From assembly GCA_947034885.2 (NCBI GenBank), contig OX344751.2, forward strand, positions 6,138,001-6,202,000: a stretch of DNA of 64,000 nt. The letters run 5' to 3'. The notes beneath the pieces are model-generated. The model was not told the origin of the DNA, did not search any database, and saw nothing but the letters and a program-made list of their open reading frames with translations. Position numbers and translations under genes: made by a program. Each line of letters begins with the position of its first letter. The stretch's first letter is position 1. Source of the DNA: Thuidium tamariscinum. Its lineage: Eukaryota > Streptophyta > Bryopsida > Hypnales > Thuidiaceae. Shown piece after piece: positions 1 to 64,000 of the stretch.

Positions 1-116
1 CATTTCTCATAGTGCAGAGAGGAGAACATTTCTTGGTGCAAGGCTTTCATAAATCTGCAAGTCTATGATTTCATTGCAATGTACAATGTGTTGTGTTGCT
101 TGATGCAAATGAGGTA

Positions 117-389
117 AGGTGGGTACACCCAAAAGCGCCCTGTTCCTAAAAGCGCCATCTACAGCGCACATACATTTCCGAAATCAGTCATGTTCACAAA
201 CTGTAGATGGCGCTTTCAGAAATTGACTTTGACTGTTAATAACTTTCGCATACGGTATCCAAATCCTGCGTTCTTTGGTGTGTTGGAACATGCTTTCACT
301 TGCCAACAAGACTACATCAAAATTTGAACTAATTAATAGCAGGAACTAGGCTCAGTATGAATAAGTGGTGCTTTTGGGTGTACCTACCT
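117..389. mobile_element. MITE, 273 bp (copy 1 of 2)
   Basis: A short element with terminal inverted repeats reading GGTRGGTACACCCAAAAG inward from both ends, flanked by TA (or TAA) on each side. It contains no ORF. Internally it carries inverted copies of AGATGGCGCTTTT. A second copy of the same length lies in opposite orientation at 35063-35335, which confirms the boundaries. The TA-type target site and short length suit a Stowaway (Tc1/mariner) or PIF/Harbinger-type MITE; the superfamily is inference. Confidence 0.85.
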
Positions 390-1337
390 TAACAGGTGAC
401 AACTTGTAAAATTGTCTGAATAAAGGTTTGAACTGTGAAAGTTTAGTTAGGTCTTGTTGGTAATGCAAAGTGATTCTAGATTCTCTTAGAATGCTTTTTT
501 CTCTTACAAATGAATTTTGAATTTCCAAAGTGTTGAAATTATGTGTACCCAAAATTAATTTTAGATTCTCATAAATAGAGGTTGCACCTCGCAAATCTAT
601 AGGCATTGATTTTAGAAGCATGTTACAATTAGGTGCAATTACCTCATACCTTTAGTCTTCCACAAGCTTTGTTGCATGTCAAGATTCTACTTGAAGATGC
701 ATTGTTTGAAATTTAAGATGTGCAACTCTAATCTTAAACTACCCAAGTCTTTTTGCATTGACAATATTGATCTCAATCTTCTTGTAGTTGACATGCATGG
801 AGAGGAAGTAGACTTAGCCTTCTTTAATGTCCAATAGACACATGATTATATGACATTGTGACTATATAGTGTTGAGTGTAAAAGTAACATTAAAATACTT
901 GATATCAAAGGAATCTAAAGTACAATCTTTACACTTGTTTTATTTTTAAGTTATTCAATTCCTTACAAACAAGGTCTTCATTTGGCAAGTTTGATTCCAT
1001 GACTTTGCTCTATTATCTAGATCTCTTGAAAACTAAAGTAAACCAACATGCAATTAATTCTTTGATTGAGAGTTTGACACCCACTAGTAGTATTACCTAA
1101 AGCAACTGCGAAAAAAATATAGAATCAACTTCTTTGAGTTTCATTAGAGCATCTCCATTGAAAAATTGCCTTTGAAGCCTAGTATAGGTATTTAGGAGAA
1201 ATGGTTGCTATGATGAACATATAATCTTTATTTGGCAAGAAACTGGATGTGGTAGGTGTATTGGTAATGCATCAAAGTATTAGTTGTTCTTAGGAAGACT
1301 CTTGTCTACCAACGCAAATCCCTCAATCCTTGCATTT
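390..1337. other. gene-free AT-rich spacer
   Basis: No credible ORF, splice-bounded exon or RNA gene was seen between the MITE and the next repeat element. Base composition is about that of the surrounding repeat DNA. Confidence 0.6.
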
Positions 1338-2280
1338 CCCCCTAAAGGTTTTTGACTAAAATTTTCACCAAAAACACTCCAAAACTACAATTTCTATAAC
1401 AAGTGCAAAATTTTAGGAAAAAAAACGTTTCTGATACACAAAAACATAGAATCTTACAGTAAACTTGTTTGAAAAGATGTAGAAAATATTTTAGAATTTT
1501 CCACCATGTAGATTACAAGATATTAACATTTGAATTGCCAAAATCTTTTTTTTATCTTTGCAAAAATTTGAACAACTACCCTTCACAAGGTCACATTTAT
1601 ATGAAAAAATGTTCAAAATGCGGTGGTTACTCTTTGAATTCAATCTTCAATGCAAGGTGGCTATATATCCAAAAAATTCAAATCATTGAGAATTGTACGA
1701 CATATAGGAAAAAAATAATAAGTAGAAATAAGTAGAAAATGATTCAAAATACTAAATTGTAAAAATTTTATTTATGGAAATGAAAAATGCCAATCCCAGT
1801 GGTTGTGATATTGTAACAAAAAATCTTCACCCAATTATTCAGTTTTTTTTTAAAATACTAAAAATTCAATTGAATAAAGGATTTCAAACTTCTTTGTAGA
1901 GTAGAGATTCTATAACTATCCAAAAACTACCCCAAACTAAAACTCTCCTTAATTTTTATGTCATTAATCAAAATGGAATGATTCAAAGCTTTCCACATAG
2001 ATATAAATTTAGTAAATGAATTTCAATTTTTTATTTTTTCAAAAAGTGATTTTTAAAGAAGTTTTTTGAGCTACTCAAGCTGCCTAAAGATCAAAGAAAA
2101 TCACATATTGTGCAATAACTTTTTAACGATGTAGTCAAAAGTTATGAAAATAGTTGGGCCTAAACTTAAACACATATTGTGTAAAAATGTCAAAGAAAAA
2201 CAAAAACAAACTCCATTCATAATGAGCTGTCCAAAATTGCTATGTTGCAAAAAAATGCACTTTGGTCTTTTAGGGATTAA
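1338..2280 (-). mobile_element. TTAACCCCTAAAG-type TIR element, reverse copy
   Basis: This stretch is the reverse complement of the elements at 14551-15483 and 42704-43617. It opens with CCCCCTAAAGGTTTTTGAC, ends with TTTTAGGGATTAA, and shares interior blocks with the other copies, such as the block around GTAGATTACAAGATATTAAC. It has no coding capacity and is diverged, so it is probably an old non-autonomous DNA transposon. The 88-aa ORF inside it appears by chance and is not conserved in the other copies. Confidence 0.75.
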
Positions 2281-2799
2281 ATTCTCACCAACTAGAATAG
2301 AAAATTGAAGAATATCAATCTTGCCCCAAAAATCTAAACATAAGGTTCAAATCTCAAGTATTTTTCTAGTCTACATCATTTTATTTGTAGTTGTTTATGT
2401 TGTTTTAAAAATAAAGACAACTAAATATTAATAAAATAATTTCTATTTTATAGATATCTCCTATTTCAATGCTAAATTTATCAACTTATTTACAAATTAT
2501 AATAATACAACTCATCTATGAATAATCCACATCTACATCTTTTAAAATTTTATTTTTTAATATAGACATATATAGTTGACTTCTTTTGAAGAGGAAAAGA
2601 CAGAGTGGGTCTTCTCTATCCTTAAAGGATTAAAGTGTAGTTGATACATATATTTAAAAGATGTGTTATATCTTGTTAGATGAATGAAAAAAATTTCACT
2701 ATAAAAAAACATGGAAGTTTTGTATGTTTGGAAAAACATGAATGTATATCATCATAGACGTCACCTAAAATGCATTATAATGGAAAGACCTTGGAGGAT

Positions 2800-2822
2800 G
2801 GGGGTGGGGGTGGGGGTGGGGG
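2800..2822 (+). other. G-quadruplex motif (four G5 runs)
   Basis: Four runs of five guanines separated by single thymines, a perfect G4 pattern with the shortest possible loops, in a sequence that is otherwise AT-rich. Single-nucleotide loops are the arrangement known to give the most stable parallel G4 structures. It lies outside any gene I can define. Confidence 0.9.
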
Positions 2823-3848
2823 ATACTGAGTGGTTGAAGTTGCAAAATAGTTGCAAATAGATATATGAAGTGGAATTTTGAGTTTGATTAATTAAATCGT
2901 TAAGCACAACAGGTAACTCCGACCAGATTTTATATTTTAGTCTTTGATTCATAACAAGACACATACAACATCATAAACTATTGTGCACTAAAAATTTCAA
3001 CAGACTAACTATTTAGTATCAATTTTAATATCCTCACCAGTGGCAGACAATTTGATAGCCCAAAATGTGCAAAATAATCAAAAATGTAATCTACTTATTT
3101 GCACTAGTTGGAGTATAAAGCATCTAAGTCCACTCATGTTGCTTTACGTTTTTGTAGGCACTCAAGTTGAATCTTGAGGCTTTGATTCACTTGGTTACTT
3201 GAACACACTACCAAATTGATGTAATTGGACTAGTCATTATTCACAATCAATTACTTTGTAAATTCATTCCCACTTTTTGTACGTACATTCCATTGAGTAG
3301 ACTATCAATGTTGACCACTTTTTCAATTTATAGAACTCCATCAAATGGACAAAGTCAGTACATGCGCAAATCTAGATTTATCAATTGAATTACTAAATCA
3401 ATGAGATTGACATGAACCATTCACTATGAGCTCAAATGGGCGATTGGACAAATGTTCATCACACAATTCTTAGTTTTAACACTGGATCAATTGACCAATC
3501 ATTTCCATTTCCATCCTCAAATTGACATCTATCAATCATTCAAATAAAATGATTTATATAGCAAGCCCACACAGTAAACATCCATCACCTTGTACAAACA
3601 ATTTGATGGTAATTGCAAGCTTTCCAATTCCCAATTCCAACTCCCAATCGACTAACTCACCAAACTCCATTTACTTGCAGAAGTTACCCATCCCTCAAGT
3701 AACGCTATCAATTAAACATTATTGCAAAACCCTAAGATTCCAATGCAAAATACAATTATTTAAGTGACAATTGCATTCCACTTTTACAAATTGATTCACT
3801 CAACCAAATAGACGGACAATTTAGAACATGAAACTTCCAATAACTGAT

Positions 3849-3956
3849 GAATTATTCCATTTACTTGCATACACAATCAAATGGACATAACTTATAATTG
3901 ACGAATTATCCCATTTACTTGCATACACAATTAAATGGACATAACTTATAATTCAC
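3849..3956. repeat. tandem duplication, 2 x 54 bp
   Basis: Two adjacent copies of a 54-bp unit beginning GAATTAT(T/C)CCATTTACTTG and containing AAATGGACATAACTTATAATT, with only a few mismatches. This is a simple local duplication with no coding potential. Confidence 0.85.
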
Positions 3957-4633
3957 AGTTCACAAATTCAATAGATCACCGGAATCTTATTCAATCAATA
4001 AGATAGTACTATTATTCATGTAAATTCAAAGTACTTTGCACAATAATTAACTCTGGAGCAACAAGTAGATATACCAAGTTCACAGTCAACTTAACTATCC
4101 TAGTTCATACACTAATAGCATAAGGAAAATTGACGATTTGAAATCTTCAAATATATTCACAATAGAAAATGAGTTTGCATACCAAAGTGCATGAATTGAG
4201 GAAAAGCCGAATAGACATTTGGACATATACTCACAAAATTGGAAGATGACTCTTCCCAAATGAAACACCTTGTCAAATTGACTTTTCTAAATTTGTTGAT
4301 TAGTTCTTTTCTAAAACCAAAATATTCACCTTTTCAATTTTCCAATAATAGCTACAAATCTATTTCACATGTTAATGGAAATTGAACTAGTTTCAAACTC
4401 TATTTACACTTCAAAAGACAATTTGATAGAAAAATTAAGAAAATTGGGATCACAATAACAAATATATATATAAAACACCCATGCGTACCTTCCTGGCACG
4501 TATAGTTCCTACACAAATTAATCTAAGAAAGCATGCTGTAAATCTTTACAAAAACATGAGCCAAATTCAAAGATTCCAACCAATGTATTGTAAAATAAAA
4601 TGAATTCATGTTTCTCTTTTTACATATTTCATA

Positions 4634-5959
4634 TCATATCTTAACATTTTTACATTGCATAGGAGCAAATCCAATTTTGCTATATGCATAATCTATCTCA
4701 ATATGAAAGTTTTGTTGAATGTTAGCACCAAATAATTGCATAAGAATAGGAGGATCTTCTATTGGATGTACAAAGGCCAAACACCAAATTTGTTGGTTAC
4801 CTTCAATGAAAAATCCATTGAAGAAAAGGTTTTCAAATCCTAAATGCAAATGCACATCATTTTCAAGATGAAAAATGACATCTGGAACCTTGATATCCAA
4901 AACATTGAGAGAACTATCAAATGCATAGCACACCTCAACTCCTTCAATGCTATAGTAGGAATTGGGTTCAAAACCTGTTTTTTTCTTCATAGCAGCAACA
5001 AAGTTATTTAGAAACCTTGAATGCAATGGCTCATCAAGCCAAGTACCTGAAGCTCCCGTGTCTAAAGCATATCCTCCCACATTAGAAATAGGATCATAAG
5101 AGAGAGTTGTAATGTTGGAAACATCAACATCAATATTTTCCACTGTAATGCCTTTTAAATTGACAAAGTATAGTCCTCGGCCACCTAAACTTGGAGTATA
5201 GTTAAGATTTTTTGTTCTTTGGCCTCCGAATGATATCCAACTTGTGGCATCACTATCAAAAGTTTTAGGTGCAAGACAATATGAAATAATCATGTATATG
5301 CCATCATTATGTTGGGATACTATTTGGTCATAAAATGATCCAAGTTGTGGATTTAAACCAATATTTCCAAAAATCCAACCATTAGGTAGTGTCTCAATCT
5401 CCACATCTTCATATATACATCCAAAAGTGATGTTTGAAAATTGAACATCATTTGAACCCAAAGTAAATACATCTTGGGATAGAATTCCTTTTGGTTCATA
5501 ACCATCTGCATATCTTTCTGAAAAATTACATGGACTTGGATGCTCTAAATTGCATATTGACCAAGAGGATGGATACTGTTTACATAATGGTGAGTTGCAT
5601 AATACACTTTCATATGAGGCTGAAGTTTTAGGATGAAACTTATCAAATGATTGGCTTGGATATCGATGATTGGAACATGGAATCCAAGGTTCTCTACCTC
5701 CAGTGTCAAGTAACATTATGACTTCTTGTGATGGAGTTCCAATAGGAACTTTGAGAAAGTAGTTATCCACATCATATAAACTCCATAATTTGAGGTATAC
5801 GGGATGAAGATTTAAATCAATTTTGTTCATTTGGTTAGCAGTTGATGGAACTGTTAAGTTTTTCATATAAAGTTGGGTTCCGTATACTTGTAAGAAGAAT
5901 AAGCATCCTAATAATGCCAAATTGTTTAGAACAAAGATGAGGGATAAAGATTTATTCAT
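4634..5959 (-). CDS. nepenthesin-type aspartic protease (pepsin family A1)
   Basis: An intronless 441-aa preproprotein of normal length for a plant A1 protease. Residues 1-27 form a hydrophobic signal peptide, so the product enters the secretory route. The first catalytic motif is at 83-87 (LLDTG, Asp85), followed by Gly rather than the usual Ser; the flap tyrosine is probably Tyr150; the second motif is at 298-302 (ALDTG, Asp300). Between the two lies the cysteine-rich nepenthesin insert (C121, C126, C136, C144). The C-terminus has the family's hydrophobic block with GANIQQNFHIEID, then IGFAPMQC. Both catalytic aspartates are present and no frame break is seen, so it is probably functional. 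A broken copy lies at 11900-13400. The substrate is unknown. The start codon is the one directly before the signal peptide, about 45 bp from a TATA box. Confidence 0.93.
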   Translation of the reverse strand: MNKSLSLIFVLNNLALLGCLFFLQVYGTQLYMKNLTVPSTANQMNKIDLNLHPVYLKLWSLYDVDNYFLKVPIGTPSQEVIMLLDTGGREPWIPCSNHRYPSQSFDKFHPKTSASYESVLCNSPLCKQYPSSWSICNLEHPSPCNFSERYADGYEPKGILSQDVFTLGSNDVQFSNITFGCIYEDVEIETLPNGWIFGNIGLNPQLGSFYDQIVSQHNDGIYMIISYCLAPKTFDSDATSWISFGGQRTKNLNYTPSLGGRGLYFVNLKGITVENIDVDVSNITTLSYDPISNVGGYALDTGASGTWLDEPLHSRFLNNFVAAMKKKTGFEPNSYYSIEGVEVCYAFDSSLNVLDIKVPDVIFHLENDVHLHLGFENLFFNGFFIEGNQQIWCLAFVHPIEDPPILMQLFGANIQQNFHIEIDYAYSKIGFAPMQCKNVKI

Positions 5960-6004
5960 TGTTATAGTGTTTTTGGTTTTACCAAATTATGAATTGATAT
6001 CTAA

Positions 6005-6013
6005 CTTATATAG
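6005..6013 (-). promoter_or_regulatory. TATA box of the aspartic protease
   Basis: On the minus strand this reads CTATATAAG, about 46 bp upstream of the protease start codon. That is a plausible distance for a short 5' leader. It is called on sequence and position only. Confidence 0.6.
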
Positions 6014-6345
6014 TATAAGAAAAATGATGGTGTTGCAATAAAAAATTTAAAATATAAAAATATAAGAAAATTCAATTAGTAAACTACATGTATGTCAGTA
6101 TATAATGAATATAAATGTTAGTGTGTATTTATATTATGTCTTATGTCTTATAATTGAAAACTTTACTTTAGTTTACTTTTTGCATTTTTGATATAAAAAT
6201 AAGTAATATCTCAGGTTCTTTTTTTAATGATAGCATCCAAATTTATGATTTATAATTTTAGTAAAAATTCATTTAAAATTATGTTTTAAGGCTTGTTTTT
6301 TTCAATGTTTGCTAGTCAAATTTATTCTTGTTTTTAATCCATATA

Positions 6346-6604
6346 ATCTATACTTTAAAGAAGGTAGTTTGTTTGTTTTGTTTATTTTGTTTGTCACGTT
6401 GAGATCTCCCGGCCCGTGCATCCCCCGGCCACGTGCTTGGGAATGTTGGAAAGCTCTCGGCGAGGAGGGGTGCACGGGCTTGGTTTTGTGGAATTCCAAC
6501 TTACTTTAAAAGAATTATTGAATTTCAAGGTTTTAATAGATTCTAAAATTAGAAAATGACTTTTACTTTAGTTCTAGCTGTAGCATCGGCATAGGGCCCA
6601 CTAG
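6346..6604 (+). repeat. dispersed ~260-bp repeat, copy 1
   Basis: This starts near CTTTAAAGAAGGTA and ends at GGGCCCACTAG, with a GC-rich middle (GGAAAGCTCTCGGCGAGGAG, then TGCACGGGCTTGG) in otherwise AT-rich DNA. Similar copies lie at 7056-7304 and 63593-63832. It has no ORF in common between copies. It may be a SINE or a short DNA-transposon derivative; I see no clear tRNA head. Confidence 0.75.
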
Positions 6605-7055
6605 CTAGAATTTATTAATTTATTTCTATGTGATGCTAAAAAGTTTGGTTGTAATTGAATTACTAAATTTCCATTCTTTTAACTGTATTTTTCTAAAATT
6701 AATTAAGATAAAAAAATTTATTCCAATTTATTTGACCTTAAAGCAATTATTTCATTTTCAATTAGTACACCTTCTACAATTTTTTCTATGTAGATTGATT
6801 TAAATGAAGCTCACTTAAAAAAATCATATAGCTTTGTGCACTTTTTTTAATTATCAATGTATAATTGTCCCTATGTCGTTACGCATAGTTCACAACAAAT
6901 TTCTTTGGCTTACAATGTCATGTGTCAATATTTCATTCATTGGTCAATTACATATTTATAATGCATATGTAGAATAATTGGAATAACAAGGTTAGAAACC
7001 TTTATAAAGAACAAATAATGATTTTGTTAATCTCTTTTTAGATTAATTTTTTAAC

Positions 7056-7304
7056 ATCTATACCTTAAAGAAGGTAAATTGTTTTGTTTTGTTTTGTCAT
7101 GTTGACATCTCTCGGACCGTACATCCCTCGATTGCGTGCTTGGTACCGTTGGAAAGCTCTCAGCAAGGAGGGTTGCACGGGCTTGGTTTTAGGGCATTCC
7201 AAGTTACAGCAAGAAAGTTATTGAATTTCAAAATTTTAATGGATTAAAAAATTAAAAAGTTATTTTTACTTTACTTTTGATTGTGGCATTGGCACAGGGC
7301 CCAC
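7056..7304 (+). repeat. dispersed ~260-bp repeat, copy 2
   Basis: A diverged second copy in the same orientation as copy 1, sharing the CCTTAAAGAAGGTA head, the TTGGAAAGCTCTC middle and the GGGCCCACTAG end. Confidence 0.75.
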
Positions 7305-10015
<2,711 letters not shown>

Positions 10016-10645
10016 TTAACCGCAAAAGCCTTGACTAGTGTTTTTTGAGATTATAAATTTTTTGGGCAGCTCACTATGGATGGAGTTTTTATTTTTTTCT
10101 TTGAAATTTTGATATAGTGTGCCCAAGGAGTAGCTTGAAGGCTCAACAATTTTCATAACTTTTGACTTCACATTTAAAAAGTTATGGCAGGATATGTTGT
10201 TTTCTTTACTCGGTGGGCAGCCCGGGCAGCTGAAAAAACTTCTTTAAAACAACTTTAAAAAAAAAGTGAAATTTCAAATTGATTCATTAGGTTTATTCAC
10301 ACATGGGAAGCTTTGAATCATTCCATTTGGATGAATGAGTCAAAAGTTATGAGGTTTTTTAGTTTGCGGGTAGGTCTGGAGTCATTTCACTTTTTTTTTA
10401 AAAGTTTTTTTGAAGAAGTTTTTTCAGCTGCCCAGGCTGCCCGCCGAGTAAAGAAAACAACATATCCTGCCATAAAATTTTAAATGTGAAGTCAAAAGTT
10501 ATGAAAATTTTTGAGCTTTAAAGTTACTTCTTAGGCACACATTGTATCAAAATTTCAAAGAAAAATAAATAAAAACTCCATCCCTAGTAAGCTAGCCCAA
10601 AAATTTATAATCTCAAAAAATGTTATTCGGGGCTTTAGGGGTTAA
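10016..10645. mobile_element. fold-back (long inverted repeat) derivative of the TTAACCCCTAAAG family
   Basis: The left arm reads forward from a TTAACCGCAAAAGCC end through TTTTTTGAGATTATAAATTTT and a GGCAGCCCGGGCAGC block. The right arm, from about 10390, is the reverse complement of the same sequence and ends with GGCTTTAGGGGTTAA. The arms are about 240 bp each with a ~130-bp loop. Full-length relatives at 14551 and 42704 carry this sequence only at their left end, so this copy looks like a left-end inverted duplication. Confidence 0.8.
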
Positions 10646-10744
10646 TGTTTGAATTTTGAAATTTCATGGGATATTTTCAAAATGATAGATGTTCTAATGG
10701 ACACTCCTAACATACTAGATATGTACTCAACTTGTAGTTGAATT

Positions 10745-11668
10745 TTAACCCCTAAAGGACTAACATGGTTTTGACAATGGAGGTTTCCAATCAATTCTAA
10801 CACTTTGATATTTTTTTGCAAATAGATGTAATTAAATTTTTTGATATTAACCATACAAAATTAAAGATCACTATATCTAATATGCATGGAATTAATTGTA
10901 GAAAATTTTAACCATTAGATCTTTAGATTATAACAATTTTTAATGATCAACTTCATAGGCAAAAAAATGTAGTTTTTGGAGAAAAAAATTTATACAAAGA
11001 TGAATAAAGATTATTTAACTCCCTAAAAAAAATTATTTTGAGTCCAAAGCAAAAAAATTATTTTTATATTAAAGAATTTGAAAAATAATAACTCCCTCAA
11101 ATTTCTACACATTTTCAAACATGAAGACTAGAAAGTCAGATCTAAGCAAAATTGGATCCTACAAATTCTTAAAAATTTGTATATGGATAAATTTTTGAAA
11201 TTCAACAACTAATGTTATTATCATATCTTTTAGAACATCTCAAAAAAATTTGGAATCCTTTTAATTATTTTATATTGTTAATTATACTAGATTGAACCTT
11301 TTATTCTTAAAATTGTTAAAAACAAAAAATTGAATTTTATTCCAATTTATTTTTATTTTTGTGGATTATAGAATAGAAATGTGTAAGAAAATGTTTTTTT
11401 ATTCCATCTCTACTACGCTTTTCATGAAAAAACATTATTTTTGCTCCCTTTTCCTACTTGACTACATTCTTGACTACATTTTCTAAATGAAATTTAACTA
11501 CTTTACACATTCAAAATGAGAAATCGGAAAATGCAAAAAGTATGTAAACTTATTTTTCTACAAGATCTTAGTTTACAAAATATTGAGATTTGTTTTACCC
11601 TTCCAAGAAATTGCCATTGAAAACTTTGAAGAGGACACATTGTGTCCTCTTAGTCCATTAGGGGTTAA
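10745..11668. mobile_element. TTAACCCCTAAAGG-ended element, second subfamily
   Basis: This is bounded by TTAACCCCTAAAGGAC on the left and CCATTAGGGGTTAA on the right, about 920 bp. Its interior differs from the 14551 copy but matches 45.05-46.23 kb (shared GATATTTTTTTGCA, TTTAGATTATAACAATTTT and AATGATCAACT blocks). No ORF. Both subfamilies share ends but not middles, as expected of non-autonomous elements mobilised by one transposase. Confidence 0.7.
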
Positions 11669-11899
11669 AACTTTATCACCTATGATTTAGATAATGAAAT
11701 TTTTACTAAGAAAACATTTACCGAAACTAAGTTTTTGGATTTTTAAAAATCTATATAAGAAATTATGTAAAATTTGCGTAAGAATACAAATTAATGGCAT
11801 AAAAATTGTATGAAAACTACTAAAGATTGTATTCAAAAGAAATTGAGAGTCTTAGAAGGAGGAAAAGATTACAATTTCTTTTATAAATATTCATACATT

Positions 11900-13399
11900 C
11901 TATGAGTATTCATATGGTTCAAAAAACTATGAGCCTCACCGTTAAAGATGAATAATGACATTTGAAACCTTGATATCAAAAACATTGAAAGAATTGTCAA
12001 TGCATAACACACTTCATTTAATTCAGCACTAAAGTTGGAATCAAGTTCAAAACTACTTTTGTTCTTCATGGCAACAACAAAACTACTTATGAACCTTGAA
12101 CGCAATGGCTCACATACTTGTGAAGTGCTTGGAGATCCAATGTCTAAAACATACCCTCCCACTTGAGAAATAGGATCAAAAGAAAGTGATGTAATGTTGG
12201 AAACATCAACATTAGCATCCTCCATTGTAATGCCTTTTAAATTGACAAAGGAGAATCCTTAACCACTCAGGTGGACTTGGACTATAATTAAGATTTGTTG
12301 CTCTTTGGCCTCCTAATGATATCCAACTTGTTGCATCACTATCAAAAATCTTAGTTGTAAGACAATATGAAATAATCATGTATATACCATCACTATGTTG
12401 GGATACTATTTACTCATAAAATGATTTGAGTTGTGCATTGAGACCAATATTCCCAAAAATCCGACCATTAGGTCATTTGTAGATCTCCGCATCTTCATAT
12501 ATACATCAAAAGATGATGTTGAAAATCAGACATCATATATACCCAAAGTGAATGCATCTTTCGATAGGACCCCTATTGATTCCAAACCACTGATGTATTT
12601 TTCCCAAAAATTGCATGGAATAAGATGCTTGAAATCACATGTTGACTAAGAGAGTCAATATTGTTTACATATTGGTGGATGGCATAAAACTTTTTGATAT
12701 GAGGATGAAGTTGTAGGATGAAACCTATTGAATAATTGTCTTGGATATAATTCCTGAATTTTTTATTCTATATTTAGGATCATTAAAAATAGCAAAAATA
12801 TCATTTTTTTTTAAAATGCCGTTTTTTGGTATTTTGAGAATAAATTGAAATATAGGCTTTTTTTCATATTTATTATTATTTTTATTTTATTTTTAAAGAT
12901 TTTTTTTCTTTCTACTTCTCAAAAAATTATAACTATATAAAATAATACTAGAATAAATCAAATTCCAAAAGTAATCTAAACCAACTTGATCATTTAATTA
13001 TTGAAGAAAAAAATTACTTTCAATTAATTACTGATATACCTATATATAAATATAAGTATATGAAATTAAAAAAATTAAAAAGTGTAAGAAATAAATATTT
13101 TTTACAATCTAAAAATATTAATAAATAATAAATATATTTAAATAGATTGGAACGAGGAGTCCCAAAGGTTCTCTACCTACAGTGTCTAATTCCATTATAA
13201 CTTTTTGTAATGGTGTACCAATAGAAACTTTAAGAAAGTAGTTATTGATAATTATAAAAGTTTCACAATTTGAGGTGTAATGGATTTAAACACAAATCCA
13301 CTTGTTTACACTATTAGTAGTTGTAGTTAAATTCTTCATGTAAAGTTGAGTTCCACATACTCCTAATTAAAAAGGATAAGCATCTTGCTAATGCCAAAT

Positions 13400-13400
<1 letters not shown>
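11900..13400 (-). pseudogene. decayed copy of the aspartic protease
   Basis: Nucleotide-level copy of the 4634-5959 gene in the same orientation. The longest open piece (11881-12225) matches the region around the second active site, but the motif reads VLDIG instead of ALDTG, so the catalytic-site threonine is lost. Several frameshifts follow, and the stretch matching the first domain (12240-12760) is out of frame in places. An AT-rich insertion of about 390 bp (12761-13149) interrupts the part just after the first DTG motif. Similarity resumes at 13150 and continues to the signal-peptide region near 13400. It cannot make a protease. Confidence 0.9.
12761..13149. mobile_element. AT-rich insertion inside the protease pseudogene
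   Basis: Aligning the pseudogene with the intact gene shows that these bases have no counterpart there. Similarity stops after TTGTCTTGGATAT and resumes at GGAACGAGGAG. No TIRs or LTRs are obvious, so its nature is unknown. Confidence 0.65.

Positions 13401-13403
<3 letters not shown>

Positions 13404-13443
<40 letters not shown>
13404..13443. repeat. AT dinucleotide microsatellite
   Basis: About 20 units of AT directly at the 5' edge of the protease pseudogene. Confidence 0.95.
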
Positions 13444-13448
<5 letters not shown>

Positions 13449-14550
13449 ATTAAAATATGAGTATAAAATTATATTGTATCTTAAGTATATTATATTAAAA
13501 TTAGGATTTTATTTTATTTTATTTTTATATTTTTATATTATATAATAACGACTATGTTGAGTTTTATTTTTATCAATAGCATCTAGGTTTATATCCTATA
13601 AAATTCCAATCTAATCTTTAATATTTGTAGTCTATAAAACTTAAACTACTTTTAATCATTCTAATGAACAAACCTTTTATTATTGCTACAACTCTTGTTG
13701 TGTAGATTGATTTGATTTGAACTCAGTGTAGGTATCATACATGTGTAAGCCATTTTTTTTATTGTCTGTGCAAAATTCTTATAATGTCCATAGTTCATGG
13801 CAAATTTTTTTTTGGCTTGTAATGCCATTTGTTAGCATTTCATTAGTCAATTACTTATATGTATGTCACTTATGTAGAGTAAATGAGAACAAAGATTGAA
13901 AACTTTGATAGATATTTTTAAGTCTTTTATCTAGCTAAGCTTTTAACATTTATATTCTAGAATGTACCATTAGTCTCATTTTTGTTGTGTGGAGAACTTC
14001 AAATCACTCTTTTGATCATTCTAGTATTTTTTTTTAAATGACAACCAAGTTGATAGATGAACTATAATGGCTACATTTGTCCAACAATTAAATTTTGAAA
14101 TTGATTGACCATTCCATTTTGAAAAACCATTTGTTTCGCTATAGGGGCCGACAATTATGAGAAAAAAATTGCCAAATTCTACTACGTCAATAGTCATTTG
14201 CAGATTAAGCATCTATTTCCCTAAAAGATTCAATAATAAAATAGTGAAAGAATGTAGAATACTACTGACTAAAAATGCACTCAAATAACTCCCCAAATTA
14301 ATAAATAATCTTAAATTTTTTTCCTAACCTAAAAACCTTGTTGAAATGATCTAATTTACCCACAAAATAAAATAGCTTCAATACCATTTCATAAATAATA
14401 TCTTTGAATTCATTGGGCCGCATTTTCTTTTAACTATTAAGGTAATCCACTCTAATTCTAACATGTGAATATATCTGCCACTATTTATAAGCCCCTACTT
14501 TTACCACTAAATCATCTGAAGCTTGACATTTCTTCAAGGCAAAATTGCTC
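13444..14550. other. gene-free spacer, partly copied protease 5' flank
   Basis: The part after the microsatellite resembles the 5' flank of the intact protease (compare 6060-7030: TTGGCTTGTAATGCCATTTG, then GTCAATTACTTATATG). The protease duplication therefore extended several hundred bases upstream of the gene. No gene found. Confidence 0.5.
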
Positions 14551-15483
14551 TTAACCCCTAAAACCCTGAACAACGTTTTTTGAGATTATAAATTTTTTGG
14601 GCAGCTCTCTACGGATGGAGTTTTTAATTTTTTTCTTTCAAATTTTGATACAATATGTGCCCAAGGAGTAGCTTTAAGGCCCAACAATTTTCATAACTTT
14701 TGACTTTACAGTTAAAAAGTTATAGCAGGATATGTTGTTTTCTTTACTCGGCGGGCAGCCCGAGCAGCCAAAAAAACTTCTTCAAAAAAAACTTTTTTTT
14801 TAAAAAGTGAAATTTCAAATTGGTTCTTTACGTTTATACAGACATGGGAAGCTTTGAATCAATCCATTCCGATCAATGAGTCTTTGGGGTAGTTTGCGGC
14901 CAGTTACAAAATTTGTACAGTACAAAAAAAGTTTGAAATTCTTCATTTAATTCAATTTTTCATATTTTTGGAAAAAAATAAAAACAAAAGGTGTAGATTG
15001 CTTATTACAACATTTTAACCATTGGGATTGAAAATTTTCAATTCCATGAATAAAATGTTCACAATTTAGTATTTTGGCTCATTTTTTATTTCTTTCTACT
15101 TACTTATTTTTTCCTATATGTTGTACAATTCCAAATGGTTTGAAATTTTTTGAGAATGTAGCGAACTTGCATTGAAGTATGAATTCAAAGAGTAACCACC
15201 ATTTTGAATTTTTTTTACACAAATGTGACCTTGTGAAGTGCAGCTGCCCAGATTTTCGCAAGGATAAAAAAACATTTTTTGTCAATTCAAATGCTTATAT
15301 CTTGCAATCTACATAGTGGAAATTTCTGAAATTTTTTCCACATGTTTACAAACCACCTTATTACAAAATCCTACAGTTATATGAGTCAAAAAAGTGTTTT
15401 AAGAAAAAAATTGCACTTGTATTAGAAATGGCAGTTTTGGAGCATTTTTGATGAAAACATAGTAAAAAACCTTTAGGGTTTAA
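14551..15483 (+). mobile_element. TTAACCCCTAAA-type TIR element, forward copy
   Basis: This begins TTAACCCCTAAAACCCTGAA and ends AACCTTTAGGGTTTAAA. It matches the 42704-43617 element along its whole length and the 1338-2280 copy in reverse. About 930 bp with no intact ORF. The left end carries the block repeated in both arms of the 10016-10645 fold-back element. Confidence 0.8.
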
Positions 15484-16682
15484 ATGGTTTTGGAAATAGT
15501 ATGAAGATCTATTCCTTAAATTGAACATATTAGAACCTTGAAATTGCTTCAAAATATTTACAAGAGACCAAGAATGGCTTCTTTGTGTTTAACCTTGAAG
15601 CACTTCAACGTCCATATTCTGAACGATGAACAGAGGACTTCAAGGCACTATTTCATCCAACTAACTTCTCATTTATCCAATGTAATACTTGAATCTAGAA
15701 AAAACAACCTTCCTCAATGACCAAATATATTAAATTTTGGTAAATGATATAGCTATAAATACTAGAAGCAAAAATGTGCAAAATTTCAAAGAAAAAGATT
15801 GAAGCGTTTAGGGGTACGTTAAAGGGTGAGATCTAGTAGAAGCACGTGTGCAATGCACGTCGTTTGTGATCAATGTACAGTTTTAGAAAACGGATTTACG
15901 AGGCTAGGGGAAGGTGTCTGTGCTCGTATGTATCGTAGATAGGCTAATGACCGTGCACAGTCAATAACCGTGCACTTTGCATCCTGACCGTCCATTTCCA
16001 CAAGCACTCACCTGAGCCACCCATTTCATCCTTCTAACTTACAGCTTTCTACAGCTTTCTTCACTTCTACAGCTTTCTTTACTAAATTAAATTAAACCAG
16101 CAGGCGGAACTGCGGAACTGCTTAGCTGAGGTGTATGTATACGCTGATGCTATCTTTGCGTCTTCGATTATTCCAATTCATTCAGTCTGATTGAATCACG
16201 TTACCACCCCAGCTTAAAATGGAGTAGTATTCTTTTATATATTGTCTGCTGGAGCTCGAAGGTTCACACTGCAGGTTTTCATGTTCAATTCTTCCGGCAT
16301 GCCTAGTTGAGACTCAGGTTTAGTTCATCAGCTAAGTTAGTTACGTTGCTGTATAGGGTAGTGTACTACAGTATGAAAAAGAAATGATTAGTTGCTATGA
16401 TAGTGTACGTGGCCCTGTACATAACTTCGGCATGACCGACTTAATTGTAACACGATACGTACTGCCGGCCGGCTTGGGATATTTCGTTAGTATGGCGGTA
16501 TTCCATGCGTCATTTTTGCATTCATTTCTAGTACTGGTGTAGATTTTAGACTGCACGGTCTAAACACGAAAATGCCAAGTTTGTGGAATACCAGCCAACA
16601 TATCAACAAAGTACCGGTCTGGAGACCTGCCTCACTCATGGTGGCAACTGAAGGAAGAATCGCATTCTGGAGTAAGTTACAA
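15484..16682. other. transition from repeats to gene-rich DNA, no gene assigned
   Basis: GC content rises from about 15830. Repeated TACAGCTTTCT units occur at 16040-16080. No ORF or splice-bounded exon was convincing. Confidence 0.5.
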
Positions 16683-16922
16683 TTAATTCAAATTGACATG
16701 GATATCCAGCGTGCATGTCACTTGACCTCGGTATGCATGTTTTATGTTTGAGAAATTGCTGAATTCATAGAGAAGTAGATCAAAGTATTCATGCAGTGTA
16801 AATTCACCAGCTTCGATCCGTGGCTTGTCGTCAGTTGCAACAGCAACCATCATAACAAGAACTGACAGCAACACAGCCCCACCAATTTGTTGCAATGGAG
16901 AGTATTGAAAACTTGCCACCAA
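16683..16922 (-). CDS. possible small secreted protein or first exon, 79 aa
   Basis: The ORF starts with a clear hydrophobic stretch (residues about 12-29, GGAVLLSVLVMMVAVA) that would serve as a signal peptide, followed by an acidic segment. No family is recognised. The C-terminal part reads like intron, so this may be only the first exon of a minus-strand gene. It could also be a chance ORF; I have no splice partner for it. Confidence 0.25.
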   Translation of the reverse strand: MVASFQYSPLQQIGGAVLLSVLVMMVAVATDDKPRIEAGEFTLHEYFDLLLYEFSNFSNIKHAYRGQVTCTLDIHVNLN

Positions 16923-17840
16923 GCAGAGAATTAAAATTTGACAATATTTTGCAGCTTGGACCCCCGATTACTTTAGGAATACCCAAAAGTACTTAGCAGA
17001 TTGCCTGAATTAGCAGCCACACACCTTTGGATTTGACCATTCATAAAAACAAATTTTGTATTATTCCAAGAAATGTAGACTTTTTAAAAAAAGGATTCCA
17101 ATGTATTCTCGGTAAAACAGCGATTATTTTAGCGCTGCATGCCTGAAACTAAGCAGCATCTTTTTCTCAGTTGAATCAGTCAATTGGTATGCTGAGCTAG
17201 CAGTTATGAATTCACATGAGTCGTTAAAGATTAGCAAAGCGAGAATTTACCGCAATTTAAGAGTGAAGACGAAACGGAAGTTGATTTGGTGGTTCTATAA
17301 TAGCTTGAACTCTTTAATTGTTCTGCAACATGTACTTAAGAGGATCGATCAATTAGATTAGTGCAGACGTATGTTAATTATATCTGCTTGATCGAGCAGG
17401 GAACTATTCCAGTACCTAACCAACTTCTGTGACAATTCAAAAATTGATAAAGCGGGTTAAAATAGCCCACTGATCGACGGTTACTGTACTCATCGAAAAA
17501 GAGAATAGAATTCGAACCGCAGGCTAACTTGCCAGGCCGGGGTGCGTGACCGGGGTGCGTGAACTGACCCCTAGTTCGGACACTCGGTAACTGACGTTGA
17601 AATTTTTTACTTACTTCTGACATGTGCGTGGTACGTTTGATCCATGCGAAGAGGGAAGCAAGTTCCATGCTGCAATCGATCCTGTGCAGGACATCGGTAA
17701 CAAGTACGTCCACGCAGCCACAATGGCATGACTCACCTAGCTGTACGTGGATCATCGATGACGTGCTACAGGACGGTGAAGCCTGACCGGCCGATAGCTA
17801 GCTCTGAACGTGTCTGGACCGGTCTGCCTTGTCGAGAATG
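16923..17840. other. upstream region of the cysteine-rich protein gene
   Basis: Moderate GC. A 125-aa minus-strand ORF here shows no family and contains a GTAAGT inside it. I treat the region as promoter and intergenic DNA. Confidence 0.45.
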
Positions 17841-17850
17841 TTATATAGAA
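17841..17850 (+). promoter_or_regulatory. TATA box of the cysteine-rich protein gene
   Basis: TTATATAGAA lies about 65-70 bp before the inferred 5'-UTR splice donor at 17915, which would place the transcription start near 17875. Confidence 0.6.
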
Positions 17851-17914
17851 AAAAAAATTGGATTTGGAATCCATCTGAGCCTGCTCAATCGTCTTCAATT
17901 GAACCTGGATTGCA

Positions 17915-18066
17915 GTGAGTGCTTTGCTCACTGATGGTGTGGAGCAATGTTCGTGATATCGAAGTTATTTCTGTTATTTCTGTTAAACTCGATTTGTTCG
18001 TCCCTCTCCTCCTCTGTTCATTGCAACGCTGTACTACCAAATTTCTAATGTTTTTTTTTTTGGCAG
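17915..18066 (+). other. 5'-UTR intron of the cysteine-rich protein gene
   Basis: The donor GCA|GTGAGT and an acceptor with a T11 tract then GGCAG bracket 152 bp that end six bases before the ATG. Splicing removes two upstream ATGs. The call rests on consensus only. Confidence 0.6.
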
Positions 18067-18072
18067 GAAGAA

Positions 18073-18411
18073 ATGTGGAAGGCCAAATTCCTTGCGGTGG
18101 TCATGGCTATAGCCTTGACTATGACTCTTTTTCCTCTCGGGAGTGCACAGCAGCCATTTCCAGGGAGACCTGGAGGAGGGAGACCTGGAAGAGGCCGGGG
18201 AGGATGTTGCGACTTCCCTCCCACCCAACGACAGCGCTGTTGCACCGCCAGCAGGAATCAAGATTTTTGCTGCTCCCCAGTAAACCCAACTCCACCACCT
18301 CAGACTCCCGCACCACCAGCTAACACCGATTTACCGCTTTCCTGTATGTTGGGAAGCCAGATCGTTAGCCTCAATTCATGCTGTGTGGCGAACAACCCGC
18401 CTAGTGGCTAG
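18073..18411 (+). CDS. small secreted cysteine-rich protein, 112 aa
   Basis: Residues 1-25 are a classic signal peptide (MWKAKF, a hydrophobic core, then SAQ). The mature part starts with a Gly/Arg/Pro-rich stretch, then has paired cysteines (GGCCDF, RCCTA, FCCSP), a proline-rich linker of about 20 residues (PTPPPQTPAPP), and a second block with SCML and SCCV. That gives nine cysteines, in CC...CC...CC...C...CC order. The spacing is not that of hydrophobins, LTPs, defensins or EPF peptides. It probably acts in the wall or apoplast. The gene has a TATA box, a 5'-UTR intron and an AATAAA signal about 100 bp after the stop, all consistent with a real gene. Function unknown. Confidence 0.65.
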   Translation: MWKAKFLAVVMAIALTMTLFPLGSAQQPFPGRPGGGRPGRGRGGCCDFPPTQRQRCCTASRNQDFCCSPVNPTPPPQTPAPPANTDLPLSCMLGSQIVSLNSCCVANNPPSG

Positions 18412-18512
18412 GGGGGATTAGGGTAGAGGGGCATGCAGTACGCGTGATAATATATATGTTCTGAAAACAACGGTTTCATCTTGTTTTCTTGGCGATTCAG
18501 GTGTCTGATATA

Positions 18513-18518
18513 AATAAA
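18513..18518 (+). terminator. poly(A) signal AATAAA
   Basis: AATAAA about 100 bp beyond the stop codon of the cysteine-rich protein gene, the first canonical signal downstream. Confidence 0.6.
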
Positions 18519-19464
18519 GTTTGCCTCCAATGCCTGAATTGAGACCTGTCACAGATGTGCAGACATTGTTTTAGTGAAGGGTGCCTGATCTAAATCAAGG
18601 ACCGTGCTGCTGTTACTGTTTCGAAGTCGGACAGAATCACCATATCGTTCAGGTTGCTTCGGAGGCTCTTGGCGGCCACGTCTTCACGGACAGGACTGGC
18701 AGATTTCTTTTGAGGCTGGACGGATTTGTACGATTAGGCTTTAGGCAGTTAGGTGTTGAGTTGTTGACGTGTTAGAATTGCGCAATTGTGATCAAAGAGA
18801 GCGAAGACTTTGGAGTGGTGCTCATTCTTGGATCGAGGGGTTTCATTCCTTCAACCAAGATTTAAACTTTTCTGCCAGAGTCGATAGGCGCGGAATTTAT
18901 TAAGTCGATGATAGGCTTGCAAAGTTCGTTTCCGAAATTGCACAACTATCCCTTTTCTTTGAATCACAAATTGTTTTCTTTTGCCATAAAGTCAAAATGA
19001 CAAATTTCACAAGACTGGTCACAAACTCACAATACCAGACCTACTAGTGTTCAGAGCGCTCTGCACTTGATTGTTACAACTTTGGGGCTCTGAAGCACAC
19101 CATTTCAACTAATGTATCCATAATCTTAGTATATTATGGTGAAGCAGTACCTCTTACATCAAAGTCCAGTATCAATAATTTGTCATCAGTCCAGTACTGC
19201 GAACCATATAATTTGACAACACCTAACAGAATAAATATGCCCCAACTTACTTGAGCAATTGGAATACCTGAACAGTCTTTCGAAATGTCTATTTAGTCAT
19301 CCTCCTCGCCAATAATATTATCTGCAGACTGAATCGAAGCCTAGTCAGTCGAAATTTTTTTTCTTGATGTAAGCTCATCAAGATGTGGTATGACTGGCCA
19401 TTCAGCAACTTCGTGTTAAAAAAATGCATTCTTAGAGAATCGTTTCGTTACAACTACTTCTAAG
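18519..19464. other. gene-free stretch
   Basis: Moderate GC with no convincing gene. It is the 3' flank shared by the cysteine-rich gene (plus) and the dihydroorotase pseudogene (minus). Confidence 0.5.
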
Positions 19465-22400
19465 CTATTCAATGTTCCAATTCAAGGTCTGGCCAGTCCA
19501 CATTGGTACAACAGCACCTGGCCCAAACCCATACTCTGTAGGCACATGCCAACTTTTTCTGATCAAGGTCATTGTATTGGAGTTTCTTGGAAGTCCATAA
19601 AAGTCAGGTCCATTCAAGCTCGTAAATCCCTCCAACTTGTCCAGAGCACCTGCTTGAAATGTCAATTAAGTTAGCAGCGAAAACACGATGTCATTTCTGA
19701 CACTGTAAGATTAGATTCAGTACTCTTCACATTGACTGCGGTAACCACGATATACACTTATATAAGACGTCACTGGAAATCGTGTCGTTGGGCACTCAAC
19801 TACGAGCCCAAGAATAAGAAGAGTTGTCCCAGAAATGAATCAAACACATCAATCGTTGCTATAATGGGGGTGCACTTTCAGTTCCCAGAAAGAAACGTTT
19901 GCTCCCGCTTGCAGTCCCATATATCCCAAGAAATCTTCAACAACTAGGGACTACACCTTAACTTTGCTATTCATGCAAGGGTAAATCTCACCCATGAATT
20001 CCGCTTTCTTATTCGTAGAAAATAATCATGGTCTGCCATATGCAAATGCTGAAACATAGTGATACAAGGAGGGAGACTACAAGTTTACCAACCACATAAA
20101 TTGTCATCTTCGTTGAAATGGTGACATTTCAAGCAATTGGCACCTTTCCAGAACCCCTTCTGGAACCTCAATCTACACGTATCCTAGTTTCTGGAGCTTA
20201 TGGTCCACTGGAAACTTTAGAGGCTTCAGCCGGGGTTAAACTGCAGTGGTTTAGCCTAGATTTCAGCCCCTCCTAACACTAACTGAAAAAAGTGGGGGGG
20301 GCTAAATCAATTAGCCCCATTTTGGTACCACAAGCCGGGGCTATATTTATTCTTCAGCTGGGGCTAAATCCATTTAGCTAATCGCTTATATTAGCTACGA
20401 ATTTCTTGAATTTTTTCACTTTTTGGATGGATGTTTGACTTTTATGAATTTTGGGATATTTTCATCAATGAATTCTCGGATGTTGCTGCACTGAGTCGCT
20501 TCGTCTTTCTCTGTGCGAACGTCTTGGTCCTTTCTGCCATAGCCAGGAAGCAGAACTCTGCAGAAAACAAAACAAACACGCACTACGCAAGAGTTAGTAC
20601 ACTCTGAAAACGTGAAGCTTGAATGAAGACAGTGTTGCACATAAACTGCAAAATCAATTGACAACAGATTAATAGAAGTAGCAACTCAATTACCAACTGG
20701 CGGGGAATAAGAAATCAATTGCAAAGAAACGACCAGCGTCGAAGAGGAGACTTGCTCACCGGAATCGAATTCGGTACCACGATCTCTAGCTTCTGGCCAA
20801 CTTGAATCCATAAACCGTAAACCGTACTCACCGAACTCAACAAAACTCTTCCGCACCAAACTTCCGCACCAAACCCTTAAACTGCCACACAAACTCTTTC
20901 GCACAAGAAAGAAAGTAAGGTTCGGGGCACGACCTTTGTGCCCTTTCACTACGGACTTCCGTCTGTTTAGCTTGGCGGTTTGCAGCATGAAAAGTCGTCC
21001 CCCTATTGCCGCAACTTTAGTTTGAACGAGTGATCGAATTTTGGAGGGAACCTAGTTTACCCTGCATGGTTTAGCCCCCACAGACTTTGAAATGCGGGGA
21101 GCTAAACGATCCAAAGTTCCCAGTGGGTCTTGAAAGTCACAATTTTGGTGCTCTAAACCAAGCCAGTTTAACGAATTTGACCATAGAAAGAGGAAGTAAT
21201 ATTACAACTCTTAGAAATTTATGGCAAAGAGAACATTGAAGGTAGTGAGATCACTGACTGTGAGTCTCGCACTTCAGCACGGGGGAGCAGTAATTATGGG
21301 GTTGAAGTCTTCCTTGAAATAGTGCATTCCTATTCACCAAAAGATGTTGGGGTGTGACTGTTGCTGCATCCATGCCTGTCACAAGGAAAAATACGTGCCA
21401 AATTTTCAAAAGTGGTGACAACAAGTTATTTTCCAAGAGCTTTATAACTTACTGACGATGGGGTTGATCAACGCCATTGGAAACCTTCCCCACTCTACAA
21501 AAATCTTCTAAGATAAGAATACCTCTCGAGACATAAGAACGATAAAAGCTATAACTAAATAGAAGCTGGCTGTTCTCTTTCAAGAATCTGAAATAATGGT
21601 GCATGATTTCCCTCCGACTGTGTTGAAAAGGTACCATCAGTATTAGACGCAACAAATGCAACCGCATCTTCAGTTGTGATGTGTTCCATTACAATCTTCA
21701 GTTTGGACGTTTCTGTCTGAGGGGGATGAGTACAGTCTCGATGAACACTTTCTCTCGGTCAAAGATGTCCACCGTTTGATCTGCGACTTCTCCATGAACT
21801 TACAAAATTACACTCATTTATCAAATTACTAACTGATTAGCAAAGTATGAAACAAAAGCCCTTTCGGTACAACGTTAACTGCAATAACCCTATTAATCTA
21901 ATAAATTTTGCGAATCAGCTTCATCATTTTCAAAAGACTAATACAAGGGGATGAGTGCAGCTAAGGTGATACAATCCCTAGACTGATCAAGTATGGAAAA
22001 CTCTCTTCTTAGAGCATACACATTCTTCTTCAGTCAATTCTAGCACAATACATTGGTTTTAAACAAACGGAATGCACATTAAAACATCTTCCGCAATGGT
22101 GAGGCTTGAGAAGAACAAGATAAGGAAGTTACCAGAAGAGGTGAGCCCTGTTCCACCATCTCCTCAAGCACAGGCATGCACTTTCCAAACAAGTCCGTGA
22201 CACCTGCTTGTGAGTTTGTTGTGGCTCCTGCTGGATACAATTTGACAGCTTTCACCAGTCCACTTTCGCCTGTCAAGACACCCCCCTGCAACGCCCTCAA
22301 CAAAGGCACTTGTGTTCTCCGACTCTTGACATTGATTCCTACTCTTCCTTCATATCTTAAAACAACAATAATGACTGATTAAACCGTAAGCGCCAAAATG

Positions 22401-23574
22401 GGCTCCATATTCAATTACAGTTTTAAGTAGGTCATATGAAGACTCACTTTTGTTCAATTCTATTCACTTATTAACCGACACATGCGGTGCTCTGTATAAA
22501 TTCTAGCGATAAAATATTTCTCGTATTTGTATTTTCGCACTTGTATTTTTCACAAGATAATCAATCAAACTTGTCACTCTAAAAACCATGAAATCTCATC
22601 ATTAGGGGTTTCAGGTATATCAGTCAAAGCTATGGAGATCATATGGAGATCATAAGAAGATCGAAAATCTGTGACACTTACTTGCATCCTTGATACCTTT
22701 CTTGATGGTCACATTTGTCAAGTACAGTACAGAGTCATCAAGGGTTCGAATTCGACATTAGAAGGCAAAGCCTTCATGATGCGATCCCTGTATGCCAATG
22801 CTGCAGTAAGATCGGTCACCGGCGGCTTCAAGTTGGGCATGATGATAGCTCTCCTGAAAACACCTGCATTGAGGAATAAAGTCACCTTAACAGAATCTAG
22901 AATCCTGCAAAACAATATACGCAACCATTCCCTTCCTCTGTGCACTAACGGCACAGCAACCATACAGCAACCACGCATAATGTTGACAAGAAATTTGAGT
23001 TCACGTTGTAAAGAGGTAGTTCACTTCCTCCATGATTAACCCACAAAGACATCGATTCTAGAATTGCATTCATTCTAGAATCGCATCGATTCTTTATCGT
23101 CTGACCTACTTTTAATTACACTTTAGGCTAGAGAGCAGAACTATGTGCAGTGAAGAGGAAGCACTTGCTTTAATTGAAAACATATACATGATTCTTTGAA
23201 CATGATATTTCTTATGTAAGGTGAAAGACTCAATCATCAACAGTTGAAAGAAGTTTCAAATCATTTCAGACAATTTTGATTCATTCTAAAACTTGGACTG
23301 TGCGGTCAATGGCATGTTTTCTGTACCTTAAAGGAGCAACCGCAGTGAGCCCCTCGCCATCGCGAAGATGCAGATGCCAATCATCGGGTTGCACAATCGT
23401 GAGGAGCTGGATGGATCCATCGCAGTGATCCCTGCCTTCTTCTACAACTTGGGAGGTTGCAGTCGCAGTCGTGACCAGAGAGCGCTTCTTCCCCGATTTC
23501 TGGAAGAAATGCTCAGACGGCACCACGGGGAACAATATCGCCAGAGCTCGGGGTTTCAACATCGCGGCAAGCAT
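19465..23574 (-). pseudogene. PYR4: dihydroorotase (third step of pyrimidine synthesis), inactivated
   Basis: The exon order and splice sites of a plastid-targeted plant dihydroorotase are still readable. Exon 1 (23327-23574) has a transit-peptide-like N-terminus, then QPDDWHLHLRDG with the metal-binding histidines. Exon 2 (to 22682) has MPNLKPPV. Exon 3 (22131-22269) has [12 protein letters not shown] with the carboxylated-lysine site. Exon 4 (from 21798) has HGEV and MEHITT. Exon 5 (from 21375) has ATVTPQHLL and NYCSPVL. Exon 6 (about 19930) has SGSKRFFLGTESAP. The last exon (19465-19665) runs from ALDKLEGF to the stop. Lesions: a 5-bp tandem duplication (22723-22732) shifts frame after PLMTLY; the exon 4 acceptor looks lost (TAAG for TAGG); one A is missing near 21703; exon 5 runs into a stop near its end; in exon 6 the catalytic Asp of GTDSAPH is Glu and the frame breaks after SAP. 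A transposon (20235-21172) sits between exons 5 and 6. The introns rule out a retrocopy; it is a decayed gene duplicate. Confidence 0.9.
20235..21172. mobile_element. TIR element, ~940 bp, inside the dihydroorotase pseudogene
   Basis: The left end GTTAAACTGCAGTGGTTTAG (20235-20254) matches the reverse complement of the right end, GTTAAACTGGCTTGGTTTAG (21153-21172), at 17 of 20 positions. Both ends contain TTAA, which may be the target duplication. The interior has repeated GGGGCTAAA motifs, including a perfect hairpin GGGGCTAA-5-TTAGCCCC near 20298. No transposase is encoded, so the element is non-autonomous. The superfamily is unresolved: TTAA sites recall piggyBac, TAA sites recall PIF/Harbinger. 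Confidence 0.7.
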
Positions 23575-24861
23575 TTTGACAATCTACTCCTGTGCTGCTT
23601 GGCAGTACCTGCCACTTTTGATCACATTGTCTGATCACATTGACAAGGAGATTAGATGAATATTGATATCAATGAATTAAAGCAAGAATTTAGGAATACA
23701 TGCTGTTTACTTGGAGACAGAAGGACATTTTGAGTGTGAGCTAGCCGCAGCATTATAAATTACAGTTGATTACAGTCTTATGGGTAATCTACTTCTGCGA
23801 TCGTTTCTTAGGAGGTTAATTTATTATTAGTAAATTCTTTCCTTCAAAAGATGATTCCGAATATATTGAACAACTCTTCTTGAACTCAAGATGAAGTCAA
23901 GAATTAACCAACTGATCTTATAGAGCAAAATCTTCGGCTCTCATGATACAGTTCTCTAATAAGATACGGTTCTCTAATCAACTCTCATTCCTCGACATGA
24001 AGCTCTACAAGTTTTGTTCAGCCACTAAAATTGTGAAGCGTACATGTACATCGATTCTCTGACATCCAAATCCATAATTTAAACCATAGTCGAAGAATAG
24101 ACGAACAACTTAAACCCTAAAGATCCAAGGGGTTGTGTCCTCATATCTTGCTGTATTTTCAGTGTCCTTCACAGGTTTGGTGAGACTTGTAAGAGATGTA
24201 ACTAAAAAGTAAACAAAATTCTATTGCTGCAAACCATGGATGAAACAAATCTTATAAAAAACCGTCCTGTTCCAGAACCCTAATGCCGTGTCAACAGCGA
24301 TCTGCAACCTGGAAACGCAACTGCTAACTGAGTCTAACAGGCCTCTATGTCAGACTAAGGGACCTGGCTTGCTTCTTCCGAAATTCACAACGATTAAGTG
24401 TCAGTAGCATCACTACCAGAAGAAATGGTGAATTCAGGGTACTAAGTTGAGAGTACTAAGTTGCGAAAGTCCTATGGAGCACATGAAAGGGTTGTGACGT
24501 GAATGCGAGGTGGAGATGCTAGCTTGTTCCGAAATTCACAACGATAAAGCGTCGGAAGTATCAATACTAGAAGAAATAGAAGCTAGCAATGGGGTCTTTC
24601 GCATACTCACCACTAGCCCGTAATGCGCGTGTCGAGATTGACGAAGTTGCAGAGCACGTCGTGAGCGTTGGCGACCTCCTTCGAAGTCGCCAATTTGCCT
24701 CGGAGGTATACGTGTGGACGATTTCCGCGGAGCCCTTCCTTGCACATTTCTAGGATTTAGGTTTTAGGTTTTAGTTTTAGTGTGGTTTCAGATCAAGGAA
24801 TTTTGTGGATTGAATTCTGATATTTTGGGGTATTGAGTGTTGACTTGGAGAGAATTTGCAG
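23575..24861. other. divergent promoter region between two pseudogenes
   Basis: This separates the minus-strand dihydroorotase pseudogene from the plus-strand esterase pseudogene. It contains a local duplication (24379-24585) and, on the minus strand at about 24745, a 44-codon ORF starting MCKEGLRG with a GTGAGT donor just past its stop. I do not recognise the product; it could be a leader exon of the dihydroorotase gene or chance. Confidence 0.45.
24379..24585. repeat. local direct duplication, ~150 bp period
   Basis: The sequence from TTCCGAAATTCACAACGAT through ACTA(C/G)(C/A)AGAAGAAAT occurs at about 24379 and again at about 24529, with scattered differences. It is a short tandem-type duplication in the divergent intergenic region. 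Confidence 0.75.
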
Positions 24862-27814
24862 GTCGGAGGGTAGAATGAGACTTCTGAAACTTTTATTTGA
24901 TCACGAGACTCGCATTCACTCTTCTGGAGTACCTCGGGTAGGTTGTGTTCTCAGGGTCTAAATTCTCTTACACCCTCTCTAATGCAAACTATTCTCTCAT
25001 TCCTGCGAGAATCGAGCTTTGCTGAAATGTATGGTTTTTAGATACGACTCCGGTATGGTAATCCTGCTTGATTAACACCATATGTCGCCTTGCTTCTCCC
25101 TGTCATCAATTGCAATTTATTCTCTGTTTTGTTTGGCAGAATTGGGATCCGTTGGCTTTTCCAGTTGATATGACTCGATCTTTACGGCCTGTTTCTGATG
25201 CCTGGCTTCATCCTGGGTACATATTCTACTCTCTTCTTCTCAAACCGCATGCTACTTACAATAAAGCTCCTGTGGACTAAAAATGGTTGCGATGTCATGC
25301 GTGGTGTTACAGGTCCTACTGTGAATCTGGGAAGAAACGTCTCCATTTAACCATCAATCTCGTTAAACTCATAGCTTTTTCGAATTTGCAATGCGAGTCT
25401 AGTAATGTCTAATCCCATTTTTGTTTTATGCACTTTGCAGTGGGGTATTATTACTTTTGTTCGAAGAGTATTCAGCGCAGTCTGGTGTATGGGGACCATC
25501 CGCGCAGCAGGTAATTGGTTCTCATTTTGAAGGCAATGCAAATATATGTACTGTGTTGTTACTTGAGATTTGGAAACTACCAATTTGGGCTAAATTCTAT
25601 TACTGTTTTGAACTGCAATTTCAAAATGCGTATCTGCTAATCCGTGTCGATGATGGACAGATTTGACTTATATCTACCGGCGGGGCGACAATCGAGACCT
25701 TTATCACGGGAGGTGCTTGGGTTATTGGGTACGACCGCTTCTCTAAGGCCCTTCTATATCAACCAACCAGCACTATTTGCTTACTGGAGTCGGTTACTAA
25801 ATGGCAACAATGCTCAACTGTTAGTTAGCAAATTGGTTTGAACTTCCGCAAACTAAGTTGAAATGAATTTACGTTCATTTTCACCAGTTACCTCAAGTCC
25901 CTGTTTTTGGATAAGAGAACTATCTGTTAATATATACGTATGGTTTGAAGTGTTGTGTCCGCCTCCACTAACCAAGTAGCAAAACTTAGCTAACTTCAAA
26001 GTCTAATTCCCCATTAGTTAAGAAAAGTGCAGACAGTTAATAGTTTAGGCATTGTGGCTTGTATTGATTACAGATGAGTTTTTCTCGTCCTTGCTAGAAA
26101 ACTTGGTGCATTGAGGTATTTGTCTGACTTTGGAAGAACGCATTTCTTGGTCAGTTGTAGTACCGAGGAGCCTCTCATTCATATGAGTTTGTCTGGCCAG
26201 TAATCGTTTAATATTGTGCACTTGACAACTGAAGATTGCGCATCAAACATAAATTTCGGTCAAGCACTTTTTGCACGAAAAGAATCTTCAAAGATATTCG
26301 GAAAGAGGGTTGGACAGCCGTCTAACCCCCAATTCTTTAATTATGATGTTAGAAACAAAATGGAAGTAGTCTTGAAGGTTTTAATAGGTGGCAGGATAAT
26401 AAGGCTGTAAATAGTGCACTTGACGTCCGACAAATATCAGTACCTGAGAGAATCAATTTGTACTGTGATTTATACTTTGGTCTTTCTCGGAGTTTCGGCC
26501 TATGAAACTACTAACTTACTTCAGGGATACTTTCAACCGTAAGGCTTCCTTCAATGTAACCGTAAGACTTCGACTTTCACTACTACAGTAGAAAACCAAC
26601 CGAGGTATTCTTCAAAATCTAGCTGCATTAAACACTGCCAATTGCAACACCAGTTAAGTTACTTTCTAACACAAACCCAGTCAACTGTAACATGTTTAGA
26701 ATTTTTAGATTACGATGGGGATTGGATTTCTAGTGGCGTTCCGCTTAGTTCAGCTATTGGACTTACAGAAAATAAGCATTCTTTTGGTGCAGGTACAATC
26801 TGACGACTCTTATGGCGCACTTTCATGAGCGGGGTCGATGTCTTTTAGGTGTGACGATGTTGCATTTACAGAGCTTCAATTTCTGGTAGAAAGGCTTACC
26901 TTTATAACGCTTACATGGTTGTTTTATCAGTTTGCGAATGCAGTCGAGTGCGATCAAAGAAAAGCGCAAAATTTCTGGGGCAATCACAATCTCACCTATT
27001 CTGAAAGTGCAGAATCATGGATGGTGAGGATTCATTGGCAACGTATTCTCCGGAGTGTATTGTTAGAAGTTCAGCATTCAGGGATGCAGTGCCTCTGTGC
27101 TCCCTCCAATCACTCTATTTCATGGAACTGCTGACTATTCTATTCCTTATAAGGCCAGGAATTGCCTTTGCCCAATCACAGATTTCACATTCTGTTCAAA
27201 TAACGAGTAGCCATCTCTCTTTCCAAGCAAACTTGCTAAGCCGAGTTGGTCACAACCTTCTGGTGCTGGGGAATTCTTAGGTTTCCTGTTGTGTGTGTTT
27301 TTTGAATTTCATCAAATGCGCAATACCTTTTACTTGTTTCTTGGTAAAAAGGGATATGTTGCGTGCAGTGTTGAGTTTGGCGATACTCTACTTGCAGTAG
27401 GGGATACGGTTCATAATGTGTTGTACGCAGACTAAACGCACACAGATTTGATCGTGCAGGTATGCGAGTCGTTGCTCATCTCACTTGTTAGGAGGTCAAC
27501 AAATCCCATTTTTGGAGAATATTCTGTAAAACTGCCCTCTATTTCTTATTTTGTATGATACCATCTAAATGATTGTTATAGCAACAATACAACGTTCAGG
27601 AGAAAGAGGGAATATCTGTTCTTAGTGGTGCATGTGAACACAGGATCCCATGCGAGGAGGGAAGGTCGATATGTTAGCAGATATATTGGCAGTGGTTCAT
27701 GCTGACGATGACGAAGAGCGAGCTGAAGATGCAGATGGTGCCCGAGTGTCTAATACAGCTTGCACGCTGGGTCAGACTCTTCTGAAGTTGGAAAGAATCG
27801 GTTCAACTCCTTAA
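24862..27814 (+). pseudogene. isoprenylcysteine alpha-carbonyl methylesterase-like gene, inactivated
   Basis: Successive splice-bounded pieces follow the plant ICME/ICME-like protein. They are: SETFI-stop-SR then LAFTLLEYLG in a shifted frame (24862-24937); IGIRWLFQ...LMPGFIL (25140-25216) with an in-frame TGA at 25171; GYYYFCSKSIQRSLVYGDHP (25441-25510); FDLYLPAG then, after a frameshift near 25690, TGGAWVIGY (from 25661), the oxyanion-hole region; YNLTTLMAHFHERG (26793-26848); MDGEDSLATYSPE then, after a one-base shift near 27095, LPPITLFHGTADYSIP (from 27013); VLYAD-stop-THTDLIVQ with TAA at 27433 replacing the expected Lys codon; and DPMRGGKVDML to the C-terminus (27644-27814). The exon with the nucleophile motif GQSAGAH was not found. 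Intact family members are membrane-associated hydrolases that remove the methyl ester from prenylated proteins. Retained splice sites show this is a dead gene copy, not a retrocopy. Confidence 0.88.
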
Positions 27815-28851
27815 GGACCAGGGGTGATTTACAAAATTGTGAAGATGGATTATAAATGCAACTTGGAAGAAGAAGAATTAATGACGACTCTAAACAATAG
27901 TTGTAAAATATTTATGATTCATAAATCATATCCATACAGTTAGATCCACCACCACACTAACCGATACTTTCAATTAAATTTGAAGCCGCAAATTGGAAAG
28001 TCCTTCTGAAATCGATTGTAGGTTGAAAGTTTGTGATCTTCACACAAAAGAAATCCATGAAGTTCAAAAGCTGAAGTCCTAGTCATAGTGATTTTGGAAG
28101 ATTTTTATTTTACTTTTTTATTCAAGTCATTTTTGAAGGATCATTTTTGAACTGAAGAATTTACTTTCAAAAGCCAAACCTACTAATACTCTTTGAATTA
28201 CAGAATCTAAATGTTAAAGAATCAACACAAGAATCTACCCAAAAAACGATGGATGAGAAAACGCATTTTTTTATGTGCTTGGGGTGATGCGTTTGTGTTC
28301 ATTAGTTCAAACTTTGAATGCCTGGGTCCTTAAAGGGTTCAAATCTGTGACTCCTACCTCTTTCAAAAAAGAAGACTCTAAAGCGGCCATTCGAACGTGT
28401 CTCAAGGAGACAACCTTGCTTGCACCAATAGATGTTAGCTCATACAGTACCAAATTTCTCTGTCCGTGTAGTTCAGTCGTTGATCTCTTGTATGAGTACT
28501 TTTTATATCTTTTACTGCGTTGTATTGGCATCTGGAAAGGAGGGACCTTTGGTGAGAGAAATGCCGAGCATTGTGAGACTCCAGAGTGCAGGGTTTACCT
28601 GATTTTGTTAATCCTGTAGATCCAACAAATTCATTTTCTCTTGTGAGCCCGCATTGGATGCCTGTGTTGCAGATTAGTCTTTACTCCTTTGCGATTATCT
28701 CCTATTAATACTATGGTCTAGATGCAGATTTAGTTTTCAGTCCATTTTGACTCTTACAACTCATTTGTGACGTCTGGATGTCTTCATATCACTCTTTCAA
28801 GTCCCTTAGGTGAAAGATTCTCTCTCAAGGCCATTATGTCATATCAATCAA
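27815..28851. other. gene-free stretch
   Basis: No gene recognised. It is the 3' flank of both the esterase pseudogene (plus) and the coiled-coil gene (minus). ORFs at 28275-28619 and 28307-28531 are antisense to each other and look like chance. Confidence 0.45.
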
Positions 28852-29658
28852 TTATGGTCTAGATGCTGATTTAGTTTTGAGTTCACTTTCACTCCTACAA
28901 CTCGTCCTGTGGTGCCTGGATGTCTTCAAATCTCGCTCTTGACGCTTGTCAACTTGGTGTCGGTGATTTTCCTTGTGGTGATGGTGATTCTCTTGATCAT
29001 GGTGGTGGTGGTGGTGGTTTTCTTTGGATTGCCCCACAAGCTTAATACCGTTGAGTCCTTTGGGAGGGAGGAAGCTGGGGATGTTGGGAGTACTGTGGGG
29101 GTGTTTGTAACGACGGTGATTTGCTGCTGCAGGCTTATCGGTGGTGGAGGTGTTGAGGTTGTGTTCGAGCAATCGTTTGGAGTGGGAAGACAAGCCTCCG
29201 GCAGGATTCCCTTCGTTGGTTTTGTTGTTCTTCTCCCTTTGAACACTGTAAGTGGCATGACAACTCTTAGTCAAATCCACGAGCTCGGCCATTTGGCTCC
29301 GCTGCTCTAGCCGCTCTTGGCGAGCGATGTTGTTCTGAATCTCCTTCATGCGCTTGATACGCTCTTGAATCTCGTGCCTGAGCTTGCCTTTGGACAAGTG
29401 CTCTTGCCGTTCGGCCCGCATGACTTTGAGAACTGTCTCTCGCTCCACCACCTCGTTGGCCAGAATGTCTAACCACCGCTTCTGCTTGCGCAGCGCGCCT
29501 TGCCCCAGGAGTCGTTTCCTCATCAGCTGCGCTTCTTCGGTGTCGTCGGCTTGCTCGCTGTCCCTCCATCTGTTCGGTTCGGGTATCCCTGTGCCTCCGT
29601 TGCTCCACTCGAATATTCTCTGCAACCTTGCCTTCTCACTCTCTCCCAACAGTGGCAT
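28852..29658 (-). CDS. uncharacterised coiled-coil, histidine-rich protein (probably 3' exon)
   Basis: 268 codons from the first ATG. Residues about 1-125 are highly charged, Arg/Lys/Glu/Gln-rich and helical (KLRHEIQERIKRMKEIQNN), typical of a coiled coil. Residues about 190-268 are low-complexity, with runs of histidine (a six-His run, then HHHHKENHRH) and a basic tail. No enzyme motif is seen. A consensus acceptor (TACCTTAG) lies just upstream of the start, so translation may begin in an earlier exon, for which the ORF at 29708-30013 is a candidate. The ORF is uninterrupted, unlike its pseudogene neighbours. I do not recognise the family; a cytoskeletal or centrosome/flagellum role would be guesswork. 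Confidence 0.55.
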   Translation of the reverse strand: MPLLGESEKARLQRIFEWSNGGTGIPEPNRWRDSEQADDTEEAQLMRKRLLGQGALRKQKRWLDILANEVVERETVLKVMRAERQEHLSKGKLRHEIQERIKRMKEIQNNIARQERLEQRSQMAELVDLTKSCHATYSVQREKNNKTNEGNPAGGLSSHSKRLLEHNLNTSTTDKPAAANHRRYKHPHSTPNIPSFLPPKGLNGIKLVGQSKENHHHHHHDQENHHHHKENHRHQVDKRQERDLKTSRHHRTSCRSESELKTKSASRP

Positions 29659-29707
29659 TCTCAATCTAAGGTAAGACCTTGTAAGTCACTGTTCCGTCGC
29701 CTCAAAT

Positions 29708-30013
29708 CTATTCGTAGCTACTGCTGCCAACCTTCAAAATTGTTCCTTGAAGTTTTCTGCTTGAAATGATTTTCCCGTTTAATCCCATTCTCTTGTTTTT
29801 GATACAAACATTTTGAAACTGCTCTTGACTTGAAATGATTTTTGTCTCTTTCCATTTCCTTGTTACTGACGCTAACTCGTTCAGGAAATGTTCTTCGGTC
29901 TCTAAGACTTGAAGGGATTCCTGTGTCTTTGAATCGTAACAAAATGGTTCACCTTCTTCTGGGGCTTGTGTGGATGAGGGTCTTTTCAGAATGTTCTCAT
30001 TTGGAGCTTCCAT
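29708..30013 (-). CDS. possible upstream exon of the coiled-coil gene
   Basis: A 101-codon ORF directly 5' of the coiled-coil ORF on the same strand, polar and acidic at first (EEGEPFCYDSKTQESLQVLE), then basic. It overlaps the expected start side of that gene, but I could not find a donor that joins it in phase to the acceptor near 29666. A separate small protein or a chance ORF are alternatives. Confidence 0.3.
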   Translation of the reverse strand: MEAPNENILKRPSSTQAPEEGEPFCYDSKTQESLQVLETEEHFLNELASVTRKWKETKIISSQEQFQNVCIKNKRMGLNGKIISSRKLQGTILKVGSSSYE

Positions 30014-33000
30014 GGGGCAAGCAGGTCATTCATGTGTCTTTTGGAAAAGGCCCTTCCCATTCGTATCTCGGTCTTAGGCTTATTCTACTGCATATAAAAA
30101 ATATGACAAACATAAACCATTTGCTGTGGGGTACGGTATTTGCAGGCCACCGGAAAAATTATCTGTCAGAAGTATTCTGCTGTAAAATATTTAGAGTAGC
30201 AGTAATTTGGGCTGATTTATTTTTACTGAGCCAGGTTTTGAAGACTTAACGGTTATATCATTGCAGTCAGCACTGTTTTAGATTTGTGATTGAATCACAA
30301 ATAATGCTTGTATCCAACCTGATTTATGGCAATATTTATTATGTTTACTGCTGTTTTTCATTGAAATAGGGTGCAATGCCTGCACTTTGAATCACTTTTT
30401 ACAATAATTGTAGTGTGTATTTAGTATGACAAACAATTATGCTTTAATCTTGAAATGTTCTAGAGGAAAAAAACTATATATGATGAATGCATCTAGGAAA
30501 ACTATACTAATGAAGAATACACTTGTTCACCCATGAATATTATAATTATTGGTTGACTATTTTGATAATAGGATGGGTGATTGGAACTATAAGAAGGAAA
30601 ACTCATTGTCGAAAATGAGGATTTTTGGTGCTTGTAGATGCAAACTCTCTTAATAGAGAAAGCACCTCAATATTTAGCATGACTTTTGAATGAGTCTATA
30701 TAAGATCCAATTCTTAAGTAAATCTCTAATCAATTATGGGAAAATTAGCTTTATAAGGCATGTTCAATCAAAAGAATAGAGTGTTGCAAGTTGCAAAATT
30801 CTTTAGACAAGATACAAATAAGATGTACTTATTCATTTGTAATTTCATAATTTTATATTAATATGTATTGGCAAAATGTAGATTTTGTAAGAAGGACTAA
30901 TGCAATAGAGATCAAATCATTGTTCAAAGTTTCTAAAATTAGTTGTTCATCATTAAATCAATGATCTACATGATCATTGAACATACTTAGAAGCAAGCCC
31001 TATACAATCTTTCATAAAATTAAGCTTCTAAAATCTTCAAGTGGTTGCACACATAAAGCACATCATCAAGTTTGCATTTTCAAAACATTTTTTCACTCTT
31101 TATTGCAATCAATATCTACATGATTTGAATTTGAAGTCATTGAACAACAATTGTAAGATAATTTTGTACTATTTCTTGTTACACTTTGATTATTAGGATG
31201 TTTTTCAAGCACATCTTTTGAGAGTGTGATCCAATGTAGTTGAAATTCATAGTAAAGGTAAATACAACTATTTTGTTTTTTATGCTTTTCTACAATAAAT
31301 TTAATATGTAATATGTCAATGCGTGATATTTAATCTGTTGAAGTACAATTTTAAAGCTCAAATTATAAGAAATGTTTTCTAATAGACTTGCACCTATTGC
31401 AAAAAAAAATTATAAAAAAAAGAGAAGCTCCATATTGATTTATTTCAAGTCTACCAATTAAACTTCTTTGAATTTGCATTTCCAAATATGAGAATTAAAA
31501 ATAAGTGGTTCTTTGGTGCATATTATCTACCTTAGTAGAGTTGTTTCACACCAACAAAATTAATTTTCAATATTTTACATATTTGGATTTCATATTTTTA
31601 ATTTATTGAGATTTACTATTTGTTTACTTCATCTATTTCAATGATTATTCTAAGCTTGATGTTCTTCCAATACAATCTCCACTCACAAGCCCAAACAATT
31701 TTGTCTTTTATTTATTTATAATTATTAATTTTAATAACTCCAAAATAAACCATGAATTCTAAATGCAACAAATGATACATGTGTTTCTTACAATCACCCT
31801 AAAAAAAGTTTATTTAAAAATGGCATTCAAAAATCTACAACCATTTTTTGGTTGATCTATCCATTAGAGGTTAGTTTATTAGCTTGAATGGTATTCAATG
31901 TCAATTATATGTATTTACACTTGATCATTTTTTGGGGAAGAGGGGATACAATAGTCCTATAAAATACTATTGGAGCCTATTTGAAGTGGTGCTACTAGGA
32001 TCTTTTAGAAGTAATATACCATTAGGAATCCTTTGAAGTAATACTATTAGAACCATTTGAAAGTGACTTATACTAATAGAAGACCATTGAAGTCACACCA
32101 CTTAGATCGGTCTTAGTAACTATTTTGAATTATTCAAGCCGACCATGATTATTTTATATACCTCACGTTGTCATAGGTGATTTAGACCATGATTATTTTT
32201 TATGTTGCAAGTTGTCAAAGGTGATTTTGACCTTGATGTTTACTCAACTTGTTAGACAATCTTCAAACAATATATAATTTTTTGCTTAGAAAAAGAATAC
32301 AAAAGTCATTTGCAATGACATTGTTGGAGTCTCTATAACTTCTTAAAATTATTCAAGCCTACCACAATTGTTTGGTATGACTCATGTCATCAAAGGTGAT
32401 TTAGATCTTGACATACAATAGATCCATTAATCAATCTTTAAGCAACATGTGGTTCGTTTCTTATAAAAGGGATACAAGAGTTCTTTGAAGTCACACTCTA
32501 TGGTCCCTCTAACTATTTTGAACTATTTAAATTGACCACATTTATTTTGTAAGTCCTTTCACCTACAATCAAGTAGGTTTGATTGTTTGTCACATTCATA
32601 TTTGTTCATGTTCCTTTCATAGCTATTGACAAGGTCATTGATGTCATCAATTTTATTGATAGCCAAGCACATATAAATTACTTCACTAGGATTATGCCTC
32701 AATTTTAAGTTTTCAATTTAAACAAACTAATAATCTTACATCAACTACACCATGCAAGATAAAGAATAACAAAACATTCATATTACATTTTCTTTATTTG
32801 ATACAAATGAAAGAAAACTTATTGTAATGAAAATTTACATAAGGTAAGTGGATCCAGATCAATACTACACTTGAAAACAATATGATATATTGTTGTACAT
32901 TTAATGTCAAAACATAAGATTTGAATATCTAATATTAGTTTTCTTATTTTGTTACTTTAAGGCATACTTACATTCCTTTTAAAACCATTAGAATCAAGAA

Positions 33001-33270
33001 ATGAGACTAGATTTTGACTAATGTAGTTGAATTTTGCTAGCTAATTTAATAGACTATAAATTAAAAGCCTTCGATGCATTTTAGTCATGATGGCCCCTAC
33101 TCGAATTAGTTTCAAGAGAAACTAATGGAAATTAAAACATCTTGTACATCAAATGTGTTTTTTTAAAGAAAGCCATGAAGGCATGGGTAGGTACCCTATA
33201 ATACTAGTTGAACTTGTAGAATATTGTGTGAGTGTCAATAAATTGCAAAACAATGTTGGCTAATTTTCTC
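30014..33270. other. AT-rich repeat DNA
   Basis: No ORF of interest beyond about 30250. From 32117 a unit containing TTATTCAAGCC(G/T)ACCA and AGGTGATTTAGA recurs at roughly 175-220 bp spacing (32117, 32335, 32509). An inverted, diverged match to the last part lies at about 38840-39060. This is transposon-derived DNA. Confidence 0.6.
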
Positions 33271-34945
33271 TTACCCCCTAAAGGACTGAGTGACTATTCA
33301 ATGTACGCAAGAACTCTCAAATAAATTCAAGCACAAAGTCAATCTTGGTCAGACGGTCACAAAATTTTAACACAATGTATGGACATGTACCCCATTAGTC
33401 AGAATGTAATTTTTTTTTTGATACCAAGTACTTAGATTAAAAGTTATGCACCCCTTAACTTTTCAAGTAGCCTTAGGAGCTTCAGGCAACATGTGCAAAA
33501 ATTCTCCTATAGTTTACAAATTTGGCAATATGTATATATCCTTCATGATACAAGACACAATTGTCAAAAAAGACCATCACATGTAATGTAAAAATCTCAC
33601 CTTAGGAGGAGGTAAAGTCTTGTAGCTCTATCAGATAAGGCCCAAAAAAATTCTTCTATCTTCAAACATTGTAATCTTTCAATCTACAAGGTCAAAGTTC
33701 ATGAATTTTTTTCCATGCATTCCCATAGTAGTCTAGTACAAATTCCTAGAGTTGAATTTTGAAAGAATTTTAAAAAAAAATCTTTTTATATCACTATCCC
33801 CCAAAGTGGCAGTTTTTTTTACCCAAATGTATCCGTGTCCTCTCCAGGCATGTTGAGGAGGCTAAATAACATTCTTTCCACCAAAGTTTATCATTTTCTG
33901 ACCCCATTACCGCCATGGGAACCCAGAAGTAACTTTAGGGTGTGCTTCTACCTTAGAAAAACAATAGAAAATAGGCCATCCCCAAAGAAATGGCAACATT
34001 CACAGAAGGACCCCCGGTTCATTTCTTGGGATCCCAGGCCTCCAATGTTCATGAACCCAGACTATATTGTACCCACACTGTATAAAGTATACCCTATTTC
34101 CATGGAGTTCAGTGGGGTTGGGTCCTCCGTCTAAGATCCATCTCCAGAAGGAACGGTGGAATGCTCCCAAAGAGTTTGAAAAAGTTTCCTCTTTCTACAG
34201 TGAATGAAGAAGCACTCTTCAGGTCAGTCCAGCTCGGTCATAGGTCTTTTTCGTTTTTTGACTGTATTTGAGCTTAGTTTTTTAAGGATTTTTTAAGGGT
34301 TTTTAAACTGTATTTTAGCTTGGTTTTTTTCTCTTGAGTGATTTCCTTTGCTTTCCACCCCCCCTGGAATTTTTATTCAGATCCGGCTGCTGCAAAGGCT
34401 TCTTGGGACTACTGCCACGGTCTTGGGATCCGAGCCAGGGCTTTTAGGTGTCAGGAATTCCAGCATCTGCAACTCTGCACCCTTGCTGCACTTCCAGCTA
34501 TTACACACGGATGAGCAGCCAGTGTCCTATCGATGATCCTTCTTATTTAAGTTAAACTTTATTTAGTGTAACCTTCGCTAAATAGTGAGGGGGATTGTTC
34601 ATGTTTTTAATTTAGAAACACGTGGACAATTTCCATGGATAGAGGAAAACTGAGGACGCAGCAGTGAACCAAGGGAACCACATTTCAAACTGCAAACTCC
34701 AGTAACTTAGCTTAACCCTTACACGACGCGGGGGGTGATCCAGGAAACCATCTTTTGTGAAACTGTGGGAATCATTGGAATTAAAAAATCCAAAAGTGCC
34801 CATTTGAAATCAAAGAACTGTAGAAGATCTTCCTTTTCCACCCCTAATTCCAAGGATGAATGCTTGCATTTCTATCATGTACAACAAAAGGCTCGCCTAT
34901 TCATCGACCAAGAAACGGCTCCAGCGTCATCTAGGGGTTAAGTAG
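33271..34945. mobile_element. candidate larger element with ACCCCTAAAGG/AGGGGTTAA ends
   Basis: The stretch opens with TTACCCCTAAAGGACTGAG and closes with CATCTAGGGGTTAAGTAGG, like the ends of the 10745-11668 element, but is about 1.67 kb. Its middle (33830-34510) is markedly less AT-rich and holds a 99-aa ORF (33835-34134) and a 62-aa ORF with no recognisable domain. It could be an element that has captured host sequence, or two unrelated ends; unproven. Confidence 0.4.
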
Positions 34946-35062
34946 GGTTGAGGTGAACTGGCCCTTTCGCTCGGCCACTCCAAGTAATTCCGGGGGTGCA
35001 AGTAAAACAAAGAGCCCCTTATTTTGGATTTATTTAATTTATCTTGTACACTTCTCCAACTA

Positions 35063-35335
35063 AAGTAGGTACACCTAAAAGCGCCACTTATTCATATTGT
35101 GCCTAGTTCTTATTATTAGCTCGTTCAAATTTTCATGCAATCTTGTTGGCAAGTGAAAGCATGTTCCAATGCACGAAAGAACGTAGGATTTGGATACCGT
35201 ATGCAAAAGTTATTAATGGTCAAAGTCTGTTTCTAAAATCACCATCTACAATCTGTGAACATGACTGATTTTAGAAATGTATGTAAACTATAGATGGCGC
35301 TTTTAGGAACATGGCGCTTTTGGATGTACCTACCG
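35063..35335. mobile_element. MITE, 273 bp (copy 2 of 2, inverted)
   Basis: Same element as 117-389 but in reverse orientation. TIRs AGTAGGTACACC and, at the other end, GGATGTACCTACCG, again flanked by TA/TAA. Identical in length to copy 1 and similar throughout. Confidence 0.85.
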
Positions 35336-38300
35336 TAATTTGGGACCTCTGATTGCAAATATGAATTCAATCTTTGTAAAACAAATTATTTGCAAAAAAT
35401 TAAAATTTCAGCGTTTTCCCAAGTGGCCAAGCGAGGGGTCAATTCATCCTAGCCGTAAGTAGAGGGTTTGAGAACATTTCAAGCATTGAAATTGCCTACC
35501 TTTTCAAATGTACATTATTTGTACATGATGCTTTTCATCTTTACAGGAATGTACAAAGTACAAACAATGTACATTTGTGGAAGTGAACGATTTTAGAGCC
35601 AATGTCATTTCAACTTCAAAAATTTATAACTAATTCCACAAAGCTCCAAAAAATATGAAACGATTTGAGTTAGATGCCAATTCCACTTGACTTTCAAGGA
35701 AATTTTATTGAAAATATATTAAGAAGTTTGATCTTCCCAAAATTTGCTAAAAGATACTTATTACTAAAGCAAGGTCAAAAATATTTGTTAATATTTATTT
35801 TCTAACAAATGTAATTGTAGCATTCTTAGTTTGAATATTTCAAAATTTTGTAAAATTTGTAAGAAAAATTTCATTTTCAAGTCTAAAAGTTCAAGATATG
35901 TATGTCCTACAACTTGTTCATTGTAGTCAATATATTAAAAAATGGGTCCAAGATATATATAAAAGATTTTAATCCAAAAAATTTCATATTTATTTTTAAG
36001 AAAATTATAGCAATAGGTGTTATTTAATAAAGATAAAACTAATATGCTGATAATTTTTGGAAAAACTGAGAATTGTTAATCCTCATAGAAAAATGTTTTA
36101 ATAATTAATTGGAATCTCCTATATTCATTTTTATTTTGAAAATTTGAAAAATGAAAGCAAAAGACGGCCTTAGGTGTTTTATCTACCTTCATTGCCTACA
36201 AAATATAACTCTTTATAACTCTTATCTTATTATTCAATATTTAATGGTTGAAATTTTTTGGATACCCATCAATCTACAAAATTCTAAAATGATTGTTTTT
36301 ACTATTTTAGGAAATATTTTTTAATGCTAGATTTGACATTGAAATTGAAAAAAAACTTCTAGTTTTTACAATATTTATTGGAATGATATGAAACAAAGTT
36401 TCACATGTAGATTATTATGAGTGGCGTCCATCCTAAAAAATTTATGTGAAAATTCCAAATTATCAAAAAGCCGAAAGTAGGTTCTTTGGTCTTTGAAGTA
36501 TTAATGAGATGAAAGTTATGAAGAATTTTAATTTGCAAGAAATTATAGACTCACTATTTTAAATAAACTTAGAAGTCGTTTATTTAACTCAATATTTGAT
36601 AGTTTTTGAAAAAAATAAAATCATAGGATTTAAATTTTCTATTATAACATTACAACCATAGAAAATGTCATTTATCAATTTCATATTTAAATTCTCAATA
36701 ATTTACCAATAGTATTTGAAGCATTCTCTAGTTCTTTCTACTTACTATTTTTTTATCCATATTTTTTTGGCATTTTTTCATGCAAATGTGACCTCATGAT
36801 GTCCAATTACCCAATGTTTTGTAGGGCCAAGGGTGATTGCACGAAAGACCTGTACTATTTGTTGCGTTTTGCAATAGTACTCCTGACTTTTTCTAGAGTA
36901 CTATTTAATTAGAAAAATAATTTTTAAATTTTTTTAAAAATGTGACTTATGTATACACCTTTAAGACAAAGGTACCTACAAAAGGAATTGTATAGGAAAA
37001 TTTTCTAAATAGGAGAACTGGAAAAGTGCAAAATCTCAAGAAAATAGGTACTTTGATTCAAAAATTAGGGAAAAATAGTAAAAATAAGTAAATACAAAAA
37101 ATAAAAAGTGGAAATTTGCAACAACTTTATGGAGAGGGTCATTCACCAAAGAAACTACCAAAATAATATTTTATATGTTTCAAAATTCAAGCAGAATGAA
37201 GCTCTCTTTGTAGACCTCCACATGACATAAAATTAACTATTTTTGAAAATCCTTTTGTGGAAAGCTAGAAGTCTATTAGAAGACCATCTCATCCAAATTT
37301 CATCTCAAAATCATTAAAGAAAGGTATTCCATAGTACTAAAAACCTCCAAATTGTCATATGTGACATTCAATCACTAGTACTATTTTTATATTAAAATAT
37401 TTTTGAAAATTATCAAAAATTCATGTAAGCTGTATGATAGTTATGAGCACATTCTCTAGAAATCTTGAGTCATTTGGAGCAAAAATGCAAAAGTTATGGT
37501 CAAAAAAAGATCAGCATGAGACGTGTGACGGAAAATAGTACAAGTCTTTCATGCAATTGCCCCCAAATTTTCTTCAAGGAATTAGTGGAGCTTATTGAAT
37601 AAGAGAGAATGTAGTATATCTTGAAAAATAGAAGGACCTTGTCATAATAAAGAAGCTTGATCAAAAGTTTGCTTTAGGTTTTTGGGGCAACTCATTTAAT
37701 GCTACTATTTATTATATTTTCCAACTGGGTCTTATTCAATTCTATTGCCTTACGTACGAAGTTTTATTGGCTTGTACAAAATCAACTTAGGGAATTTCTA
37801 CTATAAGACGCCTAAAGAGCTACAAACCAACCCCAAGTGGGCAAGAAGTTCACATGGCCCAATAAAAGCGTAATGACAATTAGTAAAAATTACCAATCTT
37901 AGGAAAAATTGTCTTATAATACATTAAGAGACTAGAACAAATCTCAACAAAATAGTTCATAGCAAAATGTTGCCAAAACATCTTAGAAAGGTTAAATAGT
38001 GAAATTTGATTGCTTACCCCACAATTATTTTCCAACATTTGATACCGCCTAAATATTACGTTACAAAATGCATTGTCTACTTTTCAATTAGGTATTGTCA
38101 TCATAGACATTCATTAACCTTGAATTATATAAGTGGTGATATGTGTAGAAATATGTGTTGATTTTGATGGCTTGCAAAATAATTTTATTGGAGAAAGGCA
38201 ATCAAATCACTTAGGCAACCTACTTGCACTATTTAGTGTAGTAAAAAGGTAGGTACCTTGAAAACCACCATTTTTTGCTATTGCACCTAATCACTATTAT

Positions 38301-40844
38301 TAGACTTGTGAAACTTTCATAATGTCTTGTTGGCAAATGAAATCAAGTTTCAACAAACAAAATAATGCAACATTTGAATTCTGTAGGTAAAGGTTATGAA
38401 GGACCAAAAAAATATTCATCACAAAAAACTTTGTAGAAGCATGCGAGAGCAAACATTTTAAAATCATTTCTTAGTTACATAGGTGCAAATTGATGTGCAC
38501 AAAGTGACAATGATGGTTTTAGGCAAGGTGTAATTTTGTATTTACCCATCTTGATAAAAATGTGGTTCAAAGACAATTAATACATTTAATTAGGTTGTTT
38601 TGTTTTGTACAATGAGATTTCTAAAAACATGCATCTTTGATACAATGACAATGAATTTTCTTTCATTTGTGATAGAGAAATATAGTATAATACTAAAGTT
38701 TTATTACTCTTTGTCCTACATACATAGTGCAATTGATTAAATATTTTTAATTTTATTATTCTAAAAATTTAAAACTGTCACATCATTCCTATGATCATTC
38801 CATTGAAATAATGTATTTGGTTGGTTATCATTAAACTATTGGTAAAATACTTGTCTTATCACTAGCCATGAAAGGGACATGATTGGACATGAATGAAGTG
38901 ATCAATCAAATCTACTATGCAATAGATGAAAGGACTTACAAAATAAATGGGGTCAACTTCAATTAGCAATTCTATCCCTTTTCAAAGAAAGGAATCACAT
39001 TTTGCTTATACATTGAATCTTGTATACATCAAGATCTAAATCACCTTTGACAACACAAAGTATAAAAATAATTGTTGTCACGTTAAATAATTTACAATAG
39101 ATATATAGGGACCTCAATAGTATAATCATTTCAAGGACTATTGTATTTTCTTCATAATGAAAAATTTATGTGGTTACTTGAAGATTGTCTAGTGGATTGA
39201 ATATACATCAAGACCTACTGAACCACTTTTGAACAAAAGGCATCATGAGGCATGCCAAATAATTATAATTGTAACTATAATTTTTGTAGTATTTTAGACA
39301 TCAGATTTATAATCTTTCAAAACTTAATTTATGCTTGATTCAAACCCCCATGAAGGGTAGTAGTATCAAAACATGCCAAAATAAAATAATGTGTACCCAA
39401 ATGAGTGACATACAAATAGAGCCATTTGTCATCTAAAATGCACTCCAACTCCACCTTATACTTGTTTCTCTAATATTCACCATTTTTTAAATATCTTCCA
39501 TGTTCAATTTTCCTTCAAAAGTAGGGGTTGACATTTATAAAGGTTTGGAATTGGATGTGGTTATTTACACTATATAGTACATAGCTATCAAGATTGGCAT
39601 CTTCTACATACTGCAAAGAAGTTTTGAAAGACTATAAGTCTAATGTTTAAAATATTGCAAAAATATATCTTCCATATTGCAACATTTCTTTAATTATTTA
39701 AAATTCTAGAAGATATATTAAATTAATAATATTTTCAAACAATATTTATTTGGTGATTATTTTTATTTCAAAAAGACAAAAATAAGTAAAAAGAAATCAT
39801 AGCATTATAAAGACATCAATTAAGAAAATAAAAAAAGACTTATCAACCTTATGAAGAAGAAATATGGTGGAATAAAACCAAAAGTTTAATAGCCAAGAGT
39901 GTTATTATTCACAAATGTGACTTTCAACTTGTTCAACACCAAAATATATAGTATTTGAGCAATTTCTTTGACCAAACCTAACCGGCCTAAAAATAGTGAC
40001 ATTTTTTGATGTATATCAAATGGATCCTAGAAATACTAGATTAAACTTATATCCACTTATATATTGCATCTTTGAAATTTCTAATTAATTTGTAGTGATT
40101 CCAAAATTTATGCAACTACTTCATTTATAGCTAGTGATCAAAAGATACCTATGAGAATTGATTACCATGTTAATATTGCATAGATTTTTGTCTAGAAAGC
40201 TTATTTAGACACATTCATGTATATTTGTCTTAAGGCTTTTATTAAGCATGCTTGATAAATTATGTAGATTGTGTTTACTACCATGGATGCTTCATTTTTG
40301 AGGTCAAATTCTATTAGTTACAAAGATATCACAAGTAACCAATTTTATTCTATAAAATAGAAGGTTCATAAAGAATTCTAGTCTTATAAGTGTTATTTAA
40401 TATAGAGGGATTTTTTTCTATCTTCAATGTGTAGTTGCTAATGTACCAACAATGAATATAGCAAGGGATGCATGTATTTAGTGACCTATGTTGTTCCAAC
40501 TTCAAAATTTATAACTAATTCCATGATGGTACAAAAATAAAAACAACTTATTTTAATTGCTCATTCTATTTTTGTTTCCTAGAAAATCTATTGAAAAATA
40601 TTTCAAAGAATTCATTCCTTTACAAGTACAAATCAACTTCTAAAGAGACACTTTGGGGACCTTCTTACTTGAAATTGCATAGTGAACAATTTGTCAAACA
40701 TTTCTGGAGTATTATAGTAGGAATTTTCAAACTTAAGGACTTCTCATAATTACATGTGAGATTTGAGTATGTTAATTCCAATGTATAAGTGTGGCAATGC
40801 TTTAGAATCTCTACCCGGCCACTCCTCCTTTAACGCAAGACATC

Positions 40845-41115
40845 ATTAGATGTTTTTGAGGCCTTCAGAAGACTCTGAGTTTTCAAATTGTAGGAACGCA
40901 AAAACTGCTGCGGAATATAAAAATGTTCACAGGAATCTGATGTAGTTGAGATTGTGGCACGTCATTAAATTTTTGAGTTTTTATAAATTTGGATTTTTTT
41001 TGCATTTTTAGATTGTTTTAAAAGAAAAAATTATAATTGTTTGCCTGATAGTAGCCAATAGTTTTGGAAATAGACCTAAAATGGCCCTTTGGAGGCCTCA
41101 ATTCTCCCCTAGTGC
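40845..41115. repeat. diverged member of the CATAAGAGG repeat family
   Basis: This shares AAGACT(A/C)TGAGTTT, TAGGAACGCAA, GATGTAGTTGAGA and GGAAATAGACCTAAAATGGC blocks with 45828-46137 and 47530-47790. Ends are unclear. Confidence 0.55.
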
Positions 41116-42189
41116 CATCCATGAATATATGGTTGTTCACTTTTCAATTCTATTAGGCTAATGTTTAGGCAAAAGTTGGGTCAAAAAGACGATCAATTCT
41201 AGATTTCTAATTAGACAAATTAGCATAAGCAATTGCCTATGTTTTGTAGTTGATTAATTTGTATTTCTTTCCTATCTTTCTCTAATTTGAAGTCTTTCAA
41301 GGAACCAACTCATTTTGACCACTCAAGCAATTGAGCATTTTTACTATGTTAAGTAGAACAATTTTCCTATATACAATGATAGATTTCAAAATGATCCTAC
41401 AATTTTTCAAAACAAAATTTTCCAAAACAAAATTACTATGAATTTCTAAGGTGAAGATTCTATTTATTCATATTTGTCATATGGATAGACCTATTCTCAA
41501 CCAAGTGTTGGTTGCAAAATTGAGAGTGATGTAGCCAAGCACGACGTGCAATATGTATGCTATAACTAATCATTTATTCATTTGTGCCTTTATGGAAAGA
41601 AAATATCTTACACTACCAAAAAAATGAGGTGATCAAGAATGGAGTGGCTCCTATAAGTCTGGATGTGAAGTCAAATTCTAATCATTTAGTAGTATTTATA
41701 ACAAATTTTAAGGTTTTCCTTGAGATGGACTTTTGAGCCTTGCAATAAATATTGAGGTGCAAAATAAGGTAAGTGTGTCCATAATTGACATTAATGATAC
41801 TCAAGTATAGTTAATATAATCATAAACAAATAAATATGAGTATATAAAAATACATATATGCATACATATTAATCTTATTGGCAAACAAAGGGGTCTTAAC
41901 TACAATTTAGCATCCATTATTTCACCATTATATGAAAAAATTTGAAATTTGAAAGTATTCTTTGCAATTTACAAAAAATCAACACCAAAATATTCTAAAC
42001 TCTCACATTTAGTTTACTATCCTTTAAAAAGATGTTGCCACTCCTAGCCAATTCCCTTCCTCCTTCAAAAAAAGAAATCACAAGCTGTTGATTTTAAATT
42101 TTAAAAAATGTTCCCCCTCCCAAATGTTGTCGATTTATTGAAAAATCACACGTCAATCTTTGGAAGATTTAATTTGAGCCATTCAAATA

Positions 42190-42415
42190 CAAATTCAGAA
42201 TATAGATATTGTATGTATACAATATATATATGATATCAAATATGGATACAATAGACATACTATAGAATATAGACATGGTATAAATATGATACAGATATGA
42301 ATACATAAACAAAGATGGATACATGGGCAAATATGGATATTGGAGGGAATATGAATACAAATACAAATATAGGAGGGGATACTGGATACAATCAATATCC
42401 CATATTGATTGTCTT
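42190..42415. repeat. degenerate short-period repeat (ATATGGATACA type)
   Basis: About 220 bp made of variants of GATACA, AATATGGATA and ATAGACAT. It is a decayed microsatellite-like tract. The tyrosine-rich ORFs read through it on the minus strand are translations of the repeat. Confidence 0.8.
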
Positions 42416-42703
42416 ACGAACTAGTTTTTAGAATTATGAAGAGGGATGGGAGGGGAGGCTTAGGGTTTAATTAATTAATTAATACCAAGAGGAACTCTGT
42501 GGATAATAAATTTTTTTTTCTTTGTCTTTTGGGTTGACATGATCCCTTACTATCTACTCAATCCACTCAAAAGACAATGCACATGTAGTTTATATAGTGC
42601 ACATTCAGTTTACATACATCTTATGACATCAATATCTAAATTTTTGTGTCTCAACATAATGTTACATTTTGGATCATTGTATATTTATGGATCCACCTTA
42701 ATA

Positions 42704-43617
42704 TAACCCCTAAAGCCCTTAACTACGTTTTTTGGCAACATAGAAATTTTGAGTAGCTCACTACGAATGGAGTTTTTATTTATTTTTCTTTGAAGTTCTT
42801 ACAAAACATGTGTTTGAGGAGTAGCTTTGAGGTCCAACAATTCTCATAACTTTTGACTACACGATTTATAAATTATGGCATGATATGTTGTTTCCTTTGA
42901 ATTGTGGGCAGCCTGGGCAACAAAAAAAACTTCTTTAAAATTTTTTTTTTTAAGAAATCAAAATTCGAAATGGATTAATTAGATTTTTATCTACATGTAA
43001 AGCTTTGAATCATTCCATTTTGATAAATGAATCAAAAGTTTTGAGGAATCTTAGTTTGTGGTAGTTTGTGGGTAGTTATAGAATTTCTACTCTACAAAAA
43101 AGTTTGAAATTCTTTATTTAATTTAATTTTTAATATTTTTGAAAAAAAACTAAAACATTGGGTGAAGATTGTTTATTACAACATTTTAACCATTGGGATT
43201 GTCATTTTTCATTTTTATAAATAAATCATTCACAATTTAGTATTTTCAAGTATTTTCTACTTCTTTCTACTTACTATTTTTTTTCCCTATAGTTTATACA
43301 ATTCCAAATGATTTGAAACTTTTGGCCATATAGCCTATTTGAATTGTAAAATAAATGAGACCTTGTGAAGTGCAGTTGCCCAGATTTTTGCAGGGATAAA
43401 GAAAGGATTTTTGCTAGTTCAAATGTTAATATCTCGCAATCTACACTGTGAAAATTTTTGAAATTTTTTCCACATCTTTTAAAACCACCTAACTACAAGA
43501 TCCTACGGTTAAATATGTGAAAAAATATTTTTTTTTCAAAAAAATTGCACTTGTATTAGAAATCGCAGTTTTGTAGTGATTTTGGTGAAAACATAGTCAA
43601 AAACCTTTAGGGGTTAA
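42704..43617 (+). mobile_element. TTAACCCCTAAAG-type TIR element, forward copy
   Basis: Best-preserved ends of the family: TAACCCCTAAAGCCC at the left and ACCTTTAGGGGTTAA at the right, 914 bp, no ORF. It matches 14551-15483 throughout, including the TTGTTTTCTTTACTCG-like and CACTTGTATTAGAAAT(C/G)GCAG blocks. Confidence 0.85.
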
Positions 43618-45059
43618 AGTTTGGGATTAAAGTTTGGGACAATTTATCCAATATCCTAAAGTGCAAGTGTCTAGTAGTATACACCACTAGAACTTTAGAT
43701 GGAACCTGCGGAGTGACAATGATTGGGAGGTTGTTGCATAAGTTATTCCTTCTTGTAAGCAACCACTTGGCAACTGAAAACCCTCCTGCCTGCCTAAAAC
43801 ATTTGGCTCTAGAAAACTGCACCACTTGCTGCAAGTTGACAATGATCTCATCCATCCAACCGAGCCACTCACTGCACCCCGGCACTCACTGCACACAAAA
43901 AGTGGATGGAAATCATCCATCCGAGAACTGAAGTCAATTTTGAGTCCCTAAAATTTGCTTGCCTTCGATTTTGGATTTGCAGACGGATCCATAGCGCAAG
44001 TGGATGAAGTTTTGAGATGCAGAGATTTCATCCGTTTCCAAACCTCACTCAGCTTCAGATCCCAATATGAGTCATGCTTTGAATGTGTCCTTTGAAGACG
44101 GAAAAAAGTTGGATGAGTCTCAGTGCAGGAGCGACGACATCCATTCACTGATACTGTACATCCGTCCGCACCCTGTTGGGCATCGCACTCACCAACCACA
44201 TCCATGTTACTTGTTCTCTACGCTCCTTGTTCTCTACGCTCCTTGTTCTCTATTATCACCTTCTCTGAAGTGAGACATTAAATCGGTCCCACGAAGTCCC
44301 TGAGTTTACCACAGGGTAAACGCTGAAATTTTTTATTTTTTGCATAAATTTTTTTTTCAAATTTTGAGTTCATATTTGGCATCAGAGACCCCGAATTCAC
44401 ATACATATGGTAAAACCCAACTAAAAAACCCAACAAAAACATAAAACCCAAATCTCTATCAACCCCTAGTAAAATAAGTTTTATTTCATTGGAGCCACGT
44501 TTTATCCCTTTGGAGCCACTTCGTGTTACCAATTTAATGTCTTGCTTCTTTGAATGTCTGTAGTTCTCATTCAAAACTTGTCGTTTATTTTCACTATTAC
44601 AAACCTCATCCTATATTGTCTCTAATAGACTTTGCTATGTTGTAATGTGTTGTATATAAGGTAACTATGTTTAAAATTGCATTCATTCTAAAATTGCACA
44701 CTACAAATTATTGCCTGAAATGTACTCCCGCTCTTGGTATTTATGGGAGTTTTTGATTGGTTTTAGAAAAATCTATCTTTAGCACTTTGAAGATTTGTAG
44801 ATGATTCATATGGTGCCCTAAAAATGAGTTTGAAGATAATTTAGAATCTCCTTTTGACTACCAACACAATCCCACTAAAAAAAAATTCAATATGATATCC
44901 CACTAAATTGCTTATTTGTGCAATTTCAGGTGTAGTTATTTTAGTTGTCTTATGGTACAAAAGAGAATTTGTGAAATTTCTGAGTTATTCTTGTAGAGGT
45001 AAAATAAATAAAAGATTTACAATCAAAGAATTCATAGAATTTGACATGTGAGTCTAAAG
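43618..45059. other. moderate-GC spacer, no gene assigned
   Basis: 43690-44280 is less AT-rich and carries overlapping ORFs on both strands with no recognisable domain. CATCC-rich short inverted motifs (ATCCATCC/GGATGGA) suggest repeat origin. A 16-bp unit TGTTCTCTACGCTCCT is tandemly repeated at 44213-44255. Confidence 0.45.
44213..44255 (+). repeat. 16-bp tandem repeat, ~2.7 copies
   Basis: TGTTCTCTACGCTCCT occurs twice in full and a third time in part (TGTTCTCTA). Confidence 0.9.
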
Positions 45060-46235
45060 TTACAAGTTTCTCTTAATGGACATTTACATTGAATTGTCTC
45101 ATTTTGATATTTTTTTGCACACGGATGTACTCAAAATTTTTAATCTAAACCATACATAAGTTTGAACTACTTTGTTTGGTGTACATGGGATTAATTCTAG
45201 AAAATATCAATTGTTGGATTTTTAGATTATAACAATTTTGAATGATCAACTATATGAACAAATAGTACATTTTTGGAAAATAATTTTTTTAAGAAGATGA
45301 GTAATATTCCCCCCTTCCCTTGAAAAAATTATTGAATCCAAGGCAAATGTAGTTCTTAATTTTTTTTGAAAAATTTCTCACAAATCTATATACATTTTTA
45401 CATAGAATGAGTAGAAAGCCAAAAATAATAGGTTCGATCCTAAAAAACAATTAAAACTTTAGGTATATGTTAATTTTTGGGATTTAACAATTGATGATAT
45501 TAGAATGTTGTTTGGAATATCTTCACAAAGTTTGGATCCAACCTCATTTAAATTGAACTTTCTATTATTAAAATTTATAATAATTAAAAATTTATAAAAA
45601 AAAATTAGACCTAGTTTGGCTTTGTAGATTAAAGATAAGGAATGTCCTAAAAAATGTTTTTCCATCCCTACTATTCCTTTCATCAGAAAAAGATTATATT
45701 TGGTCCATTTTTCTACTAGTCTATATTCTCTAAATAAAATTTTAAATATTTCTTACTTTGGAAATTGAAAAATTGGAACAATGCAACAAACATCTGAATT
45801 TGTCACTTTACAATATTCATAAGAGGATTTTCAGCTGGTTTACAAGACTACGAGTTTCCAAATGCTGGGAACACATTGAGAATGCTAGGAACACAATGCT
45901 GATGTGGTTGAGCGACTGCTACGTCTAAAAATACTAATTAATTAATTTAATTAAATTAATATTAAAAAAATCTTGAAATTTAAGAAAAAAATCATTTTCT
46001 TTCTTTTTAAACATTCTGAATTTTTTTTTTTCAAAATTCAAAAATTCAAACTTACAAGAGGTTGGTCTGTAGCAGTGGGAACAATTTCTAGGAACACCTC
46101 TGAAACAATCTTTTGGGGGGCTAGAAATCCTCTTATGTTTTCCTTTTCAAATATGGAGATTTATTTCACTCTAATGAGAATTTGTCATTCAAAACTTGAA
46201 GAAAACACATTGTATTTTCTTAGGCCTTGAAGGCT
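45060..46235. mobile_element. second-subfamily element carrying a nested MITE
   Basis: Homologous to 10745-11668 on both sides of an inserted element at 45828-46137. Matches include GATATTTTTTTGCA, TTTTTAGATTATAACAATTTT, TTTTTCCATCCCTACTA and, after the insert, ACTTGAAGA(A/G)AACACATTGT. Its outer ends are too diverged to fix exactly. Confidence 0.65.
45828..46137. mobile_element. CATAAGAGG MITE, nested copy
   Basis: About 310 bp with TIRs CATAAGAGGATTT and, at the right, AAATCCTCTTATG. It is absent from the homologous position near 11575, so that site serves as the empty allele. Flanking TTTACAATATT and TTTTCAAATAT resemble a roughly 9-11-bp target duplication, Mutator-like. Confidence 0.75.
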
Positions 46236-46907
46236 TATAAAATTCATAGGCTTCAATAATAGATCCATAATTTAGGTCAAAACTTTCATCTTTTTTCATT
46301 AATTGAAACATATTAAAATGTAAAAATAATAATCATATATAGTATTTCTAACAAAATGAATCATGAAATTTTATAGTGCTCAATTTTTATAGTTTTACAA
46401 AAACAAAACATACATTATGAAGAGGTTCTTTTTTTGCTAAACCATCAACCATCGAGATTGAAATTTTTTTATTGCAGTAGTACCATTATTTGCAAATTTA
46501 TTTTGCCTTTCATCACAATGTCTTCTTCATAAATTTTATTTTTAAATGTTGTACATTTTGAGCACTTCTTCAAGTTGTATACTATGACTTTGATTTGTAA
46601 ATCAAATATCTTCATTTCTAAACAAATCTTTAGCTTTTATTCCCCATCACTTGTCATATATCAATTGTTGAAGTGCAAAAATATATTAAAAAAGAAGTTG
46701 TGATTACTACCTTCAAAAGTTATAATCTTTCAATCAAAGTTGCTGGTCATAAACATTTCTCAAATTTCATATGCATGATTAAATATACAATTCTATCATT
46801 GGGTATAACAAATTTGACAATGCTTTGTATTTTTGTTTATCAATTGCATTAGAAATGACTATCATGAACTAATTCTAATGAAATGATATCATCAAATTTT
46901 GTTATAA

Positions 46908-47196
46908 CATAAGAGGTTTTCTCACCATGTTGGGAGACTGCGAGTTCGCGGACTGTGGGAACTCGCTGGAAACAGTCCCAGCAGCAGATCCGATGTGGCA
47001 CAGAGACTGCCACATCAGATAATAATATTTTATTAAATTAAAAAAATTAATATTTTATTAAATATTTTATTATTTATTATTATTATTATTATTTTCATTT
47101 TTTTAATATTTTTTTATTCTAACCAGCAGTGGCTGGTTTACAGAATGGGGATTGAGGCTGAAACAGTCTCTCAATACCCCCCAAAAACCTCTTATG
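46908..47196. mobile_element. CATAAGAGG MITE, second copy
   Basis: TIRs CATAAGAGGTTTT and AAAACCTCTTATG bound 289 bp. It has interior similarity with the nested copy (GGGAACTCGCTGGAAACAGT; GATGTGGCAC). A TTATTATTATT tract lies inside. No coding capacity. Confidence 0.8.
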
Positions 47197-49800
47197 ATTA
47201 ATATATCCAACTATTTGAGGAGTTTTGACTTTTGAAAAATTGCATCAAGGTTGTTTTTTGAAATGATTTCTAATGTTGTAGATTGGCCATTACTTGTTTG
47301 AATTTTTTGAATTTTTGAATTAAAAAAATAATTAAAATTTTATTTTTGTGAAAATTTCAAAATGTTTTATATAGTATAAAGATGATTTAAGAAAACATTT
47401 GATTGAAAAAATATTTTAAAAATATTTAATAATTAATCAAAATAATTTGATTAATTTGTATTATTTGTTGTGATAGTCGCTTGATTACATCAAATTGCTG
47501 ATGTAACAGAGTTTTCAATCATTAGTTGAAATTTGAGGGTATTGGAAGACTATGGGTTCCCGGATTGCGGGAACGCAATTTGTACCATGGAAACAGGAAT
47601 CCTATATAGTTGAAACACTATTACGTAATTATTATTGTTTTGAATTTTTTTTGAATTTTTTTTCATATTTCAAGACCCTATTTTTTGGGGATTAATGCCG
47701 GCCTGACAACAACCAATGACTTCAAGAACCGTTTTGGGAATAGACCCAAAATGCCGTCTAGTGCCCTCAAATTTCATCTAATGGTTCCCATAGCATTCCT
47801 AGCATTTAGGAATTCAGTCTTTTAAAGTCTCAAATCTTACTTAATGAGGTGATTAATCATTGTTTCAAGAGCTTAGTGTAGAAGCTTAAGAAGCCATATT
47901 TTAAATACATCCAGGTTTGTTGAACTAGTACTTTTTGCCTATTTTCACCTACAATAATTTGACAACTTTATGTTTCATAGTTTTGAGCAATATTTGAAAT
48001 TACTTCATGTGAATATGGAAAAAATGGAAAAACTAGAAAAGTAAAGTTTTTTGAATTGATTCTTGCCAAGCAAACAATTCTTTTGTCGCAAAGTTGATTT
48101 TTACTTCAACTAAATTTTGTAAGGATAGATGTATACTATGATTGTGAATACCTTATTTCATTGAGAGGGAGAGAATAACCTAGGTCGATGGGTCAAAATT
48201 AGAAATTTGGCTATCCTCTAATCTCAACCTTCTATCATTGTAGGGGCTATTTTTACCTTTGACATATAAGAACTCCATTCTTTAGCTTATTGACATCTAT
48301 ATACAGAATGATGAACAAGGACCTTTATATAAGGTTTTGTCCAAGTACCTTCTTATTCATCTATTGTGTTTCTTGAATCTTTAAATGATATTCTTTCTTC
48401 ATGACCAATTTTTATAAAATTATCAAAGACCTACACAAATGACCTCATTGTTTAAAGGAATTTAAGAATTTTTGAAAAGAAAGAACATACATTAGATGAA
48501 ATTTGACAACAAGAAGAGACTATTTTGGAGTTGTTATATGACTATTTTCATATGTTGTCTAGGATTTGCAAACTTGCCCTAATAATGTGATTTTCAAAAT
48601 TTTCAAAAGTATTAATAAAATATTTATTTGAAAAAGTATTTAAATTTTTAATTAAATAATTAATTAAATTAATATCTAACATGGTATTACATTACTACAT
48701 GGTAGTAACGTGGTACTACATTAGACTACTAATGTGACACTATTTCCTTAGTTCCCACAATTTGGGAACTTGTAGGGTTTTTTTGTTGTCAAATTTCATC
48801 TAATGTAAGAATCAATAATAAATTGTGTGCAATGTGAGATTAAAAGTTAGAGTTTGTGAAAAACACAAGACAAAACTCTTAGGAGTACTAGAATTGAAGG
48901 CTAATAAATTTTTGTGCTTTTGTACTATTCTTAGTTAAATCTTTCTTTAACACCACTGTTGCAATTTAGAATGACCTTCACAATTAACTCTATTGGTTAT
49001 GTACAAAAGAACTTCTAGTAATCCTCACCTTCTAAACTAATAAAACTTTCTATAATAATGTGTTAGATTGATCACATCCTAGTCCACATATAAAGAACAT
49101 GATAGCAAATAATCCTCCCTAATTCTAATAAGTTCTCTACAATAATGTTTAAATTGATTTGGACCCCTTGACATATTAGAAGTTTTATTGTATAGAGTAT
49201 ACATCCTAATGGAAGCATCAATGATGAAATTCGTCATCTAAATCCACAAGCCTTAATGGTTGACCTATTTCTAAAAGATTTTTTATTCTTATGAATCATT
49301 TATATTCCAAATAACCTTCTTCTTATGACCAATTTGATGACATTGACATCAACAAATTATCCTTTCAAAGAAATAAATAACCATTTCTAAAAGATATTTT
49401 TTTTCCACTTATCATTTAGATTTCAAGTAACCTTCTTCTTAAAACTAATTTGATGAGATATTGTTTGTGTATGTTAGTTTCGTAAATAACTAGGCGAATA
49501 TTGGATTGTGTCTAAGATCTTAAAAAATAAATTCTATTACTATTTCAAAAAATCTGAAAAAATTTCAAGAGAAAATCTTAGAAAATTTCAAGGGAAAATT
49601 TGAAAAAATTTAAACTATTTCTGAAAATAAGAAAAAACCAGAAAAATCAAAACAGGTTGCCAAATTGTCGAAATGTGAAAATTGAATTATTTCAACTGCA
49701 AGTTGCCGAATCAGACCTAAATAGGCGTCAACAAATTATTCTTGCAAAGAAATAAGTAAGAATGTTTAAAATCCAAGGAGGATCAGGGGTTATTATAGGG
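47197..49800. other. AT-rich repeat DNA without genes
   Basis: This contains a further partial CATAAGAGG-family copy at about 47530-47790 and an inverted fragment near 48690-48790. A ~117-bp tandem duplication lies at 49266-49470. No gene found. Confidence 0.6.
49266..49470. repeat. tandem duplication, ~117-bp unit
   Basis: Two adjacent units begin ATTTCTAAAAGAT and contain AACCTTCTTCTTA and AATTTGATGA. A fragment of a third (CAACAAATTATTC, then GCAAAGAAATAA) lies at about 49730. Confidence 0.8.
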
Positions 49801-50653
49801 TTAAATTCTGGCCCTCCCCCAAAGGAAGGGAGTTAGGGCTAGACTAAGAGGTCAGTCGTAGCCGTGCAGCGGATGAACATAAATACCCTCGGGAACCACA
49901 TCCATCCCCTGCCGGCACGCCGTACCCCAACCGGATGGATAGAAGTCCAGACCCCGTTCACACGAAACGCCGCCGCCGCGCCCACATGTCAGCCGGTCAA
50001 TGACGCAGTCCCCCGCCAGCCCCCGCAAACGTCGGGCGCACCGCTTAGTCAGCGACCCAGCCGCCTGAGCGTTCGCCGGGCGACAGACCCCTCTCTCTAT
50101 CCCACCCGGTGAAACGGCGGGCCGAGCACCCGCCTCAAGGAAGCGTCGGCAGCCGCTGCACCAACAAGCCCCTCCCTCCCTGACTCCCTTTCCCTCTCCC
50201 GCACTCAGGCGGCGAAGCCGCAACAGCCGCAAGCTCAGCCGCAAGTTCAGAAAACGGAAACTCTTTTGCTTCCATACCACGGCTATGGCGATCCCAAGCT
50301 CTGGCCTACTGTTAACTTTACTAGCTTAGCTTCCTCTCTTCGGGATCCAGTTATGCTCGAACAGAAGCCCGGGATCCAGTTATTATCCTTGCAACAGGAG
50401 CTCGAGATTACAACAATTCATGGCGTGTTTCACTTTTAAGGTCGCCAGCGAATTCTCGTCTTTTCGCACTCTTGGATTTGGTGCGACTAGCTTCTTTGTG
50501 TTCGTGCAGGTTCGAGATTATTTCCGCAGTTGGAGTTAATTTGAGCTTTCGTTGCGAGTACGAACGAGGTTTGGTCTTGTCTTGAATTCGAAGTTTTCCA
50601 ACCCTAAGTTGTTGCGGGATTTCGGCGAGGCATGTGGTTCCGAGCTTGATTCG
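49801..50653 (+). promoter_or_regulatory. CpG-rich promoter and first non-coding exon of the SEUSS-like gene
   Basis: GC content and CpG rise sharply at 49850-50260, directly upstream of the gene, after a long AT-rich tract. No coding exon is convincing here: the 142-aa antisense ORF follows from GC richness. The first, untranslated exon probably starts at about 50300-50500 and ends at 50653. The transcription start is not pinned down. Confidence 0.5.
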
Positions 50654-51829
50654 GTACGTACTGTTTGTGTTTATATTTTATTGCTTTATTTTTATTTTTG
50701 TTTTTACTGTGCGAGACAGTGAGAGGCGGTCTTAGGCTTCGCTTGGAACCTTCCGTCGATTCGTGTCGATCATGATTAACGGTGAGGTACCGGCACTCGC
50801 TTTAAGTTGATCATTGAGCTTCGCGTCTGGCGGCTAGATTTAGTTTTAACGACCTGTGGATGAGGAGTGCCAGTTTCTGAGGGATCTGCAATGAAGCGCT
50901 GGGGGGACGACGGACCGAGAATCCGGTGACTTGTGTGCGTCGGGATCACGTGAGCGCCATTTGAGGTTTAGTTTGGTGGGGATTGAGAATGGCTGGGAGG
51001 TTCTTTCGGTGCGTCGGCTCTGTTGCTTAGGTTCGCTTGTTAGTTTGTTGAAGGAGTACGTTATGTGAGGGACAGTAGAATGGTTTACCTCCTGGAGCTG
51101 GGTCAGGGTTAGTGAGGTTGTAATGCGAAGGAGAAGGTTCAATTTAGTACAGTCGGCGTGGTTTTGATACTGCGTTAGGCAAGGTTACAAACTGGTCTTA
51201 ATCGCGAGGTTTCGGTTTGGGCTATTGTTATGCATTTTTGGAGGAAAGCCTATCTTGGATCGTTTTAAGCCGGAGTCGTTCACTTTTGTCATCTCGGTGT
51301 GGTTCTCAGAAGCTTTAATGTTTAGTTTAGTCAGTTGCACAAGATAGGCGGAGTAAAATTGGTTGAAACGAGGCAGGAAAATCTGCGCCCGTGTAATACT
51401 AGGTCGTCGAGTGACATGTATTAGGGAGGGAGAACGAAGACTTCGGAGGCGAAAATTTGATGACCGGGAGGGCAGACTTTAGAGGACTAGGCGTGGTGGT
51501 CAATATTACTTGGCTTTTTGTTTTGACGAAATGGTTGTATCAGAGAAGTTGCCTGAGTGAACTGGTTTGGCATTTAGGTTGTTCCTAATTTGGACCTGCC
51601 AGTGTCCCGTTATTTTTTGAGAGCGGGCTGTCAATGTCGAGCCTTAATTGTGTATTGTACATGATGACTAAAATTTTAGTGCCCAGAAGTTATTTGGTAA
51701 TACGAACTTAGGGACAGTTCGCAGTACTTTTAGGCACAACGAATTGAATTTCCTTTGGTCCACGGTTGTGGCGGGTGTCTTTTATTTGTCTTACACTAAC
51801 CTTTTGCTTGTCTTATGTTGGTGATGCAG
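50654..51829 (+). other. 5'-UTR intron of the SEUSS-like gene
   Basis: Donor TCG|GTACGT and acceptor GGTGATGCAG|ATTTTAG bracket 1176 bp upstream of the coding start. The predicted UTR continues from 51830 to 52378 and has several short upstream ATGs. Inferred from consensus only. Confidence 0.6.
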
Positions 51830-52378
51830 ATTTTAGCAGCAGTCAGGTGGACGCCTCACCGTCGTAGCGACTCTGGTTTGTGTAGGCTGTGGAGCGGAGT
51901 TGCTCTGGAAAAATGTGGATGCTTCATTACGATCCGTAAGCACAATACGCCGGTTGGAAAAGAGGGTTTCATAGAAGGTGCTAGTTTAGAGTAGAGATGA
52001 AGTTATGGACACTGGGTGGGATCGACAGGAGGATGGTTGTGGGGGAGGATCAGCGTTGGAATGCATTTTTCCGGCTCCGTTTGATCGTCTAGGAAGAATC
52101 TCGAGGCTGAAATTCGGTGGTGGAACGCACTGTTTCAACCGGGTAGGGTTGTTGAGAGCTCGAGGTAGCGTATTGTTAGTGTTCTGAGTTGTTGTAGTTT
52201 CCACTTTGATTTGATTTCTGAGCATGACTTCGAATCACCTGATCAAAGCCCAGACTTGCGGAAGGTATCTGCGTCTTTGTGATGGGAAAAGAAGAGCAGA
52301 GTATCTCAGACAGGATCAATTTTATAGCCTCCATGAAGTAGGTGTCGTGTCGTGAACAGTGGACCTTGATAGGGAAGA

Positions 52379-55300
52379 ATGGCAAGGTACAATGGTCCGG
52401 CAGCTATGGATATGCGTCAGCATTTGGGTGCCTCTCGTTCTCCACATCCTTTGCAACAGTATGGCTCCCAGGTGACCAACAACGGCGATAACATACTCTC
52501 TCCTCTCTCCCACCCTAGCCCGTCAGCCTCTATTGATCTGAGCACTATAAACCCTTCCTTCTCTTCAAACATCACGTCTGAGTTTTCATCCTCTTTTTTT
52601 GATTCAAATTCTCACAACTCCTTTGGCCGCAATGTGGGTTCAGCCACACTCATTCCCCCGTCTCAATCACAGTCTATGCCTCCCAAATCAATGATCAATG
52701 GTGGGTTGATTCCAGCAGATGAGTGGTCGGGCACAACGATCGCAGGGCCTGGTACTCCCAATACTCAGCAGGCACAAGTTCTTCAGAGTCCTCAAGGTCA
52801 AGGTCCTTCTGGCCAGGTAGTACACCAGTCCAAACAGCAGTTTGTTTATGACGGTAGGGTAGTTGCTCCTGGTTCACAAGTTATGCAGGCAATGGGTAAT
52901 CAATATCAAGCGGGTTTGAGTACGAGTCAACATTCGGGGGGCTCTCAAGGGGTGAGCCGAGATCCGTTGCAGTCTTATTCAAATGAGGGCACGACCCTTA
53001 GGTCGCCTCAAGTGCCAATGCGTGGTCCTCAGGCTGACCTGCAGCCAGTGGATATTACTGCTGTGAAATCTGAGTATCCCGATTCGAAGCGCGTGAAGAC
53101 CGAGTACACGGGCATGGAGCGAGTGAAATCAGAATACGCACAGGAGTCATTGACTCAAGCAGCACTACTGAGATCCTCTCATGATTCCACTTATCAAGAA
53201 GGAAGTTTTCATGGACCGACATCCTCTAACCAATTATCAGGTTTCGACGCGGCTCCAACAAGCAGCCAGCACTCTGGGCTTTCTGGAGATAACAAAGTTA
53301 ATCGTAGCGTTGCTCACCAAATGGTGGGAATAACCCAGTCTGGAGGTTATCAGGCTGGAGAAATAAGCAGTCCACATCCAGCTTACAGTAACGGTAAAAC
53401 CTCTCATACTTGGCTACGAAGTGATGACTGAGTTTTGTTTGAATGTCTCAGCAGACTGGTTCTGACGGTCTCTTTGTGTGTAACTTGTGATCAGGGCAAG
53501 CTAATGTACCGCAATCCAGCCAAGAGCGTGGGCAACAAGGGCAGAGTCGCGCGCAGTCTAATTTTCAAGGGACTCAGCAGATCACACAGCAGAGTAATTT
53601 GCAAGGCCAGCAGTCTCTTCAGTCCCTTCGGAGCCTTGGTTTGATGCAAGGAGGAAATTTCCAAGGTGGCCCTCAGTCTCTAGGTGGTGTCTCACAACAA
53701 TCTAATTTCGCAGGCCAGGGCAATGCGAATCATTTGGCTCATTTTCAGCGTTCACCCTCTCAACAATCCCCTTTGCAAATAGCATCAGGGAATCAGTTGT
53801 CACTTTACCAGGCTCAGGTCTGTATTTCCTGGATGCAGAAAGCAAAGTCTTACTGAAAAACAGTTCTCTAAGTCGAATGGCAGGAGTCATCGTTTGCTTC
53901 GGTCTGTAGAAGTGGTCAATTGTTGAACTACTGCTTTGTGAACATTCTAGAATATTTACGTGAGGGTGCACTTCATTCTGGTTCCCCTATTTCTGTTTTC
54001 TGTTTCTGAATCTTTTTAGTGTCATTTATAAGAGCAGATGCGCTGTTTCTTTTTCTTATTGTCTGTACCAAAGCTAGTTGTGGCTTTTACTTCAGATTTG
54101 TTATTCTTTGGTGTTTACTGTTTCTGTTATTTCAAAGTTTCTGAGCTTGGATATGCTCAACAAATTCAGCAGGCTCAGGCCCAACTTCAAGCTCAAGCCC
54201 AAACCCAAGCACAGGCCCAAGCACTGGCCCAGGCCCAGGCCCAGGCCCAAGCCCAAGCCCAGGCTCAAGCTCAAGCAATGTCACAGGCGCATGCACAGGC
54301 GCAAGCAGCCAACCAGCAAGCGGCTCTGCAACAGGCGGCAGCTAATCAAGCAGCTATCCTGCAAGCGCGCCAGGTGCAACAGGGAGTTGGTCCGCAACAG
54401 CAACTCTTGTTTCACTCAGGGCAGCAACAGCAGTTTCAGTCGGGCCAAGCTCAAGGATTCCAGGTTAGCATTATTTGGTCTTGACCGTGGTGTTCTGTTG
54501 GCATTAGGGGAGATTTTTATTTAGTGTGTTCAAGAGTCAGTACGGCGTTTGTCAGCTTCTGTTCCTTTACTATCGGTGTGGTATGTTTATTCGCTAATGT
54601 GCAGAAGATATCTCAGTATGTTGTTTTGTTGTAACCATGATACATTTGTACTATTTACGTTTTCTCACCTTAGATTTGCCTCCCTCATGCATTCAGGTCT
54701 TTGTTTGTTCTCAAGTAACAGTAATGATTATCGTATAGATTATAATTTCTCTTACCATTGTTGCAGGGGGCAAATGGCTTGCCATTGACCGGAGCTGCAC
54801 AACAAATGCTCGCCCGTATGCAGCCTAGAATGCAAAATCAGCTTTTTCAAGGGCATAAACTCGTCAATCGCCACCTTATTCAAGGTTCAGGATTGAAAAT
54901 CGGAAATCTGGATAGTGGATACAGAAGTCGGATGCTACCGGCTGTTGTTTCAGAATGTAATCATACAATCATGCTGTACATTCAAGAGCAAAGAAAACGT
55001 CCTCCTGTAAGTGTTCAAGTTTCTTTAGTAAAGAGAGCTGGTTTAACTGAATGTTGGCTTCTCTGTTGATTTCTCGCTCCTTAGTTTGTTGGCTTAATGT
55101 TTAGATATTCAGACTGTTCAAAAAATTCCTTACACGTTTATTTGTCTCATTATTCTGCACTAGCTTCTCCCTTCTGACGCTTTGTGACCTTCCTTGCAGG
55201 ATAATAATATCGCCTTTTGGCAAAGACTTGTTCACACGTTTTTTGAACCTGGAGCTTTAAAGCGCTGGTGCTTAAGCAGTTACAACACTTCCCCTATTGG

Positions 55301-58300
55301 TCGGCATGCTCAAGGCCTCTTTCCCATGGTACTGATCAGCACCCAGATCTATGTACCGAAGAACTCTTACCTAATATGTAGATTTGATGTGCTTAGTACT
55401 CGTTATAATAGTTTCGTTGTCACGTGACTTGTATATGCGTAGTTCGGTCAAGCGAGCACAACATAAGCTTGGGAGTTTCATCATTCTATTTATCATAGTT
55501 CTGCCTCTGGTTTGCATGGTTGTGTTGTCTCACCATACCTGTACATACTGCAGGAGTTTTGGTTCTGTAATCTGTGCGGTGTGCAACCAGGACGAGGTTT
55601 TGGTGAGTATTATCTAAATCCTTTCAGGTTTTACATCTGCGTTGCGAGCAATGTATATAAGTAGTCCGCTGTGTTGTTAGTTGAAATGCTGCTGGTAGGA
55701 ATGAAGTGATTATCTTCAAAGTATTGACATTTTTGCTTTTTATCTGAACAGAATCCTGCACAGATGTTCTGCCCCGGCTGTTTAAAATTAAATATGATAG
55801 TGGGTTGCTGGACGAGCTCCTGTTTCTAGATCTGGCTGAAGAGTATGTTCATCTCTTCCTCTCTATCTGTTTATGTTAGTCACTTTCAGCATGAAATTCA
55901 TCTTTGCTCCCTTAGACTGCAAGATACTTACCTATCAAGGTGTGCTCTTAGCTTTATGTATTAAGCTCGTTGTTGTCAATATTTTTCATGTATGGTATTG
56001 ATTGCATGGTATTATTGGCAAATTGTCGTGGTGAGGAATTAGCTCCTTCAAGTTCGACTAGTTTCCGTAGGGTCAGATCTCAATTTCCAGTATCTCCTCA
56101 TGACTCATTTATGAATTTGTCTTATTGGTTAGGTATGTTCTACCCTCTGGGAAAATGGTACTGGAGTATTCAAGGGCAGTTCACGAATCAATATTTGCTG
56201 AATTGAGGGTACGTATTACTGAGTGTCTGACAGATCTTCCTTGAATTATGATTCGAATGTATTGAATCTGTTCTCTCTGTTGCATTGTTTGAAGGTATTC
56301 GTAGCTTTTGCAGAAAAGGCTTTCAAGCAATTGGAATTTATGCTTCCTTCACTTACCATTCGTTAGCATAAGAGAAGCTTGCTCATGAGTACGATTCTCG
56401 AGTTTTGAATTTTCTCGTAAGTTGAGGTATAGGTTCAAGGAATTGAAGTTTTTATCTGAGTGGAATAATGTTACTGATTCAATCCTCGTGGTGTTTTGGC
56501 AGGTGGTCAGATATGGAACTCTCCGAGTGACATTTAGTCCATCATATAAGGTATGTTAAGCTACTTATTGGCTTTCAATGTGGAACCGGACTTTGATGTA
56601 CGGATCTGGAGTTTTTGAAATTAAGAAACGCTAACTTAATTCTATGAATTGATGCTTGGAAGGCGCACTGTATTGATTGGGCAATATTCGTGTAATTCAG
56701 ATTCAAGCGTGGGAGTTCTGTACAAAAAGTCACGAAGAAGTAGTGCCATGCAAGAATCTTCAAGAGCAGGTGAAACATCTAACAGTAGTCCAATTACTTT
56801 GCTCAATCTTCTCTGATGTAAGCTGTCTTGAGTTCTCGAGATCTATTAGAGGTTTCGTGGTAGGTGAGTTCAAATTTGTATGTTCTTGGTTTCTTACCCG
56901 TACAATTGTGTGTAAGCAGGCCCAGCAGCTAGAGAACTTGGTGATGGAGGCTGAACATGAGAACTTCAACAAGAGCGTAGAGAATTTGACCAAACATTGC
57001 AATTTGTATGTCGTCTCATTAATTCTGAAGGGCATTCTAACAGTTTCACGATTTCATTAGTATTGCTATTTGCACCTTCTGTCTGGAACGATTGAAATTT
57101 GAGTGGAATCCATTTTTTTAGTTTATGTACCTTGTCGGAAATTCTTACTGCTTAGTGAATCGTTCCAGCATTGTCAATTCTGGAACTGAACATGGATTCA
57201 AGAGTAAAGCAATTGATAAAATGTGAGGTTGGATGTCAGGTTTATGACTACAGCAAGACAGTTGGCTGTAAAGCTGGATGCACCTATGGTTAATGATCTT
57301 GGCTTTTCGAAACGCTATGTGAGATGCTTGCAGGTACTGTGATTTGTCATTGCGTTTGAGCCATTGAGTGTTCTCGTGATTCATGTCATCGTATTGATAG
57401 AGTGGGGGTGTTGTCTCATTCTAGTGTTACGGAAGATAGTATACTTCAAATTTTTGACCAAGCTTGCCATGCAAACCATTATCTAACATGACTTTTTTGG
57501 CTCTCGTCGTAGATTTCTGAAGTCGTGAACAGCATGAAGGACTTAATTTCATTTGAGAGGAAGACACGCCTCGGACCAATACGTATGCTCCTCCTTGGTT
57601 ACATTGCGTGTTTTTGCGGTCACTAGATGGTCTATTTGTTATGCAATTGATTTGGTCAGACTGCTATTGAAGTTGGTTTGGTCTCTTGCACTGAATGGTA
57701 CTGACCGATTGTTCTTGCCATGTAACAGATAGCATGATAGAGTTTCCAAGTGCTCGAAAATTGCAGCAACAAGGCTTGCTTACGAACCATCCCAATCAAC
57801 CGTCTCTTACGGCTTTAATAAACCATTTCACGCAAGGCACCCCTCGTCAGCCTGTACCTTACTTACAACAACAGCAAGGGCAGGTTGCAATGCCTTCTGG
57901 TGGGCAGGTTATCCTGGCAAACGGACAGCAGGGTGTGTCTCAACTTCAAGGTCACCTACTTAGTCAGCTCCAACCTGGCGCTGTGGATCAAGTCCATGGA
58001 GATCCAAATACGGCAAAAATAGCGCAGTTTTCAAACCATTTACAGTCACAGTTGCGGGGTCAAATGGACGCACGAAACTTTGGGTTAGCACAAGCAGGGC
58101 AGGCATACAATAACCAGATGCAGCCACCCGGACCCTTGCATTTATCTGGGAGTTCGCAGGCTCATTCTGGAAATTCTAATCCCACCAACGGACTGCCAAC
58201 TGGTCAGTTACAGGCTCAAATGTCGTCACCGGGCCTCAGTCAACCACAAGGCCCGGTTTCTGCACAGGCTCACTCAGGGGGTGCTGCTGGTGGCAACGCT

Positions 58301-58606
58301 CCCTCGTTTCCTGGGAATCAGGTGCACCTGCAACTCAATCATGCGCAGGCACTTTCTCAGCTTCAAGGACAATCAACTATGAGTCAAGTTCCACCATCTG
58401 CTCTGAGTGGGGGCCACGCTCCACCTATCTTCAACCAGTTGTCACAACAGCCGTTTCCTGCTCCTTCGAAGCAGCTCACACCACAACCTACAGGTCAGGT
58501 TCTCTCGCAGTCGCATTCCCTCAACCAGGGCATAGTGAACGGGGGTCAGCAGAGCCTACCTGGCACTCCTCAAAGTGAAATTAGTGACTTAAGGTCAAAT
58601 GCATAG
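52379..58606 (+). CDS. SEU: SEUSS-like LDB-domain transcriptional co-regulator, 14 coding exons, 1161 aa
   Basis: SEUSS proteins are nuclear adaptors that bridge DNA-binding factors and LEUNIG-type corepressors. Phase-consistent exons: 52379-53393, 53495-53817, 54146-54463, 54767-55006, 55200-55328, 55554-55602, 55752-55842, 56133-56208, 56503-56550, 56701-56769, 56920-57005, 57240-57333, 57513-57582, 57729-58606. All have GT-AG ends and no stop interrupts them. The Gln/Ser-rich N-terminus includes three VK(S/T)EY motifs at residues 229-253. Exon 3 encodes a Gln-Ala dipeptide tract. The LDB domain runs from about 620 to 870: DNNIAFWQRLV, KRWCLSSY, FCNLCGVQPGRGF, VLPRLFKIKYDSG, WEFCTKSHEE, VNDLGFSKRYVRCLQ, ISEVVNSMKDLI. 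The Gln/Pro-rich C-terminus is in the last exon. The LDB core matches the SEUSS family closely; the flanks are conserved only in composition. SEUSS versus SEUSS-LIKE cannot be decided. Confidence 0.95.
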
Positions 58607-60714
58607 GTTCCTTTGTCGAGTTGAACGAAGTTAGATTTTATTTCTGGTTCTGTCATAACCTTGGTTGCCCCTTCCATTGGTGCGCTGTGTATAGTAAGAG
58701 GGGTTTTTGGGCTTCTGTCATGAGGGTTATGTTCCAGTGACATCCATAGAACATGTCATTCAGGTTGGTGGGTAGGTTGAGGGAAGTCCTCGTATTGGGA
58801 CCAGCTTCCTGGGTGGATGGGAAAAGACCTCGAGCTTGGTCTTGTGTATTTTGTACTAGGAACTGTTTTCGAGACGCCACTATGAGTTAGGATTACTTGA
58901 GAAGGTGAAGGTTTAAAGCTTGAACATCTCCAATAGAATAGGGTTTAATTTGAAGTGAGAAACCAGAAAAATAAGCCTTTGATACAGGAACCCTGTCGAA
59001 GAGCTTCCGTTGGTTTGGTTGCAACTTGAAGAGTGGACTACTGTTGTTTGGTTAATGGTGGGTCTTCCTCTAGGCACTCCATGTATAATATGTGAACGAT
59101 GTTCTCGTCACCGTGTCGAGATCACACAACGATCCTATATTTTGCTGGTTCAGTAGGGTTAAGATAGGATCAGCTTATTCTGAGTGTGCCCCCAAGAGTG
59201 TGCTCTAATAAATCTATGCTTGCAAAATGTTTGCAATATCAGGACACTGAAAATAGGGCACGGATCTGAAAATTCTATCATTTGAATTTTGAGCTCTTAT
59301 AAAGTTTGCATACTTACTATGTTTAAATGTCCTCCTTGGATGCCATCCTGTCTTAAGGTGCAATTTGTTGATGTGACCCAAAAATTAGACTTCATTGATG
59401 CTTGATCACGGCTTTCATTGAAATTTGCTTGGAATAGTTCTCTCTTATATATCTGAGATTGATTGTTGTGCATGTATTGGAGATTTTGAATGGGAGTTCA
59501 TAAATAAGTTTTTGTGAAAGGGGAGAGGAGTGTACTAATGTGAGGTAGCCTACCTCTCAATGCATAAGTATTCGAGTATGATTTGAATTGTTAATTTGCC
59601 TTATTTCTTGTTGAATAAACTAGTACTGGTTTTGTAAAGTAGATTGTAAGCATGTATTTATTGGACACTAAATTAACCCCTAAATGCATAAAACCTTTTT
59701 TGACCTAATAGAATTTGTTCTTAATTAAACCAAAAAAATTCAAGTCTTTGGATCTCTTTTGGATTGAAAGATTAAAATGTTTGATGAAGAGGGTGTTAGA
59801 ATTGTATGATAGTATACAATTTTTTTACCTTTACATATTTCAAATCTAAAATTGAGAGCATGAAAAAATAATGAGGCTAGAGGATATAACATGTATTATT
59901 ATCATTCATTTACAATTTGTCTTGAAATCTATTCTATCAAGTTTTTGAAATGAATTTTCAACATGATTTTTCCTTAAAATTTTAGTATATTTGAGGCTCA
60001 ACTCCAAGAGCCTCTAATACTACAAAAGCCACAATTTAGCAATGTACACCTTTATACAAAATTTGTAGTAGAAAATCAACAGACTTTAACAGACTTTAAA
60101 GAATACTCACCAAGTTATGAACCCAAACACGTCATGATTTCTTCAAAATTCAAATGTTTCATCACCAAACAATTGTCTCACTTCCGTAAATTTTATAGCC
60201 GTGACGCCATAGAACCAAACTTCCACCAAAATCACATATCTGAGATGATACAAACCATCCACCCATCCACGATTTCTTCAAATGTTTCATCATCTCTAGC
60301 TCCTATTTCATCATCATCTGAGCATTTCAGTGTTCAAATGACCTTGAAACGACATGCATGCCTATCTATCATCAACCCCAAAATGTGATCCGCAAATAAG
60401 AAGAAGATCTGCATTCCACAGGCAGGCATTCCTGAAAGTCATTCATCGACACTCCTCAGTCGTCGTGACAGGATGAATTGCCAGTTTCAGAAAGCCTTAA
60501 CTAACCAAGCTAAGCTAAGATTGAAGCTGATGCAACCAAGTTTCAGTTCTGCTAAGTTATGATTCGCCCTGCCTTCACCTCACGTGAACGTCCACTGATT
60601 CTCATCAGTACTAATTATTATGATCCCTGTCTAACTCAAGCCTCTGCTGCAGCAGCTGCAGTGCGTGATGTAACTTCAGTGAAGCCTTAGCTTGATTTCT
60701 ACTCAGTGTTACGT
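58607..60714. other. intergenic region between SEUSS-like and EPF genes
   Basis: This holds the 3' UTR of the SEUSS-like gene at its start, then AT-rich DNA with a lone TTAACCCCTAAA end-like sequence near 59672. The two genes converge here. No additional gene found. Confidence 0.55.
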
Positions 60715-62854
60715 TCAAGGGATGGGGAAGGCCCTGCCATGGCAGACGCAAAGGTACCCCAACGGACAAGCTTCCGCGTGGAGGTCCGAGGAAGAGGAAG
60801 AGGAGGACGGGGCCGAGGCCGCGGAGGAGGAGGTCTGGTTGCTGCACTCGAAGCTCACCACCTGGACGGTGCAGGGCGAGCAGGCGCCACATGTGTGCGC
60901 ACAGTCCGGCGCAGAGGAGCCGATGAGAACAACGTCGACGACGACAACGCCGGGTGACGACGAAGAAGACGAAGGCGAAAGCTGCTCAGAAACAAAAACC
61001 CATTAAACAAATTAATTTAAACCAACTCTGGCTGGACTTTACGTGTCGAATTCTTTAATTAATTGGTGGTAATCCAGTGTGCAGTGGCGTACGAAGGAAA
61101 GGCTGTCGAGGCTTGTTGACCGCCAGCAACTCTTGCACCGCGCTATTGACCAGCGCCAGCGCAGAAACGAGAAACGAGAAAAATAAAATCTGCATCTCTC
61201 TCTCTTCCTAGAACCCTTACAACTTTTTGTTGGTAACTCTTTTTGTTGAAACTGTTTTTTAGGCATAAGGGTAGCCCTGGTTATGAACACGTGGACAAAA
61301 TTTGAGCAAGTTTCAAGAGAATCTCAAGTTTTTACAAGTTCTTGAATGTTGGGTCAGTGGTCATTGACCATTTCATAGTAGATTGGGTGGCTGTGGCTGT
61401 GAATAGTGAGTGAAACAAATGTAAAGATGAAGTGTATCATGGAAAAAAAATTTAGATATTTAGATGATTAGGTGCACTCACTGATGATTTTTAGATGATT
61501 TATTGTTTTTTGTAAATTCATTTAGAGTCATTTGTTACGGCATATTTTGTCCATTTGGGTTAACATTGGAAAGATGAAAGTTGTCATTGACGTATCTAAA
61601 CCCCCCAAAATTAGATTCTTGGATGAACAAGTGCATTCTTTATTTTCATGCAATAGTAGAAAGGAAGACATGGGGTACTAAACTAGAATGGGAGAGCTTA
61701 GTTTGATAATTAAGTTCGCATGAACACCAAAATTATCATGCCCATATGGGCCTTTGGAACCAAATTCTCTTATTATACCTTGGTGACAAAGTTTGTCAGT
61801 TTCTTCTAGTAATAGCTAATTTCTCCTCAAGTAATTCAATGGACACTTTTTATCCTCCATGGGAATTCAAGGTCAATGCCTTCTTGTAAGGTTAGGAGCT
61901 TGAAATCTATTATATATTACTTTTCTAGCCTTAGTTTGGGGATTCATTCCCCATTCAATTGACTCATCATTCACTCTGATTTTGAAAGATCAAAGTTCTC
62001 TTTATTTTATTCATTTACTGTGCTAAATATCTTAACAAGCTCGATGATGATACCCTGAAGATTACTTTCTTAAGCATTGATGTTCAATTGGTTGTTTAGT
62101 GATTAATTACCGGTATACACTCTGTCAAGTTTGGGACACGACCCACAATACTGAACTGATCTCAAGATTTCATTACGCCTAGCCTGGTAAGTTGGCCATC
62201 ACTTAGCAGAGCTCTAAGCATGGCTGCTGAATCAATTGTACTGAAATCCGCTCTCTTGACGAACTCGAGTTTCAAGCAGAATTCAAATGAGCTTTGCGCA
62301 ACGCCAAGTCTATATTATCATGCCCAAGCTGAATTCAGTAGACAATTGCACAAGCAATTCCCTAGAATCGTGAATAAAATTGACTCCTGTACACTAATTA
62401 ATGGTTTCAAATCCTCACGTGTATGAATCGGATGCAAGGATTAATTTGACGCACCTTCAAACTGGAATCTTCTCTCAACAAATGCTTCTCCACATGATGC
62501 GTGGAGAGTTCCGGTGCATTAGAAACCCGCGGCACGTCTTCAGTGCCTGCACAACCACCGACAATGTTTTCAGACATTAGTGAATCCTTAGAAACTCCAA
62601 GCTAGCTTCAATTAATAGCACCCTCTCTATCATATCTCTCTCTCAATTACTAGCAAGATCTCATTGACAACAACATGCAAATAAACATGATTTGCAGCAA
62701 AATAATGGAGTCCATATTCGAGCAAGCAGCTACAGACTGCAAAATTACAAATGCCAGGAGCTAGCCAGCACTAACGTTGCCTCACGGCGTCCGTGATGCC
62801 CGAGTTCGAAATCAGTAGCACCATTAGCAACGCTACTCCGACTTTGAGTCCCAT
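60715..62854 (-). CDS. EPF1/EPF2-type stomatal patterning peptide precursor, 3 exons, 145 aa
   Basis: EPF1/EPF2 peptides are secreted, bind ERECTA-family receptors with TMM, and restrict stomatal development. Exon 1 (62776-62854) encodes a signal peptide (MGLKVGVALLMVLLIS). Exon 2 (62455-62546) is a propeptide with THHVEKHLLRED. Exon 3 (60715-60981) encodes the mature domain GSSAPDCAHTCGACSPC, then FEC, a Ser-rich loop, and CPLGYLCVCHGRAFPIP, and ends in TGA. Phases join exactly (1, then 0), with donors CAAC|GTTAGT and AAG|GTGCGT and acceptors GTGCAG and GAGCAG. Introns are 228 and 1473 bp. The eight cysteines are at 84, 88, 91, 94, 103, 129, 135 and 137. Their spacing is that of Arabidopsis EPF1 except between the fifth and sixth, where 25 residues replace 5. 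A TATA box lies about 200 bp upstream. No transcript evidence is available, so exon 2 is the least certain part. Confidence 0.87.
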
Positions 62855-63054
62855 TGGAACGACCAGGAACGCAGAATCAATCAGCACTAATCCTCAGTCA
62901 CCAATTAATACCAGCCAAATCAACGAACGAATTGCTCTCAATCTCTCCAAAAATCTCTCTGTAAGCAAGTATGAAGAGGCTAGAACGTAACCAAGCATGG
63001 AATAGAAGGAACAGAATTCTATCGTGGGTATTCGCTGTTGATTGAACCTCTAAC

Positions 63055-63063
63055 ATATATATA
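63055..63063 (-). promoter_or_regulatory. TATA box of the EPF gene
   Basis: On the minus strand CCTATATATATG lies about 200 bp before the EPF start codon, consistent with a 5' leader of some 170 bases. Confidence 0.6.
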
Positions 63064-63592
63064 GGCACTCCAATTTTCTTACTAAATTTTCGTAGTTACT
63101 CAGAACGGGACTCAGAAACAGTATTAATGCTCTTCAGCTCTTGTCCATGAGCACTGATAGTACCGAAAAATTTAGTCACAAGCAAGGCTTTGATTTTCTC
63201 TTAGCTTCCTGTGATAACATGTCGGTACGTGTTGCTCGGCACACTTTGCAACGTGATTTGTGACCGTGGTTTTAAATGGGGTTAGTTAAGTAACTTCATG
63301 GAATGAGAGCATTCAGGGACCGTGATTAGCTCAGGCGACATTCATTTTTAGCATTTTGCAGTCGTGCATCATCTGACTTGCAGCTCTTTGATGAAGCTTG
63401 TGTGGAAGTGAAAGGCCGGCATGGAAACTGGGGTGGGGGTCTTGAATGAGGCGGTACATTGTAAATGCCATTATAACTGGGAAGGGAATTTGACTGGAGG
63501 AGATTGCCTAGAATGCCTCATACTAAATTACTTTCTTGACAATTCTCACTAATACACATATTTTAGCATCTGTGGTTGGAGGACAAATCCAT
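63064..63592. other. upstream region of the EPF gene
   Basis: Presumed promoter. No gene and no repeat recognised before 63593. Confidence 0.45.
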
Positions 63593-63832
63593 ATCTTAAG
63601 TTAGGTTGTTTGTTTTCTTTTGTTACGGTGAGATCTCTTGCTAACCATGCATCCCTTAATAGCATTCTTGGCACTACCAGAAAGTCTTTAGCGAAGAGGG
63701 GTGTATGGGCTTTGTTTTGTGGTGTTGTCATTTATAGTGTGAAAGGTATTGAATTTTTAATTTTTAATGAATTAAAAAATTAGAAAATTACTTGTACTTC
63801 TATTTTGATTGTAGCAATGGCACATTGGTCCA
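63593..63832 (+). repeat. dispersed ~260-bp repeat, copy 3
   Basis: A more diverged copy of the 6346-6604 and 7056-7304 repeats (AGATCTCTTG, CATGCATCCC, AGCGAAGAGGGGTGTATGGGC, and the AT-rich tail). It abuts the next element. Confidence 0.65.
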
Positions 63833-63836
63833 TATT

Positions 63837-64000
63837 TTAACCCCTAAAGCCCTGAGGTGCGTTTTTTGGCATTATAAATATTTTGGGTGAATGGAGTTTT
63901 TATTTTTTTTCGCTGAAATTTTACACAAGATGTGCCTGAGGAGTAGCTTTAAGGCCCAACAATTTTCGTAACTTTTGACTTTGTGGTTAAAAAGTTATGG
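63837..64000 (+). mobile_element. TTAACCCCTAAAG-type element, left end, cut by the window edge
   Basis: It opens TTAACCCCTAAAGCCCTGAG and continues with GTTTTTTGGCATTATAAAT, GGAGTAGCTTTAAGGCCCAAC and AAAAAGTTATGG, matching the left half of 42704-43617. The rest lies outside the window. Confidence 0.8.

Follow-up and report, generated by a model that had tools for sequence, protein, structure and literature searches.

Peptides of the EPF/EPFL family have a scaffold of six cysteines and, at the N-terminus, a Gly-Ser (GS) motif that is critical for receptor binding (PMC12755873). The family has been reported from land plants, but not from the algae named in the same report (PMC3670920). Two extra cysteines in the loop define the EPF1–EPF2–EPFL7 clade, whose fourth disulfide is located there (PMC3670920, PMC12755873), with PgEPF2 described as one member that lacks them (PMC3670920). 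EPF1 and EPF2 bind TMM–ERECTA-family pairs, and a figure legend on the EPF1–ERL1–TMM structure describes the EPF1 loop as disordered, naming no missing residues (PMC6749341). When EPF2 and Stomagen trade their inter-strand loops, repression and promotion are reported to change places (PMC12755873, PMC12605736).

The moss Physcomitrium patens has an EPF1/EPF2-type stomatal repressor, PpEPF1 (PMC5047656, PMC3670920), whose mutant phenotype is TMM-dependent and which rescues Arabidopsis epf1 partly and epf2 only slightly (PMC5047656). The greater flexibility of the loop in EPF1/EPF2-like peptides, among them moss EPF1, has been put down to its length and to the extra disulfide, and homology models of PpEPF1 formed the scaffold disulfides only in part (PMC3670920).

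Here we examine a gene of this kind in a 64,000-nucleotide stretch of contig OX344751.2 of the moss Thuidium tamariscinum, hereafter the window. Its predicted peptide shares six of seven cysteine intervals with both AtEPF1 (PDB 5xjo chain F) and AtEPF2 (PDB 5xkj chain E). With AtEPF1 it has in common eight cysteines, the GS motif, a PDC start, SF-x-C, C-P-x-x-Y-x-C-x-C and a P-x-P end; with AtEPF2, GSS-x-PDC, CGACSPC and SFEC. It differs from them in the interval between the fifth and sixth cysteines (C5–C6), which is 25 residues long here compared with 8 in AtEPF1 and 5 in AtEPF2. The AtEPF1 interval is without a serine run, and neither Arabidopsis interval has an N-x-S/T sequon. PpEPF1 can be likened to the peptide by description. 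Stomagen (EPFL9; PDB 2liy) shares the six-cysteine scaffold in outline, according to the literature, but lacks C5 and C6, has a loop of 20 residues and is one residue off in its C1–C2 and C3–C4 spacings.

A predicted three-exon gene of the EPF1/EPF2 type

The gene lies on the minus strand, from an ATG at 62854, which opens a hydrophobic leader, to a stop codon ending at 60715 (Table 1). Splice sites were picked by eye from consensus, and the exon model is thus a reading of the sequence; predicted exons of 79, 92 and 267 nt join in a single reading frame of 145 codons and a stop. The coordinates 60715–60981 under which the peptide had first been noted are exactly those of the third predicted exon. 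Mean hydropathy over 11 residues was 1.88 to 2.5 in windows spanning residues 1–20 of the leader. G+C content is 64% in exon 3 and 68% in the DNA encoding C5–C6, compared with 35.5% in the window, and the RNA structure of exon 3 was not stable above shuffles (z 0.48).

Two ATGs precede the start codon on the same strand. One, at 63056, opens a 52-codon frame, overlaps the end of a TATA-like element and probably lies upstream of wherever transcription begins. The other, at 62998, opens a 34-codon frame that ends at 62894 and could, if transcribed, dampen EPF translation.

Table 1 Predicted elements of the EPF gene and sequence features of its third exon; a slash marks an exon boundary.
Feature	Position in window	Strand	Remarks
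TATA-like element TATATATA	63056..63063	-	209 nt upstream of start codon; consensus match only
Exon 1, coding part, 79 nt	62776..62854	-	start codon and hydrophobic leader MGLKVGVALLMVLLISNSGITDAVRQ
Exon 1 donor CAAC/GTTAGT, phase 1		-	consensus context; join preserves frame
Exon 2, 92 nt, pro-region	62455..62546	-	acceptor TTGTGCAG/GC; donor TTGAAG/GTGCGT, phase 0
Exon 3, 267 nt including stop	60715..60981	-	pro-region Ser/Val tract, then eight-cysteine EPF domain; acceptor CTGAGCAG/CT
Second, separate low-complexity tract LSPSSSSSSPGVVVVDVVLIG	60919..60981	-	exon 3 start, pro-region; TCG/TCT and GTC repeats
C5–C6 interval SNQTSSSAASAPSSSSSSSDLHAEA	60769..60843	-	residues 104–128; holds serine-rich insert of about 17–20 residues
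N-glycosylation sequon N-Q-T	60832..60840	-	residues 105–107; Asn is second residue after C5; motif only
20-nt homopyrimidine tract, coding strand TCCTCCTCTTCCTCTTCCTC	60788..60807	-	purine/pyrimidine tract scan

The peptide matched the Pfam EPF family (PF17181) with E = 5.9e-11; its 42.6 bits exceed the cut-off of 27, and the joined 145-residue protein scored 42 bits. The match covers 50 of 52 model positions, for which 67 residues are used here and 50 in AtEPF1; this amounts to the whole domain plus 17 residues. A search of PDB chains at E up to 10 returned three matches, to EPF1 (47.2 bits), EPF2 (39.3 bits) and EPFL4 (12.2 bits, E = 1.7), and none to Stomagen. By these pairwise scores, EPF1 and EPF2 are nearer to the peptide than EPFL4 and Stomagen are. 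Outside C5–C6, 23 of 43 residues are identical with AtEPF1 and 24 of 43 with AtEPF2, eight of them cysteines, while AtEPF1 and AtEPF2 agree with each other at 26 of the 43. In 20,000 shuffles of the non-cysteine residues, with every cysteine left in place, 23 identities with EPF1 were never reached (mean 10.7, maximum 19). Taken together, the Pfam score, the scaffold identities and the shuffle test show that the resemblance to EPF exceeds chance, and the EPF1/2-type assignment proposed in the preliminary description is one on which Pfam match, PDB scores and scaffold identities agree.

Both general family features, the six scaffold cysteines and the N-terminal Gly-Ser motif, are present. So are the two additional loop cysteines (eight in all) of the EPF1–EPF2–EPFL7 clade, which place the peptide in that group as it is set out in PMC3670920 and PMC12755873; the loop without extra cysteines that marks the EPFL9/Stomagen clade is not found here. 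A CX3CX2CX2C scan in six frames picked out the EPF locus alone, and tblastn gave no second EPF gene in the window, only the locus itself and one 8-residue match at E 6.5. Neither the 599 pattern matches in viral contigs nor the 598 in bacterial and archaeal genomes yielded a confirmed relative, as expected of a land-plant family; that distribution (PMC3670920) marks the window as land-plant DNA. No family was matched in NCBIfam, a library covering bacteria and archaea, and none in Rfam at gathering thresholds. Strings of the cysteine motif were met in the literature available as an EPF2 fragment (PMC13082318) and in a cucurbit virus paper. Judged by its sequence, this is a genuine EPF1/2-type gene; it is of an ordinary kind and carries a natural variant of loop length.

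Neighbouring features in the window

Several Gln-rich frames lie at 52373–58606 (+), ending 2.1 kb from the EPF stop, and are probably exons of one gene. One open reading frame among them (56677–57057) had sub-threshold matches to LIM_bind (19.3 bits, cut-off 24.2) and DUF5362, which suggests a SEUSS/Ldb1-like co-regulator. A CAAGCC (Gln-Ala) array at 54170–54307 stands in a Gln-rich reading frame.

Further away, an aspartyl protease-like open reading frame of the TAXi type was found at 4634–5986 (-) (Pfam E = 2.2e-29), with a partial second copy at 11881–12258 (-), identical at 53 of 86 residues, that probably represents a duplicate in decay or one exon of such a duplicate. An open frame at 18049–18411 (+) encodes a small protein whose start is hydrophobic and whose cysteines are paired (GCCDFPPTQRQRCC...); it had no Pfam match at E 0.1 and looks like a secreted cysteine-rich peptide. 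The open reading frame at 28852–29685 (-) has His-rich stretches and a sub-threshold match to UPF0193 (17.5 bits, cut-off 23.3). UPF0193 is linked to flagella, and the match is at most a hint of a plant whose sperm swim.

A single cysteine interval is enlarged

The cysteines stand at residues 84, 88, 91, 94, 103, 129, 135 and 137 of the 145-residue protein. The joined protein thus bears out the 3-2-2-8-25-5-1 spacing originally described, with C5–C6 at residues 104–128. The 3-2-2-8-5-5-1 spacing that had been ascribed to Arabidopsis EPF1 proved to belong to AtEPF2; the full PDB sequence of AtEPF1 gives 3-2-2-8-8-5-1, and the insert in the moss peptide is therefore 17–20 residues long, a comparison of C5–C6 lengths that covers these two Arabidopsis members. 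C5–C6 is the sole interval in which AtEPF1 and AtEPF2 differ from each other, and it is the one enlarged here. The loop as a whole, from C4 to C7, has 40 residues, compared with 23 in AtEPF1, 20 in AtEPF2, 23 in AtEPFL4 and 20 in Stomagen. No report of a C5–C6 interval this long was found in the literature searched, where figures, supplements and subscription papers could hold one.

We considered whether the enlargement might be an artefact of misassembly, of a segment that is spliced out or of a pseudogene, and judge this very improbable. The G+C-rich exon is open in other frames too, so that openness alone proves little, but the frame is intact across the 75 nt between the conserved flanks, and the domain match is full-length with the insert in frame between conserved blocks. 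Canonical GT–AG introns of at least 60 nt were sought with donors from C1 to just beyond C5 and acceptors from the interval's last ten codons onward. Twelve candidates resulted, three of which keep the frame, and these would remove C1–C5, C2–C5 or C5–C8. The lone GT within the interval has its nearest AG 38 nt away and the next at 75 nt, and the 75-nt option would take out C6 to C8. A hidden intron excising the insert alone was therefore rejected, as every in-frame candidate also loses conserved cysteines, and the splicing-out of the Ser-rich part raised in the preliminary description is unlikely.

The enlarged interval is serine-rich and repeat-like

Ser, Ala and Pro make up 18 of the 25 residues (12, 5 and 1, respectively), and N, Q, T, D, L, H and E each occur once, so that the earlier wording, 'almost entirely' Ser, Ala and Pro, caught the bias and overstated it. 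The final residues, HAEA, align with EAET of EPF1.

The 20-nt homopyrimidine tract within the interval is the longest purine/pyrimidine run in the 64 kb, where the second longest has 17 nt. With Tandem Repeats Finder at a score of 40, no array was found at the insert; at a score of 30, there were 2.8 perfect copies of a 6-bp unit (60788–60804) and an imperfect 12-bp array in 2.7 copies with 65% matches (60800–60831). To call the TCC/TCT stretch microsatellite-like is thus fair, given its arrays at the lower score, but weak in that nothing appears at the higher. TCC accounts for 7 of the 12 serine codons in the interval. Its share is 3 of 17 over the remaining coding sequence (Fisher P 0.046, marginal) and 1 of 34 for the exon at 57695–58603 (P 1e-4). 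Self-matching of the DNA at lag 6 exceeded that of synonymous-codon resampling (P 0.0034, 5,000 draws), with only a weak excess at lag 3 (P 0.065); these tests comprise two lags and two codon contrasts, and their P values are uncorrected.

A phased TCC/TCT tract that includes the window's longest purine/pyrimidine run favours replication slippage as the source of the insert. The neighbouring tracts, the pro-region Ser/Val repeats and the CAAGCC array, are likewise suggestive, though not proof, of slippage rather than of a purpose-built loop. That the repeat is short and imperfect counts against slippage. The suggestion of a tolerated microsatellite expansion has gained support from the sequence, namely the phased codons, the longest tract and the position of the insert in an already variable interval.

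The long interval may, on the other hand, be old and conserved, not a recent expansion. We regard it as possible, if doubtful, that it is a shared feature of one clade of seedless plants and represents an ordinary length difference of long standing. The C5–C6 baseline rests on two lengths, both from Arabidopsis, and PMC3670920 ties loop length and the extra disulfide to loop flexibility with moss EPF1 included, both of which would fit such a history; against it, the TCC-biased phased codons suggest a fairly recent tract, and the parts of the literature surveyed make no mention of a long C5–C6 interval in moss EPF1. The probabilities of a clade-typical interval and of an expanded repeat overlap, as slippage could equally have started an interval that is old and found throughout a clade.

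Predicted consequences for the ligand

We think that the insert is probably a disordered, tolerated repeat expansion in the C5–C6 mini-loop of a secreted EPF1/EPF2-type peptide whose repressor role is kept. The precursor would be made and its leader and pro-region removed, leaving as ligand the domain with the eight cysteines, which starts at about GSSAPDC and includes the last residue. Slippage at the TCC/TCT tract in the G+C-rich exon would have taken C5–C6 from about 5–8 residues to 25. The clade's fourth disulfide would close the interval at its base, between C5 and C6, although the partly formed disulfides in the PpEPF1 models (PMC3670920) mean that pairing in seedless-plant members is not to be presumed. 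The insert may then project as a flexible tongue that might carry an N-glycan. The scaffold and the N-terminus with its GS motif, by analogy with relatives, would still bind the TMM–ERECTA receptor pair and repress stomata. We infer the repressor role from the retention of the scaffold, the GS motif and all eight cysteines.

Alternatively, the enlarged interval might alter function, by shifting the preference for TMM or ERECTA or by converting a repressor to a ligand that acts more weakly or competes. Since loop swaps are reported to reverse activity (PMC12755873, PMC12605736), a doubled loop cannot be assumed to be neutral: whether EPF2/Stomagen chimeras repress or promote reportedly depends on their inter-strand loop, C4–C7 here exceeds the 20–23 residues of the four solved relatives, and an NQT sequon is added that is missing from the C5–C6 intervals of AtEPF1 and AtEPF2. 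The premise that the loop governs whether a member promotes or represses stomata is right in outline according to these papers, but their loop is C4–C7, and the insert occupies only C5–C6. The promoter Stomagen, moreover, has a short loop without C5 and C6, both of which are retained here, the insert is of low complexity within an interval that varies anyway, and the loop of EPF1 is described as disordered in the solved complex (PMC6749341). We consider altered function unlikely; the literature surveyed, as far as it was available, held no test of tolerated loop length.

Relaxed constraint, with the EPF gene drifting in a plant with reduced or lost stomata, could also let an interval grow. We hold this to be decidedly unlikely, as the domain is intact outside the interval in its eight cysteines, GS motif, frame and consensus splice sites.

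A still less probable reading, for which we have little expectation, is that the tongue is under selection. An N-glycan at residue 105, together with a Ser-rich stretch that is flexible and pinned by the C5–C6 disulfide, would then tune the spread of the ligand or its seating on TMM–ERECTA, with a length that varies by slippage; if this were true, loop length would be an evolvable dial of stomatal spacing. The importance of the insert would rise if loop length varies between individuals or close species. As a natural peptide in which the loop is almost twice as long, no cysteine is missing and the insert stays within one interval, it offers a ready test of loop length as such.
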